Source: an uncultured Aquabacterium sp.
GTDB lineage: Bacteria; Pseudomonadota; Gammaproteobacteria; Burkholderiales; Burkholderiaceae_C
Length of the DNA: 64,000 nt
Direction of reading: 5' to 3'
Assembly (NCBI RefSeq): GCF_947366995.1
Contig: NZ_CANBCC010000005.1
Span: 1 to 64,000 of the forward strand
Part shown: in pieces, positions 1 to 64,000 of the stretch
Position numbering within the stretch: the first letter of the stretch is position 1
Layout: each line of letters starts with the position of its first letter
Made by a program: the position numbers and the translations under genes
The notes under the pieces: generated by a model
The model's input: only the letters and a program-made list of their open reading frames with translations
What the model was told of the DNA's origin: nothing
Database searches by the model: none

Positions 1-1677
1 CTTCATCCAGTTGTCGTCGTCGCGGTTCGGGAAGTCGATGTGGGCGTGGGCGCCACGCGATTCCGGACGGGCGGCAGCCGACACCATCGTGGCCTGGGCG
101 GCTTCGATGAGGTTCTCGACTTCCAGCGCCTCGATGCGGGCGGTGTTGAAGACCTTGGAGTTGTCCTTCAGGCCGATGCTCTTCACGCGCTCGCGGACCT
201 CGGCGATCTTCTTGACGCCTTCTTCCATCGAAGCCTGGGTGCGGAACACCCCAGCGTGCTTCTGCATGGTCGAGCGGATGTCGTTGGCGACGTCCTGGCA
301 GTACTCGCCGCTCTTCTGGTTGTCCAGACGGGCCAGACGCGACAGGGTGTAGTCGGCAGCGTCCTTGGGCAGCGGCTTGTGGTTCTTGGTCTTGAGGTTG
401 AAGTCGACGATGTGGTTGCCGGCGGCACGGCCGAACACCACGAGGTCGAGCAGCGAGTTGGTGCCCAGGCGGTTGGCGCCGTGCACCGACACGCAGGAGC
501 ACTCACCCACAGCGTACAGGCCGTTGATGATCTCGTTGGGCTTGCCGTTGGCGGGCACGACGACCTGGCCGTGCACGTTCGTCGGAATGCCACCCATCTG
601 GTAGTGGATGGTCGGCACCACGGGGATCGGCTCCTTGGTGATGTCGACGTTGGCGAAGTTGTGGCCGATCTCGTACACCGAGGGCAGACGCTTCATGATC
701 GTCTCGGCACCCAGGTGGGTCATGTCCAGCAGCACGTAGTCCTTGTTGGGACCGCAGCCACGGCCTTCCTTGATTTCCTGGTCCATCGAGCGGGACACGA
801 AGTCACGCGGAGCCAGATCCTTCAGGGTCGGGGCGTAGCGTTCCATGAAGCGCTCGCCGTTGGCGTTGCGCAGGATGGCGCCTTCACCACGGCAGCCTTC
901 GGTCAGCAGCACGCCCGCGCCGGCCACGCCGGTGGGGTGGAACTGCCAGAACTCCATGTCTTCCAGCGGGATGCCGGCCCGTGCCGCCATGCCCAGACCG
1001 TCGCCGGTGTTGATGAAGGCGTTGGTGGAAGCCTGGTAGATGCGGCCGGCGCCACCGGTGGCGAACAGCACGGTCTTGGCGTGCAGGATGTGCACGTCGC
1101 CGGTTTCCATTTCGAGGGCGGTCACACCCACCACGTCGCCGTCGGCGTCGCGGATCAGGTCGAGGGCCATCCACTCCACGAAGAACTGGGTGCGGGCCTT
1201 GACGTTCTGCTGGTACAGGGTGTGCAGCAGGGCGTGGCCGGTACGGTCGGCCGCGGCGCAGGCGCGCTGCACGGGCTTTTCACCGTAGTTGGCGGTGTGG
1301 CCGCCGAACGGACGCTGGTAGATGGTGCCATCGGGGTTGCGGTCGAACGGCATGCCGAAGTGCTCGAGCTCGTAGACGACCTTCGGTGCTTCACGGCACA
1401 TGAACTCGATGGCGTCCTGGTCGCCGAGCCAGTCGGAACCCTTGACGGTGTCGAAGAAGTGATAGTGCCAGTTGTCTTCCGACATGTTGCCCAGCGAGGC
1501 GCCGATGCCGCCCTGTGCGGCCACGGTGTGCGAGCGGGTCGGGAAGACCTTGGACAGGACGGCGACGTTCAGGCCGGCCAGGGAGAGCTGCAGCGAGGCA
1601 CGCATGCCGGAGCCGCCGGCACCCACGATGACGACGTCAAACTTGCGGGTGGGAAGAGAGGTAGCGATAGCGGTCAT
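1..1677 (-). CDS. sdhA: Succinate dehydrogenase flavoprotein subunit (partial, C-terminus off the window)
   Basis: Catalytic flavoprotein of respiratory complex II, oxidising succinate to fumarate on the cytoplasmic face of the inner membrane. The 559 residues present begin with an FAD-binding loop (VIVGAGGSGM, about 16-25), followed by the flavinylation segment RSHTVAAQGG with His50. Substrate-site segments FHPTG and HYQMGGIPTN follow. The family is about 590-600 residues, so only the last 30-40 are missing past position 1. It lies 3 nt downstream of sdhD in the order sdhC-sdhD-sdhA, and sdhB is expected just off the left edge. The start is the ATG at 1677. Confidence 0.97.
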   Translation of the reverse strand, partial: MTAIATSLPTRKFDVVIVGAGGSGMRASLQLSLAGLNVAVLSKVFPTRSHTVAAQGGIGASLGNMSEDNWHYHFFDTVKGSDWLGDQDAIEFMCREAPKVVYELEHFGMPFDRNPDGTIYQRPFGGHTANYGEKPVQRACAAADRTGHALLHTLYQQNVKARTQFFVEWMALDLIRDADGDVVGVTALEMETGDVHILHAKTVLFATGGAGRIYQASTNAFINTGDGLGMAARAGIPLEDMEFWQFHPTGVAGAGVLLTEGCRGEGAILRNANGERFMERYAPTLKDLAPRDFVSRSMDQEIKEGRGCGPNKDYVLLDMTHLGAETIMKRLPSVYEIGHNFANVDITKEPIPVVPTIHYQMGGIPTNVHGQVVVPANGKPNEIINGLYAVGECSCVSVHGANRLGTNSLLDLVVFGRAAGNHIVDFNLKTKNHKPLPKDAADYTLSRLARLDNQKSGEYCQDVANDIRSTMQKHAGVFRTQASMEEGVKKIAEVRERVKSIGLKDNSKVFNTARIEALEVENLIEAAQATMVSAAARPESRGAHAHIDFPNRDDDNWMK

Positions 1678-1680
1678 TTT

Positions 1681-2043
1681 TTACAGTCTCCACAGCACTT
1701 GGATGGCCCAGCCGGCACAGCCGACCAGCCACACGATCGAGAACACCTGAAGCGTCAGGCGGATGCCGACCGGCTTGATGTAGTCCATGAAGAGGTCACG
1801 CATGCCGACCCACACGTGGTAGAGCATGGCGATGATGACGACGAAGGTCAGGGTCTTCATCCACTGCTGGGAGAAGATGCCGGCCCACTTGTCGTAGCCG
1901 AGCGGGCCGCCGAAGATGACCTGCACCAGCAGGACGATGGTGAACAGGGCCATCAGAACGGCCGTGATGCGCTGCGCCAACCAGTCGCGCAGACCATAGC
2001 TGGCACCGGTGACGATGCGCTTGGTTCCGTAGTTTTGGGACAT
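1681..2043 (-). CDS. sdhD: Succinate dehydrogenase membrane anchor subunit SdhD
   Basis: Small hydrophobic subunit that with SdhC anchors complex II, binds haem b and forms the quinone site. The 120 residues hold three predicted membrane helices (about 26-46, 64-84 and 97-117). The segment LYHVWVGMRD contains His76, a likely haem ligand, and the N-terminal RDWLAQRITAV pattern is usual for proteobacterial SdhD. It is encoded between sdhC (22 nt upstream) and sdhA (3 nt downstream), so the three are almost certainly one transcript. Primary sequence of this family is weakly conserved; position in the operon supports the call. Confidence 0.93.
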   Translation of the reverse strand: MSQNYGTKRIVTGASYGLRDWLAQRITAVLMALFTIVLLVQVIFGGPLGYDKWAGIFSQQWMKTLTFVVIIAMLYHVWVGMRDLFMDYIKPVGIRLTLQVFSIVWLVGCAGWAIQVLWRL

Positions 2044-2065
2044 GCTTGCTTTCCTGAAACAGTGA

Positions 2066-2485
2066 TCAGAACAGACCGAACAGCTTGGCGCCCAGCACGA
2101 CGGTCAGCGCGATGCTGACTGCCAGGGTCGTCACAGCGGTCGACTTGCCGGTTTCCTTGGAGTAGGAATGCGACACTTCCATCAGCAGGTGACGGAGGCC
2201 GGCGCAGAAGTGGTGCAGGTAGGCCCAGATCAGGCCAAGAACGACGAGCTTGAAGAACCAGCCAGCCTGGCCGGTGAAGACGGCGGTGAACTCGTCGTAC
2301 GAGATCTCGGACGAGACGCTCTTGTCGAACATCCAGATGATGAAGGGCATCAGCAGGAACATGATCGCGCCGCTGATGCGGTGCAGGATCGACACGATGC
2401 CGGCCGCGGGGAGGCGGTAGGTCATGATGTCCGATACATGAATGTTCCGGTAGACGGGGCGTGGGGTTTTCGCGTTGTCAGCCAT
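2066..2485 (-). CDS. sdhC: Succinate dehydrogenase cytochrome b556 subunit SdhC
   Basis: Membrane anchor and haem b subunit of complex II. The 139 residues include the typical N-terminal block RPVYRNIHVSDIMTYRLP, then SILHRISGAIMF at the start of the first of three membrane helices. A His-rich segment LHHFCAGLRHLL (His91/92/99) can supply haem ligation. It is the first gene of the sdh operon. The GntR regulator gene ends about 150 nt upstream on the same strand, and a structured repeat lies in that gap. An AGGAG-like ribosome site sits about 10 nt before the ATG at 2485. Confidence 0.95.
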   Translation of the reverse strand: MADNAKTPRPVYRNIHVSDIMTYRLPAAGIVSILHRISGAIMFLLMPFIIWMFDKSVSSEISYDEFTAVFTGQAGWFFKLVVLGLIWAYLHHFCAGLRHLLMEVSHSYSKETGKSTAVTTLAVSIALTVVLGAKLFGLF

Positions 2486-2565
2486 GTTGTGTGGGGCTCC
2501 TGCCGAGCGTCATTAATCTGTCAAGAGAACACGGGATTTTAGGGCAATCCCCAGCCCGACGGACT

Positions 2566-2609
2566 CGTTCTGCTTTTGGTCAAAACTGGGTCAGGCCCAA
2601 AGCAGAACG
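2566..2609. repeat. Inverted repeat between gntR and sdhC
   Basis: Two perfect 11-base arms, CGTTCTGCTTT (2566-2576) and AAAGCAGAACG (2599-2609), enclose 22 bases. A further GG/CC pairing is possible past one mismatch. The 8-base word GGACTCGT occurs on both sides (2561-2568 and 2612-2619), the left copy overlapping the arm. There is no run of T on either strand, so it is not a classical terminator. It could be an mRNA hairpin separating gntR from sdhC, or the remnant of a small insertion. Confidence 0.6.
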
Positions 2610-2632
2610 GGGGACTCGTGAATGTGTGGCGG

Positions 2633-3472
2633 TCAACTGAGTTCGTTGCGGTAGTAATGCCGGTCCGTACGGTAGAGACCACGGCGCAGCTCAACCGGCT
2701 GGTCGCCGTAAGTGAGGGACAAGCGTTCGACACTGAGCAGCGGGGTGCCCTGCGGTACCTGCAAAGCCTGTGCGATATCCGCATCGGCGGCCACCGCGCG
2801 CAGTTTTTCTTCGGCGCGAATCATGCGCACCCCGAACTCGGACTCGAAAAGGCCATACATGGGCCCGCGGTATTCGCTGAGCCGATCGGCAGTGAGGCCC
2901 TTGAACAGGCGGCCAGGCAGCCAGATGTCGTCGAACACCACAGGGCAGCCGGAAAAGTGCAGCACACGGCGGATCTCGACCACCATGTCGCCCGGCTTGA
3001 GGTGCAGGGCCCGCGCCACGTCGGCGGGGGCGCGCAGGCGGCGGCAATCCAGGAACTCGCGGCGAGAGCCGGCCGGGTCGGCATCGGGCTGATCCGGCAT
3101 CAGTCGCAGAAAGCGGTACTGGACCTGCTCTTCCGCATGCGTGGCCACGAACGTGCCCTTGCCTTGGCGGCGGGTAAGAAGGTTCTCGGCGGCCAGTTCA
3201 TCGACAGCCTTGCGCACGGTGCCCTGGCTGACCTTGAACCGGGCCGCGAGCTCGATCTCGCTGGGGATGGCCTCGCCCGGGCGCCATTCGCCGGACTGGA
3301 GGCTGCGCAAGATCAGGGCCTTGATCTGCTGGTAGAGCGGGCTGAAGGACGGCCCCGACGCAGATGCGGATGCGCCACCTGCAGGCAGGGCGGCATCGGC
3401 AGCATTGTTAGGCGGAGGGGTCACCACAGCGTGTCGGCTCGTCTTGAAAGCGATCTTCGTGCGATCGGTCAT
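2633..3472 (-). CDS. GntR-family transcriptional regulator with UTRA domain (HutC/FarR subfamily)
   Basis: Predicted DNA-binding regulator of 279 residues. The N-terminal winged helix carries the GntR pattern (PLYQQIKALILRSLQSGEW, then PSEIELAARFKVSQGTVRKA). A C-terminal UTRA effector domain ends in TPLLSVERLSLTYGDQPVEL. The start chosen, ATG at 3472, gives MTDRTKIAF; an in-frame upstream extension to 3583 would run through the operator and looks non-coding. It lies between sdhCDA on its own strand and divergent mdh, so control of TCA-cycle genes is likely. A perfect palindrome at 3553-3570 lies between it and mdh, and a close copy lies before acnB. The effector cannot be told from sequence. 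Confidence 0.9.
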   Translation of the reverse strand: MTDRTKIAFKTSRHAVVTPPPNNAADAALPAGGASASASGPSFSPLYQQIKALILRSLQSGEWRPGEAIPSEIELAARFKVSQGTVRKAVDELAAENLLTRRQGKGTFVATHAEEQVQYRFLRLMPDQPDADPAGSRREFLDCRRLRAPADVARALHLKPGDMVVEIRRVLHFSGCPVVFDDIWLPGRLFKGLTADRLSEYRGPMYGLFESEFGVRMIRAEEKLRAVAADADIAQALQVPQGTPLLSVERLSLTYGDQPVELRRGLYRTDRHYYRNELS

Positions 3473-3552
3473 GCATTGGTCAGGCCGGATAAGGCCAGGC
3501 CGGGCGGTATTGCACCACAACTGAGGCAGGCACGCAACCAATCTGACGAATG

Positions 3553-3570
3553 ATGTCTTATATAAGACAT
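3553..3570. promoter_or_regulatory. Perfect 18-bp palindrome, putative GntR operator (gntR/mdh)
   Basis: ATGTCTTATATAAGACAT reads the same on both strands. It lies 80 nt upstream of gntR and 100 nt upstream of mdh, which diverge from here. Its core GTCTTATATAAGAC recurs with one change at 17965-17980 before acnB. A palindrome of this length beside a GntR gene is the usual form of a GntR-family operator. The AT-rich centre could also overlap a -10 element. Confidence 0.75.
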
Positions 3571-3670
3571 AAGACAAAGCCATTTAACGGAGACTCGCCA
3601 TAACGCCCCCGGCAACGCTACACTTGCGGGTTTGTTCCACCCGTCCGTCACCTTCCCTTCGGAGTTGCAT

Positions 3671-4657
3671 ATGAGCAAAGCACCCGTTCGCGTCGCCGTC
3701 ACCGGCGCTGCTGGCCAGATTGGCTACGCCCTCCTGTTCCGCATTGCCTCTGGCGAAATGCTGGGCAAGGACCAGCCCGTGATCCTGCAACTGCTGGAGA
3801 TCCCTGACGAGAAGGCCCAGAACGCGCTCAAGGGCGTGATCATGGAGCTGGAAGACTGCGCCTTCCCGCTGCTGGCCGGCATCGAAGCCCACAGCGATCC
3901 GATGACCGCCTTCAAGGACACCGACTATGCCCTGCTGGTCGGCGCCCGCCCCCGCGGCCCCGGCATGGAGCGCGCCGATCTGCTGGCCGCCAACGCCCAG
4001 ATCTTCACCGCCCAGGGCAAGGCCCTGAACGCCGTGGCTTCGCGCAACGTGAAGGTGCTGGTCGTCGGCAACCCCGCCAACACCAACGCCTACATCGCCA
4101 TGAAGTCGGCTCCGGACCTGCCGGCCAAGAACTTCACCGCCATGCTGCGCCTCGACCACAACCGCGCTGCTTCGCAGATCGCCACCAAGATCGGCTGCGC
4201 CGTGGGTGACATCGAGAAGCTGGCCGTGTGGGGCAACCACTCGCCGACCATGTACGCTGACTACCGCTTCGCCACCGTGAACGGCAAGTCGGTCAAGGAC
4301 ACCATCAACGACCACGACTGGAACGCCAACGTGTTCCTGCCGACCGTGGGCAAGCGTGGCGCCGCCATCATTGCCGCTCGCGGTCTGTCGTCGGCTGCCT
4401 CGGCCGCCAACGCCGCCATCGACCACATGCGCGACTGGGCCCTGGGCACCAACGGCAAGTGGGTCACGATGGGCATCCCGTCGAACGGCGAATACGGCAT
4501 CCCCAAGGACGTCATGTTCGGCTACCCGGTTACCTGCGAAGGCGGCGAGTACAAGATCGTCGAGGGCCTGCCCATCGACGCCTTCTCGCAAGAGTGCATC
4601 AACAAGACCCTGGCCGAGCTGCAGGGCGAGCAGGACGGCGTGAAGCACCTGCTGTGA
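3671..4657 (+). CDS. mdh: Malate dehydrogenase
   Basis: NAD-dependent interconversion of malate and oxaloacetate in the cytoplasm, closing the TCA cycle. The protein is 328 residues, normal for the Burkholderiales enzyme. The nucleotide-binding loop [13 protein letters not shown] lies at about 10-22. [11 protein letters not shown] and [11 protein letters not shown] are conserved blocks, and [12 protein letters not shown] carries the catalytic His190. The start at 3671 is chosen because GGAG lies at 3661-3664 with good spacing; an in-frame ATG at 3632 has no such site. It diverges from gntR across the palindromic operator and is followed by a terminator at 4699. Confidence 0.98.
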
Positions 4658-4698
4658 TGAGAACGCCCCGGTGATCGGGGCGGCCCTCGCGCAACACA

Positions 4699-4730
4699 AC
4701 CGGCCCGTGGCAACACGAGGCCGGTTTTTC
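4699..4730 (+). terminator. Rho-independent terminator after mdh
   Basis: Seven-base arms ACCGGCC (4699-4705) and GGCCGGT (4719-4725) with a 13-base loop are followed directly by a T run. It lies 40 nt past the mdh stop and separates mdh from the downstream lyase gene. Confidence 0.8.
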
Positions 4731-4884
4731 TTTGGCTGATGCCATCGCGGCCGCCAGCCCGGCGCGTGTTTTGCCCACGTCAATTTGTGCGCTCAGCGTG
4801 CAACCCGCCGGGCATCAGGGGCATTTTTTCGGTGAGACTGCGTCCTGTGAAGGCCTGCTTCTGGCGAACCTTGTCGAGATCACC

Positions 4885-5898
4885 ATGTCGAACCTGACTG
4901 CCATCCATCCCCGCCACGCCCTTTTCGGCGCCGAGAAACCCGTTCCGATGCTGCCGGTGTGCGATCACTATGCAGGCGTCGAGGAGCGCATGCACAAGAG
5001 CCTGAAGCTGCAGGCCGACATGGCGGCCGACGCGGGTCGACCGGTGTTCGATGTGACGCTGGACCTGGAGGACGGCGCCCCCGTGGGTGGCGAGCATGAG
5101 CACGCGCTGCTGGTGGCCGAGCTGGTGGGCAGCACCGCGAACGCCCACGACCGGGTGGGCGTGCGGGTGCACGACTACCGGCACAAGCGGTTCGAGGATG
5201 ACATCGACACGCTGATCAGCCGAGTAGGCGAGCGACTGGCTTACGTGATGGTGCCCAAGCTCGCCAATGTGGACGACGCGCGGGGGGCCATCGAGGCCAT
5301 TCGGCAGGCGCGCGTGCGGCACAACATCGGGCGTGCGCTCCCCGTACACGGGCTGATCGAAACCCACCGTGCCGTGCAGCAGGTGGCCGAGATTGCAGCC
5401 CTGCCGGGGCTGGAATCGCTGTCATTCGGGTTGATGGACTTCGTCTCGGAACACCGCGGCGCAGTGCCGGCCTCGGCGATGAGCGTGCAGGGGCAGTTCA
5501 GCCACCCGCTGATCGTGCGGGCCAAGCTGGAGATTTCCGCGGCCTGCCATGCGGCGCGCATCACGCCGTCGCACTGCGTGGTGACCGAGTTCAAGGACAC
5601 GCGCGCGCTCAGCCAGGCGGCCGAGAAAGCCACGCGGGAGCTGGGCTACACGCGCATGTGGAGCATCCATCCGGATCAGGTGCCGGTCATCATCGAGGCG
5701 TTTGCCCCGGTGACGGCCGAGGTGGATGACGCGATCGAAATTCTGCTGGCGGCGCAGGCGGCCCACTGGGCGCCAACCGCACACCGCAAGGTGCTGCACG
5801 ACCGCGCCAGCTACCGCCACTACTGGCACGTGCTGGAACGAGCCTGGCTGACCGGGCAGCCGTTGCCCGCCGAGATCGAACAGGCGTTCTTCAGCTGA
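4885..5898 (+). CDS. HpcH/HpaI aldolase / citrate lyase (CitE-like) family protein
   Basis: Predicted cytoplasmic CoA-ester lyase of the CitE-like TIM-barrel family, 337 residues. The block VTLDLEDGAPVG (acidic residues for Mg binding) and the segments VMVPKLANVDDA and HGLIETHRAV place it there. Members cleave malyl-, citramalyl- or citryl-CoA-like substrates, but which applies here cannot be read from sequence. No citrate-lyase alpha or gamma subunit lies nearby, so it is not part of a classical citrate lyase. It follows mdh after a terminator. The start at 4885 (MSNLTAIHPRHALFG) is preferred; an in-frame upstream extension is not homologous-looking. Confidence 0.85.
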   Translation: MSNLTAIHPRHALFGAEKPVPMLPVCDHYAGVEERMHKSLKLQADMAADAGRPVFDVTLDLEDGAPVGGEHEHALLVAELVGSTANAHDRVGVRVHDYRHKRFEDDIDTLISRVGERLAYVMVPKLANVDDARGAIEAIRQARVRHNIGRALPVHGLIETHRAVQQVAEIAALPGLESLSFGLMDFVSEHRGAVPASAMSVQGQFSHPLIVRAKLEISAACHAARITPSHCVVTEFKDTRALSQAAEKATRELGYTRMWSIHPDQVPVIIEAFAPVTAEVDDAIEILLAAQAAHWAPTAHRKVLHDRASYRHYWHVLERAWLTGQPLPAEIEQAFFS

Positions 5899-6051
5899 CG
5901 CGGTGCGGGCTCTGAACTCCAGAAACCGCAGAGCAAAAAGACAGCTGGTGGGACAACGGCTCCGGGCGCCTGATCTGGATCTGCCCATTTTTTGAGCAGG
6001 GAAACGGGGGCACTGGGGCGGGGACGGCTTCCCCCGGGCTTCCCCACAAAC

Positions 6052-6074
6052 TTGTCCACAGGATCCGTGGACAA
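6052..6074. promoter_or_regulatory. Dyad-symmetric site upstream of the 6109 gene
   Basis: TTGTCCAC (6052-6059) and GTGGACAA (6067-6074) are perfect 8-base inverted arms around a 7-base centre. The site lies 35 nt before the 6109 start codon. It could be an operator or an mRNA hairpin. The left arm resembles a DnaA box by chance only. Confidence 0.45.
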
Positions 6075-6108
6075 CCATGTCCGCATCCCCAAGCGATACA
6101 GTGTTGGA

Positions 6109-6545
6109 ATGCCTTCCGAACCGCCCTCGCCCGCCCGGATGCCGCCCGACCTGGTCTGGACCTTCGCCGGATCGGAGGTGTCGGGCTGGCAACGCGAGGG
6201 CGATGCGCTGCTGATTCGGCTGGCCGTGGCAGCGGCGCAGGGCACGCTCGATGGACAAACCGGGCCGGTGGACGCCAACCTGATTCCGTTGCTTGTGCGT
6301 TGCGACGCGGTGGCCGATTGGCCCGTGGCGGCAGAGCACCCACGGGCGCTCAGCGAGGGCGCGCTGCACGATGGCACCGCCGTGCGCCGCATGCTGCCCG
6401 TACCGGGTCGGATCGACGCCGCAGGCAGCGGCAACCTGCTGACGCTCACGCTGGCCTGGCGGCAAGGCGGCAGCCTCGTCGTGCGGTGCCGAAGCGTCGC
6501 CCTGCTCTTGCTGCCCGATTCGCGCCTGATCGAATCGTGGGCCTG

Positions 6546-6549
<4 letters not shown>
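6109..6549 (+). CDS. Hypothetical protein
   Basis: A 146-residue protein I do not recognise. It has no signal peptide, membrane segment or cysteine-rich motif. It reads as one compact, mostly beta domain (for example DLVWTFAGSEVSGWQREGD, then LTLTLAWRQGGSLVVRCRSV). The start ATG at 6109 has no ribosome site, and a -10-like TACAGT (6097-6102) lies 6 nt before it, so a leaderless transcript is possible. It is convergent with prpR, and the stop codons share the bases CTAG (6546-6549). An alternative start is the ATG at 6139. Confidence 0.6.
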
Positions 6550-8582
<2,033 letters not shown>

Positions 8583-8612
8583 GGGCCGCGCCGTTTCCGA
8601 TGAGCTGTTTCG

Positions 8613-8666
8613 TGTTTCATGAAACAGCAGTCTATCTGTTTCATTGGCGAAACGCGAATGAAACAT
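8613..8666. promoter_or_regulatory. GTTTC/GAAAC repeats in the prpR-prpB gap, putative PrpR sites
   Basis: A perfect 14-base palindrome TGTTTCATGAAACA lies at 8613-8626. A second dyad follows, GTTTC (8638-8642) with GAAAC (8649-8653), and then ATGAAACAT at 8658-8666. The cluster lies about 95-150 nt upstream of the sigma54 promoter, a normal place for an enhancer. Known PrpR sites in enterobacteria also use TTTCA/TGAAA-type half-sites; binding here is inferred. Confidence 0.65.
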
Positions 8667-8759
8667 GGTGCAACATCCCGTCGACATCAAGAACAAGAAG
8701 CGCTCTGAATTCAACGACTTAACCGATCGGCCGGTGGTGACAGGCCCGGCAGTTGGGGC

Positions 8760-8775
8760 TGGCACGCACGTTGCG
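8760..8775 (+). promoter_or_regulatory. Sigma54 (-24/-12) promoter of the prp operon
   Basis: TGGCACG (8760-8766), four bases, then TTGC (8771-8774) matches the sigma54 consensus TGGCACG-N4-TTGC exactly. It lies about 50 nt upstream of the prpB start, which leaves a short leader. Its presence agrees with PrpR being a sigma54 activator encoded divergently. Confidence 0.88.
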
Positions 8776-8823
8776 CTGTTTCTTCCACACACCGGTTCAC
8801 CCGCATCCCACCAAGGAGCACAC

Positions 8824-9708
8824 ATGGCCAACATGACCCCCGGCGCCCGTTTCCGCCAGGCTCTCCAGGAAGAATCCCCGCTGCAAGTGATCGGCGCCAT
8901 CAACGCCAACCACGCCCTGCTGGCCAAGCGCGCCGGCTTCAAGGCGATCTACCTGTCGGGTGGCGGCGTGGCCGCGGGCTCGCTGGGCCTGCCCGACCTG
9001 GGCATCAACACGATGGACGACGTGCTCGTCGACGTGCGCCGCATCACCGACGTGTGCGACCTGCCGCTGCTGGTCGACATCGACACCGGCTTCGGCCCGA
9101 GCGCCTTCAACATCGAGCGCACCGTCAAGAGCCTGATCAAGGCCGGCGCCGCCGCCTGCCACATCGAAGACCAGGTCGGGGCCAAGCGTTGCGGCCATCG
9201 CCCCGGCAAGGAAATCGTGTCGACCGAGGAGATGGTCGACCGCGTGAAGGCCGCCGCCGATGCCAAGACCGACAAGGACTTTTTCCTGATCGCCCGCACC
9301 GACGCGATCCAGGTGCATGGCGTGGACGCAGCCATCGAGCGCGCCATTGCCTGCGTGGAAGCCGGCGCCGACGGCATCTTTGCCGAAGCGGCGTACGATC
9401 TGGAGACCTACAAGAAGTTCGTGGACGCCGTGAAGGTGCCCGTGCTGGCCAACATCACCGAGTTCGGCAAGACCCCGCTGTTCTCGACCGACGACCTGCG
9501 TCCCACCGGCGTGGGCATGGTGCTCTACCCCCTGAGCGCCTTCCGGGCCATGAACAAGGCCGCAGAGACCGTCTACACCGCGATCCGGCGTGACGGCCAC
9601 CAGCGCAATGTCGTCGACATCATGCAGACCCGCGAGGAGCTGTATGACCGCATCGGCTACCACGCCTTCGAAGGCAAGCTGGACGCGCTGTTTGCCACCA
9701 AGAAGTGA
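8824..9708 (+). CDS. prpB: Methylisocitrate lyase
   Basis: Cleaves 2-methylisocitrate to pyruvate and succinate, the last step of the 2-methylcitrate cycle. The 294 residues fit the family. LVDIDTGFG provides the metal-binding acidic residues and KRCGH carries the catalytic Cys123. [11 protein letters not shown] is the usual C-terminal block that sets PrpB apart from isocitrate lyase. AAGGAG precedes the ATG at 8824. It is the first gene of the prp operon, read from the sigma54 promoter at 8760, and prpC follows after 63 nt. Confidence 0.97.
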
Positions 9709-9771
9709 GTCGTCATCGACGACCCCGACCGTTTGACTGCTGAATCAACCTCTGACCAGGAGATCCCATCC

Positions 9772-10935
9772 ATGAGCGCCACGCCCGAGACCACCACGCC
9801 CGGTTTCAAGCCCAAGAAGTCCGTTGCCCTGTCGGGCACCGCGGCCGGCAACACCGCGCTGTGCACCGTGGGCCGTACCGGCAATGACCTGGCCTACCGC
9901 GGCTACGACATCCTGGACGTCGCCACGACCTGCGAGTTCGAGGAGATCGCCCACCTGCTGGTGCACGGCAAGCTGCCCAACGTGGCCGAACTGGCTGGCT
10001 ACAAGGCCAAGCTGAAGTCGCTGCGCGGCCTGCCCGCCGCCGTGAAGGTGGCACTGGAGCAGCTGCCCCCTTCGAGCCACCCGATGGACGTGATGCGCAC
10101 CGGCGTGTCGGTGCTGGGTTGCGTCAAGCCCGAGAAGGAAGACCACAACCACCCGGGCGCCCGCGACATTGCCGACAAGCTGATGGCCTCGCTGGGCTCG
10201 ATGCTGCTGTACTGGTACCACTTTGCCTACAACGGCAAGCGCATCGAGGTGGAAACCGACGACGACTCGATCGGCGGCCACTTCCTGCACCTGCTGCACG
10301 GGGAGAAGCCGCGTGACAGCTGGGTGCGCGCGATGCACACCTCGTTGATCCTGTACGCCGAGCACGAGTTCAACGCCTCGACCTTCACCTCGCGCGTGGT
10401 GGCCGGCACGGGTTCGGACATGTACTCGGCGCTGTGCGGCGGCATCGGTGCCCTGCGTGGCCCCAAGCACGGCGGCGCCAACGAAGTGGCCTTCGAGATC
10501 CAGAAGCGCTACGACAACCCGGATGAGGCCGAGGCCGACATCCGCGCCCGCGTGGAACGCAAGGAAGTCGTGATCGGCTTCGGCCACCCCGTCTACACCG
10601 TGAGCGACCCGCGCAACGTGGTCATCAAGAAGGTGGCCGAGGACCTGTCGAAGGAACAGGGCAACATGAAGATGTACAACATCGCCGAGCGCCTGGAATC
10701 GGTGATGTGGGACATCAAGAAGATGTTCCCGAACCTCGACTGGTTCAGCGCGGTGAGCTACCACATGATGGGCGTGCCCACCGACATGTTCACCCCGCTG
10801 TTCGTGATCGCACGCACCTCGGGCTGGTCGGCCCACATCATCGAGCAGCGCATCGACGGCAAGATCATCCGCCCGAGCGCCAACTACGTCGGCCCCGAAG
10901 ACCAGGTCTTCGTGCCGCTGAAGGACCGCAAGTAA
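9772..10935 (+). CDS. prpC: 2-Methylcitrate synthase
   Basis: Condenses propionyl-CoA with oxaloacetate to 2-methylcitrate. The 387-residue protein is of the short citrate-synthase type. The segment [14 protein letters not shown] and the block [13 protein letters not shown] carry active-site histidines, and the late Asp-containing region [13 protein letters not shown] follows. CAGGAG precedes the start at 9772. Its place between prpB and acnD separates it from the main TCA citrate synthase, which is expected beyond the left edge with sdhB. A strong hairpin follows the stop. Confidence 0.96.
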
Positions 10936-10947
10936 GCAGGCCAGAGG

Positions 10948-10985
10948 AAGGCGCCACATTGCCACGCGGTGATGTGGCGCCTTTC
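10948..10985 (+). terminator. Strong hairpin between prpC and acnD (attenuator or partial terminator)
   Basis: A 12-base perfect stem pairs AAGGCGCCACAT (10948-10959) with ATGTGGCGCCTT (10972-10983) around a 12-base loop, followed by TTTCTG. The T run is short, so read-through into acnD is likely. It may lower acnD expression relative to prpBC or protect the prpBC mRNA 3-prime end. Confidence 0.55.
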
Positions 10986-11076
10986 TGCCTTGTGGCCGCG
11001 CCTCGCTGCCACCCCGAACCGACGTCGGCCCCGACGCCCCGATCGTCCGCCCCACTTTGCTGACTGCCCCACGGCC

Positions 11077-13698
11077 ATGAGCAACATCAACACCCAATAC
11101 CGCAAGCCGCTGCCCGGCACGAACCTCGATTATTTCGACACGCAAGCCGCGGTCGAGGCGATCCAGCCCGGCGCCTGGGCCACCCTGCCCTACACCGCCC
11201 GCGTGCACGCCGAGAACATCGTGCGCAAGGCCGACCCGGCCATCGTCACCGATTGCCTCAAGCAGATCGTCGAGCGCAAGCGCGACCTGGACTTCCCCTG
11301 GTTCCCGGCCCGCGTGGCGTGCCACGACATCCTGGGCCAGACCGCCCTGGTCGACCTGGCTGGCCTGCGTGACGCCATCGCCAAGGAAGGCGGCGACCCG
11401 GCCAAGGTGAACCCGGTGGTGCCCGTGCAGTTGATCGTGGACCACTCGCTGGCCGTGGAATGTGGCGGCTTCGACCCGCAAGCCTTCCAGAAGAACCGCG
11501 AGATTGAGGAGCGCCGCAACGAAGACCGCTTCCACTTCATCGAGTGGACCAAGAAGGCCTTCGCCAACGTGGACGTGATCCCCGCAGGCAACGGCATCAT
11601 GCACCAGATCAACCTGGAGAAGATGTCCCCCGTGATCCATGCCGACAACGGCGTGGCCTACCCGGACACCTGCGTCGGCACCGACTCGCACACCCCGCAC
11701 GTGGACGCCTTGGGCGTGATCGCCATTGGCGTGGGCGGCCTGGAAGCCGAGAACGTGATGCTGGGCCGCGCCTCGTGGATGCGCCTGCCTGAAATCGTCG
11801 GTGTGAAGCTGACCGGCCAACGCCAGCCCGGCATCACCGCCACCGATGTGGTGCTGGCCCTGACCGAGTTCCTGCGCAAGAACAAGGTGGTGGGCGCCTA
11901 CCTCGAGTTCTACGGCGAAGGTGCGTCGAAGCTGACGATTGGCGACCGTGCCACCATCTCGAACATGGCCCCCGAATACGGCGCGACCGCCGCCATGTTC
12001 AGCATCGACGAGCAGACGCTGGACTACCTGACGCTGACCGGCCGCACCGCCGAACAGGTCAAGCTGGTCGAGACCTATGCCAAGACCGCGGGCCTGTGGT
12101 CGGATTCGCTGAAGAACGCCGTGTACGAGCGCAACCTGGAGTTCGACCTGTCGAGCGTGGTGCGCAACATGGCCGGCCCGTCGAACCCGCACGCCCGCGT
12201 GGCGACGTCGGATCTGGCCTCGAAGGGCATTGCCGGCCAATGGCAGATGCCGGCTGCCGGTGAAGGCACCATGCCCGACGGCGCCGTGATCATCGCGGCC
12301 ATCACCTCGTGCACCAACACCTCCAACCCGCGCAACGTGATCGCGGCCGCCCTGCTGGCCCGCAACGCCAACAAGCTGGGCCTGACGCGCAAGCCCTGGG
12401 TGAAGTCGTCGCTGGCCCCTGGCTCGAAGGCGGTGGAGCTGTACCTGAAGGAAGCCAACCTGCTGGGCGACCTGGAAAAGCTGGGCTTCGGCATCGTCGC
12501 CTTTGCCTGCACGACCTGCAACGGCATGTCGGGCGCGCTCGATCCGAAGATCCAGCAGGAGATCATCGACCGCGACCTCTACGCCACCGCCGTGCTGTCG
12601 GGCAACCGCAACTTCGACGGCCGCATCCACCCGTATGCCAAACAGGCCTTCCTGGCCTCGCCCCCGCTGGTCGTTGCCTACGCCATCGCCGGCACCGTGC
12701 GCTTCGACATCGAAAACGACGTGCTGACCGTGGTCGACGGCAAGGAAATCCGCCTCAAGGACATCTGGCCTTCGGATGAAGAGATCGACGCCGTGGTGAA
12801 GGCCGCCGTGAAGCCCGAGCAGTACCGTGCCGTGTACGAGCCCATGTTCGCGATTCAAGCCGACAAGGGCGAGAAGGTGAGCCCGCAGTACGACTGGCGC
12901 CCGATGTCGACCTACATCCGTCGCCCGCCCTACTGGGATACCGAAGGCGTCGGCGCCCTGGCCGCCAACCCGCGCACGCTGAAAGCCATGCGCCCGCTGG
13001 CCATCCTGCCGGACAACATCACGACCGACCACCTGTCGCCGTCGAACGCCATCCTGCCGAACTCGGCGGCGGGCGAGTACCTGCACAAGATGGGCCTGCC
13101 GGAAGAGGACTACAACTCCTACGCCACCCACCGCGGCGACCACCTGACCGCGATGCGCGCCACCTTCGCCAACCCCACGCTCAAGAACGAGATGGTGCGC
13201 AAGGAAGACGGCAGCATCAAGGTGGGCTCGTGGGCCCGCGTGGAGCCCGAAGGCCAGGTGATGCGCATGTGGGAGGCCATGGAGACCTACCTCAACCGCC
13301 GCCAGCCGCTGATCATCATCGCCGGTGCCGACTACGGTCAGGGCTCGTCGCGTGACTGGGCCGCCAAGGGTGTGCGTCTGGCCGGTGTGGAAACCGTCGT
13401 GGCCGAAGGCTTCGAGCGCATCCACCGCACCAACCTGATCGGCATGGGCGTGCTGCCGCTGGAGTTCAAGCCGGGCACCACCCGCCTGACCCTGGGCCTG
13501 GACGGCACCGAAACCTTCGACGTCGAAGGCGACCTCAAGCCCCGCGCCGACCTGACCCTGGTGATCCACCGCAAGAACGGTCAGACCGAGCGCGTGACCG
13601 TGACCAGCCGCCTGGACACCGCCGAAGAGGTGTCGGTGTACGAAGCCGGTGGCGTGCTGCAGCGTTTCGCCCAGGACTTCCTGGCGGCGAACAAGTGA
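11077..13698 (+). CDS. acnD: 2-Methylcitrate dehydratase AcnD (Fe/S-dependent)
   Basis: Aconitase-type enzyme that dehydrates 2-methylcitrate to 2-methyl-aconitate in organisms that lack PrpD. The 873 residues begin with the AcnD-typical NLDYFDTQAAVEAI block. Fe-S ligands lie in [10 protein letters not shown] and in FACTTCNG. The C-terminal swivel domain contains [13 protein letters not shown]. No prpD is present here, and prpF, the isomerase that partners AcnD, lies downstream. The order acnD-prpF is broken by three unrelated genes. The start at 11077 is chosen over an in-frame upstream extension because it matches family N-termini. Confidence 0.95.
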   Translation: MSNINTQYRKPLPGTNLDYFDTQAAVEAIQPGAWATLPYTARVHAENIVRKADPAIVTDCLKQIVERKRDLDFPWFPARVACHDILGQTALVDLAGLRDAIAKEGGDPAKVNPVVPVQLIVDHSLAVECGGFDPQAFQKNREIEERRNEDRFHFIEWTKKAFANVDVIPAGNGIMHQINLEKMSPVIHADNGVAYPDTCVGTDSHTPHVDALGVIAIGVGGLEAENVMLGRASWMRLPEIVGVKLTGQRQPGITATDVVLALTEFLRKNKVVGAYLEFYGEGASKLTIGDRATISNMAPEYGATAAMFSIDEQTLDYLTLTGRTAEQVKLVETYAKTAGLWSDSLKNAVYERNLEFDLSSVVRNMAGPSNPHARVATSDLASKGIAGQWQMPAAGEGTMPDGAVIIAAITSCTNTSNPRNVIAAALLARNANKLGLTRKPWVKSSLAPGSKAVELYLKEANLLGDLEKLGFGIVAFACTTCNGMSGALDPKIQQEIIDRDLYATAVLSGNRNFDGRIHPYAKQAFLASPPLVVAYAIAGTVRFDIENDVLTVVDGKEIRLKDIWPSDEEIDAVVKAAVKPEQYRAVYEPMFAIQADKGEKVSPQYDWRPMSTYIRRPPYWDTEGVGALAANPRTLKAMRPLAILPDNITTDHLSPSNAILPNSAAGEYLHKMGLPEEDYNSYATHRGDHLTAMRATFANPTLKNEMVRKEDGSIKVGSWARVEPEGQVMRMWEAMETYLNRRQPLIIIAGADYGQGSSRDWAAKGVRLAGVETVVAEGFERIHRTNLIGMGVLPLEFKPGTTRLTLGLDGTETFDVEGDLKPRADLTLVIHRKNGQTERVTVTSRLDTAEEVSVYEAGGVLQRFAQDFLAANK

Positions 13699-13711
13699 CC
13701 TCTCCGAGCGC

Positions 13712-13774
13712 CTTCGCCTCCCACAAGGAGGCGGAGCCCGGGCAAGCAAAGTCCACGAGGCTTTGCTTGCCTGG
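13712..13774 (+). other. Two tandem hairpins between acnD and the ATPase gene
   Basis: The first stem pairs 13712-13721 with 13727-13736 (CGCCTCC/GGAGGCG core, one G-U pair) around a 5-base loop. The second is stronger: 13738-13751 pairs with 13761-13774 (GGCAAGCAAAG/CTTTGCTTGCC core) around a 9-base loop, 14 pairs with one G-U. No T run follows. They fill most of the 109-nt gap before the ATPase start at 13808, and could be processing sites or barriers that set downstream expression. Confidence 0.7.
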
Positions 13775-13807
13775 CGGTGGCCGGGCCCCGTTCGCAAACC
13801 CGAAACC

Positions 13808-14644
13808 ATGCTGACTTCTCTGCGCATCCGTCACTTCCGAGCCTGGCAAGACACCGGGCCCGTGCGGCTCGCGCCGCTCACCGTGTTCTTCGGTGAGCAC
13901 GGCACCGGCAAGAGCAGCCTGGGCCATGCACTGGCCCTGCTGGATCGGCACGCCCACGCGGCGGTGTCTGACCAGCAGGCTGGCTTTGCGCTGGATGCGG
14001 TGTGGCAAGCCGGCGGTCTGCGTGTCAGTCGACACCTTTCCGCGGCATCGGCGCCTGAGCCCACGCCAGCCACCCTCACCTTTGTCGACACCGAGGCACA
14101 GGGAAGCCGCATCCCGCTGCCTTCGGCCGGCGACCCGGCCGCGTCGCACTGGCTGCACGCCATGGGCCTGGATGCGCCCTCGACGGCCTCGCAAACCGGC
14201 CGCAGTGCCCGCCATGCGCGGCACCTGCTGGCGAACCTCTTCGACACCCCGCACGGTGGCACGGTGTGGCTCGAGCACCCCGAGGCCCACCTGCATCCCA
14301 AGGCCCAGGCCGTGCTGGCCGACGCCCTGATTGCGGCGGTCCAGGCGACGGCCACAGGGGATCGCCCGGGCGTTCAGTGCATCGTCGAGAGCCACTCCGA
14401 AGCCCTGCTCAACCGCCTGCAGCGCCGCGTGGCCGAAGCGGTGATCCCGCCCGACGACCTCGCGCTGTACGTGTGCCGCCTGCGCGGCCCGCATGCCGAA
14501 CTGGAAGCGCTGCGGCTCAACGCCTATGGCGACATCGAGAACTGGCCCGAAGACCTCTTCGGCCACGACATGACCGACATCACCGCCCGCACGCTGGCCG
14601 CCCTGCGCCGCCGCCAGGCCGACACCGGGGAGCCCCGGGCATGA
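13808..14644 (+). CDS. Compact P-loop ATPase (AAA_15/21 or DUF3696-like, OLD/SMC-related)
   Basis: Predicted ABC/SMC-class ATPase of 278 residues. It starts LTSLRIRHFRAWQDTGPV, the N-terminal strand typical of OLD- and DUF3696-type ATPases. Walker A is GEHGTGKSS (about 29-37). Near the C-terminus LEHPEAHLHPKAQA gives the Walker B and D-loop pattern, and IVESHSEALLNRLQRR the switch histidine. The last part (PPDDLALYVCRL, then ENWPEDLFGHD) matches the DUF3696 tail. Relatives are usually 350-450 residues, so the middle is strongly shortened. It is first of three genes joined by ATGA overlaps, inside the prp operon. Function unknown; a nuclease- or defence-linked sensor ATPase is an inference. 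Confidence 0.75.
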   Translation: MLTSLRIRHFRAWQDTGPVRLAPLTVFFGEHGTGKSSLGHALALLDRHAHAAVSDQQAGFALDAVWQAGGLRVSRHLSAASAPEPTPATLTFVDTEAQGSRIPLPSAGDPAASHWLHAMGLDAPSTASQTGRSARHARHLLANLFDTPHGGTVWLEHPEAHLHPKAQAVLADALIAAVQATATGDRPGVQCIVESHSEALLNRLQRRVAEAVIPPDDLALYVCRLRGPHAELEALRLNAYGDIENWPEDLFGHDMTDITARTLAALRRRQADTGEPRA

Positions 14645-15189
14645 AGGCGGTGATCGACACCAACGTGCTGCTGGTGGCCAATGGCCAGCATGCGGACGTT
14701 TCGCCCGGCTGCGTGGCCGCCTGTGTAGAGCGACTGCAAGCCATGCAGTCCGGCGGCGTGACGGTCATCGACGACGGCCATCGCATCCTGGACGAGTACC
14801 TGCACAAGACCCAGGTCAACCGCCCCAAGGGCGTCGGCGACGTGTTCCTGAAATGGCTGCTTCGCCAGGTGGCCAATCCTCAGCGCGTCGAACAGGTGCC
14901 ACTGACGGAGACCGGCGAGCAGACCTACGCCGAGTTCCCATCGACCGCCCTGCAACCCCGCTTCGACCCATCCGACCGCAAGTTCGCCGCCGTCGCCCAC
15001 GCCCACCCCGACAAGCCGCCCATCTGGGAAGCCGCCGACAGCAAGTGGCTGGACTGGTGGCCGGCCCTCAAGGCCTGCGGCGTGCAGGTCGAGTTTCTCT
15101 GCCCCGAAGACACGTGCGACTTCTACCGCAAGAAGTTTCCGGACCACCCGCTTCCGCCGCTGCCTCGCGCACCGGCCACCTCAGCATGA
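14641..15189 (+). CDS. PIN-like domain protein (putative RNase)
   Basis: A 182-residue protein that looks like a PIN-fold nuclease. The opening KAVIDTNVLLVAN is the classical first strand with Asp6. Further acidic positions fall as in PIN domains: Glu52 in ILDEYLHK, Asp112 in DPSDRKFAAVA and Asp133 in EAADSKWLDW. PIN proteins cut RNA with Mg or Mn, commonly as VapC toxins, but this one is longer than VapC and has no antitoxin-like gene beside it. Its ATG overlaps the ATPase stop (ATGA at 14641-14644), and its stop overlaps the ligase start, so translation is coupled. Family assignment rests on motif spacing only. Confidence 0.7.
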   Translation: MKAVIDTNVLLVANGQHADVSPGCVAACVERLQAMQSGGVTVIDDGHRILDEYLHKTQVNRPKGVGDVFLKWLLRQVANPQRVEQVPLTETGEQTYAEFPSTALQPRFDPSDRKFAAVAHAHPDKPPIWEAADSKWLDWWPALKACGVQVEFLCPEDTCDFYRKKFPDHPLPPLPRAPATSA

Positions 15190-15884
15190 CGGATTTCTTT
15201 CGCTTTCCGCACACCCCGCACATCGCTTGGCTGGCTGCCGGCGAACCGCGCGAGGACAAGGTGATGTCGCCCGCCGAAGTCAGCGACCTGCTGGCCCATG
15301 ATGTCGTGGTCGAAGAGAAGCTCGACGGCGCGAACCTCGGCTTCTCGCTCGACGAGCACGGCGAGTTGCGTGCGCAGAACCGCGGGCAGTATCTGAGCGA
15401 TCCGCACGCCGGCCAGTTCGCCCGCATCCCGATGTGGCTGCAGCAGCATGGCGACGCCTTGCTGGCCGAGCTGACACCGGACCTCATCTTCTTCGGCGAA
15501 TGGTGCGCCGCGCGCCACTCGCTGGACTATGGCGCCCTGCCCGACTGGTTCCTGCTGTTCGACGTGTACGAACGCAGCCAGGGCCGCTTCTGGAGCACCG
15601 CCCGCCGCAATGCGCTGGCCGCCCGCGCCGGCCTGGTCACCGTGCCCCGCCTGTTCGAGGGCCACACCACACTGGACGCGCTCAAGCTCATGGTGTCCAG
15701 CACCCCGAGTCGCTACCGCAACGGCCCGCTCGAAGGCATGGTGATCCGCCACGAATCCGAAACCTGGTGTGAAAACCGCGCCAAGCTCGTGCGCCCCGAT
15801 TTCACCCAGGCCATCGACACCCACTGGCGCAAACGCGCCATCGAATGGAACCGCGTCGACCACGATGCGGCCTACCGCAACTGA
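15186..15884 (+). CDS. RNA ligase family protein
   Basis: ATP-dependent ligase of the covalent nucleotidyltransferase superfamily, RNA_ligase type, 232 residues. Motif I is EEKLDGAN with Lys45 as the expected AMP-accepting residue. FFGEWCAARH fits motif III, FLLFDVYER motif IIIa, LEGMVIRHE motif IV and AKLVRPDF motif V. It is little more than a nucleotidyltransferase domain; T4 Rnl2-like ligases carry an extra C-terminal domain of about 80 residues. It starts at the ATGA shared with the PIN-like gene, and prpF begins 20 nt after its stop. RNA repair after cleavage by the neighbouring PIN-like protein is an inference. Confidence 0.85.
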   Translation: MTDFFRFPHTPHIAWLAAGEPREDKVMSPAEVSDLLAHDVVVEEKLDGANLGFSLDEHGELRAQNRGQYLSDPHAGQFARIPMWLQQHGDALLAELTPDLIFFGEWCAARHSLDYGALPDWFLLFDVYERSQGRFWSTARRNALAARAGLVTVPRLFEGHTTLDALKLMVSSTPSRYRNGPLEGMVIRHESETWCENRAKLVRPDFTQAIDTHWRKRAIEWNRVDHDAAYRN

Positions 15885-15904
15885 CCTCTCCACCGGACAC
15901 AGCC

Positions 15905-17092
15905 ATGGCACACGCACCCCAAGTCAAGATCCCGGCCACCTACATCCGCGGCGGCACCAGCAAGGGCGTCTTCTTCCGCCTGCAGGACCTCCCCGCAGCC
16001 TGCCAGGTGCCCGGCGAAGCGCGCGACAAGCTGTTCCTGCGCGTCATCGGCAGCCCCGACCCGTACGCGGCCCACATCGACGGCATGGGCGGCGCCACGT
16101 CCAGCACCAGCAAGTGCGTGATCCTGTCGAAGGCCAGCCAGCCCGACCACGATGTGGACTACCTCTATGGCCAGATCTCGATCGACAAGCCCTTCGTGGA
16201 CTGGTCCGGCAACTGCGGCAACCTGTCCACCGCCGCGGGCGCCTTCGCGATCCACGCCGGCCTGGTCGACCCGGCCCGCATCCCGCAGAACGGCACGGCC
16301 GTGGTTCGCATCTGGCAGGCCAACATCGGCAAGACCATCATCGCGCACGTGCCCGTCACCAACGGCCAGGTGCAGGAAACCGGTGATTTCGAGCTCGATG
16401 GCGTGACCTTCCCGGCCGCTGAGATCGTGCTCGAGTTCATGGACCCATCCGACGATGGCGACGAAGGCGGCTCGATGTTCCCGACCGGCAACCTGGTGGA
16501 CGACCTTGAGGTGCCCGGCATCGGCATGCTGAAGGCCACGATGATCACGGCCGGCATCCCCACCGTGTTCGTCAATGCCAAGGACATCGGCTACACCGGC
16601 ACCGAACTGCGCGAGCACATCAACAGCGACGCCGAGGCCCTCAAGCGCTTCGAAGCCATCCGCGTGGCCGGCGCCTTGCGCATGGGCCTCATCAAGACAC
16701 CCGAAGAAGCCGCCACGCGCCAGCACACGCCCAAGATCGCCTTCGTGGCACCGCCCACCACCTACACCGCGTCCAGCGGCAAGACCATCGAAGCGGTGGA
16801 CGTCGACCTGCTGGTGCGCGCGCTGTCGATGGGCAAGCTGCACCACGCCATGATGGGCACCTGTGCGGTGGCGATCGGCACGGCAGCCGCCATCCCCGGC
16901 ACGCTGGTCAACCAGGCCGCTGGCGGCGGCGAGCGCGAAGCCGTGCGCTTCGGCCACCCCTCCGGCACGCTGCGTGTGGGGGCCCAGGCCGCACAGGTCA
17001 ACGGCCAGTGGACGGTCACCAAGGCCATCATGAGCCGCAGCGCCCGCATCCTCATGGAGGGCTGGGTGCGCGTGCCGGGCGACACGTTCTGA
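15905..17092 (+). CDS. prpF: 2-Methylaconitate cis-trans isomerase PrpF
   Basis: Isomerises the 2-methyl-aconitate made by AcnD so that an aconitase can hydrate it to 2-methylisocitrate. The 395 residues open with ATYIRGGTSKGVFFR, the PrpF hallmark. DGMGGATSSTSK and DWSGNCGNLS are further family blocks of the diaminopimelate-epimerase-like fold. It closes the methylcitrate pathway with prpB, prpC and acnD, and normally follows acnD directly. Here it sits 20 nt after the RNA ligase gene and is probably co-transcribed with that trio. Confidence 0.96.
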   Translation: MAHAPQVKIPATYIRGGTSKGVFFRLQDLPAACQVPGEARDKLFLRVIGSPDPYAAHIDGMGGATSSTSKCVILSKASQPDHDVDYLYGQISIDKPFVDWSGNCGNLSTAAGAFAIHAGLVDPARIPQNGTAVVRIWQANIGKTIIAHVPVTNGQVQETGDFELDGVTFPAAEIVLEFMDPSDDGDEGGSMFPTGNLVDDLEVPGIGMLKATMITAGIPTVFVNAKDIGYTGTELREHINSDAEALKRFEAIRVAGALRMGLIKTPEEAATRQHTPKIAFVAPPTTYTASSGKTIEAVDVDLLVRALSMGKLHHAMMGTCAVAIGTAAAIPGTLVNQAAGGGEREAVRFGHPSGTLRVGAQAAQVNGQWTVTKAIMSRSARILMEGWVRVPGDTF

Positions 17093-17101
17093 TCCGCTGG
17101 T

Positions 17102-17134
17102 CAGGGCACGGCCCCCGGTGAAGGGGCCGCCCTG
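17102..17134 (+). other. GC-rich hairpin after prpF
   Basis: CAGGGC (17102-17107) pairs with GCCCTG (17129-17134), and inside it GGCCCC (17110-17115) pairs with GGGGCC (17123-17128), with a small bulge. There is no T run. It lies 10 nt past the prpF stop and may mark or protect the 3-prime end of the prp transcript. Confidence 0.4.
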
Positions 17135-17268
17135 CGGCGATCCACCGTGACGGGCTCACACCCCGGGTCAGTTCCGGTGTCCACGCCCGGCAGATCAGTG
17201 GCAATATTCGAACTTGACGCCTGCTCGTCTGACCGATTCACCGTTTGCCGCGACACCCGCCTACTGCC

Positions 17269-17808
17269 ATGAGCCACACCCTCCGCCACACCCAACGCAT
17301 CCGTACCCTCGCCCTGTCGGCCGGCGTCATGCTTGGCATGGCGGCCACCACCTTCGGCCCGCAGTTCGCACACGCCGCAGAGGTCAAGAAGACCAAGCGC
17401 ACGCTGGCCGAGAAGATCGTGGCCCTGCCGGAAGCCACCGTCGAACAACTGCAGGCCGCCGAGCGCGTGCTGATCGGCAAGTACCAGTGCGAATTCGGCA
17501 AGGCCGTGTCCATCGACCGCCACGCGCGCAACAACGGCTACTTCGACCTGCGCCTCGGCCAGCAATCATGGACGATGAAGCCCGTGCTGTCGTCGACCGG
17601 TGCGGTGCGCCTGGAAGACGTCAAGGGTGCCGCCCTCATGATCCAGATCCTGACCAAGTCGATGCTGATGGATCCCAAGCGCGGCCAGCGTCTGGTCGAC
17701 GGCTGCATGCACGACACGCAACGCGCGGCCGACGAAGACCTCAAGCGCAACCCGCGTCCCTCAGTCTTCGGGCTCAACAGCGAGACGCCGGCCGACGGCA
17801 ACCGCTGA
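17269..17808 (+). CDS. Exported hypothetical protein
   Basis: A 179-residue protein with a clear Sec signal peptide: basic start (HTLRHTQRIR), hydrophobic core (TLALSAGVMLGMAATTF) and a likely cut after AHA, about residue 36. The mature part has two or three cysteines (KYQCEFGKAV, VDGCMHDTQ) that may form a disulphide, and no enzyme motif I recognise. It is probably periplasmic. It lies between prpF and acnB with its own downstream terminator, so it is likely a separate transcription unit. Start ATG 17269; an in-frame start 24 nt upstream is less likely. Confidence 0.7.
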   Translation: MSHTLRHTQRIRTLALSAGVMLGMAATTFGPQFAHAAEVKKTKRTLAEKIVALPEATVEQLQAAERVLIGKYQCEFGKAVSIDRHARNNGYFDLRLGQQSWTMKPVLSSTGAVRLEDVKGAALMIQILTKSMLMDPKRGQRLVDGCMHDTQRAADEDLKRNPRPSVFGLNSETPADGNR

Positions 17809-17824
17809 CCTTCCCCCTCGCATC

Positions 17825-17855
17825 AGCCGGACACCCGTCCGGCTGTTGTCTTTTT
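17825..17855 (+). terminator. Rho-independent terminator after the exported hypothetical gene
   Basis: AGCCGGAC (17825-17832) and GTCCGGCT (17837-17844) form an 8-base stem with a 4-base loop. Five T follow at 17851-17855 after a 6-base gap. It lies 17 nt past the stop codon at 17808. Confidence 0.65.
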
Positions 17856-17962
17856 GGGGTCCTGATTGACGCGCCACGGCCGCGCGTGCGCACGAGTTCG
17901 ACAGTTTTTCGCTCCCCCCTGTGGCATTCCGTCCGCTCCTGGGCGAAAATAGCCAATTGTGC

Positions 17963-17982
17963 GAAGTCTTATAGAAGACTTC
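17963..17982. promoter_or_regulatory. Palindrome upstream of acnB, putative GntR operator
   Basis: GAAGTCTTATAGAAGACTTC has perfect 8-base arms (17963-17970 and 17975-17982) around ATAG. Its core GTCTTATAGAAGAC differs from the gntR/mdh operator at 3555-3568 by a single base. It lies 87 nt before the acnB start, so the GntR regulator probably controls acnB too. Confidence 0.7.
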
Positions 17983-18068
17983 CTGCCCCCAGGTCGAGCC
18001 GCACCTCCCCGTGCGGCCCCGCCCCGCGGTGAATTCTTTTCAGTCCCCGCCCCACAAAGGTGATCACC

Positions 18069-20660
18069 ATGTTGCAAGCCTACCGCCAACACGTTGCCGA
18101 GCGCGCCGCGCTGGGTATCCCCCCGCTGCCCCTGTCGGCCCAGCAAGTCGCCGAGCTGATCGAGCTGATCAAGAACCCGCCGGCCGGTGAAGATGCATTC
18201 CTGCTCGACCTGCTGACGCACCGCGTGCCCCCGGGCGTGGACGACGCTGCCAAGGTGAAGGCTTCCTTCCTGGCCGCCGTGGCCCACGGTGACGTGAGCG
18301 TCGCGCTGATCTCGAAGGCCAAGGCCACCGAGCTGCTCGGCACCATGGTGGGTGGCTACAACGTCAAGCCGCTGGTCGACCTGCTGTCCGATGCCGAAGT
18401 CGGCACCGTGGCCGCCGAAGCCCTGAAGAAGACCCTGCTGATGTTCGACGCGTTCCACGACGTGGCGGAACTGTGCAAGGCCGGCAACGCCAACGCCAAG
18501 GCCGTGATGCAGTCGTGGGCCGACGCCGAGTGGTTCACCAGCCGTCCGGAAGTCGCCAAGAAGATCACCGTGACCGTGTTCAAGGTGCCCGGCGAAACCA
18601 ACACCGACGACCTGTCGCCCGCCCCGGACGCCTGGAGCCGCCCGGACATCCCGATGCACTACCTCGCCATGCTGAAGAACACGCGTCCTGACGCGGCCTT
18701 CAAGCCCGAGGAAGACGGCAAGCGCGGTCCGATGCAGTTCATCGAAGACCTGAAGAAGAAGGGCAACCTGGTCGCCTACGTGGGCGACGTGGTCGGCACC
18801 GGCTCTTCGCGCAAGTCGGCCACCAACAGCGTGATCTGGGCCACCGGCGAAGACATCCCCTTCGTGCCCAACAAGCGCTTCGGCGGCGTCACCCTGGGCG
18901 GCAAGATCGCCCCCATCTTCTTCAACACGCAGGAAGACTCCGGCTCGCTGCCCATCGAAGTGGACGTGTCCAACTTCGAAATGGGTGACGTGATCGACAT
19001 CTACCCGTACGACGGCAAGATCGAGAAGAACGGCGCGGAAGCGGCCAAGTTCGAACTGAAGTCGCAAGTCCTGCTGGACGAAGTCCGCGCCGGCGGCCGC
19101 ATCAACCTGATCATCGGCCGCTCGCTGACCGGCAAGGCCCGTGAATTCCTGGGTCTGCCCGCCTCGACCGCCTTCCGCCTGCCCCAGGCCCCGGCCGACA
19201 CCGGCAAGGGCTACACCCTGGCCCAGAAGATGGTCGGCCGCGCCTGCGGTCTGCCGGAAGGCCAGGGCGTGCGTCCCGGCACGTACTGCGAACCCAAGAT
19301 GACCACCGTCGGTTCGCAGGACACCACCGGCCCGATGACCCGTGACGAGCTGAAGGACCTGGCCTGCCTGGGCTTCTCGGCCGACCTGGTCATGCAGTCG
19401 TTCTGCCACACCGCGGCCTATCCGAAGCCCGTGGACGTGAAGATGCATCGCGAGCTGCCCGCCTTCATCTCGAACCGCGGCGGCGTGGCCCTGCGTCCGG
19501 GCGACGGCGTGATCCACTCGTGGCTGAACCGCCTGCTGCTGCCCGACACCGTCGGCACCGGTGGTGACTCGCACACCCGCTTCCCGATCGGCATCTCCTT
19601 CCCCGCCGGTTCGGGCCTGGTCGCCTTCGGCGCCGCCACGGGCGTGATGCCGCTGGACATGCCGGAATCGGTTCTGGTCCGCTTCAAGGGCACCATGCAG
19701 CCGGGCGTCACCCTGCGTGACCTGGTGCATGCCATCCCCCTGTACGCCATCAAGGCTGGTCTGCTGACTGTGGCCAAGGCCGGCAAGAAGAACATCTTCT
19801 CGGGCCGCATCCTGGAAATCGAAGGTCTGCCCGACCTGAAGGTGGAACAGGCCTTCGAACTGTCCGACGCCTCGGCCGAGCGCTCGGCTGCCGGCTGCAC
19901 GATCAAGCTCAACAAGGAGCCGATCGCCGAGTACCTGAAGTCGAACATCGTTCTGATGAAGAACATGATCGCCGACGGCTACCAGGACGCCCGCACCCTG
20001 CAGCGCCGCATCGAAGCCCAGGAAGCCTGGCTGGCCAACCCGAACCTGCTGGAAGCCGACAAGGACGCCGAATACGCGGCCGTGATCGAGATCGACCTGA
20101 ACGAGATCAAGGAGCCGATCGTCTGCTGCCCGAACGACCCGGACGACGCCAAGTTCCTGTCCGAAGTCGCTGGCACCAAGATCGACGAAGCTTTCATCGG
20201 TTCGTGCATGACCAACATCGGTCACTTCCGCGCCGCCGGCAAGCTGCTGGAAGGCAAGAAGGACATCCCGGTGCGTCTGTGGGTGGCCCCGCCGACCAAG
20301 ATGGACGCCGCCGAGCTGACCAAGGAAGGCTTCTACAACACCTTCGGCACCGCTGGCGCCCGCACCGAAATGCCCGGCTGCTCGCTGTGCATGGGCAACC
20401 AGGCTCAGATCAAGGAAGGCTCGACCTGTATCTCCACGTCGACGCGTAACTTCCCGAACCGTCTGGGCAAGAACACCAACGTGTTCCTGGGCTCTGCCGA
20501 ACTGGTGGCTGTCGCCTCCAAGCTGGGCAAGCTGCCGACCCCGGCCGAGTACCTGGCCGAGACCGGCGTGATCAGCCAGAACGCCGACAAGATCTACAAG
20601 TACATGAACTTCAACCAGATTGAAGAGTACGTGGAGACCGCCAAGACCGTGCAGGCCTGA
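18069..20660 (+). CDS. acnB: Aconitate hydratase B
   Basis: Main TCA-cycle aconitase, converting citrate to isocitrate through cis-aconitate with a 4Fe-4S cluster. It may also hydrate 2-methyl-aconitate in the methylcitrate cycle. The 863 residues have the AcnB order: an N-terminal HEAT-like helical region ([16 protein letters not shown]), the swivel domain ([12 protein letters not shown]), then the catalytic part with ligands in [11 protein letters not shown] and CSLCMGNQ. The start at 18069 matches the family; a GTG three codons upstream is in frame. The palindrome at 17963 links it to the GntR regulator, and a terminator follows. Confidence 0.97.
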
Positions 20661-20707
20661 AGCCTGACCGCGTCACAGCCGCGCCCATCCCGGGCCGGCT
20701 GACACGA

Positions 20708-20738
20708 AACCCGCCCGGGAAACCTGGCGGGTTTTTTC
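20708..20738 (+). terminator. Rho-independent terminator after acnB
   Basis: ACCCGCC and GGCGGGT pair around a 10-base loop (20710-20733), with A on the left and six T on the right (20733-20738). It lies about 50 nt past the acnB stop. Confidence 0.85.
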
Positions 20739-20775
20739 ATGGCCGGGCCTGGCTTGCTACCGGCCCCCGCGCGAA

Positions 20776-21378
20776 TCAGAACCCGCCGCGCTTCAACCAG
20801 TCGTCCACCATGTCGAAGCGGTCGAAGCCCCAGAAGGGCTCGCCGTCGACGATGACGAAGGGGCTGCCGAACACGCCACGGGCTTCGGCGGCGCCCACTT
20901 CGTGCTTGAGCTGGTCCTTCACGGCAGGGTCGGCCATGCCTTCGGTGATGGCGTCGGCGTCCAGGCCCTGCGCGGTGGCCACCTCGCGCACCACGTCCAC
21001 CTCGCCGATGTTCTTGTTGTCGACGAAATAGGCGCGATAGAGCGCCAGGGCCAGTTGCTTGGCCGCGGCCTCGTCGCTGCGCGCCACGAACAGCACCGCG
21101 CGCGCCGGGTTCTGCGAGGCAATCGGGAACACGCTGGGCATCTTGAACGGGATGCCGGTCAGGCGCGAGATGCGCTCCCAGTCGCGGCGCACATAGTCTT
21201 TCTTGATGGGCACCTGCGTGAGCGGTGCCATGCCGGTGCTCTTGAAAATCACGCCGAGCAGCACCGGGTGCCAGTCGACTGTTCGACCGTGGCGCTCGGC
21301 CAGGGCCTCGATCCGTTCGGCGGCAAAGTAGCCGTAGGGGGACGAGAACTCGAAGTAGAAGTCGATGGCAGCGGACAT
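20776..21378 (-). CDS. 2-Hydroxychromene-2-carboxylate isomerase family protein (DsbA-like / kappa GST)
   Basis: A 200-residue thioredoxin-fold protein of the DsbA-like, kappa-class glutathione transferase family. The N-terminal FYFEFSSPYGYFAAERIEAL has Ser-Pro-Tyr where DsbA has its CXXC, so it is a glutathione-dependent isomerase or transferase type, not a disulphide oxidase. GVFGSPFVIVDGEPFWGFDR is the conserved C-terminal block with the cis-Pro loop. Named members act in naphthalene catabolism, but no such genes are near, so the substrate is unknown. It is convergent with acnB and diverges from the PBP gene. Confidence 0.88.
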   Translation of the reverse strand: MSAAIDFYFEFSSPYGYFAAERIEALAERHGRTVDWHPVLLGVIFKSTGMAPLTQVPIKKDYVRRDWERISRLTGIPFKMPSVFPIASQNPARAVLFVARSDEAAAKQLALALYRAYFVDNKNIGEVDVVREVATAQGLDADAITEGMADPAVKDQLKHEVGAAEARGVFGSPFVIVDGEPFWGFDRFDMVDDWLKRGGF

Positions 21379-21513
21379 GGCGAGGGGGCGAAGAATGAGG
21401 ACGCCGCCAGCCTAGCATGGGTGCCCCTGGGAAGGCCGGCGGCAGGAGCGCGCGCCGCATCGGATAATCGCGCTCTTCGGACTCTGACGGCGCCCGGCTG
21501 GGCCGCCCGTTCC

Positions 21514-23868
21514 ATGCGCAAGACCTTCCCTGCCCGCCCTCACGGTGCACGTGGCTTCATCCTCCTCGCCGCCCTGGGCGCGGTGGCCGCCATGGTGGTG
21601 GCGCTGCTCGTCACGGCGGCGGTGCTCTACCCTTCCCTGCCGGACACCAGCTCGCTCTCGAACTACCAGCCGAAACAGCCCTTGCGCGTGTACACGGCCG
21701 ATGGCGTCGAAATCGGTGGTTTTGGCAGTGAGAAGCGGCAGTATCTGAAGCTGGAGCAGATCCCCAAGCTGATGCGCGACAGCTTGCTGGCCGTCGAAGA
21801 CTCGCGCTTCTACGAGCATCCCGGCATCGACGTGATCGGCGTGCTGCGCGCCATCGTGTCGAACGTGACCGGCGGCCGCACGCAGGGTGCCTCGACCATC
21901 ACGCAGCAGGTGGCGCGCACCTTCTTCCTCACGCGGGAGAAGACGATGACGCGCAAGATCAAGGAGGCCATGCTGTCGCTGAAGATCGAGGGGCAATTGA
22001 GCAAGGACCAGATCCTCGAGCTCTACATGAACCAGATCTATCTGGGCGCGCGCTCCTACGGCTTCGCCGAAGCGGCCCAGACCTACTTCGGCAAACCGCT
22101 GAGTGCGCTGTCGCCCGCCGAATGCGCGATGCTGGCCGGCCTGCCACAGAACCCGGCCAACGCCAACCCGATCAAGAACCCGCAGCGTGCGCGGGCCCGA
22201 CAGCTGGTGGTGCTGTCGCGCATGCACACCGAGGGCGTGCTGGACGACGCGGCCTATGAAAAGGCAAAAGCCGAGAAACTCGCAGTGCGCCCGCCCGGCG
22301 AGATGGAGGTACACGCCGAGTACGTGGCCGAGATGGCGCGCGCCCAGGTCTATGCGCAGTACGGCGAGTCGGCCTACACCACCGGCATGAAGGTGGTGAC
22401 CACGCTGCGCGCCGCCGATCAGCAGGCCGCCTGGAAGGCCTTGCGCCGCACACTGATCGACCGCGAGACCGGCCTGCCCTGGCGTGGCCCCGAGGCCTGG
22501 GAAGACCTGGACAGCGACCTCAAGGACGAGGACCCCGCCGTGTCGCAGGTGCTGGCCGACTACAACGACGACGAGATGCTCCGTGTGGCCATCGTGACGG
22601 CGGCCAGCGCGAAGGAAGTGCGCGCGGTGCTCGCGAGCGGCGATGTGGTGCGCATCAGCGGCAAGGGCCTGCGCCAGGCACAGCCAGGTCTCGCCCGCAA
22701 CGCGAGCGACAAACTGCGTGTGCGCCGCGGCTCCGTCGTGCGACTGGTGGAGCTGAATGACGAATGGCGCCTGACCCAATGGCCGGAAGCCGAAGGGGCG
22801 CTGGTGGCCATGGACCCGCATGATGGCCAGGTGCGGGCGTTGGTCGGCGGCTTCGACTTCCAGCGCAACCAGTTCAACCACGTCACGCAGGGGTGGCGCC
22901 AGCCGGGCTCGGCGTACAAGCCATTTCTGTATTCCGCCGCGCTGGAAAACGGCGTGATGCCCGAGACGCTCATCAACGACGCCCCGCTGGCCAATGTGGG
23001 CGATTGGACGCCCTCGAATTCGGATGGCAGCGCCGATGGCCCCATCCCGCTGCACACCGCATTGGCCAAGTCGAAGAACCTGGTGAGCATCCGACTGGTG
23101 CAGTTGATGGGCACGCAGAAGGCACGTGAATGGACGGGGCACTTCGGCTTCGAGGTGGGCAAGCAGCCCGACAACCTCACGCTGGCCCTGGGCTCGGGCT
23201 CGACCACGCCGATGCAGATGGCCAGCGCCTACGCCGTCATTGCCAACGGCGGGCTGAAGGTCTCACCTGTGGTGATCCGCCGCATCACCGACGGCGACGG
23301 CAAGGTCGTGTTCGACGCCACGCTGAAGAGGGCCGAGGAGGCCGACCGCGTGGTGCCGGCACGCAATGCCTTCCTGACGGGCACGCTGCTCAATGAGGTG
23401 ACCCGCACCGGCACCGCCGCCCGCGCACAGGCCCAGCTGCGCCGCCCCGACCTGTTCGGCAAGACGGGCACGACCAACGACGTGTTCGACGCGTGGTTTG
23501 CCGGCTTCCAGCCCAATCTGGTGGCGGTCGTCTGGCTGGGTTACGACACCCCGCGCAGCCTCGGCAGCCACGCCTCCGGCAGTTCGCTGGCCCTGCCGGC
23601 CTGGATCCAGTTCATGGCCACGGCGCTCAAACGCGAGCCGGTGGTGGCGATGCCCGTGCCGGACGGCGTGGTGCGGCTGGAATCAGGCTGGCGCTACAGC
23701 GAGTGGGCGGAGGGCGGCTTCCTGACGGAGCTTGGCATGGACGACGCCCCGATCGACCCGAGCCTGATCCCGGCCCCGCCGGTGCCCCCGGGTTCGGCGC
23801 CGTCGTCGGCCGAGGGCGAAGGCAATGTGGAAGACCGCCTGAAGGCCTTCATCGACCGCCTGTTCTGA
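21514..23868 (+). CDS. Penicillin-binding protein 1A family (bifunctional transglycosylase/transpeptidase)
   Basis: Class A PBP that polymerises glycan strands and cross-links peptides in the periplasm, 784 residues. A membrane anchor lies at about 16-40. The GT51 domain has EDSRFYEHPGID and STITQQVAR. The transpeptidase has the SXXK motif GSAYKPF (Ser466, Lys469), an SKN motif in LAKSKNLVS and KTGTT (Lys650). It is not beside pilMNOPQ, where the main mrcA of Burkholderiales usually sits, so it may be a second PBP1A. The start at 21514 puts the anchor at the N-terminus; a -10-like GATAAT lies at 21463. Confidence 0.93.
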   Translation: MRKTFPARPHGARGFILLAALGAVAAMVVALLVTAAVLYPSLPDTSSLSNYQPKQPLRVYTADGVEIGGFGSEKRQYLKLEQIPKLMRDSLLAVEDSRFYEHPGIDVIGVLRAIVSNVTGGRTQGASTITQQVARTFFLTREKTMTRKIKEAMLSLKIEGQLSKDQILELYMNQIYLGARSYGFAEAAQTYFGKPLSALSPAECAMLAGLPQNPANANPIKNPQRARARQLVVLSRMHTEGVLDDAAYEKAKAEKLAVRPPGEMEVHAEYVAEMARAQVYAQYGESAYTTGMKVVTTLRAADQQAAWKALRRTLIDRETGLPWRGPEAWEDLDSDLKDEDPAVSQVLADYNDDEMLRVAIVTAASAKEVRAVLASGDVVRISGKGLRQAQPGLARNASDKLRVRRGSVVRLVELNDEWRLTQWPEAEGALVAMDPHDGQVRALVGGFDFQRNQFNHVTQGWRQPGSAYKPFLYSAALENGVMPETLINDAPLANVGDWTPSNSDGSADGPIPLHTALAKSKNLVSIRLVQLMGTQKAREWTGHFGFEVGKQPDNLTLALGSGSTTPMQMASAYAVIANGGLKVSPVVIRRITDGDGKVVFDATLKRAEEADRVVPARNAFLTGTLLNEVTRTGTAARAQAQLRRPDLFGKTGTTNDVFDAWFAGFQPNLVAVVWLGYDTPRSLGSHASGSSLALPAWIQFMATALKREPVVAMPVPDGVVRLESGWRYSEWAEGGFLTELGMDDAPIDPSLIPAPPVPPGSAPSSAEGEGNVEDRLKAFIDRLF

Positions 23869-23884
23869 CCGAGGCTGGCGGCCT

Positions 23885-24427
23885 TCAGGCTGTCAGCTGG
23901 CCGATGTCCCGGGCGGTGAGCCACAGGCGCAGGTCGAACTCGTACTGGTGATAGGCCGGCTCCATGTGACAGCACAGCGCATAGAAGGCCTTGTCGTGCG
24001 CCTTCTCCTTCAGATGAGCCAGTTCGTGCACCACGATCATCTGGAGGAATTCGGGCGGCGTGTCCTTGAACAGGCTGGCCACGCGGATCTCGCGCTTGGC
24101 CTTGAGCTTGCCGCCCTGCACGCGTGAGGCCACGGTGTGGGTACCCAGCGCCTGCTGGATCACCTGGATCTGCCCGTCGTAGGCCACCTTGCTGAGCGGC
24201 TCGCTGCTGCGCAAGTACTGCTGCTTGAGCGCCATCACGTGCTCGTACAACAGCTTGTCGGTGCGAACCTCGTGGCGTTGCGGGTAGCGCTTGTGCAGCA
24301 TCTCACCCAGGCGCCCCTGGTAGATCAGGGACTGAGCCTGTGCCAGCAAATGCGGCGGGTAGCCGCCCAGGTAGCGCAGCACGGCCGGCTGGACCGGCGG
24401 CGGGGCAAGGTGAACGACGCGGGACAC
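23885..24427 (-). CDS. YgjP-type M48-like metallopeptidase (DUF45)
   Basis: A 180-residue protein with the zinc-peptidase motif HELAHLKEKAHDKAFY: His134 and His138 with Glu135, and a third ligand expected at His144. This spacing is that of the YgjP/SprT-like WLM group. Substrates are not known in general. The start is a GTG at 24427, only 3 nt after the exonuclease I stop, so the two genes are translated from one message. It converges with the PBP gene with 16 nt between stops. Confidence 0.88.
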   Translation of the reverse strand: MSRVVHLAPPPVQPAVLRYLGGYPPHLLAQAQSLIYQGRLGEMLHKRYPQRHEVRTDKLLYEHVMALKQQYLRSSEPLSKVAYDGQIQVIQQALGTHTVASRVQGGKLKAKREIRVASLFKDTPPEFLQMIVVHELAHLKEKAHDKAFYALCCHMEPAYHQYEFDLRLWLTARDIGQLTA

Positions 24428-24430
24428 GGT

Positions 24431-25900
24431 TCAGGGCGCGATCTGCTCGGCGTACTCGTAGAGCAGGCCGAGGATTTCCTGGCCGCGCTCGTCGTCCTCG
24501 GGCAGCTGTTCGCCCAGCGCGTCGATGCGGTCAAAGAATGCCTGCAGCGACATCCCGCCCACGCCCTCGTGCAGCCGCGCCCGGCGCAGCGCCTGCCAGC
24601 GTGCCTGGTCGGTCTCGTTCAGCGTGTCAGGGAAGTTGCGGGCGCGGTAGCGGAACAGCAGTTCTTCCAGCCGCTCGTCGACAAAGCCCGGACGCTTCTC
24701 GGCCAGCTGCTCGCCACTGAGGCCCCGCAGGCGTTGCAGCACGCGGCGATCGTCGTTGCCGACAAAGCCGCCGTACAGGTCTTCGTCCACGTCGGGCGCC
24801 GCAGCCTGGCGGGCATCGCGGTCGCGGCCGCCATACACCTCGGCCCAGATGCCGTCCATGCTGACGCTGTGGGCTGCGGCCACCTCTGCCCGCTGCATCG
24901 CCTGCTCTATGTTCACGCCCCAGCGCGCCGCCACTTCCGGCGTCAGCACCTTGAGGTTGCCGATCACCACGGGCGACTTGTTGATGTGCACGCCCTTGAT
25001 GGGCAGGCGCGTCACGCCTTCGGGCAGGTCGTCGCGCCGGGTGAAGAGGCGCAGACGGATCTCGTCGGCGCTCAGGCCGAACAGCTCGCTCGGGTCGTGC
25101 GCCAGGTCCCAGCACAGGATCTCGTTCTTGTTGGTGGGGTGCTGGGCCAGCGGCCACACCAGCGCCATGAAGCCGCGCTCGGCACCGAACTGGCTGGTGA
25201 TGTGCAGGAAGGGCTTCCACTGGCTACGCGGCTTGTCGAGCCCCGCTTCAGCCAACACGGCGTCCTTCTTGCGCAGCTTGAGGCAGAAGTCCCACAGGCG
25301 CGGTTGGCGGGTCTTGATCAGCCGGGCCACGGCGATGGTGGCACGCACGTCGGACAGCGCATCGTGCGCGGCCTCGTGGGCCAGACCGTTTGCGGCCGTC
25401 AGGTGCTCCAGCTTGAACGAGGGGCGCCCGTCGTCGTAACGGGGCCATTCGATGCCCTCGGGGCGCAGTGCCCAGGTGGTGCGCACCAGGTCGATCAGGT
25501 CCCAGCGACCGCAGCCGTTCTGCCATTCGCGGGCATAGGGGTCGATGAGGTTGCGCCAGAAGAGGTGACGCGTCACCTCGTCGTCGAAGCGAATGGTGTT
25601 GTAGCCGACGCCCACGGTGTTGGGCTCGGCCAGTTCGCGCTCGACGGCCTCGGCAAAGCGGTGCTCGGGCACGCCCTGCGCCAGGCAGGTCTGCGGGACG
25701 ATGCCGGTCAGCAGACACGATTCGGGGTCGGGCAGATAGTCAGGCGCGGGCTGGCAGTACTGCATCAGCGGGGCGCCGAGCTCGTTGAGGTCGGCGTCGG
25801 TGCGGATGCCGGCAAACTGCGAGGGGCGGTCTCGGCGCGGCACGCGGCCGAAGGTCTCGTAGTCGTGCCAGTAGAAGGTGTAGGAAGTGTCTGAAGACAT
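24431..25900 (-). CDS. sbcB: Exodeoxyribonuclease I
   Basis: Processive 3-prime to 5-prime single-strand DNA exonuclease used in mismatch repair and recombination, 489 residues. The DEDD motifs are seen: WHDYETFG (Asp13, Glu15), NTIRFDDEVTRH in Exo II and HDALSDVRATI in Exo III. The phrase RPSQFAGIRTD after the first motif is typical of SbcB. The SH3-like and C-terminal helical domains complete it. The ATG at 25900 is chosen over upstream in-frame starts by family N-terminus. It leads a two-gene unit with the YgjP-like gene. Confidence 0.96.
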   Translation of the reverse strand: MSSDTSYTFYWHDYETFGRVPRRDRPSQFAGIRTDADLNELGAPLMQYCQPAPDYLPDPESCLLTGIVPQTCLAQGVPEHRFAEAVERELAEPNTVGVGYNTIRFDDEVTRHLFWRNLIDPYAREWQNGCGRWDLIDLVRTTWALRPEGIEWPRYDDGRPSFKLEHLTAANGLAHEAAHDALSDVRATIAVARLIKTRQPRLWDFCLKLRKKDAVLAEAGLDKPRSQWKPFLHITSQFGAERGFMALVWPLAQHPTNKNEILCWDLAHDPSELFGLSADEIRLRLFTRRDDLPEGVTRLPIKGVHINKSPVVIGNLKVLTPEVAARWGVNIEQAMQRAEVAAAHSVSMDGIWAEVYGGRDRDARQAAAPDVDEDLYGGFVGNDDRRVLQRLRGLSGEQLAEKRPGFVDERLEELLFRYRARNFPDTLNETDQARWQALRRARLHEGVGGMSLQAFFDRIDALGEQLPEDDERGQEILGLLYEYAEQIAP

Positions 25901-25952
25901 GGGCGTCACGATACAGGAAGCCGGGCTCCCTCCTTGGGGCGGCACAAGCACA

Positions 25953-25974
25953 AACGCCCGCTGCGGCGGGCGTT
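25953..25974. terminator. Hairpin between the KAS III-like gene and sbcB
   Basis: AACGCCCGC (25953-25961) and GCGGGCGTT (25966-25974) make a perfect 9-base stem with a 4-base loop. Neither strand has a good T run (TTTG on the minus strand). It lies 26 nt past the stop of the minus-strand gene and may end that transcript. Confidence 0.45.
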
Positions 25975-25999
25975 CTGGGCAAGGGTGGGGTGAGCGGGC

Positions 26000-27121
26000 T
26001 TACCGCTTGCGCAGCACCAGACTGCCGACGGAATAGCCCGCGCCGAACGAGCAGATCACGCCCAGGTCACCCGACTTCAGATCGGCGTGGTGCAGGTGGA
26101 AGGCGATGATGGAGCCGGCCGACGCCGTGTTGGCGTACTCGTCCAGAATCATGGGCGCCACGTCCTGCGTGGGTTCGGCGTTGATCAGCTTCTTGATGAC
26201 CAGCTGGTTCATGCCCGAGTTGGCCTGGTGCAGCCAATAACGGCGCACGTCGGTCGGCTGGATGTGCAGCTGGGTCAGCTGGCCTTCGATGTGGGCCGCG
26301 GCAATGGGCACCACTTCCTTGAACACCTTGCGGCCTTCCTGGCGGAAGGTCTTGTCGCGGGCTTCCGGATCGCTGTCTTCGGCGCGGTTCATGAAGCCGA
26401 AGTTGTTGCGGATGTTGTTGGAGAACTGCGTGGCCAGCTGCGAGCCCAGCACTTCCCACTGGTCCTTCGAGGTGGCGGTGTCGGCGCGTTCGACGATCAC
26501 GGCGGTGCACACGTCACCAAAGATGAAGTGGCAGTCGCGGTCCTTCCATTCCTGGTGGGCCGACGTGATCTCGGGGTTGACGACCAGCACGCAACTGGCA
26601 GAGCCCGAACGCACGGCGTTGACGGCCTGCTCCAGCGCGAAGGTGGCGGCCGAGCAGGCCACGTTCATGTCGAAGCCATAGCCACGGGCGCCGATGGCCT
26701 GCTGGATCTCGATGGCCATGGCCGGGTAAGCGCGCTGCATGTTGGCCGACGAGCAGATGACGGCGTCAATGTCCTTGCCTTCCTTGCCGGCGGCGGCCAT
26801 GGCCTTCTTCGCGGCGTCGACGGCGATTTCAGCCATCAACGAGAGCTGGTCATCCGGGCGCGGCTCGAAGCGAGGGTACATCCGGTTGATGTCGAGAATG
26901 CCTTCCTTCTCGATCACGTAACGCTGCTTGATGCCGGAGGCCTTCTCGATGAACTCGACGCTGGAGGGCGACAGCGCGGTCAGCGTGCCGGCTTCGATCT
27001 CTGCGGCGTGCTCGGCGTTGTATTTGGCCACGTAGGCGTTGAACGAGGCCACCAGCTCGGCGTTGGTGATGATATTGGGCGGCTGGTAAAGACCGGTACC
27101 CGAGATGACGACAGCGCTCAT
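26000..27121 (-). CDS. Beta-ketoacyl-ACP synthase III-like protein
   Basis: Thiolase-fold condensing enzyme of the FabH/KAS III type, 373 residues, longer than housekeeping FabH (about 320). The catalytic triad is intact: Cys156 in NVACSAATFALEQ, His298 in WLHQANSGMNQ and Asn331 in EYANTASAGS. An insertion of about 45 residues after the first strand (SFNAYVAKYNAEHAAEIEAG region) resembles FabH paralogues used outside primary fatty-acid synthesis. No fab cluster is near. It diverges from a large sensor kinase. The substrate is not predictable; I infer a starter-unit or specialised acyl condensation. Confidence 0.88.
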   Translation of the reverse strand: MSAVVISGTGLYQPPNIITNAELVASFNAYVAKYNAEHAAEIEAGTLTALSPSSVEFIEKASGIKQRYVIEKEGILDINRMYPRFEPRPDDQLSLMAEIAVDAAKKAMAAAGKEGKDIDAVICSSANMQRAYPAMAIEIQQAIGARGYGFDMNVACSAATFALEQAVNAVRSGSASCVLVVNPEITSAHQEWKDRDCHFIFGDVCTAVIVERADTATSKDQWEVLGSQLATQFSNNIRNNFGFMNRAEDSDPEARDKTFRQEGRKVFKEVVPIAAAHIEGQLTQLHIQPTDVRRYWLHQANSGMNQLVIKKLINAEPTQDVAPMILDEYANTASAGSIIAFHLHHADLKSGDLGVICSFGAGYSVGSLVLRKR

Positions 27122-27357
27122 CGAGGATGACTCCACAGGAAAACCTGCGATTTTGCCACCGATCCCCTGCTGGCCCCATGGGGCTTCGCCCTGAGGTGAT
27201 GCGCGTCAACCCCCTTTCGGGACGGGGACAGGGTGCCGCGCTTGCCCCGTGCTGGAGGCTCTGCTAGAACCAGGGTCAAGGTTCAGGATGGCGCGCGGTC
27301 CATCTTCTTCCTGAGTGCTGGCCATGCGCCGGGTGGTACCGCGTCACGGAGAACGGA

Positions 27358-30789
<3,432 letters not shown>

Positions 30790-30807
30790 TGCCGAGCGAA
30801 CGACGGT

Positions 30808-31524
30808 TCAGAAAGGCGGCGGGCTTGTCCAGTGCAGCGGCTGCCCGGTCACAGGGTGATCCAGCGCCAGTGACCGGGCGTGCAGCAGCAGCCGGGGCGC
30901 GGCCGCCTGGCTTTCGGGCGGGCCATAGAGCGGATCCCCCTGGATGGGATGCCCCAGCGCCAGCATGTGCACACGCAACTGGTGCGAGCGCCCGGTGACC
31001 GGCTCGAGTTCGACGCGCGTGCACGCCCGGTTTGCATCCCGCGCCAGCACCCGCCACCGTGTCAGCGCGGGGCGGCCGTGCTCGGTGTCCACCTTTTGCA
31101 TGGGCCGCCAGTCCCAGTCGGTGCCCAGCGGCAGCCCCACCTCGCCGGCATCACCGAGCTCGACGGAAAACACGCCGTGCAGCACCGCTTCGTAGCGCTT
31201 GCTGACCGCCCTCGCCCGAAAGGCGGCGCTCAAGGCCGCCTGTGCCGCCTCGCCGCGCCCGAACACCACCAGCCCGGATGTGGCCAGGTCGAGCCGATGC
31301 ACCACATCCGCATCCGGCCACCGTTGTTGTGCGCGATGCAGCAGGCAGTCCTGGTGCGCCTCACCGCGACCCGGCACCGTGAGGAGCCCGGAAGGTTTGT
31401 CCAGCACCAGCAGGCACGCATCCTCGTAGACCGGCCGCAAGGGGCTTGCGGGCGGCGGTGCATAGACGATGGGCGGGCACAGCGACGGCGCGCTCGGCGG
31501 GGGCAGCCCGCGATAACGACCCAT
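30808..31524 (-). CDS. RluA-family pseudouridine synthase
   Basis: RNA-modifying enzyme of 238 residues that converts uridine to pseudouridine in rRNA or tRNA. The motif VVHRLDLATSGLVVF contains the catalytic Asp79, and EPVTGRSHQLRVHM and GDPLYG are the other family blocks. There is no S4 domain, and the size resembles E. coli RluA, which acts on 23S rRNA and some tRNAs, but the target here is not certain. Start ATG 31524 lies 4 nt after the stop of the upstream transporter gene, so they share a transcript. It is convergent with the sensor kinase. Confidence 0.9.
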   Translation of the reverse strand: MGRYRGLPPPSAPSLCPPIVYAPPPASPLRPVYEDACLLVLDKPSGLLTVPGRGEAHQDCLLHRAQQRWPDADVVHRLDLATSGLVVFGRGEAAQAALSAAFRARAVSKRYEAVLHGVFSVELGDAGEVGLPLGTDWDWRPMQKVDTEHGRPALTRWRVLARDANRACTRVELEPVTGRSHQLRVHMLALGHPIQGDPLYGPPESQAAAPRLLLHARSLALDHPVTGQPLHWTSPPPF

Positions 31525-31528
31525 GGAT

Positions 31529-32557
31529 TCAGACCACCCGCTGTGTGCTGCGGGCCGCATAGCGCCGGGCCATCACCGCGCACACGAACAGCTGTAGCTG
31601 GTGGTACAGCATGATGGGCAGCACCAGCACGCCCATGGCCGCACTGCCGCCGAACAGCAGCTTGGCCATCGGCATGCCAGAGGCGAGCGTTTTCTTCGAG
31701 CCGCAGAACACGGCGACGATCTCGTCTTCCACCGGCAGGCCCTGCCGCCGTGCCAGCCAGCGCGTCACCCACAGCATCGGCATCAGGAACAGCACCACCC
31801 CGACCGCCGCCTGCAGCAACAGGCCCACCCCATGGCGCGACCACAGGCCATCGGCCACCGAATCACTGAAGGCGGACCACACCAGCAGCACGATGACGCC
31901 TCGGTCGAACACGGTGGTGTAGCGCTTGATGCGCGCGAAGAACGCCCCCAGCACCGGGCGGAGCAGGTGGCCCGCGACGAACGGCAGCAGCAGCATCTGC
32001 GCGACCTTCAGCATGGTCGGACCAACCTCCAGCCCCGCACCGGTGGCACTCTGCCCGATCACCAGACTGACAAGCAAGGGGGTGAGGAAGACGCCCAGCA
32101 GCGTCGAGAGCGTGGCGTTCAGCACCGCCGCAGCCACATGCCCGCGCGCCACGGCCGTCAGCGCGACCGACGACGACACCGTCGACGGCAACACTGCCAG
32201 ATAGAAGAAACCCATCAGCAGGTCGTGCGGCACCCAGCGCCCCACCAGCAGCGCCAGCACGGCCCACCACAGCGGGAACAGCACATAGGTGCAGCCCTGC
32301 ACCAGCAGGTGCAGCTTCCAGCGCGTGGCGCCGGCTTTGAGGCTGTCGGTCGACAAGCCCATGCCATGCAGAAAGAAGAGGAGGAACACGCCGATGTCCG
32401 TCACCTGCCCCAGGCGCAGCGGCCCCTCGCTGCGGCCCCACTGCGGTGCGAACGAGGCGACGGCCACGGCCACCATCATGGCTACCAGAAACCAGTCGAT
32501 GACGCCTGACTGGCGGGCGCGGACAGCACGGGGTGGACGGGAGGTCGGGAGAAACAT
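31529..32557 (-). CDS. Bile acid:sodium symporter-like (SBF-like, YfeH type) membrane protein
   Basis: Inner-membrane transporter of 342 residues with about nine or ten hydrophobic helices. The segments [17 protein letters not shown] and [14 protein letters not shown] are typical of the SBF-like family. Those patterns correspond to the crossover helices that bind sodium in related proteins. The transported solute is not known for this group. It precedes the pseudouridine synthase gene by 4 nt and diverges from acnA. Confidence 0.87.
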
Positions 32558-32716
32558 GACAACAAGATCGGCAAAACCCCGAGCCTATCGCAGTTGCACG
32601 CCGGGTCGCTGGACAGACAGGCACGCTGCCTGCCCAATGGTTCCAGGCGGGTCCGGCACACCGCGGCCGTGTCACGCGCCCGAGACGCCCACCATTCACT
32701 TCACACAGGAGCCGCC

Positions 32717-35455
32717 ATGGCCGCCACCACGCCTGCAGTGCCCACCAGCGCCGCCCACCCGTTTGCCACCCTGCAGAAGCCGTTCCAGACGGCCTCCGGC
32801 CGCAGCCTGGGCTTTTTCTCGCTGCCCGAGCTGGCCTGCAAGCACCCCAATGTGAACAAGCTGCCCGTGTCGCTGCGCATCGTGCTGGAAGCCGTGCTGC
32901 GGCAATGCGACGGCCAGAAGGTGACGCCCGAGCACGTTTTCCAGCTTGCCAACTGGCAGCCCAACGCCGCGCGCCTCGAAGAGATCCCCTTCGTCGTGGC
33001 CCGCGTGGTGCTGCAGGACTTCACCGGCGTGCCGCTGCTGGCCGATCTGGCCGCCATGCGCAACGTGGCGGCCGACCAGGGGCAGGACCCCAAGCGCATC
33101 GAGCCCCTCGTGCCCGTCGACCTGGTGGTGGACCACTCGGTGATGATCGACCATTACGGCGGCCCTGAGGCACTCGACCTCAACATGCGGATCGAGTTCG
33201 AGCGCAACGCCGAGCGCTACCGCTTCATGAAGTGGGGCATGCAGGCCTTCGACACCTTCCGCGTGGTGCCTCCAGGCTTCGGGATCGTGCACCAGGTCAA
33301 CCTGGAATACCTGGCGCGCGGCGTGCACGTGGGTGCCGATGGCGTCGCCTACCCCGACACGCTGGTGGGCACCGACAGCCACACCACGATGATCAACGGC
33401 ATCGGCGTGGTGGGCTGGGGTGTGGGCGGCATCGAGGCCGAAGCCGCCATGCTGGGCCAGCCGGTGTACTTCCTGACGCCGGACGTGGTGGGCTTCGAGC
33501 TGACCGGCCAGCTGCGTGAAGGCGTGACGGCCACCGACCTGGTGCTGACCGTGACCGAGATGCTGCGCAAGGAAAAGGTGGTCGGCAAGTTCGTGGAGTT
33601 CTGCGGCGAAGGCACCGCCTCGCTCGCCATTCCCGACCGGGCCACCATCGCCAACATGGCGCCCGAGTATGGCGCCACCATGGGCTTCTTCCCGGTCGAC
33701 GAGCAGACGCTGGCCTACTTCCGCGGTACAGGCCGCACCGAAGACGAGATCGAGGCTTTCGAGGCCTACTTCCGTGCCCAGGGGCTGTTCGGCATCCCGA
33801 AGGCCGGCGAGCTGCATTACTCGAGCACCGTCCGGCTGGACCTGTCGACCGTGACGCCCTCAGTGGCCGGCCCCAAGCGCCCACAGGACCGCATCGAGCT
33901 GGGCCAGCTGGCGAGCACCTTCCAGGCCCTGTATGCGCGGCCCACGGCCGAGAACGGCTTCAACCAGCCGGCCGAGAAGCTGGGGCAGACCTTCACCACC
34001 AGTTCGGACCTGCCCCTGCACAACGGCGACGTGCTGATTGCCGCCATCACCTCCTGCACCAACACCTCGAACCCGGGTGTGCTGCTCGCGGCCGGCCTGC
34101 TGGCCAAGAAGGCCGTGGAAGCGGGCCTGAAGGTGCCCCGGCACATCAAGACCTCGCTGGCGCCCGGCTCGCGCATCGTCACCGAGTACCTGACCAAGGC
34201 CGGGCTGTTGCCCTACCTCGAGCAACTGGGCTTTCACGTGGCTGCCTACGGTTGCACCACCTGCATCGGCAACGCCGGTGACCTGGCCACCGACGTCAAC
34301 GCCACCATCGTCGAGAACGACCTTGTGTGCGCGGCCGTCCTCTCCGGCAACCGCAACTTCGAGGCGCGCATCCACCCCAACATCAAGGCCAACTTCCTGG
34401 CCAGCCCGCCGCTGGTCGTGGCCTACGCCATCGCCGGCAACGTGACGCGTGACCTGCTGACCGAGCCGCTGGGCCAGTCCGACGACGGCCGGGCCATCTA
34501 CCTGCGCGACATCTGGCCGAGCTCGGACGAAGTGAACGCGCTGATGCACCACGCGATGAACGGCGACGCCTTCCGTGCGAACTACGCGCAGGTGCGCAGC
34601 AACCCCGGCGCCCTGTGGAGCGAGATCGAAAGCAGCAGCGGCCAGGTCTACACCTGGCCTGAGAGCACCTACATCGCCCGGCCGCCCTTCTTCGATGGCT
34701 TCGAGACCACGCCGCCCGAGCGGGTGCACGACGTGCAGGGCGCGCGCATCATGGCGCTGTTCGGCGACTCCATCACCACCGACCACATCTCGCCGGCGGG
34801 CAGCATCAAGCCGTCATCCCCGGCGGGGCTGTATCTGGTGGCCCACGGCGTCCAGCCGGTCGATTTCAACAGCTACGGCTCGCGTCGCGGCCACCACGAG
34901 GTGATGATGCGCGGCACGTTTGCCAACGTCCGCATCAAGAACCTGATGCTGCCTGCGCGCGACGACGGCAGCCGCGAAGAAGGCGGCTGGACGCTGTTCC
35001 AACCGGGTGGCGAACGACTGACCATCTACGATGCGGCCATGCGTTACATCGCAGCCGGCACGCCCACTGTGATCTTCGGCGGCGAGGAATACGGCACTGG
35101 CTCCAGCCGGGACTGGGCGGCCAAGGGCACGCAGTTGCTGGGCATCAAGGCCGTGATCGCCCGCAGCTTCGAGCGCATCCACCGCGCCAACCTGGTCGGC
35201 ATGGGGGTGCTGCCGCTTCAGTTCATGGGCAAGGATTCGTGGCAGTCGCTCGGCCTGACGGGCAGCGAACGCATCGACATCGCGCTGGGCGCCACCATCG
35301 AACCGCAGGCCGAAGTCACGCTGCGCATCACCCGCGACAACGGGCAGACGGACACGGTGCCGGTGCGCCTGCGCATCGACACACCGATCGAGGTCAGCTA
35401 CCACCAGCACGGCGGCATCCTGCCCTTCGTGCTGCGGCAACTCCTGGCAGCCTGA
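32717..35455 (+). CDS. acnA: Aconitate hydratase A
   Basis: AcnA/IRP-type aconitase of 912 residues with a 4Fe-4S cluster, usually the stable, stress-resistant isozyme. The cluster ligands lie in [10 protein letters not shown] and YGCTTCIGN. The swivel domain shows [15 protein letters not shown]. The start at 32717 (MAATTPAV) has AGGAG 7 nt before it and removes an unlikely 41-residue upstream extension. No GntR-like palindrome is seen in its 159-nt upstream gap, unlike acnB. It converges with the ArsC-like gene with only 3 nt between stop codons. Confidence 0.97.
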
Positions 35456-35458
35456 GCC

Positions 35459-35818
35459 TCAGACCGACGCGGCCAGTGCCTCCGTAGCGGCCGCGTCGAA
35501 ACCGACGGTCAGCACGCGGCCGTTCTGCTCGATCACGGGGCGCTTGATCACGCTGGCCTGAGCCAGCATCACGGCCTTGGCACTCGCGGCGTCGGCCACG
35601 CCCTCGCGCGTGGCCTCATCCAGCTTGCGCCAGGTGGTGCCTTGCCGGTTGACCAGCTTCTCCCAACCCACCGCCGATATCCAGGCGTCCAGCCGCTCGG
35701 CCGGCACGCCCTGCTTCTTGTAATCGTGGAAGGTGTAGGCCACGCCGCGCTCTTCCAGCCAGGCGCGGGCCTTCTTGACGGTGCTGCAGTTCGGGATGCC
35801 GTAGACGATCAGGCTCAT
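35459..35818 (-). CDS. ArsC/Spx/YffB-family reductase-like protein
   Basis: A 119-residue thioredoxin-fold protein of the ArsC-like family. The opening LIVYGIPNCSTVKKARAWL carries Cys11 where ArsC has its catalytic Cys, and the block VIKRPVIEQNGRVLTVGFD is the family C-terminal motif. It lacks an arsenic operon context (no arsR or arsB), so a glutathione-linked YffB-type role is more likely than arsenate reduction. Start ATG 35818; an in-frame N-terminal extension is not family-like. It follows the DUF779 gene after 62 nt. Confidence 0.88.
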   Translation of the reverse strand: MSLIVYGIPNCSTVKKARAWLEERGVAYTFHDYKKQGVPAERLDAWISAVGWEKLVNRQGTTWRKLDEATREGVADAASAKAVMLAQASVIKRPVIEQNGRVLTVGFDAAATEALAASV

Positions 35819-35880
35819 GGTCGGTTCGATTCGGGAAGCAGAAAACACGGCCTGAACTGTCGCACAGCCGACCGACCCGC

Positions 35881-36279
35881 TTAGCGTACCTTGGCGGCCG
35901 CCTCCTGGGCTTCCAGCTCGTGCCACTCCTCATCGGTCCACAGCCGGGTGCGGCTCACGAAATGGTGGCCGTCCGCGTCTTCCAGCGAGAACGTTCCCAG
36001 GCTGCCCGGCGCCACGTCCAGCGTCAGCTGCGAGCCCAGCAGGTACTCGCACTGCGAGCGGCTCACATGAAACGGCACGCCTCCCACCTCGCCCAGTTGC
36101 ACGTCGTCGGGCATCAGCGTCATGTCGCCCTCGGCGTAGCACATCGGTGAGCTGCCCTCGCAGCATCCCCCGGCCTGGTAGAAGAAGATCGCCCCGTGGC
36201 GTTGCCTCAGCTGCTGCACCAGCGCCAGGGCGGCGTCGGTGGCGGTCACACGGTGGATCATGCGGTGCTCGCTTTCCAT
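35881..36279 (-). CDS. DUF779 family protein
   Basis: A 132-residue protein of the DUF779 family, often encoded beside acetaldehyde dehydrogenase genes. The cysteine motif GGCCEGSSPMCY (about 36-47) is strongly conserved and suggests metal or thiol chemistry, though no activity is established. The C-terminal half has SRTRLWTDEEWHELE. It lies 81 nt downstream of the acetaldehyde dehydrogenase gene with a terminator between, so part of its transcription may be read-through. The start could be ATG 36279 or ATG 36261. Confidence 0.87.
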   Translation of the reverse strand: MESEHRMIHRVTATDAALALVQQLRQRHGAIFFYQAGGCCEGSSPMCYAEGDMTLMPDDVQLGEVGGVPFHVSRSQCEYLLGSQLTLDVAPGSLGTFSLEDADGHHFVSRTRLWTDEEWHELEAQEAAAKVR

Positions 36280-36289
36280 GTCGGATGTG

Positions 36290-36322
36290 AAAAGAAAAAA
36301 GGGGGCGACCGAAGCCGCCCCC
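36290..36322 (-). terminator. Rho-independent terminator after the aldehyde dehydrogenase gene
   Basis: On the minus strand GGGGGCG and CGCCCCC (36316-36322 and 36301-36307) form a stem closed by a UUCG-type loop. A run of T follows (complement of 36290-36300). It lies 39 nt past the stop at 36361 and ends just before the DUF779 start. Confidence 0.85.
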
Positions 36323-36360
36323 AAACGCTGTCACTGAACGAACTCAAAAAACCCCTGGGA

Positions 36361-37884
36361 TCAGAAGAAGCCCAGCTTGTTGGGGTTGTAGGACACCAGC
36401 AGGTTCTTGGTCTGCTGATAGTGGTCCAGCATCATCTTGTGGGTTTCACGGCCGATGCCCGATTCCTTGTAGCCGCCGAAGGCAGCGTGCGCGGGGTAGG
36501 CGTGATAGCAGTTGGTCCACACGCGGCCAGCCTGGATGGCGCGGCCCATGCGGAAGGCGCGGTTGCCGTCACGGCTCCACACGCCAGCGCCCAGACCGTA
36601 AACGGTGTCGTTGGCGATCTGCAGGGCTTCCTCTTCCGTCTTGAAGGTCGTCACGGCCAGCACCGGGCCGAAGATTTCTTCACGGAAGATGCGCATGTTG
36701 TTGTGGCCCTTGAACAGGGTCGGCTTCACGTAGTAGCCGTCGGCCAGGTCGCCGTCCAGCTGAGCGCGCTCGCCACCGATCAGCACTTCGGCACCTTCCT
36801 GCTTGCCCACTTCCAGGTACGACAGGATCTTGTCCATCTGCATCTGCGAAGCCTGGGCACCCATCATGGTCTCGGTGTCCAGCGGGCTGCCCTGCTTGAT
36901 GGCGGCCACGCGCTTGATGGCGCGCTCGATGAAGCGGTCGTAGATCGATTCCTGGATCAGGGCGCGCGACGGGCAGGTGCAGACCTCACCCTGGTTGAAG
37001 GCGAACAGCACCAGACCTTCGATGGCCTTGTCCAGGAAGGCATCGTCTTCGGCCATCACGTCTTCGAAGAAGACGTTCGGGCTCTTGCCGCCGAGTTCCA
37101 GCGTGGCGGGGATCAGGTTGCCGGCAGCAGCCTGGGCAATGACCTTGCCGGTGGCGGTCGAACCGGTGAAGGCGATCTTGGCGATGCGCTTGCTCGAGGC
37201 CAGCGGCATGCCGGCTTCGCGGCCGAAACCGTTGACGATATTCAGCACGCCCGGGGGCAGCAGGTCGGCGATCAGCTCGGCGAACACGAGGATCGAGATC
37301 GGGGTCGACTCGGCGGGCTTCAGGACCACGCAGTTGCCAGCGCCCAAGGCCGGGGCCAGCTTCCAGGCGGCCATCAGCAGCGGGAAGTTCCAGGGGATGA
37401 TCTGGCCGACGACGCCCAGGGGCTCGTGGAAGTGGTAAGCAACGGTGTTGCCGTCGATTTCGGAGATGGCGCCTTCCTGGGCACGCAGGCAGCCAGCGAA
37501 GTAGCGGAAGTGGTCGGCCGACAGCGGGATGTCCGCGTTCAGCGTTTCGCGCATCGGCTTGCCGTTGTCGACGGTTTCAGCGTAGGCCAGCTTTTCCAGG
37601 TTCTGCTCGATGCGGTCGGCGATCTTCAGCAGGATGTTCGAACGCTCGGTGGGCGAGGTGGCAGCCCACTTGTCCTTGGCGGCGTGGGCGGCGTCCAGCG
37701 CCAGCTCGACGTCTGCTTCGGTGGAACGGGCAGCCTGGGTGTACACCTTGCCGCTGATCGGGGTGATCACGTCGAAGTACTGGCCACCCACCGGCGCCAC
37801 GAACTTGCCGTTGATGAAGTTGTCGTAACGGGGCTTGAACGCAACGGGTGCGCCAGCGGCGCCAGGTGCGGCGTAAACAGTCAT
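36361..37884 (-). CDS. acoD: Acetaldehyde dehydrogenase (AcoD/ExaC type)
   Basis: NAD-dependent aldehyde dehydrogenase of 507 residues, oxidising acetaldehyde and similar aldehydes to acids in the cytoplasm. The active-site segment [12 protein letters not shown] has catalytic Cys302. The general-base region is [13 protein letters not shown], and GSTATGKVI lies in the cofactor site. The pattern is that of AcoD of Ralstonia eutropha and ExaC of Pseudomonas. A divergent AcoR-like activator and a sigma54 promoter on this strand (37985-37999) indicate induction by acetoin, alcohols or aldehydes. Gene symbol given by similarity of type and context. Confidence 0.9.
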
Positions 37885-38314
37885 GGGGGTCTCCTTCAGA
37901 GGTCTGCCGGGTATGTCAGCGGTTGAGCTTGTGAGTCGCCTCGGCCTGCGGGTGTCACAGGTGTCGGCTACCGGGGCCAATAGGGCATGGCCCGTGCCAA
38001 CGCGGGTTTCCACCGAGATTCCGTCACCGTGCGGGCCCGCTGCCGCAACCGGGCAGAACGCGCCAAACCCCTTTGGCTGCTGGAGAAAATCGCGATGCAG
38101 GGCGTGTCGGTACCGCTCAGACCCGACTCGATGCATTCAGGCCACTTGCTCCACGGTTTGCGACGCTTTGTGACGATGCTCCGCGTTGACACAGGGGGAA
38201 CCCGCATGTGACAGACCGCGACAGGGACCATACTGCGACCCGTTAACGGAATTCGGACGGGCCCCGTTCCTGCAGGGGGTTTGGCGTCCGAAAACACTGC
38301 TCCCCGAGGCGCCC
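37885..38314. promoter_or_regulatory. 430-nt divergent control region between acoD and the acoR-like gene
   Basis: No coding sequence was found here. It holds the sigma54 promoter for acoD at 37985-37999. The word TGTCACA (37953-37959) and its reverse complement TGTGACA (38207-38213) lie in it, and GCGAC-containing words recur at 38160, 38218 and 38235. Activator sites are expected between about 38050 and 38250, but none can be assigned with confidence. Confidence 0.5.
37985..37999 (-). promoter_or_regulatory. Sigma54 (-24/-12) promoter of acoD
   Basis: Read on the minus strand the bases are TGGCACG, GGCC, ATGC. Only one base departs from the consensus TGGCACG-N4-TTGC. It lies about 100 nt upstream of the acoD start codon, giving a leader of about 90 nt. 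The neighbouring regulator belongs to the sigma54 activator class, which fits. Confidence 0.75.
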
Positions 38315-40342
38315 ATGCAACTGACTCCGCAAGCCACCGCCGACCAACTGCGCCATGCACGTCGCTGTCTGCTTGAAACCGGCGAAGTACCGGAAGGCGT
38401 CGTCAGCCTGCAGGTCTCCTTGTCCTGGCAACGCAGCCAGATGGCCGGCCTCTCGCCCGTCGAGCCCCCGGTCGCCCCGCCCATCACCTCGGCTGCCGAC
38501 CTGCGCCGCGCCCTCGCATGCGAGTACGACCTGCTGGCCCACGCGCGCCCGGTGATGGAGTTCCTGCACGACCAGATGCGCGACAGCGGCAGCGTCATCG
38601 TACTGGCCGATTCCCAGGGCCTGCTGCTCCACAGCCTGGGCGACGCCGATTTCCTCACCCGGGCCGAGCGCGTCTCGCTGGCCCCGGGCGCGCTGTGGCG
38701 CGAAGAGCACCGCGGCACCAACGCCATCGGCACCGCCATCGCCAACGGCTGCCCCACCGTCATCCACGGCGCCGAGCATTACCTCGAGCGCAACAGCTTC
38801 CTGACCTGTTCGGCCTCACCCGTCATGGCGCCCGACGGCCGGCTCCGCGGCGTGCTCGACATCTCGGTCGACCAGAGCGGCTACCACCCGCACACCTTTG
38901 CGCTGGTGCGCTCAGCCGCGCGCATGATCGAAGACCGCCTCTTCCACGCACGGCACATCAACGACCCGCTGCTGCGCCTGCACCCGCACGTCGAAGGCCT
39001 CGGCGCCGTCGGGGAGGGCCTCCTGGCCGTCTCGGAAGACGGCTGGATCATGGGCGCCAACGCGATCGCACAGCACTGGCTGAACCTCAGCGCCAGCCAG
39101 ATCGGCGCCATCACGCTCGACCGCGTCTTCGGCCCCCAGGCCCTGCGGCTCCAGTCCCTGCCTGCGACCGGCCAGCCCACCCGCGTCACCACCATGCAGG
39201 GCCACACCCTGTATGTGCGCGACGAACCCGACCGCCGCCGTCGCGTCTGGGCGGCCACGCCCGTCAGCCACACCCGCTCGCGTTCCGGTGCCGCAGCGCC
39301 GTCTGCCGCGGCAGCTGCGGCCGCCGCCCGTGGGCGCCCGCCGATGGCCCAGGACCGCCGTGACGACCGCCGCATGGTGCAGGCCCTGACGCGCGCGCTG
39401 CGCGTCCAGGCCCAGGGCATCCCGGTGCTGCTTCAGGGCGAGGCGGGCACGGGCAAGGAGGTCTTTGCCCGCACGCTGCACGCCGAGGGCGATCGCGCCA
39501 CCAAGCCCTTTGTCGCCGTCAACTGCGCCTCGCTGCCCGAGGCACTCATGGAAGTCGAACTGTTCGGCCACGTCGGCGGCGCCTTCCCTGGGGCGCGCCC
39601 CGAGGGGTCACCCGGCCGCATCCGTCAGGCCGAGGGGGGCACCCTGTTTCTCGACGAGATCGGCGAGCTCGCCCCGGCGCTGCAGGTGCGGCTGCTGCGC
39701 GTGCTGCAGGACAAGCAGGTCGTGCCCGTCGGCGCCCTGCATCCCGAACCCGTCGATTTCGTTCTCGTCTGCGCCACACACCAGGCCCTGCGCGACGCCG
39801 TCTCCGCAAGCCGCTTCCGTGAAGACCTGTACTGGAGGGTCAACGGCCTCACCGTCCAGATCCCCGCGCTGCGCGAGCGTGGCGACACCGCCGACCTCAT
39901 CGACGACATGCTCGCCTCCATCGCACTCGACATGAAGCGGGTGGAGCCGCCCCGCATCACCGTCGAGGTCGTCGAAGCCCTCCTGCAGCATCCCTGGCCC
40001 GGCAACCTGCGCCAACTGCACGCGGTGCTGCGCACGGCCTGCGCGCTGCTCGGCCCGCACGAAGACGAACTGCACTGGGAGCACTTCAGCGAAGACCTCT
40101 GGTATGACGTGTTCTCGCGCCCCTACCGCGACGATGCCCCCGCCGCCCCCCGCGCGGACAGCCTGCCCCCGCCGCCCCTGGCCAGCGCGGAAGAGGCCGC
40201 CGAGGTCAACCTGCGGCGACTTTCCCACAGCGCCATCGAACGCGCCATTCAGGCCTCGAACGGCAACATGTCCGAGGCCGCCCGCAAGCTGGGCATCAGC
40301 CGCAATACGCTGTACCGGCGTCTCAAACAGGTCAGTGACTGA
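38315..40342 (+). CDS. AcoR-like sigma54-type regulator with altered GAFTGA loop
   Basis: AcoR/DhaR-class regulator of 675 residues. The N-terminal GAF-like sensor has the AcoR pattern [14 protein letters not shown] and [20 protein letters not shown] linker rich in alanine (about 325-345) leads to an AAA+ domain with Walker A GEAGTGKE (about 375) and Walker [11 protein letters not shown]. The sigma54-contact loop reads GAFPGA, with Pro425 in place of Thr. A Fis-type helix-turn-helix ([18 protein letters not shown]) ends it. It diverges from acoD. Thr in this loop is normally essential, so sigma54 activation may be impaired or unusual. Start ATG 38315. Confidence 0.88.
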
Positions 40343-40386
40343 GGGCGATCCCGGGCGGGGCGTCTGCTCGGGTTAGCATCTCGTCC

Positions 40387-41091
40387 ATGACGAACGCCGA
40401 CCCCCAAGAACTCGCCAAATTCAGCGACCTGGCCCACAAGTGGTGGGACCCTGAGAGCGAATTCCGGCCGCTGCACCAGATCAACCCGCTGCGCCTGGAC
40501 TGGATCGACCAACTCGCCTCAATCAAGGGCAAGACCGTGGTGGACGTGGGCTGTGGTGGCGGCATCCTCGCTGAATCGATGGCCCGCCGTGGTGCCGAGG
40601 TGCTGGGCATCGACCTGGCCGACCGGCCCTTGAAGGTCGCCATGCTGCACGCCATGGAAGCGGGCGTGGCCAACGTGACCTACCGCGCGGTGGCCGCCGA
40701 GGCCCTCGCTGCCGAACAGCCGGGCCACTTCGACGTCGTGACCTGCATGGAGATGCTCGAACACGTGCCGGACCCGTCTGCGGTCGTGCGCGCCTGCGCG
40801 CAGATGGCCAAACCTGGCGGCTGGGTCTTCTTCTCGACGCTGAACCGCAACCCCAAGTCGTATCTGTTCGCCATCCTGGGCGCCGAATACCTGCTCAAGC
40901 TGCTGCCCAAGGGCACGCACGAGTTCTCGCGCTTCATCCGCCCGGCCGAGCTGTCGCGCTGGATCCGGGAAGCGGGCCTCGATCACCGCGAGTTCAAGGG
41001 CATGGGCTACAACCCGCTCACCCGCATCTACAGCCTCAACCAGGACACCAGCGTGAACTACCTGGTGGCCTGCCGCAAGCCGGCCGCCTGA
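40387..41091 (+). CDS. ubiG: Ubiquinone biosynthesis O-methyltransferase UbiG
   Basis: SAM-dependent methyltransferase of 234 residues that carries out both O-methylations of ubiquinone synthesis. Motif I is [16 protein letters not shown] (about 52-67), and [16 protein letters not shown] follows. The N-terminal [15 protein letters not shown] is the UbiG signature. A -10-like TAGCAT (40374-40379) lies 7 nt before the ATG, with no clear ribosome site, so transcription may begin at or next to the start codon. gph follows after 11 nt and is co-transcribed. Confidence 0.97.
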
Positions 41092-41102
41092 GGCCCACGC
41101 CC

Positions 41103-41804
41103 ATGACCGCCCTGCACGCGCACCACGCTCCCAGCCGTATCCGCTGGTCTGCCCCGCCTCAAGCAGTGCTGTTCGACCTGGATGGCACGCTGGCCGACAC
41201 CGCGGGTGACCTCGTCGGTGCACTCAACCGCCTTCGTGTGCAGCGCGGCCTGCCGCCCATGCCGCTGGAAACCTTGCGCCCTTACGCCTCGGCGGGTGCA
41301 CGGGGCCTCCTCGGCGCAGGCCTCGACATCCATCCGGGTCATGACGAGTTCGAGCCGCTGCGCCTGGCCTTTCTGGCTGCCTACGCACAGTGCCTGAGCG
41401 AGACCACCGTCCTGTTCGAGGGCATGGCCGAACTGCTGGACCAGCTGGAGGCGCGAGGGCTGAAATGGGGCGTGGTGACCAACAAGCCGCACCGCTTCAC
41501 CGTGCCGGTGATGGACGGCCTCGGCCTCATGGCCCGCGCAGGCGTGGTCATCAGCGGCGACAGCACGGCCCACGCCAAGCCCCACCCGCTCCCCCTGCTC
41601 ACCGCATGCGAGCAACTGGGCGTGCCGCCGACCCGCGCACTCTACGTCGGCGATGACCTGCGCGACATCCAGGCCGCCCAGGCAGCCGCCATGCCAAGCG
41701 CCGCCGCCCGCTGGGGCTACATCGGCCACAACGGCGACATCGCCGACTGGGGCGCCGACGTGATCGCCACCACCCCGCTCGACTTGCTGCACTTCCTCGA
41801 CTGA
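41103..41804 (+). CDS. gph: Phosphoglycolate phosphatase (HAD family)
   Basis: HAD hydrolase of 233 residues that dephosphorylates 2-phosphoglycolate formed in DNA repair or by side reactions. Motif I is VLFDLDGTLADT with Asp25 and Asp27. VTNKPHRFT corresponds to motif II, the Lys in AKPHPLPLL to motif III and YVGDDLRDIQAA to motif IV. The pair ubiG-gph is common in proteobacteria. A bidirectional terminator follows at 41824-41856. Confidence 0.94.
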   Translation: MTALHAHHAPSRIRWSAPPQAVLFDLDGTLADTAGDLVGALNRLRVQRGLPPMPLETLRPYASAGARGLLGAGLDIHPGHDEFEPLRLAFLAAYAQCLSETTVLFEGMAELLDQLEARGLKWGVVTNKPHRFTVPVMDGLGLMARAGVVISGDSTAHAKPHPLPLLTACEQLGVPPTRALYVGDDLRDIQAAQAAAMPSAAARWGYIGHNGDIADWGADVIATTPLDLLHFLD

Positions 41805-41823
41805 ACCGCGCCGGGCTCCACCA

Positions 41824-41856
41824 AGAAAAAAAGCCACCGCACTGCGGTGGCTTTCT
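41824..41856. terminator. Bidirectional terminator between gph and manC
   Basis: GCCACCGC (41833-41840) and GCGGTGGC (41844-41851) form an 8-base stem with a 3-base loop, extended by A/T pairs. Seven A lie to the left and TTTCTTC to the right, so it can end both the plus-strand gph transcript and the minus-strand manC transcript. Confidence 0.85.
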
Positions 41857-41874
41857 TCATGGCGCGCTGACCGA

Positions 41875-43329
41875 TCAGGCCGACCGGCCGTAGTTGTCCT
41901 GGAAGCGCACGATGTCGTCCTCACCGAGGTAGCTGCCAGACTGCACTTCGATGATTTCCAGCGGGATCGCGCCGGGGTTCACCAGGCGGTGCACCGTGCC
42001 CAGCGGGATGTAGGTCGATTGGTTTTCGCCCAGCAGAAGCACCTGGTCGCCGTTGGTGACCTCGGCCGTGCCGCTGACCACGATCCAGTGCTCGGCACGG
42101 TGGTGGTGCATCTGCAGGCTCAGGGAGGCCTTCGGCTTCACCATGATGCGCTTGACCTGGAAGCGCGGGCCCATGTCGATCGAGTCGTACCAGCCCCACG
42201 GGCGATGCACTCGACGGTGCAGGGTGCCTTCCGATCGGGACTGCTTCTCCAGCGTGGCGACGATCTTCTTGACGTCCTGGCTGCTGTTGCGGTCGGCCAC
42301 CAGCACGGCGTCCGGCGTTTCGACCACCACCACGTTGTCGAGGCCAACTGCCGCCACCAGCCGGCTGGTGGCGTGCACCAGCGTGTTGGTGCTGCTCTGG
42401 AACAGCGCATCGCCCTGGGCCGCGTTGCCGTTCGCATCGCGCTCGCTGACCTGCCACACGGCATCCCAGGCGCCCAGATCGGACCAGCCGGCGTCCAGCG
42501 GCACCATGCGCACCTTGAAGCCGGCCTCCGGGTGGCTCGGGCACTGCTCCATCACCGCGTAGTCCACCGACTCGGACGGCACGGCCGCGAACTCGGCCTT
42601 GCCCGGGCGCACGAACTGCGCGTCGGTGCCGCGCGCGGCAAACGACGCCTGCGTGGCCGCGAGGATGTCCGGACGGAAATGCCCCAGCGCCGCGAGCCAG
42701 CGCGAGGCCCGCATCACGAACATGCCGCTGTTCCAGAAGTAGCCGCCGTCAGCCACGTAGGCCTTGGCCTTCTCCAGGTCGGGTTTCTCGACGAAGGCGT
42801 CCACACCGCGCACCCCCACCGCGTCGGCGTCACTCGTGCGGATGTAGCCAAACCCGGTCTCGGGGCGATCCGGCGTGATGCCGAGGATCACGATGTCACC
42901 CTCGGCCGCCGCACGCACGGCGGTCTGCACGGCCTGCGTGAACGCGCGCTCGTTGGTCACGGTCTGATCGGCCGGAGTGACCACCAGGATCGGGTCGGCC
43001 CCTTCGGCCGTGGCCTGCAGCGCGGCCAGCGTCACGGCTGGCGCGGTGTTGCGCCCCACGGGTTCGAGCAGCAGAGACGATGGCTCGCCCTTCAACTCGC
43101 GCAACTGATCGAGCACGAGAAAGCGGTGCTCCTCGTTGCCGACGATGCACGGCTTGCCCACCGCGATGTCATCAGCCGCAAGCGACTGCAGGCGCAGGTG
43201 GGCCTGCTGGAACAGGCTCTGCGTGCCTTGCAGCACCAGAAACTGTTTGGGGTACAGCGCGCGCGACAGCGGCCACAGGCGGGTGCCGGAGCCACCGGCC
43301 ATGATGACGGGAAGCAGTGCGTGGGTCAT
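41875..43329 (-). CDS. manC: Mannose-1-phosphate guanylyltransferase / mannose-6-phosphate isomerase
   Basis: Bifunctional type II enzyme of 484 residues supplying GDP-mannose for exopolysaccharide. The N-terminal nucleotidyltransferase has IMAGGSGTRLWPLSR with the following KQFLVL. FVEKPDLEKAKAYV is the second conserved region. The C-terminal cupin domain has KPKASLSLQMHHHRAEHW, with metal-binding histidines for the isomerase step. It lies downstream of galE (62 nt) in a minus-strand polysaccharide group and ends at the shared terminator. Confidence 0.95.
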   Translation of the reverse strand: MTHALLPVIMAGGSGTRLWPLSRALYPKQFLVLQGTQSLFQQAHLRLQSLAADDIAVGKPCIVGNEEHRFLVLDQLRELKGEPSSLLLEPVGRNTAPAVTLAALQATAEGADPILVVTPADQTVTNERAFTQAVQTAVRAAAEGDIVILGITPDRPETGFGYIRTSDADAVGVRGVDAFVEKPDLEKAKAYVADGGYFWNSGMFVMRASRWLAALGHFRPDILAATQASFAARGTDAQFVRPGKAEFAAVPSESVDYAVMEQCPSHPEAGFKVRMVPLDAGWSDLGAWDAVWQVSERDANGNAAQGDALFQSSTNTLVHATSRLVAAVGLDNVVVVETPDAVLVADRNSSQDVKKIVATLEKQSRSEGTLHRRVHRPWGWYDSIDMGPRFQVKRIMVKPKASLSLQMHHHRAEHWIVVSGTAEVTNGDQVLLLGENQSTYIPLGTVHRLVNPGAIPLEIIEVQSGSYLGEDDIVRFQDNYGRSA

Positions 43330-43391
43330 GAGTCAGAGATGCGAGTAGGCGCCACGGCAGGTTACACGCAAGGCGCAGGAGGATGAAAGGG

Positions 43392-44429
43392 TCAGCCCTC
43401 GAAACCGAGGGGGTTGAGGGATTGCCAGCGCCATGAATCGGCGCACATGTCCGGCAGGCCACGGGTGGCACGCCACCCCATGGTTTCCAGCGCCGCACGG
43501 GGGTCGGCATAGCAGGCGTCGACGTCACCGGGGCGCCGCGGTGCGAACACCAGCGGGATCTCGCGGCCGGCGGCGTCGCCATAGGCGCGGGCCAGCTCCA
43601 GCACGCTGTAGCCCCGGCCGGTGCCGAGGTTGACGGTCAGCGAACGCTGTTGCTGCGCCAGGTATCGCAAGGCCGCAACGTGGCCCTCGGCCAGGTCGCA
43701 GACGTGAATGTAGTCGCGCACGCCCGTGCCATCCGGCGTGTCGTAGTCGTTGCCGAACACGTTCAGGTGGGCGCGCTTGCCCACCGCCACCTGGGCCACA
43801 TAGGGCATCAGGTTGTTGGGCACGCCGCGTGGGTCTTCGCCGATCAGACCACTCGGATGCGCGCCAACCGGGTTGAAGTAGCGCAGGCAGGCGATGTGCC
43901 AGCGAGGATCGCACCGCTCGAGTTCGCGCAGCAATTCCTCGCCGATCAGCTTGGTCTGTCCGTAGGGGTTGGTGGCACGCAGCGGCGCGTCTTCGGTGAT
44001 GGGCAGCGACTCGGGCTTGCCATACACCGTGGCCGACGAACTGAACACGAGATCGTGTACGTCATGGCGCTTCATCGCCTGGCACACCGACAGCAGGCCG
44101 CCGATGTTGTTCTCGAAATAGTCGAGCGGCTTTTCGGTGGACTCACCCACGGCTTTCAGCGCCGCAAAGTGGACCACCGCGGAGATGCCGCCGAACCGGG
44201 CCTGCCCCAATTCAAAACACCGGTCGAGCACGGCTGCGTCGCGCACGTCGCCTTCCACGAAGGCTGGCTCTCTGCCGGACAGTTGCTGCAGCCGCGGCAG
44301 CACCCGCGCCGAGCTGTTCACCAGGCTGTCGACGCCGATGACGTCAAATCCGGCTTCCTGGAGCGCCAGCCAGGTATGAGATGCGATGTAGCCGGTCGCA
44401 CCGGTCAACAGAACAGCGGGCATGGGCAT
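43392..44429 (-). CDS. galE: UDP-glucose 4-epimerase
   Basis: Short-chain dehydrogenase-fold epimerase of 345 residues interconverting UDP-glucose and UDP-galactose with bound NAD. The nucleotide loop is TGATGYIASHT, where many GalE have GGAGYIGSHT, so the third glycine is Ala. The catalytic Ser lies in FSSSATVYG, and Tyr and Lys in NPYGQTKLIGEE. The ATG at 44429 overlaps the stop of the epsL gene by one base (TGATG), so translation is coupled. It supplies sugars to the same exopolysaccharide as manC. Confidence 0.94.
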   Translation of the reverse strand: MPMPAVLLTGATGYIASHTWLALQEAGFDVIGVDSLVNSSARVLPRLQQLSGREPAFVEGDVRDAAVLDRCFELGQARFGGISAVVHFAALKAVGESTEKPLDYFENNIGGLLSVCQAMKRHDVHDLVFSSSATVYGKPESLPITEDAPLRATNPYGQTKLIGEELLRELERCDPRWHIACLRYFNPVGAHPSGLIGEDPRGVPNNLMPYVAQVAVGKRAHLNVFGNDYDTPDGTGVRDYIHVCDLAEGHVAALRYLAQQQRSLTVNLGTGRGYSVLELARAYGDAAGREIPLVFAPRRPGDVDACYADPRAALETMGWRATRGLPDMCADSWRWQSLNPLGFEG

Positions 44430-45676
44430 CAATCGAGGGTGAAGGTGGCGGTGCAGCCGTACGCGTGACCGCTGAAGGCCCGACGAAAGAAGTCCGCGGT
44501 CTGGTCATAGCGCGACACGTTGCAACCAAGCTTCAGCGACCGCATGGCGGCGTAATCACCTGCCAGCGACAGTTCCGAGAAATGGCTGCTGCGCTGCGTG
44601 CTGCCCGCGTCCACCACCGCACCGTTGTCGAAACGCGAGGTTGCCGCACGGTTGACGTCGTACTTGGCGTACGAGTAGGCGGCCGTCAGCCCGATCTTGG
44701 CGGTCGGCTGGTAGCGCGCCGACATGTTCACCCCGGTCGTGATCGTGTTGTAGTCGAAGTTGGCGTCGAACCCGGAACCGAGGAACGACTGTCGCTGCGT
44801 GTAACGGTCACTGCCCGTCGAGCGCGACAGGCCCACGCGGTAGACGATGAGCCCCCGCGGCGTGAACTCCCAGTTCAGCGAGCCCACCCAGCTGTTGAGC
44901 TTCCGGCCGGTGATCGAGTAGCGGCTGTCACGGCGACTCAGCACTGCATCCAGGCTGCTCTGTCCCGTGGCCTGCCACCCCACCTGGAAGTCGATGTTGT
45001 TGTCGCGGACCTGCTCGTTGTTGCGATACGGATAGTCGGTTTCAACGCGCCGCAGACCTACCCCCCACTGGAGCGTGTCCGTCACGTTGTAGAGCACGCG
45101 GGCGGCCCTGGCCTGTTGATCAAGGTTGAGCGTCCGGTAGGCAGGCTCCGAGAAGGTCTGCTTGTTGTTCTCGACCGAGCCCACCAGGCTGAACCGGCCG
45201 CCCAAACCGTACTGCAATGAGGCCGAAGTGCCCGACAGCGTGCGGATGTTGCGCACCACACGCAGCTCGCCGTTGTTGTTGTTCTGGATCGGGTTGAGGC
45301 CCTGGTTGTACTGCCCGCCCAGAGACAACTTGAAATTGCGCCCGAACTCTGATGTGAACTGCCCGTCCAGCCGCTTGGTGTCATTGCGGAGGTACTCGAA
45401 GTTGCGATAGCGCTGCGCCCCCAGCGTGCCGGCGAGCCGGTAGGTCTGACGACCATAGCTCTTGCTGAACCCCCCGCCGACGGACGTCGTGCTCACGGTT
45501 TCGGACGCCTCGGCCGCATTCCGGGAGAAGTTCGAATCCTGCCGCACCGACTGGCTCAGTGTCAGAAACAGCGGCAGATCTTCGTCATTGGCGTGCGCGC
45601 CAGACGCACCCAGTGCCACAGCCGCCATCACGACGCTGCGGGCCAGGGGAAAAGCGTGCCGGTACCTCTGGGTCAT
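44429..45676 (-). CDS. epsL: EpsL-type outer-membrane polysaccharide protein (XrtB/PEP-CTERM associated)
   Basis: Predicted outer-membrane beta-barrel of 415 residues with a Sec signal peptide (RSVVMAAVALGASGAHA, cut at about 33). The remainder alternates short amphipathic strands with charged turns and ends in TATFTLD, close to the terminal beta-strand pattern. The look is that of EpsL of methanolan-type, exosortase-B-linked polysaccharide clusters. It probably exports or organises the polymer. galE is coupled by overlap and the priming transferase precedes it by 29 nt. Exosortase B itself is not in the window. Confidence 0.75.
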   Translation of the reverse strand: MTQRYRHAFPLARSVVMAAVALGASGAHANDEDLPLFLTLSQSVRQDSNFSRNAAEASETVSTTSVGGGFSKSYGRQTYRLAGTLGAQRYRNFEYLRNDTKRLDGQFTSEFGRNFKLSLGGQYNQGLNPIQNNNNGELRVVRNIRTLSGTSASLQYGLGGRFSLVGSVENNKQTFSEPAYRTLNLDQQARAARVLYNVTDTLQWGVGLRRVETDYPYRNNEQVRDNNIDFQVGWQATGQSSLDAVLSRRDSRYSITGRKLNSWVGSLNWEFTPRGLIVYRVGLSRSTGSDRYTQRQSFLGSGFDANFDYNTITTGVNMSARYQPTAKIGLTAAYSYAKYDVNRAATSRFDNGAVVDAGSTQRSSHFSELSLAGDYAAMRSLKLGCNVSRYDQTADFFRRAFSGHAYGCTATFTLD

Positions 45677-45705
45677 GGTCACCTCGGTGTTCAGTTGAAT
45701 TCGGC

Positions 45706-47100
45706 TCAGTAGGCGTTGCGGTCGAACACCATCACGCGAACCGTGCGGATGATGATCTGCAGGTCGAGCGCCAGCGACCAGTTGCGCAGGTACTCGAGGT
45801 CGTACTCGACCCGCGCCTGCATCTTGTCGATCGTTTCGGTTTCGCCGCGCAGCCCGTGCACCTGGGCCCAGCCCGTGATGCCCGGCTTGACCTTGTGCCG
45901 GACCATGTAGGCCTTGATCAGGCGACGGTATTCCTCGTTGTGCGCGACCGCGTGCGGGCGGGGGCCCACGATGCTCATGCGCCCTTGCAGCACGTTGATG
46001 AACTGCGGCAGTTCGTCCAGCGAGGTCTTGCGGATGAAGGCGCCGAACGGCGTGATGCGTGGGTCGCCCTTGGTTGCCTGCTTCACCACCGGACCGTTGT
46101 CCTGGGTGCGCATCGAGCGGAATTTGTAGACGATGATTTCCTCGCCGTCCAGCCCGTTGCGACGCTGCTTGAAGATGATCGGGCCCGGCGAACTCATCTT
46201 GACCCCGATCGCGAGCGCCAGCAGGATCGGCGAGATCAGCACGAGGATGATGCCGGCCAGGACGATGTCGGACACCCGCTTGACCAGTTCGTTGGTGCCC
46301 GTAAAGGGGGTCTCGCAAATGCCGACCACCGGGACCCCATTCATGTCCTGCAGGCGCCCCTGGATGATGCTGATGCCGAACACGTCGGGAACGAAGTACA
46401 GCGAGGCGGTGGTGCCCTGCACGGCCTCCAGCAGTTCCACGATGCGGGGCTGCGAGCCGAGCGGCAATGTGATGTAGACCTCGTGAATGCCGTGCGCGTA
46501 GACGTAGTTGGCCACGTCGCGCAGGCCGCCGAGCCGCATGCTGACGGCCTCGGTCAGCACGCGCGAATCGGTGCGGTCGTCGAAGTAGCCGACGAACTCG
46601 GTGGCCTGATCGGGGTGCCCCTGCAGCGCCCGCGCCACCTTGCCGCCGAGCGGGCCCGCACCCACGACAATGGCACGCCGCCGCGCATGCGGCTGGGCTG
46701 ACCGGTGCTTGATCACCGCCTTGCCCAGCAACACCGCCAGCCACTGCAGCACCGGGGTCAGCACGGCCCAGACCAGCATCACCCGGAAGTCGAAGAACAT
46801 CAGGCTGTTGGTGGCGTAACCGCACAGCCAAAGGATGGCGAGCATCGACACCCACGAGCCGAGGATGTCGATGGCCGCTTCCAGACGCGAATCGACAAAT
46901 CGGTTACGCCCCGGGAACGTCAGCGCGAACACCAGGAGACACAAGGCCATGGCAGCCCGCTGCACGGGCTCGCCGTACCACGCCATGGTGGCCAGCAGCG
47001 ACGCCACCGTGATGGAGGGCTCGAGGAAGGCCGCCACGAACGAGGTGACCGACTGCGGCGCGTTGAAGAACGTACGGTTGTAGTTGCGGTTGTTAAACAT
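45706..47100 (-). CDS. Undecaprenyl-phosphate glucose phosphotransferase (WcaJ/EpsB-like)
   Basis: Polyisoprenyl-phosphate hexose-1-phosphate transferase of 464 residues that starts the lipid-linked repeat unit. Four N-terminal membrane helices lie at about 18-130. A Rossmann-like segment with IVVGAGPLGGKVARAL follows. A fifth hydrophobic segment (IVLAGIILVLISPILL) leads into the catalytic sugar-transferase domain with RNGLDGEEIIVYKFRSM, KTSLDELPQFINVL and GPRPHA. The start ATG 47100 is the first in frame with the membrane region. It heads the minus-strand group with epsL, galE and manC. Confidence 0.92.
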   Translation of the reverse strand: MFNNRNYNRTFFNAPQSVTSFVAAFLEPSITVASLLATMAWYGEPVQRAAMALCLLVFALTFPGRNRFVDSRLEAAIDILGSWVSMLAILWLCGYATNSLMFFDFRVMLVWAVLTPVLQWLAVLLGKAVIKHRSAQPHARRRAIVVGAGPLGGKVARALQGHPDQATEFVGYFDDRTDSRVLTEAVSMRLGGLRDVANYVYAHGIHEVYITLPLGSQPRIVELLEAVQGTTASLYFVPDVFGISIIQGRLQDMNGVPVVGICETPFTGTNELVKRVSDIVLAGIILVLISPILLALAIGVKMSSPGPIIFKQRRNGLDGEEIIVYKFRSMRTQDNGPVVKQATKGDPRITPFGAFIRKTSLDELPQFINVLQGRMSIVGPRPHAVAHNEEYRRLIKAYMVRHKVKPGITGWAQVHGLRGETETIDKMQARVEYDLEYLRNWSLALDLQIIIRTVRVMVFDRNAY

Positions 47101-47276
47101 GTACGCCGGGGACTTTCCCAGGGTCGACAGGATGAAACGGAGCCGGCGGGAGGGCACCGGATCGCGTGCGCCAACGGGCGGACCCGGGTTCAGATCATTG
47201 TGGCGCAAAACCCCTGAGGCGCCGGGTGCGACCACCCTACATGGGGGCGAGTTCCGCCGGAATGTCGGCCCCCCCC

Positions 47277-47282
47277 TACAAT
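47277..47282 (+). promoter_or_regulatory. -10-like element next to the ubiJ start
   Basis: TACAAT lies 7 nt before the ubiJ ATG, inside a small C5/G5 stem (47272-47276 with 47284-47288). No Shine-Dalgarno sequence is possible in the space left. A sigma70 promoter here would place the start of transcription at or within a base or two of the ATG. No good -35 is seen. Confidence 0.45.
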
Positions 47283-47289
47283 CGGGGGC

Positions 47290-47832
47290 ATGACTGCTTC
47301 CCCGCTCTCGTGGATCGGACCGCTGGCCCTGCCGCGCCTGGTCCTGCTGCTCAATCACATCGTGTCCAGCGAACCGCAAGCGGTGAGCCGCCTGCAGCCA
47401 CACGCCGGGCGCACGATCGAGATTCGCTGGCGCAGCGCGGTGACAGATGCGGCCCTGCCCGGGCTGTTGAGCCGCATCGCACCGGCCGCCGACAGCTGGT
47501 TGCCGCCACCCGTGCGGCTGCAGATCACCCCCGCCGGCCTGTTCGATGCCGATGCCCCAGCCGACGTGACGGCCGGCTTGCTGATGACGGTGGCCCTCCC
47601 GGATCCCCTGACACTGGCCCGCAAGGCCCTGCGCGGTGAACGGCCCGACGTGGCGATCGAGGGCGACGCCGCGCTCGCCGAAGTCGCCTCCTGGCTGATG
47701 AACAATCTGCGCTGGGACGTCCAGGATGACGTGGCCCGCTGGATGGGCACGGCCCCCGCAGAAATGCTGCGCATGCTGGGCGGCGCCGTGAGACAGGCGC
47801 TGCAGCGCTGGCGTCCTGGCATGCCACGCTGA
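47290..47832 (+). CDS. ubiJ: Ubiquinone biosynthesis accessory factor UbiJ (SCP2 domain)
   Basis: A 180-residue protein of the UbiJ/YigP type, a lipid-binding SCP2-domain factor that helps assemble the ubiquinone biosynthesis complex. The protein begins with a hydrophobic segment ([14 protein letters not shown]) and contains the SCP2-like [20 protein letters not shown]. It ends with a helical [20 protein letters not shown] region. The call depends largely on the adjacent ubiB, 8 nt after its stop, the normal order. A -10-like element lies 7 nt before the start. Confidence 0.85.
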
Positions 47833-47840
47833 CGGTTCCG

Positions 47841-49403
47841 ATGCGTGCCCTGTTTCGCCCGGTCTTCATTGGCCTGATCGTCCTGCGCTACGGCCTGGAC
47901 GGCCTGATGCTCGACAGCCTGCGCCGCCCGGGCCTGTCGCTGCTGGGCCGGGTGCTGGCCACCGGCCGTCGACTGAATGACCCGCGCGGTCAGCGCCTGC
48001 GCGAAGCACTGGAACGCCTTGGCCCCATCTTCGTGAAGTTCGGGCAGATGCTGTCCACGCGACGCGACCTGATTCCCGCCGATGTCGCCGACGAACTGGC
48101 GCGCCTGCAGGACCGCGTCCCGCCCTTCCCTGGCGAAGAGTCGGTCCTGCTGATCGAGAAGGCCTTGGGACGCTCCATCGCCACCGTCTTCCGCGACTTC
48201 GAGGTGCAGCCCGTGGCGAGCGCCTCGATCGCGCAGGTGCACTTCGGCGTGCTGCACGATGGCCGCGAGGTCGCGGTCAAGGTGCTGCGCCCGGGCATGC
48301 TGGCCGTGATCGACGACGACCTGGCCCTGATGCGAACCCTGGCCGGCTGGGTCGAGAAGCTCTGGGCCGATGGCAAGCGCCTCAAGCCCCGCGAGGTGGT
48401 GGCCGAGTTCGACAAGTACCTGCACGACGAGCTGGACCTGGTGCGCGAGGCGGCCAACGCGGCCCAGCTGCGCCGCAACATGCAGGGCCTCGACCTGGTG
48501 CTCGTGCCCGAGATGATCTGGGACCTGTGCACCCCCACTGTCATGGTGATGGAGCGCATGAAGGGTGTGCCCATCAGCCAGATGGCACGGCTGCGCGAGG
48601 CCGGCGTCGACATCAAGAAGCTCGCCCGCGACGGCGTGACCATTTTCTTCACCCAGGTGTTCCGCGACGGCTTCTTCCACGCCGACATGCACCCGGGCAA
48701 CATCCAGGTGAGCCTGGCACCCGAAACCTTCGGGCGCTACATCGCCCTGGACTTCGGCATCATCGGCACGCTCACCGAGGTCGACAAGGACTACCTCGCA
48801 CAGAACTTCATTGCCTTCTTCCACCGCGACTACAAGCGCGTGGCCGAATTGCACATCGAGAGTGGCTGGGTACCGGCCGCCACGCGGGTGGACGAACTCG
48901 AAGGCGCCGTGCGCACCGTGTGCGAGCCGTACTTCGACCGGCCGCTCAAGGAGATCTCGCTGGGCCAGGTGCTGATGCGCCTGTTCCAGATCTCGCGGCG
49001 GTTCAACGTCGAGATCCAGCCGCAACTGGTGCTGCTGCAGAAGACCCTGCTCAACGTCGAGGGCCTGGGGCGCGACCTGGACCCGGACCTCGACCTGTGG
49101 AGCACGGCAAAGCCGTTCCTGGAACGCTGGATGCACGAGCAGGTGGGCTGGCGAGGCCTGCTGCACCGCCTCAAGCGCGAGGCGCCCCGCTACGCCAAGC
49201 TGCTGCCCGAGCTGCCCCGGCTGGTTCACCATAACCTCGAGCGGGGCGACACCGCCTTGCGTCGCGACCTGATGGCCATCCTGATCGAACAGCGTCGCAC
49301 CAACCGCATCCTGTCAGCCGTGCTGTGGATCGGGCTGGGCTTCGTGATGGGCCTGCTGGTGGCCCGCCTCTTGCTGCAACTGCACGGGACCGGCGCCCTG
49401 TAA
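47841..49403 (+). CDS. ubiB: Ubiquinone biosynthesis regulatory protein kinase UbiB
   Basis: ABC1/ADCK/UbiB-family atypical kinase or ATPase of 520 residues needed for ubiquinone synthesis. The family-defining KxGQ motif is [16 protein letters not shown] (about 61-76). ASIAQVHFG is the Ala-rich loop, and FHADMHPGN and DFGIIG correspond to kinase catalytic and metal motifs. A C-terminal membrane segment ([20 protein letters not shown]) anchors it. It follows ubiJ after 8 nt. Confidence 0.96.
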
Positions 49404-49532
49404 GGCACAGGTTCTCCCCCCGCTCGCCGCGCCAGGCACCCTCGCGGGCACTACACTCCGCCCCCGGATCTCCACACGGCCTTACGGCCGCCCCTTGTTC
49501 TTCGGCCTGTCAGTTGAAAGGTTCTGCCGAAC

Positions 49533-50981
49533 ATGAACACGACCTTGCTCGCCTTCGTCGTCCTCTACCTCGTGGGGACGATGGCCATCGGGATGTACGC
49601 GGGCACACGCGTCAAGAACGCCACCGACTTTGCGGTGGCCGGCCACAGCCTGCCGTTGGCCATGGTGATCACCACCACCTTCGCCACCTGGTTCGGCGCC
49701 GAAACGGTGATGGGCATCCCAGCGAAGTTCGTGGAGGGCGGCCTCAATGCGGTGATCGAAGACCCGTTCGGAGCCTCGATGTGTCTGGTGCTGGTGGGGG
49801 CGTTCTTCGCCACGCGCCTGTACAGGATGAACCTGATGACGATCGGCGATTTTTACCGTGACCGCTACGGTCCCGGGGTCGAGATCTTCTGCTCCATCGC
49901 CATCATCCTCAGCTACCTCGGCTGGGTGGCCGCCCAGATCACGGCGCTCGGCCTCGTTTTCTCGGTGCTGTCCGGCGGTGCCATTGCCACATCGACTGGC
50001 ATGGTGATCGGCACCGCCCTGGTGCTGGCCTATGTGCTGGTGGGCGGCATGCTGGCCGTGGCGTGGACCGACTTCGTGCAGATGATCGTGCTGGTGGTGG
50101 GCCTCTCGCTGATCGCCTACATGGCGGCCGACCAGGCTGGTGGCGCGGGTCAGGTGCTGGCTCTGGCCGAGGCGCGCGACTGGTTCCGCATCCTGCCCGA
50201 GGCCACGCCGCATGGCTGGGTGTGGTTCATTGCGGCTGCGATCACGATGATGTTCGGCTCCATTCCGCAGCAGGACGTGTTCCAGCGCGTGATGTCGGCC
50301 AAGGACGGCGCCACTGCGCGCAAGGGCGCCATCATCGGCGGCCTGGGCTACCTGGCCTTCGCCTTCGTGCCGATGTTCATCGTGGCGTCCGCCCTGATCG
50401 TCATGCCGACCGAGACCCAGGCGCTGCTCGCACACGACCCGCAACAGGTCCTGCCCACGCTGATCCTGACCAAGATGCCGCTGGTCGCGCAGATTTTCTT
50501 CTTTGGCGCCCTGGTGTCGGCGATCAAATCGACTTCGTCGGCCACGCTGCTGGCGCCATCCACCAGCTTCGTGGAAAACATCCTGAAGCACCTGCGCCCC
50601 GGCATGAGCGACCGCCAGGTGCTGCTTGCCATGCGGATCACGCTGTTCGTCTTCACGGCACTGGTGCTCACCTACGCCATCGTGATGCAGGGCACAGCCA
50701 TCTACGATCTGGTGTCGGCCGCCTATCAGATCCCGCTGGTGGGGGCCTTCATTCCGCTGACCTTCGGGCTGTACTGGCAACGCGCCACCACGCAGGGCGC
50801 CTTCCTGTCGATCACCCTGGGCATCGGCACGCTTGCGTTGTTCACGCTGCACAGCGGCCTGGGAGAAGCTTTCCCGGGCCAGCTGGCCGGCCTGGGAATG
50901 GCCTTGCTCGGCATGCTGCTGGGCTCGCTGGGGCCACAACTGCTCGCCAACAAGCGCCCCCGCCCGGTGGAGGCAAGCTGA
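49533..50981 (+). CDS. Sodium:solute symporter (SSS) family protein
   Basis: Inner-membrane cotransporter of 482 residues with about 13 hydrophobic helices. The family shows in the opening NATDFAVAGHSLPL, FATWFGAETVMGIPAKFVEGG, and the central FGSIPQQDVFQRVMSAKD. The segment SAIKSTSSATLLAPSTS is the sodium-site helix 8 pattern. Substrates in this family range from proline to acetate and are not predictable here. It has a 129-nt upstream gap from ubiB and no obvious operon partner. Confidence 0.9.
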   Translation: MNTTLLAFVVLYLVGTMAIGMYAGTRVKNATDFAVAGHSLPLAMVITTTFATWFGAETVMGIPAKFVEGGLNAVIEDPFGASMCLVLVGAFFATRLYRMNLMTIGDFYRDRYGPGVEIFCSIAIILSYLGWVAAQITALGLVFSVLSGGAIATSTGMVIGTALVLAYVLVGGMLAVAWTDFVQMIVLVVGLSLIAYMAADQAGGAGQVLALAEARDWFRILPEATPHGWVWFIAAAITMMFGSIPQQDVFQRVMSAKDGATARKGAIIGGLGYLAFAFVPMFIVASALIVMPTETQALLAHDPQQVLPTLILTKMPLVAQIFFFGALVSAIKSTSSATLLAPSTSFVENILKHLRPGMSDRQVLLAMRITLFVFTALVLTYAIVMQGTAIYDLVSAAYQIPLVGAFIPLTFGLYWQRATTQGAFLSITLGIGTLALFTLHSGLGEAFPGQLAGLGMALLGMLLGSLGPQLLANKRPRPVEAS

Positions 50982-51081
50982 ACCCCGCGTCCGATTTCGC
51001 GGGGCGCCCTGCCCCTTGAAAGCGGTGCACGATGACCCCATTTAAAATGGTGTTTTCACGGGTTAGCCCGAGGTAGTCAAG

Positions 51082-51417
51082 ATGCCCATTTACGCCTATC
51101 GCTGCGAGTCCTGTGGCCACGCCAAGGACGTTCTGCAAAAAATCTCCGACCCGGTCTTGAGCACCTGTCCGGCCTGCGGGGCCGAGACGTTCAAGAAGCA
51201 GCTGACCGCAGCCGGCTTCCAGCTCAAGTGGTCCGGCTGGTACGTGACCGACTTCCGCGGCGGCTCCGGTGGGACCAGCGCCCCGGCCACGGCGGGCGGC
51301 GCTGCGACCGCGGCTGCAGCGCCCGCTGCTGCAGCGGCTTCTAGCGACAGCGGCAGCAGCAGCGGGGGCGACACGCCGGCCGCAGGCGGCTGCGGCAGCG
51401 CCTGCGCCTGCCATTGA
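51082..51417 (+). CDS. FmdB-family zinc ribbon protein with Cys-rich tail
   Basis: A 111-residue protein. The N-terminal zinc ribbon has PIYAYRCESCGHAKDV and CPACG, two CXXC pairs typical of FmdB-like regulators. The middle is a low-complexity stretch of Ala, Ser and Gly (about 66-95). The tail GGCGSACACH adds three Cys and one His, a second possible metal site. Its role is unknown; many Burkholderiales carry it just before a DUF502 gene and aspS, as here. A GAGG site precedes the ATG. Confidence 0.9.
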   Translation: MPIYAYRCESCGHAKDVLQKISDPVLSTCPACGAETFKKQLTAAGFQLKWSGWYVTDFRGGSGGTSAPATAGGAATAAAAPAAAAASSDSGSSSGGDTPAAGGCGSACACH

Positions 51418-51560
51418 TCTGTCCTTGAAGGCGCTTCCGGGCATCTCGCTCGGGGCGCCCGCCGGGCAGCAAGCCCTGCTCGGGCCGTCCAGCGGGCGGC
51501 CCGCGGCCGTTTGTCGGGCATGATGCGCAGGCCCGTTTTCCACCCTCATCCGTTCCACAC

Positions 51561-52235
51561 GTGAAGAAATACATCCTGACCGGCCTGCTCGTCTGGCTGC
51601 CGCTGACCATCACCATCTGGGTGCTGATGAGCGTCGTCGGCGCCCTCGATGGCGTGTTTGCCTGGCTGGTCGTCGCGGCTCAGACCGTGCTGCCAGAAAG
51701 CCTGCGGCCGGCGCTGCAGCAGTTGCGCGAAATTCCCGGGCTGAGCGTCATCATGGTCGTTGCAGCGCTGTTGCTGACGGGCATGGCGGTGTCGAACATG
51801 GCCGGCCAGTGGCTGGTCGACCAGTCCAACCGGCTGTTCTCCAACATCCCCATCGTCAAGAGCATCTACAGCTCGGTCAAGCAGGTGTCGGACACGCTGT
51901 TTTCCAGCAGCGGGCAGGCCTTCCGCGAAGCGGTGCTGGTGCAGTACCCCCGCGCGGGTTCCTGGACGATCGCCTTCGTGACGGGCCGCCCTTCCGGCGA
52001 AGTGGCAGACAAGCTCCCGGAAGACATGCTGACGCTGTACGTGCCGACCACCCCCAACCCCACCTCGGGCTTCATGTTGCTGGTGCCCCGCGCCGACGTG
52101 CGCGAGCTGGGCATGTCGGTCGACGAAGCCCTGAAATACATCATCTCGATGGGGGTCGTGGCGCCGCCCGCGACACCGGCCCGCCCGGCCGGCCCCACAG
52201 CGGCCTCGACCAGCGCGCCGACACGCCAATCCTGA
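51561..52235 (+). CDS. DUF502 family membrane protein
   Basis: A 224-residue inner-membrane protein of the DUF502 family. Two membrane helices lie at about 5-27 and 60-82 (SVIMVVAALLLTGMAVSNM). The block SIYSSVKQVSDTLFS followed by FREAVLVQYPRAGSWTIAFVTG defines the family. The C-terminus is a low-complexity Pro/Ala/Thr tail. The start is a GTG at 51561, and no ATG fits the first helix. It lies between the FmdB-like gene and aspS, a conserved arrangement. Function is not established. Confidence 0.9.
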   Translation: MKKYILTGLLVWLPLTITIWVLMSVVGALDGVFAWLVVAAQTVLPESLRPALQQLREIPGLSVIMVVAALLLTGMAVSNMAGQWLVDQSNRLFSNIPIVKSIYSSVKQVSDTLFSSSGQAFREAVLVQYPRAGSWTIAFVTGRPSGEVADKLPEDMLTLYVPTTPNPTSGFMLLVPRADVRELGMSVDEALKYIISMGVVAPPATPARPAGPTAASTSAPTRQS

Positions 52236-52309
52236 ACGACAATCGAGGGTTCGGGACGCGGTGACCGCGCCGCGCCCCACCCGATCCACCTCCGAAAGAG
52301 AACACGACA

Positions 52310-54112
52310 ATGCGCACCACTTACTGTGGTCTGGTCAGCGAAGCGCTGATGGGCCAGACCGTGACGCTGATGGGCTGGGCCCACCGTCGCCGCGACCACG
52401 GCGGCGTGATCTTCATCGACCTGCGTGACCGTGAAGGCCTGGTGCAGGTGGTGTTCGACCCGGACCGCGCCGACTCCTTCAAGGTGGCCGAGGATGTGCG
52501 CAACGAGTTCTGCCTGAAGGTGACCGGCGTCGTGCGCGCCCGCCCGGCCGGCACCGAGAATGCCGGCCTGACCAGCGGCAAGATCGAGATCCTGGGCCAC
52601 ACGCTGGAGGTGCTGAACGCCTCGGTGACGCCCCCGTTCCAGATCGACGACGAGAACCTGTCGGAGACGACCCGCCTCACGCACCGGGTGCTGGACCTGC
52701 GTCGGCCCTACATGCAGAAGAACCTGATGCTGCGCTACCGCGTGGCGATGGAAGCGCGCAAGTTCCTGGACGAGCACGGCTTTGTCGACATCGAAACACC
52801 GATGCTGACCAAGTCGACGCCGGAAGGCGCCCGCGACTACCTGGTGCCCTCGCGCGTGCACGACGGCCAGTTCTTCGCGCTGCCGCAGTCGCCCCAGCTG
52901 TTCAAGCAGCTGCTGATGGTGGCCGGCTTCGACCGCTACTACCAGATCACCAAGTGCTTCCGTGACGAGGACCTGCGCGCCGACCGCCAGCCCGAATTCA
53001 CGCAGATCGACATCGAGACGAGCTTCCTGACCGAGCAGGAAATCCGCGACATGTTCGAAGGCATGATCCGTCACGTCTTCATGAAGGCGCTGAACGTCGA
53101 CCTGGGCGCCTACCCGGTGATGACCTACGCCGACGCCATGCACCTGTACGGCTCGGACAAGCCCGACCTGCGCGTCAAGCTGCAGTTCACGGAGCTGACC
53201 GACGTGATGGGCGACGTCGACTTCAAGGTGTTCTCGACCCCCGCCACCACCAAGGGCGGCCGCGTGGTGGCCCTGTGCGTGCCGGGCGGTGGCGCCATGT
53301 CGCGCGGCGAGATCGATGCGTACACCGAGTTCGTCAAGATCTACGGAGCAAAGGGTCTGGCCTGGATCAAGGTGAACGAGGTCGCCAAAGGCCGTGACGG
53401 CCTGCAGTCGCCCATCGTCAAGAACCTGCATGATGCGGCCATCGCCAAGATCCTGGAGCGCACCGGCGCGAAGGACGGCGACCTGATCTTCTTCGGTGCC
53501 GACAAGGCCAAGGTGGTCAACGACGCAATCGGCGCGCTGCGCCTGAAAGTGGGCCACTCGGAGTTCGGCAAGAAGGCCGGTCTGTTCGAAGACCGCTGGG
53601 CCCCGCTGTGGGTGGTCGACTTCCCGATGTTCGAGTACGACGACGAGGAAGACCGCTGGAACGCCGTGCACCACCCGTTCACCGCGCCGAAGGACGGCCA
53701 TGAGGACTACATGGACACCGACCCGGGCAAGTGCATCGCCAAGGCCTACGACATGGTGCTCAACGGCTGGGAACTGGGTGGCGGCTCGATCCGTATCCAC
53801 CGCGCCGAGGTGCAGTCCAAGGTGTTCAGCGCCCTGAAGATCACCGAAGAAGACGCCAAGGTGAAATTCGGCTTCCTGCTGGACGCGCTGCAGTACGGTG
53901 CGCCGCCGCACGGTGGCCTGGCCTTCGGTCTGGACCGCCTCGTGACGCTGATGACCAAGGCGGAGTCCATCCGCGACGTGATCGCCTTCCCCAAGACGCA
54001 GCGTGCCCAGTGCCTGCTGACTGGCGCCCCGTCGAACGTCGACGAGAAGCAGTTGCGCGAGTTGCACATCCGCCTGCGCAACACCATGGCGGGCCAGGCC
54101 CCTGCGGCCTGA
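52310..54112 (+). CDS. aspS: Aspartate--tRNA ligase (predicted non-discriminating)
   Basis: Class II aminoacyl-tRNA synthetase of 600 residues, bacterial type with an N-terminal OB fold, catalytic core and GAD insertion. The core motifs are seen: [37 protein letters not shown] (motif 2) and [12 protein letters not shown] (motif 3). In the anticodon domain the position after RRRD is His30 (HRRRDHGG), where discriminating enzymes such as E. coli have Leu. By that rule it charges both tRNA-Asp and tRNA-Asn, with GatCAB correcting the latter. A strong terminator follows. Confidence 0.97.
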
Positions 54113-54144
54113 TCCCGGCGCCCCATGTGGGCTGCGGACGAGAA

Positions 54145-54169
54145 AGCCACCTCCGGGTGGCTTTTTTTT
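54145..54169 (+). terminator. Rho-independent terminator after aspS
   Basis: AGCCACC (54145-54151) and GGTGGCT (54156-54162) form a stem with a 4-base loop, extended by A/T pairs and followed by eight T (54162-54169). It lies 33 nt past the aspS stop and separates aspS from the metal-efflux operon. Confidence 0.9.
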
Positions 54170-54361
54170 CATTTCGCGATGCCGGCAGCCACTTGGCGCA
54201 GCAAATCGGCCCGCCTTTGTTTTCCAAAGGTAAAGCACCCGTGTTCCAGGGGCGCGAGACCCCGCTCTCGTGTCAAAAATAGGCTACAACTGCAAACTCT
54301 CGTTCCCAGGGTTGAACAAGCTGATTTACCCTAGGATCACCCTCTACCTCTTCTCAGTTTC

Positions 54362-54739
54362 ATGCGCGCTGTCACGTCGTGGCTGAAGTTCCTGCTGCTG
54401 GCCCACCTCACGTTCCTCGTGATGGCCGCGCACGCGTGGACTCCGACGACCGGCGCCGACCTCGCAGGGCAGCTCCCTGCGGAAGCCGCCATGGCCTCGG
54501 TGGTCTTGTCGGAACTGACCGAGACGGACAGCGCCTCTGCAGAAGAGAACCGCCTTCCTGACAGCCCGGCCAATCTCCCTTGCGGAGACGAAGACCGCGG
54601 TGAGCCCTATCCGGTGCAATCGTGCCGCTGGCCCGACGCCGTGGCGTCCGGCCGCCACCGTCCCGCGCCCGCGCTGGCCCAGCCAGGGCCCTGGCTCCGC
54701 CTGCCGTTGCGCCCGCCGCAGCACGCACTCGCAATCTGA
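54362..54739 (+). CDS. Small exported hypothetical protein upstream of the efflux operon
   Basis: A 125-residue protein with an N-terminal signal peptide (LKFLLLAHLTFLVMAAHA, cut at about 25). The rest is acidic, then rich in Pro and Arg, with two cysteines (NLPCGDED and VQSCRW). I recognise no family. Its place before a czcCBA-like operon is where CzcI-type small periplasmic proteins are found, but no sequence resemblance can be claimed. It is followed by 116 nt before the TolC-like gene. That it is expressed is inferred from the signal peptide and context. Confidence 0.5.
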   Translation: MRAVTSWLKFLLLAHLTFLVMAAHAWTPTTGADLAGQLPAEAAMASVVLSELTETDSASAEENRLPDSPANLPCGDEDRGEPYPVQSCRWPDAVASGRHRPAPALAQPGPWLRLPLRPPQHALAI

Positions 54740-54855
54740 TCGCCCTTCGGGGCGAAGTGTGCGCGCGCAGGTTCCGCGGTCCGTGACGGCCCGCGCACGA
54801 TTGCTTGCCGAGCAAGTTTTCAGCTCTTTCACCGCATCCGCGGTGCCCTCCTTTC

Positions 54856-56199
54856 ATGTCTCATCCTGTCCTGTCCCCCTCCTTGATGGCGGGTCTGGTC
54901 TCGTTGTGTTTGCTGACGACGGCGACGACGCTTCGGGCACAGACTTCGCAGACGACCGATTTCCTCCTGTCTGCCGCGCCGCCCGCCACCGGCGACCGTG
55001 ATGCGTCCGAGCGCGCGCAGCCGCTCACCCTCACCGAACTGATCCAGACGGTGGTGGCCCACAACACCGAGCTTCGGGCTGCCGAGCAGGCCCGCGTGGG
55101 GGCGCTGGCGGGCGTGCGGACCGCCTCGGCCTACGCGAACCCACGGGTCGAGTGGCAGACGGGTCGCAACCAGGCCCGCATGCCCGGCACCGCCGCCGGC
55201 AACGTCCAGGGTTGGGGGGTCTCGCAGCTGATCGAGAACCCGTCGGCCCGCAGTGCGCGGATCGACGCGGCAGACGCCTTTGCCCGCGGCTCCGAGCATG
55301 CGATCGCCTTGACCCGCAACGCGCTCATCAGCGAGACCCGACTGCGCGCGAGCGAATATCAACTGCGCAGGGCCGAGGCCACGGTCAGCGCAGAAAACCT
55401 CGCTCTGCTGGAGCAGGTTCGCGAACGGGTTCAGCTGCGAGTTCGCAGCGGAGAAGCCGCACGTTACGAGCTGATCAAGGCGGATGCCGAAATCGTGCAC
55501 GCCCGTGAACGGCTGCAAACCGCCCGACTGCATGCAGAACAAGTGCTCATCGCACTGAATCGGCTGGCGGCGGGCAGGCTCCCGGCGCGCTGGACCCTCA
55601 CGGGGTCACTGGAAGATGGCGCCCCCCGCCCCTCGCTGGCCGACCTGCAGCAACAGGCGGACGAAGCCAACCCGGAGCTTCGCGCCTTGCAGACCGAGGT
55701 CGACCGCGCGGAAGCCCAGCTCCGTGGCGCACGGGCCAGCCGCCTGCCCGGCGTGGAGGTGCGGGTGGGGCAGACGAACGAGCCGGAAGTGCGGCAATCC
55801 ACCGTCGGGCTCAACCTGCAGGTGCCGTTGTTCGACCGACGGGATGGCGTTATCGGTGAAGCCGCGGCCGACCTGGAACGCCTGCGGGGACGCATGGAAG
55901 GCCGTCGTGCCGAACTGCGCCAGCAAGTCCGCCTGGCATGGCAGTCGCTTGAGATCGCCACCTTGCGTGTGCAAGCGCTGAGCGAGGGCGTCGTGAAGGA
56001 CGCTGAAGCCGCCTTGAGGGTGGCCCAGGCCGCCTACCAGTTCGGCGAGCGCGGGATCCTGGACGTGCTGGACGCGCAGCGTGTGCTGCGTTCCGCACGG
56101 GCCGACCTGCTCCTGGCCCGATTCCAGGTGCAGGCCGCCAGCATCGAACTCGACACCCTGGCCGGCCGCTTCGCGACTGCGCCTACCCCACAACCCTGA
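54856..56199 (+). CDS. czcC: TolC-family outer-membrane channel of a metal RND efflux system (CzcC-like)
   Basis: Outer-membrane efflux protein of 447 residues. A signal peptide ends at about residue 29 (TTATTLRA). Two similar long coiled-coil halves follow, with LTELIQTVVAHNTELRAAEQAR opening the first and SLADLQQQADEANPELRALQ the second, the normal TolC duplication. LNLQVPLFDRRDG is a beta-strand signature. The start is uncertain: ATG 54856 has no clear ribosome site, and ATG 54886 is an alternative. The membrane-fusion and pump genes follow at 12 and 4 nt. The symbol is by operon role, and the metal is not proven. Confidence 0.88.
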   Translation: MSHPVLSPSLMAGLVSLCLLTTATTLRAQTSQTTDFLLSAAPPATGDRDASERAQPLTLTELIQTVVAHNTELRAAEQARVGALAGVRTASAYANPRVEWQTGRNQARMPGTAAGNVQGWGVSQLIENPSARSARIDAADAFARGSEHAIALTRNALISETRLRASEYQLRRAEATVSAENLALLEQVRERVQLRVRSGEAARYELIKADAEIVHARERLQTARLHAEQVLIALNRLAAGRLPARWTLTGSLEDGAPRPSLADLQQQADEANPELRALQTEVDRAEAQLRGARASRLPGVEVRVGQTNEPEVRQSTVGLNLQVPLFDRRDGVIGEAAADLERLRGRMEGRRAELRQQVRLAWQSLEIATLRVQALSEGVVKDAEAALRVAQAAYQFGERGILDVLDAQRVLRSARADLLLARFQVQAASIELDTLAGRFATAPTPQP

Positions 56200-56211
56200 T
56201 TTCCACGCACC

Positions 56212-57405
56212 ATGAAGACGCTTCATACTTTTCCTCTGACCTGGTCTGCCGCCCTGGTTTCGGTCCTGGCGCTGACGCTGTCGGCTTGTGGTGATGCCGG
56301 AAAGGATGCCGAGGCCCAGAAGCCGGCGGCAGCGGCCTCTGCCGCGTCGGCTGCCGCCGCGCAAGACCCGATGGTGGTCAACGTGCCTGCCGGCATGGTC
56401 AGTCAGTTCAAGGTCGACAAGGTGGGCCGCGCAGAGATGGCCCAGATCCTGGAAGTCAGTGGCCGCATCGAGGCCAACGAGCGCCAGGTGGCGCGCATCG
56501 GGGCGGGCGTGACAGGCCGCGTGACCCAGGTGCTGGCCGAAGTGGGCGACCGGGTGCGTCCCGGCCAGGTGCTCGCCCACGTCGCCAGCCCGGAGCTCTC
56601 CACCGCCCAGCTGAACTACCTGCGCGCCAACGCGTCGACCCAACTGGCCGAGCGCGCCGTGGAACGCGCCCGTCAGCTGATCCAGGCTGACGTCATCGGG
56701 TCGGCCGAGCTGCTCCGCCGCGAGTCGGAACTGGCCATCGCCCGTGCCGAACTGCGCGCGGCCGGCGACCAGCTCGCCCTGGTCGGCATCCCGCGTGATG
56801 CGGTGGCCAAGCTGCGTGAATCGGGCAGCCTGTTCCCGCACGCAGCCGTGCTGGCCACGCAAGCCGGTGTGGTCATCGAGCGCAAGGTGAGCCAGGGCCA
56901 GGTGGCCCAGCCGGGCGATCCATTGTTCACCGTGGCCGACCTCAACACCGTGTGGGTGGTGGGCTCGCTGCCCGAGCAGGCCGCGCGCAATGCCAAGGCC
57001 GGGCAGTCGGTCGAGATCGATGTGCCGGCCATCGGCAAGCAGTTGTCCGGTCGCGTGGTGTACGTGGCGGACACGGTGTCGCCAGAGACACGCACCGTGC
57101 CGATCCGCACGCAGGTGGACAACGCCGATCAGGCCCTGAAGCCGCAGATGCTGGCGACCATGCTGATTGCAGGTCAGGCCAGCGAGACCCTGGCGATCCC
57201 GTCCGGGGCGGTGGTGCGCGACAACGACCGCGACCATGTGTATGTGCAGACGGCCGCGAACCGGTTCCGGCTCACGCCTGTGGAACTCGGCCCGGCCAGC
57301 GGCGGGAAGCGACCCGTGCTCAAGGGCCTGAGTGAAGGCACGCCGATCGTGATCGAGGGCGCCTTCCACCTGAACAACGAGCGCAAGCGCGCCGAGCTGG
57401 AGTAA
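56212..57405 (+). CDS. czcB: RND efflux membrane fusion lipoprotein (CzcB-like)
   Basis: Periplasmic adaptor of 397 residues linking pump and outer-membrane channel. The N-terminus has a lipobox LTLSACG (Cys at about 26), so it should be lipid-anchored. An Ala-rich linker is followed by the lipoyl half ARIGAGVTGRVTQVLAEVGD, a helical hairpin (about 135-190), the second lipoyl half with GVVIERKVSQGQVAQPGDPLF, and beta-barrel regions. No His-rich metal-binding extension of the CzcB type is present. It lies 12 nt after the channel gene and 4 nt before the pump gene. Confidence 0.9.
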   Translation: MKTLHTFPLTWSAALVSVLALTLSACGDAGKDAEAQKPAAAASAASAAAAQDPMVVNVPAGMVSQFKVDKVGRAEMAQILEVSGRIEANERQVARIGAGVTGRVTQVLAEVGDRVRPGQVLAHVASPELSTAQLNYLRANASTQLAERAVERARQLIQADVIGSAELLRRESELAIARAELRAAGDQLALVGIPRDAVAKLRESGSLFPHAAVLATQAGVVIERKVSQGQVAQPGDPLFTVADLNTVWVVGSLPEQAARNAKAGQSVEIDVPAIGKQLSGRVVYVADTVSPETRTVPIRTQVDNADQALKPQMLATMLIAGQASETLAIPSGAVVRDNDRDHVYVQTAANRFRLTPVELGPASGGKRPVLKGLSEGTPIVIEGAFHLNNERKRAELE

Positions 57406-57409
57406 GCCC

Positions 57410-60400
57410 ATGATTGCATCCATGATCCGGGCCGCGCTCAGCCAGCGGCTGGTGGTGGTCGTCCTGGCGCTGGTGGTGTGCGGCTTCGGCCTGCGCGCCG
57501 CCATGAAGCTGTCGGTCGACGCATTCCCTGATGTGACCAACGTGCAGGTGCAGATCGCGACCGAAGCCCCGGGCCGTTCGCCCGAGGAAATCGAGCGCTT
57601 CGTGACGGTGCCGCTCGAGATTGCGATGACCGGCCTGCCAGGCATCGTGGAGATGCGCTCGCTCAACAAGAGCGGGCTGTCCATCATCACGCTGGTGTTC
57701 ACCGACACCACCGATGTCTACTTCGCGCGGCAGCTCGTCACCGAGCGGCTCATCGAGGTGTCCACCCGCATGCCGGAGGGCATCGTGCCCGTGCTGGGGC
57801 CGGTGTCGACCGGTCTGGGTGAGGTCTACCAGTACACCCTGGAGAAAGAAGACGACGGCAAGCGGGCCCTGACACCGCAGGAGCTGGCGGACCGGCGTGC
57901 CGTGCAGGACTGGGTGGTGCGACCGTTGCTGCGTTCCATCCCCGGTGTGGCCGAGATCAACTCGCAGGGCGGTTACGTGAAGCAGTACCAGGCGCTGGTG
58001 GATCCGAGCCGCCTGCGTCACTATGGTCTGTCCGTGCAGCAGATCGTGCACGCGATCGCCTCGAACAACGCGAACACGAGCGGCGGCATCCTGCCCCAGG
58101 TCACCGAGCAGTACCTGATCCGCGGCGTGGGCCTGATCCGCACGCTGGAGGACATCGGCAACATCGTCGTCAAGGAAGACGGCAGCGTGCCGGTGTACGT
58201 GAAGGACGTGGCCGAGGTGAAGATCGGCAGCGAGGTGCGTCAGGGCGCCATCATCAAGGGCGGCTACACCGAGGGCGTGTCGGGCATCGTGCTGATGATG
58301 CGGGGCGGCAATGCCAAGGAAATCGTCACGCGGGTGAAGGAACGTGTCGACGAGATCAACAGCAAGGGGATGCTCCCCGATGGCCTGAAGATCGTGCCGT
58401 ACTACGACCGCACCGACCTGGTTGACGCGGCACTGTGGACGGTGGGCAAGGTGCTGATCGAGGGCATCTTCCTGGTGGTCGTGATCCTGTTCGTGTTCCT
58501 GGGGGATGTGCGCTCCAGCCTGATCGTGGTGGCCACGCTCATCATCGCGCCGCTGACCACCTTCATCCTGATGAACCGCTACGGCATTTCGGCCAACCTG
58601 ATGTCGCTCGGTGGCCTGGCCATCGCGATCGGCCTGATGGTGGACGCGACCGTGGTGGTGGTGGAGAACGTGTATCACAAGCTCGGCCAGGCAGGCGACA
58701 GCATGGGCGCGCGCGTGCGGACCGTGCTGCAGGCCACGACCGAGGTGGCCACGCCGACGATCTTCGGCATCGTGATCATCATCCTGGTGTTCCTGCCGCT
58801 GATGACGCTGCAGGGCATCGAGGGCAAGATGTTCGCGCCGCTGGCCCTGACCATCGCCATGGCCCTGGCCGTGTCGCTGGCGGTGTCGCTGTTCCTGTCG
58901 CCGGTGCTGTGTTCGTACTTCCTGAAGGGCGGCGCGGACCACGACACGAAGCTGATCGCCTTCCTGAAGCGCCACTACCTGGCCCTGCTCGACGGCGCGA
59001 CGCGCAGCCACCGTGTGACGCTGGCCGCCTCGGTGGCGCTGCTGTTCGGCTCGCTGGCCCTGTTCCCGCTGCTGGGCAAGTCCTTCATGCCGACCATGAA
59101 GGAGGGTGCGCTGACGCCGCAGATCAACCGCGTGCCGAGCATCTCGCTCGACGAATCGATCCGCATGGAGATGGCCGCGATGAAGACCATTTCCGAGGTG
59201 CCCGGCGTGCGCATGGTGGTGTCCAAGCTGGGTCGCGGTGAATCGCCGGCCGACCCGGCAGGGCCGAACGAGTCCGATCCGATCGTGCTGCTGGACCCGA
59301 AGTCCGAGCGCACGCAGGACGAGATCGACGAGGACATCCGCCAGCGGCTGTCGACCATCCCGGGCGTGCAGATCGTGCTGTCGCAGCCGATCTCCGAGCG
59401 CGTGGACGAGATGGTGACGGGCGTGCGCTCGCAGGTCGCCATCAAGGTGTTCGGCGATGAACTCGGCGAGCTGCGCCGAGTGTCCGAAGACGTGGCCCGC
59501 CTGCTCAAGAGCGTGGAGGGCAGCCGGGACATCCGCATCGAGCGACTGTCGGGGCAGCAGGCGCTGACGGTGGACATCGACCGCAAGGCCATTGCCCGCC
59601 ACGGCATCAACGTCGCCGACGTGCAGTCGCTGATCGAGACAGCCATTGGCGGCAAGGACGTGACCACGCTGTACGAAGGTGAACGCCGCTACAGCGTGGT
59701 GGTGCGCTTCCCCGAATCGGCCCGGGGCTCGCCCGAGTCGATCGGCCGCACGCTGCTCACCGCTCAGGATGGCGCGCAGGTGCCTCTGTCGTCGCTGGCG
59801 ACGATCCAGCTGGTGGACGGCCCGGCGCAGATCAGCCGCGAGGGCGGCAAGCGCCGCGTGGTGGTGGGCGCCAACGTGGAAGGCCGCGACCTGGCCGGCT
59901 TCGTGGCCGAGGTGCAGCAGCGTATGGACAAGGAGATCAAGGTCCCAGAAGGCTATTACTTCGAGTACGGCGGTCAGTTCGAGAACATGGAACGCGCCAT
60001 GGAGACGCTGTCGGTGATCGTGCCGCTGACGATTGCCGCCATCTTCTTCCTGCTGTTCCTGCTGTTCAACTCGGTCAAGCTCGCCAGCCTGATCATCCTG
60101 GTGCTGCCGTTCGCCTCGGTGGGTGGCGTCATCGGCCTGTTCGTGACGGGCGAGTACCTCAGCGTGCCGGCCTCGGTGGGCTTCATCGCGCTGTGGGGCA
60201 TTGCGGTGCTCAACGGCGTGGTGCTGGTCACCTGCATCCGCCGCCTGCGGGAAGACGGCATGGGCGTGGCCGAAGCCGTGCGCGAGGGCTGCGTGCAGCG
60301 CTTCCGCCCGGTGATGATGACGGCCACCGTGGCCCTGCTGGGTCTGGTGCCGTTCCTGTTCGCAACCGGGCCGGGGTCCGAGGTGCAACGCCCGCTGGCC

Positions 60401-60499
60401 ATCGTGGTCATTGGTGGCCTGATCTCGTCCACCCTGCTCACACTGGTGGTGCTGCCCACGCTGTACCGTTGGTTCGATGAAAAGCCCACAGAGGCCTGA
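57410..60499 (+). CDS. czcA: Heavy-metal RND efflux pump (CzcA/CusA family)
   Basis: Proton-driven inner-membrane pump of 1029 residues with 12 membrane helices and two large periplasmic loops. The helix-4 motif reads AIGLMVDATVVVVENVYHK, with the conserved Asp for proton transfer. CzcA-type pumps have DFG at the start of this motif, and here it is AIG. The Cu/Ag methionine ligands of CusA are also missing: the position matching its third Met, in RVDEMVTGVRS, is Glu. A divalent cation is therefore likelier than Cu(I)/Ag(I), but the metal is not settled. The symbol is by family only. Confidence 0.9.
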   Translation: MIASMIRAALSQRLVVVVLALVVCGFGLRAAMKLSVDAFPDVTNVQVQIATEAPGRSPEEIERFVTVPLEIAMTGLPGIVEMRSLNKSGLSIITLVFTDTTDVYFARQLVTERLIEVSTRMPEGIVPVLGPVSTGLGEVYQYTLEKEDDGKRALTPQELADRRAVQDWVVRPLLRSIPGVAEINSQGGYVKQYQALVDPSRLRHYGLSVQQIVHAIASNNANTSGGILPQVTEQYLIRGVGLIRTLEDIGNIVVKEDGSVPVYVKDVAEVKIGSEVRQGAIIKGGYTEGVSGIVLMMRGGNAKEIVTRVKERVDEINSKGMLPDGLKIVPYYDRTDLVDAALWTVGKVLIEGIFLVVVILFVFLGDVRSSLIVVATLIIAPLTTFILMNRYGISANLMSLGGLAIAIGLMVDATVVVVENVYHKLGQAGDSMGARVRTVLQATTEVATPTIFGIVIIILVFLPLMTLQGIEGKMFAPLALTIAMALAVSLAVSLFLSPVLCSYFLKGGADHDTKLIAFLKRHYLALLDGATRSHRVTLAASVALLFGSLALFPLLGKSFMPTMKEGALTPQINRVPSISLDESIRMEMAAMKTISEVPGVRMVVSKLGRGESPADPAGPNESDPIVLLDPKSERTQDEIDEDIRQRLSTIPGVQIVLSQPISERVDEMVTGVRSQVAIKVFGDELGELRRVSEDVARLLKSVEGSRDIRIERLSGQQALTVDIDRKAIARHGINVADVQSLIETAIGGKDVTTLYEGERRYSVVVRFPESARGSPESIGRTLLTAQDGAQVPLSSLATIQLVDGPAQISREGGKRRVVVGANVEGRDLAGFVAEVQQRMDKEIKVPEGYYFEYGGQFENMERAMETLSVIVPLTIAAIFFLLFLLFNSVKLASLIILVLPFASVGGVIGLFVTGEYLSVPASVGFIALWGIAVLNGVVLVTCIRRLREDGMGVAEAVREGCVQRFRPVMMTATVALLGLVPFLFATGPGSEVQRPLAIVVIGGLISSTLLTLVVLPTLYRWFDEKPTEA

Positions 60500-60517
60500 G
60501 CCGTCAAGGAGACCGTC

Positions 60518-60844
60518 ATGAAGGAAATCCGCGCCATCGTGCGCCCCAACCGCCTCGACCGACTGCGCGAGGCCCTGCGTGCCATCCCGAACTTCCCGGG
60601 CGTGACCATCTTCAAGGCGGAGGGCTTCACGGCCCCCGCCGCGGTGGACAAGCGCACGGTGAAGGACGAACTGACCGACTTCACCGGCAAGCTCATGGTG
60701 TGCGTGCTGGCCAGCGACGAGATGGTCGACCCGATCCGCAACGCCATCATCGAAGCCTGCAGCACGGGCGCCATTGGCGACGGGCTGGTGTGGACCGTCG
60801 ACATCGGGAACATCCACCGCATCCGGGACCGCGCACAGCTGTGA
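60518..60844 (+). CDS. PII-like protein of the metal-efflux operon
   Basis: A 108-residue PII-superfamily protein. KEIRAIVRPNRLDRLREALRAI is the first strand-helix unit and CSTGAIGDGLVWTVDIGNIHRIR the B-loop and C-terminal block. The T-loop region (FTAPAAVDKRTVKDELTDF) lacks the uridylylated Tyr51 context of GlnB, so it is not a standard nitrogen sensor. Divergent PII-like genes linked to RND metal-efflux operons are a known group. It lies 18 nt after the pump gene with AAGGAG before its ATG. Its ligand may be a nucleotide or a metal. Confidence 0.85.
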   Translation: MKEIRAIVRPNRLDRLREALRAIPNFPGVTIFKAEGFTAPAAVDKRTVKDELTDFTGKLMVCVLASDEMVDPIRNAIIEACSTGAIGDGLVWTVDIGNIHRIRDRAQL

Positions 60845-60856
60845 CAAACTAGGCGG

Positions 60857-61333
60857 ATGCCTGTCTCCGCCGTCCCGAAGATCCCGCAGTCGGTGCTCGT
60901 GGTGATCCACGCGCCGAACCTCGATGTGCTGCTCATCGAGCGGGCGAAGCAACCCGGCTTCTGGCAGAGCGTGACCGGGTCGCTCGACACACTGGATGAG
61001 CCCTGGCGGGAGACCGCCATCCGCGAGGTGCAGGAAGAGACCGGCATCCTCGTGGGCTCGCCTGCGGTGCCGCCCTCGGCGCTGGTGGACTGGGGCATCG
61101 AGAATGTCTATGAGATCTACCCGGTGTGGCGCCACCGCTATGCACCGGGCGTGACGCACAACACCGAACGGGTGTTCGGGCTGTGCGTGCCGCGCGAGGT
61201 GGCCGTCACGCTGGACCCCGGCGAACACACGGCCCACGTCTGGCTGCCCTGGCGCGAAGCGGCCGATCGCTGCTTCTCGCCGTCGAACGCGGAAGCCATC
61301 CTGCAACTGCCTCAACGGCAGTCCGCCCGCTGA
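60857..61333 (+). CDS. nudB: Dihydroneopterin triphosphate diphosphatase (Nudix)
   Basis: Nudix hydrolase of 158 residues, the betaproteobacterial NudB form, removing diphosphate from dihydroneopterin triphosphate in folate synthesis. The Nudix box is TGSLDTLDEPWRETAIREV followed by QEETGI. FWQSVTGSLD and ENVYEIYPVWRHRY are further family blocks. In Burkholderiales nudB usually follows aspS directly. Here a metal-efflux operon lies between, and nudB begins 12 nt after the PII-like gene, so it may be read with that operon. Confidence 0.93.
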   Translation: MPVSAVPKIPQSVLVVIHAPNLDVLLIERAKQPGFWQSVTGSLDTLDEPWRETAIREVQEETGILVGSPAVPPSALVDWGIENVYEIYPVWRHRYAPGVTHNTERVFGLCVPREVAVTLDPGEHTAHVWLPWREAADRCFSPSNAEAILQLPQRQSAR

Positions 61334-61350
61334 CCCGCCGGAGCTCCACT

Positions 61351-62163
61351 GTGCTCAACCCGCTCAACTCGACCCACCTGCCCCCGTCCAGCCTGGGCGA
61401 AGGCGGCCTGCGTGTGGCCACCTACAACATCCACAAGGGCGTGCGAGGCCTGGGCCCCGGCAAGCGCCTGGAGATCCACAACCTGACCCTGGCAGTCGAG
61501 GCGCTGGATGCCGACATCGTGTGCCTGCAGGAGGTGCGGCGCTTCAACCATGCCGAAGCGCGCCGGTTCTCGCACACCCGCTTCGGGTCGGGCGCCTGGC
61601 CCGACCAACCCCAGGCCGAGTACCTCGCCCCCGACGGTTATGAGGTGGCCTACCGCACCAACGCCGTCACCCGCCAGGGCGAGCACGGCAACGCACTGCT
61701 GGCGCGCTGGCCCATCGGCGACATCGGGCACCACGACGTGTCGGACCACCGCTTCGAGCAGCGTGGGCTGTTGCACGTGCCGGTGCAGTGGCGGGGCATC
61801 GAGGTGCATGTGGTCGTGGTGCACCTGGGCCTGATCCACGCCAGCCGTGTGCGGCAGGCCGAGCAGGTGGCCGAGCTGGTGGCCGGGCGCATTCCGGCCG
61901 GCGCTCCGGTGGTGGTGGCCGGCGACTTCAACGACTGGAACGAAAAGCTCGACGACATCCTGCATGGCGTGGGCCTGCAGCGGGCCGGGCGCGATCGTGA
62001 GCCCCGCGTGGCGACCTACCCGTCCGTGGTGCCCGTGCTGGCCCTGGACCGCGTCTACACGCGCGGCATGCGCTGCCTGTCGGTGATGGTGCCGCGTGGC
62101 CAGACCTGGGCGCGGTTGTCCGACCACCTGCCCTTGGTCGCCGAGCTCGAACTGGCGGACTGA
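61351..62163 (+). CDS. Endonuclease/exonuclease/phosphatase family protein (YbhP-like)
   Basis: EEP-fold metal-dependent phosphatase or nuclease of 270 residues. Motifs are VATYNIHKGVRG (Asn), IVCLQEVRR (catalytic Glu), VVHLGLIHASR, VVAGDFNDWNEK and the final LSDHLPLVAE. It is encoded just before a cardiolipin synthase gene, as ybhP and clsB (ybhO) are paired in E. coli, so a link to phospholipids is plausible. The start is taken as GTG 61351, with GGAG at 61340-61343. An in-frame reading further upstream overlaps nudB and is rejected. Confidence 0.88.
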   Translation: MLNPLNSTHLPPSSLGEGGLRVATYNIHKGVRGLGPGKRLEIHNLTLAVEALDADIVCLQEVRRFNHAEARRFSHTRFGSGAWPDQPQAEYLAPDGYEVAYRTNAVTRQGEHGNALLARWPIGDIGHHDVSDHRFEQRGLLHVPVQWRGIEVHVVVVHLGLIHASRVRQAEQVAELVAGRIPAGAPVVVAGDFNDWNEKLDDILHGVGLQRAGRDREPRVATYPSVVPVLALDRVYTRGMRCLSVMVPRGQTWARLSDHLPLVAELELAD

Positions 62164-62169
62164 CGCCCG

Positions 62170-63471
62170 ATGCCGCCCGTCCACGACCAGGCACTGGAGC
62201 GGCTGGCCTGGTATGCGCAGCGCCGGCCGGTCTTCACAGGCGGCAATGCCGTGCAACTGCTGCGCGGCGGCGAGACCCTGTTCCCGGCCCTGCGTGAAGC
62301 GATCGATGCGGCGCGCCAGCAGGTCTGGGTGGCGTGCTACATGGTGTCGCCCCTGGGGCGCAGTGGCCAGGTGCTGGCCGCCCTGATGCGTGCGGCGCGC
62401 CGCGGTGTTCAGGTCCACATGGTGGTCGATGCAGTGGGCTCCAACCTCGCGCCTCACACCTTGTGGCAAGAGCTGAAAGCGGCCGGCGTGCAGCTGACCC
62501 AGTTCCGCCCGCTGCACCGCGTCTGGGGGCTGAGCGATCCGGGCGCCTGGCGCCGCATGCACATGAAGCTGTTTGCGGTGGACGACTCACACGCCTTTGT
62601 GGGTGGCATCAACCTGATTGACGATCGCTACGATGGGCACCACGGGTGGCAGCACACGCCGCGGCTGGACTATGCACTGGCCGTGCAGGGACCTGCGGTG
62701 ATCCCGATCCAGCACACGGCCATGGCGATGTGGACGCGCGCCCGGTTTGGCCGGGACTGGCGTGACGAACTGCTGCAATGGGCGCAGGGCCCCGGCCGCG
62801 TGGCCCGCTTGCGGCAGCTGTGGCAGGACGCCCGGTTGCGTTTGCGCCCGAGCGAGCAGGGGCGACTGGCCCACGCGGCCACCCGACAGGAGCCCGTGCG
62901 CTGCGCCTTCGTGATGCGCGACAACCTGCGCCAGCGGCGCACCATCGAGCGCGCCGCCCTGCAGGCCATCCACCAGGCCCGCGAGCGCATCGACCTGGTC
63001 ACGCCCTACTTCTACCCGCGCAAGGCCTTCCGGCTGGCGCTGAGCCAGGCGGCCGCACGCGGCGTGACGGTGCGACTGCTGTTGCAGGGCCGGCCGGATT
63101 TCCGGATCGCGGCCGTGGCCGCGCAGGTGCTGTACGCCGAGTTGCAGGCACACGGCGTGCACATCCACGAGTACCAGCCTGCCTTCCTGCACGCCAAGGT
63201 GCTGTGCGTGGACGGCGTGTGGGCCACGGTCGGCTCGTCCAACCTCGACCCGCTGTCGCTGGTGCTCAACCTGGAGGCCAATCTCATCGTGCGCGACCGC
63301 GCCTTCGTCAGCCACCTGTCGGCCGAGCTCGCCCGGGACTTCGCGCTGAGCCGCGAGGTCCCGGCCTGGCCCGATCACGACCCGGGATGGCACGGGCGGC
63401 TGCGCCGGCGCGCGGTGGCCTGGCTGGCGCAGGCCTATCTGCGGCTTTCCGGTGCCACCGGCCGGTACTGA
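62170..63471 (+). CDS. clsB: Cardiolipin synthase ClsB (phospholipase D family)
   Basis: Phospholipase-D superfamily enzyme of 433 residues that makes cardiolipin or phosphatidylglycerol-type lipids. Two HKD motifs are present: HMKLFAVDDSHAFVGGINL (about 136-154) and HAKVLCVDGVWATVGSSNLD (about 340-359). There is no N-terminal membrane helix pair, which separates ClsB from ClsA. It starts 6 nt after the EEP gene, so the two are co-translated. Confidence 0.92.
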   Translation: MPPVHDQALERLAWYAQRRPVFTGGNAVQLLRGGETLFPALREAIDAARQQVWVACYMVSPLGRSGQVLAALMRAARRGVQVHMVVDAVGSNLAPHTLWQELKAAGVQLTQFRPLHRVWGLSDPGAWRRMHMKLFAVDDSHAFVGGINLIDDRYDGHHGWQHTPRLDYALAVQGPAVIPIQHTAMAMWTRARFGRDWRDELLQWAQGPGRVARLRQLWQDARLRLRPSEQGRLAHAATRQEPVRCAFVMRDNLRQRRTIERAALQAIHQARERIDLVTPYFYPRKAFRLALSQAAARGVTVRLLLQGRPDFRIAAVAAQVLYAELQAHGVHIHEYQPAFLHAKVLCVDGVWATVGSSNLDPLSLVLNLEANLIVRDRAFVSHLSAELARDFALSREVPAWPDHDPGWHGRLRRRAVAWLAQAYLRLSGATGRY

Positions 63472-63491
63472 GCCGAAGACGCGAGGCCGCC

Positions 63492-64000
63492 ATGCCGATG
63501 CCGCCCCCTCTTCCCTCTGCCGCCGCTGCGGGCGACCTGGTTGTGCGGCGCCCCGAGGGGCTGTACTGCCCGCCGGGCGACTTCTACATCGACCCGTGGC
63601 GGGCCGTGCCACGCGCCATCATCACGCACGCCCATGCCGACCATGCGCGGGGCGGCCATGGCGCCTACCTGTGCGCCGCGCCGGGCGAAGGGGTGTTGCG
63701 CGCACGGTTGGGCGACATCCGCCTGCAGACGCTGGCGTACGGACAGACGATCCACGTGCAGGGCGTGACGGTCTCGCTGCACCCGGCCGGGCATGTACTG
63801 GGCTCGGCGCAGGTTCGCCTGGCCTGGCGCGGGCAGGTCTGGGTGGTGTCGGGTGATTACAAAACCGAGCCCGACCGCACGTGCGCGCCCTTCGAACAGG
63901 TGCGATGCCACTGCTTCATCACCGAATCGACCTTCGGGCTGCCGATCTACCGCTGGCGCCCCTCGGCCGAAGTGTTTGCCGAGATCAATGCGTGGTGGCA
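63492..64000 (+). CDS. Ligase-associated DNA exonuclease (metallo-beta-lactamase fold), partial
   Basis: The N-terminal 169 residues of a CPSF/SNM1-like metallo-beta-lactamase protein that runs off the right edge. LVVRRPEGLYCPPGDFYID opens it as in ligase-associated exonucleases. IITHAHADHARGGH is the zinc-binding HXHXDH motif, HPAGHVLGSAQ and VVSGDYKTEPD are later motifs, and TESTFGLPIYRW follows. In this family an ATP-dependent DNA ligase and an Lhr-type helicase usually come next, so they are expected just beyond 64000. The start ATG 63492 is 20 nt after the clsB stop. Confidence 0.9.
   Translation, partial: MPMPPPLPSAAAAGDLVVRRPEGLYCPPGDFYIDPWRAVPRAIITHAHADHARGGHGAYLCAAPGEGVLRARLGDIRLQTLAYGQTIHVQGVTVSLHPAGHVLGSAQVRLAWRGQVWVVSGDYKTEPDRTCAPFEQVRCHCFITESTFGLPIYRWRPSAEVFAEINAWW

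Follow-up and report, generated by a model that had tools for sequence, protein, structure and literature searches.

A short operon of an uncultured Aquabacterium sp. belongs to a real, recurrent and mobile three-gene module that is made up of the candidate system HEC-03, an ABC-type ATPase followed by a PIN-fold nuclease, and a small ATP-dependent RNA ligase. The genes of this module are co-inherited in a fixed order and tightly coupled, the catalytic residues of the nuclease and the ligase are intact, the history of the ligase is largely independent of the type of ATPase and nuclease that precedes it, and defense genes lie near many copies. We consider the chances about even that the trio is an antiphage or stress module, in which a PIN nuclease gated by the ATPase would cut host RNA and the ligase could reseal it.

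The three-gene locus of Aquabacterium

The window, i.e. the whole stretch of 64,000 nucleotides analyzed here, carries the trio on the forward strand between two genes of the same strand that we take, from the first-pass annotation, to be acnD (11077..13698) and prpF (15905..17092), the left and right host genes of the slot, which lie outside the module. The ATPase gene (13808..14644) is separated from acnD by a spacer of 109 nt (13699..13807), which, judging by the sequence and by the junctions of relatives, is the left edge of the inserted cargo; it encodes a short DUF3696/AAA_15 ABC-type ATPase of 278 aa, a relative of HEC-03B. It is followed by the gene of a PIN-fold nuclease related to HEC-03A (14641..15189; 182 aa) and by that of a small ATP-dependent RNA ligase (15186..15884; PF09414, 232 aa). 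The stop codons of the ATPase and PIN genes overlap the next start codons in ATGA (14641..14644 and 15186..15189, respectively), and prpF begins 20 nt past the ligase gene; this arrangement, described in the first-pass annotation, is borne out by the open reading frames. No Rfam family matches positions 13000-16500 of the window.

The ATPase matches AAA_15 (2.9e-13) and DUF3696 (2e-5) in Pfam, the PADLOC model HEC-03B (7.4e-42, with the match split into two stretches) and the PADLOC model of AriA, a component of PARIS (6.4e-14). It contains all the motifs by which it had been recognized, namely Walker A (GEHGTGKSS), LEHPEAHLHP and IVESHSEALL. What the first-pass annotation had missed is that this protein is ~190 central residues shorter than its relatives, as seen in an alignment with 19 full-length sequences, and that the GFGxSQ signature (DVGFGxSQ) is absent, although the protein retains Walker A, the Walker B Glu and a conserved His. 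Its 278 aa compare with 426-522 aa in 62 complete trios. Because the ATPase is short and devoid of the signature, the window copy should be seen as a reduced relative of HEC-03, not as a typical member, and its ATPase is probably a nucleotide-binding holder, not a normal ABC ATPase.

Modeled with AlphaFold (pLDDT 92.8), the second protein resembles VapC/PIN nucleases, in agreement with the fold previously proposed for it. This protein matches the PADLOC model HEC-03A over residues 1-160 of 182 (3.6e-28) and Pfam weakly (PIN_3, E 0.1); PIN_3 is supported in 22 of 25 loci, a result that replaces an hhalign comparison in which two VapC rows matched weakly (0.6%). Among the acidic positions singled out from the window sequence, Asp6, Glu52 and Asp112 are invariant in all 63 aligned rows, and position 133 is occupied by Asp in 56 rows and by Glu in 7. 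With the PADLOC HEC-03A model, 26 of the 63 aligned PIN proteins fall short of the E 1e-8 threshold.

The third protein matches the Pfam family RNA_ligase (PF09414; 6.6e-34, 117.9 bits, cut-off 27). The ligase motifs that had been read in it (KLDG, III, IV and V) are present as KLDG, FGE, EGMVIR and AKLVR, and Lys45, Glu105, Glu183 and Lys200 are invariant (63/63 aligned rows). None of the PADLOC models matches this protein, and its score with the Rnl3 model TIGR01209 (18.5 bits) lies below the cut-off of 136.9, so it is not an Rnl3 ligase; its alignment against solved structures yielded no confident relative (best E 0.015).

Recurrence and mobility of the trio

Scanning the genome collection for matches to the ligase alignment produced 467 relatives, the best 80 of which were studied. 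PIN and ATPase genes lie directly upstream of the ligase in 68 of these 80 loci, a PIN gene with no ATPase match in 5, and neither gene in 7 (two loci in each of the latter groups are cut by contig ends). Since it recurs in 68 of the best 80 of 467 loci, the order of the trio is more than chance. In an order-level set, the ligase profile matched 15 of 300 genomes, 9 strongly (own genome included) and 6 distantly; seven of the eight strong ligases besides our own belong to a trio and the eighth is cut by a contig end, and the six distant ones have no trio. An even sample of the phylum gave 16 matches in 398 genomes: 12 strong ones (own included), with a trio in 11 and a fragment as the remaining case, and 4 distant ones, none with a trio. 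The conserved module that had been postulated from a single locus thus holds up when homologues are tabulated. Conversely, the HEC-03A PIN matched 11 of 398 genomes (own included), with the ATPase in all 11 and the ligase in 8; as three of these eleven HEC-03 pairs have no ligase, the ligase is not obligatory.

For close study, 62 trios with complete genes were retained from 66 loci in which all three genes could be delimited. The four loci dropped have short ATPases: two (L038 and L039, from records named Aquabacterium, with ligases 98% identical to that of the window) contain the 278-aa form of the window and two others are cut short. Gaps between the genes of the 62 trios range from -20 to +37 nt and from -8 to +22 nt, respectively. 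The module is also carried by plasmids: the trio ligase matched 16 plasmid records, nine at >=45% identity, and the five of these nine that were inspected all show an ATPase gene, an unnamed gene and then the RNA ligase gene. Trio-bearing plasmids include conjugative ones of Aeromonas and of Rhodococcus, a member of another phylum. A sixth plasmid, with a ligase of 33% identity, has a different gene order.

Several distant ligases (L127-L132, L156 and L157) are encoded by open frames of ~300-350 residues, with no PIN or ATPase gene in the fetched flanks, and perhaps represent a separate family. In three other loci (L074:5971-8364, L082 and L093), the ligase gene is followed by a gene that looks AlbA/Schlafen-like by eye, the three being mutually similar; its product is a possible further partner of the ligase.

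The trio had been thought to correspond to no described system. This view requires correction for the ATPase and PIN genes, which already constitute the candidate HEC-03, and stands for the ligase partner in the literature searched: no description of an ATPase-PIN-RNA ligase module, of a regular ligase partnership or of an exchange of ATPase-PIN pairs ahead of a ligase was found there. Payne et al. 2024, who reportedly treat HEC systems, and Burroughs and Aravind 2016, whose subject is said to be RNA repair, may hold such a description or a test of HEC-03.

Defense genes in the neighborhood

A DrmMI/type IIG-like methylase gene is found upstream of 21 of the 62 trios (within the fetched stretch, <=~4 kb), an HNH gene follows the ligase gene within 1.5 kb in 21, and one or both are found in 26, these being raw counts without a matched control; both are absent from the fetched stretch in the other 36 trios. 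When only loci with a visible flank are counted, the methylase is present in 18 of 51 (1 kb upstream), the HNH gene in 19 of 57 (0.9 kb downstream) and either in 20 of 49 (both flanks). At 11 loci, the methylase match stops no more than 118 nt from where the ATPase begins. A short pAgo gene lies upstream of 5 of the 62 trios, accompanied in 4 cases by an Argonaute-associated gene, and on plasmid pAsa9 the trio adjoins AbiEii and Hok/Gef genes. A flank scan that covered 71 of 72 proteins from 19 loci (the one dropped is probably the ATPase itself) returned type I restriction (2 members each), HNH, pAgo and PDC-S28 with the PADLOC models, and many housekeeping families with Pfam. The link to defense that had been offered as a possibility is therefore supported by many copies (26/62 with methylase or HNH, 5/62 with pAgo), as counted without a matched control. 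Within the window, that methylase and that HNH gene are both absent.

In locus L054, the ligase gene immediately follows PD-T4-4 A and B (4.5e-203 and 2e-93), which replace the ATPase-PIN pair; this suggests that the ligase may work with other ATPase-effector pairs as well. The PD-T4-4 A/B-ligase stretch (L054:4008-6741) is located in a restriction-rich island. A search with PD-T4-4_B gave no match in 349 genomes but none in the controls as well, and one record, 43% identical, among plasmids.

Some further candidates were rejected. A phage origin or a counter-defense role is not suggested by the 5 phage records, all below 32% identity, and the 4 IMG/VR contigs, of which a single one is close; integration at tRNA genes is not suggested by the presence of any tRNA in the fetched stretch of 6 of 62 loci only. 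The idea of a conserved noncoding RNA next to the trio was discarded as well, since the flanking DNA similarity, where followed, corresponds to the last part of the methylase gene and to the beginning of the HNH gene. A search of E. coli gave 153 records, none spanning 80% of the query, and the 10 matches listed comprise an IS3 stretch only.

Two ATPase-PIN types and one ligase

The ATPases and PIN proteins of the 62 trios fall into two deep types (35 of type I, to which the window belongs, and 27 of type II). Mean distances within type I, within type II and between the types are 0.33, 0.41 and 0.67 for the ATPase and 0.34, 0.51 and 0.73 for PIN, compared with 0.34, 0.32 and 0.34 for the ligase (62 trios). 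A single branch of the PIN tree separates the types with 100/100 support, in an analysis with an unsettled bootstrap and long-branch warnings. The ligase tree requires 17 changes of type vs a mean of 20.6 in shuffled data (30 of 500 shuffles are as low), and at least 11 of the 17 are forced by well supported branches; the loci were picked by ligase similarity, which favors similar ligases and does not alone create such interleaving. Over all 62 trios, distances are correlated at 0.85 for ATPase and PIN, 0.23 for ATPase and ligase and 0.13 for PIN and ligase, and inside one type the correlations among the three genes are 0.29-0.67, which indicates that the partners co-travel for a time.

The boundaries of this change are visible in DNA. 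In seven of seven pairs of loci of types I and II (or with mixed partners), similarity restarts no more than 12 nt from where the ligase begins. To the left, three pairs show similarity in the methylase and none in ATPase or PIN, three share a stretch of 72-110 nt that spans the ATPase start and one has no match; one of the seven has an extra 87-nt match within the ATPase. Two Variovorax loci, L047 of type II and L053 of type I, show 88% similarity on both sides and none between. Judging by sequence comparison, the ligase seems to stay constant while the ATPase-PIN pairs next to it are swapped.

The same data lend themselves to another reading, which we regard as unlikely: the ligase would be a constant part of a methylase-HNH island and not the repair partner of PIN, and the ATPase-PIN pairs, once replaced by PD-T4-4, would be interchangeable cassettes. 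The return of similarity at the ligase start in 7/7 pairs, the break-off of the left similarity within the methylase region or at its end in three of them, the equal ligase distances within and between types and the occupation of the pre-ligase slot by PD-T4-4 in L054 all agree with it. It is at odds with the 72-110 nt of similarity across the ATPase start in 3/7 pairs and the 87-nt match within the ATPase, with the lack of such a methylase or HNH gene in 36/62 trios, in the five plasmid copies inspected and in the window, and with the persistence of PIN and ligase alone in relatives.

Relatives without the ATPase

In the genus, the ligase occurs in 19 of 37 genomes: 3 have the window form, 1 (G004) a full trio elsewhere and 15 PIN and ligase only, and in 14 of these 15 the pair occupies one chromosomal place (flanks compared by eye). 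The loci of the latter group (L023-L037) have an amidohydrolase-like gene nearby in 14 of 15 cases, as named by eye, and in L034, L036 and L037 a transporter-like gene comes next after the ligase. The full ATPase was searched for in 34 of the 37 genomes, and none was found at E 1e-8 in the 14 two-gene genomes covered; a partial match (5.7e-22) was found in G025, which has no ligase. Type II-like PIN and ligase genes with similar flanks and no ATPase were also seen in L087, L089 and L090 (two Pseudohongiella records and gammaproteobacterium LSUCC0112). Given these relatives, gating by the ATPase is not universal.

Such loci bring up a PIN-ligase pair for RNA processing, e.g. for trimming and circularizing a specific RNA, like the proposed HARP-Rnl3 pair, with the ATPase as an accessory. 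The upkeep of the ATPase-free pair at one place in 14/15 two-gene relatives (by eye) speaks for it, as does a published partnership of a PIN_5 nuclease with an RNA ligase (PMC12153264); nevertheless, the patchy spread of the ligase (15/300 and 16/398 genomes, distant ligases included), the plasmid copies, the defense neighbors and a TIGR01209 score far below the Rnl3 cut-off make this reading rather improbable.

The acnD-prpF slot and the short ATPase

Among 29 trio-free genomes, acnD and prpF lie within ~40 nt of each other in 13, are separated by a spacer of ~145 nt in 5 and enclose other genes in 11 (one of which, G017, has a contig that starts inside the cargo genes). The cargo, named by eye, includes VapBC-like pairs in three relatives (L205, L206 and L207), and membrane-protein pairs (L197-L199), lipase/protease-like genes (L200), chemoreceptor-like genes (L201 and L202) and a membrane protein of 267-276 aa (L203 and L204) were also noticed. 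The acnD-prpF site is thus a cargo slot. A functional link to the methylcitrate operon, entertained in the first-pass annotation, is not supported, because the junction in relatives holds varied cargo or nothing. The ~145-nt spacer in L171, L178, L180, L187 and L190 contains CTCCCCCTCAAGGGGGCG or a near variant, and the window spacer (13699-13807) has a repeat-like look; an element in the spacer possibly marks the slot.

The VapBC-like pairs in this slot, together with the VapC fold of the PIN protein and the plasmid copies, would fit a toxin-antitoxin system, with PIN as a VapC-like toxin, the ligase or the ATPase as the antidote, and maintenance of a plasmid or locus instead of defense as the outcome. 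We hold this to be improbable, as a VapB-like partner is absent and a large ABC ATPase is present in the complete trios and in 11/11 HEC-03A genomes, the window having the short form.

In G007 and G013, the acnD-prpF junction holds the same 278-aa form of the ATPase, and the reading frame of this form is open in three species. Against G013, dN/dS is 0.305 for the ATPase, 0.124 for PIN and 0.301 for the ligase; two pairs with G013 give 0.305 and 0.313 for the ATPase, and the G000-G007 pair gives 0.73, from 6 changes only. For PIN and ligase, dN/dS is about 0.10-0.30 across three species pairs, and the named motifs are unchanged. By these ratios, purifying selection keeps the short ATPase open in the three related species. 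That the window module is a decaying remnant, as the loss of ~190 residues and of the signature motif and the G000-G007 value could indicate, has accordingly only a slim chance in view of the form that stays open in three species, the other dN/dS values and the unchanged motifs.

Proposed mechanism

Several defense systems stop translation through the cutting of tRNA, which is usually viewed as costly or suicidal. In the antiphage or stress module proposed here, the ABC-type ATPase, in its complete form, would hold the PIN nuclease and act as the sensor, and upon a trigger it would release or activate the nuclease. The latter would cut structured host RNA, most likely tRNA, and leave 3'-OH and 5'-phosphate ends, as expected from knowledge of the PIN family. 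In this superfamily, ATP-dependent ligases seal 3'-OH ends to 5'-phosphate ends, so the ligase could reverse the cut with no kinase and no end-healing enzymes. By joining such ends, it might repair leaky cutting in healthy cells or restore translation after the alarm.

A more specific version of this proposal, to which we give somewhat less than an even chance, is an immune module that brings its own undo enzyme, with growth arrest being reversible, the ligase constant and the sensor-nuclease pairs exchanged. If this is true, the presence of a cutter and a sealer in one coupled operon makes reversible immunity directly testable, a role is suggested for a family of small RNA ligases whose genes so often follow ATPase-nuclease pairs, and a third gene is added to a candidate system that has been modeled with two. 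In two antiphage systems, DS-3 and DS-5, the PIN nucleases are essential (PMC13092281), and VapC enzymes cut tRNA or rRNA (PMC5408214).

Comparison with known systems

HEC-03 (in PADLOC, Hma-embedded candidate 03, with genes A and B) resembles the trio in that both models match, in the order ATPase-PIN, and a large methylase gene lies upstream in 21/62 complete trios; it differs in that PADLOC has no model for the ligase and the window ATPase is devoid of the centre of the B model. The accessible text of PMC12988326 explains the term Hma-embedded candidate and reports that several HECs, including HEC-06, are antiviral, with HEC-03 not named in that text, and in the accessible text of PMC13356809 HEC-03 is merely listed, for rumen genomes. 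PD-T4-4 shares with the trio the design of an ATPase-effector pair and, in L054, the place ahead of the ligase, whereas its effector and ATPase come from different families. In contrast to VapBC, the trio has no adjacent VapB, and the neighbors of the PIN gene are the ATPase and the ligase.

HARP, a PIN_5 nuclease, and the RNA ligase Rnl3 are published partners and, like the trio, tie a PIN-superfamily nuclease to an ATP-dependent RNA ligase; as far as the available portion of PMC12153264 goes, they differ by another ligase family, another gene order with a usually opposite orientation, occurrence mostly in extremophiles and no mention of an ATPase. PARIS, with the AriA ATPase and the AriB Toprim tRNA nuclease, also combines an ABC-type ATPase with an RNA nuclease, but the trio has PIN instead of Toprim (AriB is absent) and a ligase in addition. 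Cutting of tRNA by AriB leaves a 3'-OH end, as demonstrated in PMC12409363, and a 5'-phosphate is expected by its authors. The same source cites the PrrC anticodon nuclease and phage T4 Pnk/Rnl1, where RNA is cut in defense and then resealed by a ligase, as is predicted for the trio. In that case the repair is encoded by the phage, whereas the ligase of the trio is encoded together with the nuclease and has no kinase gene beside it.
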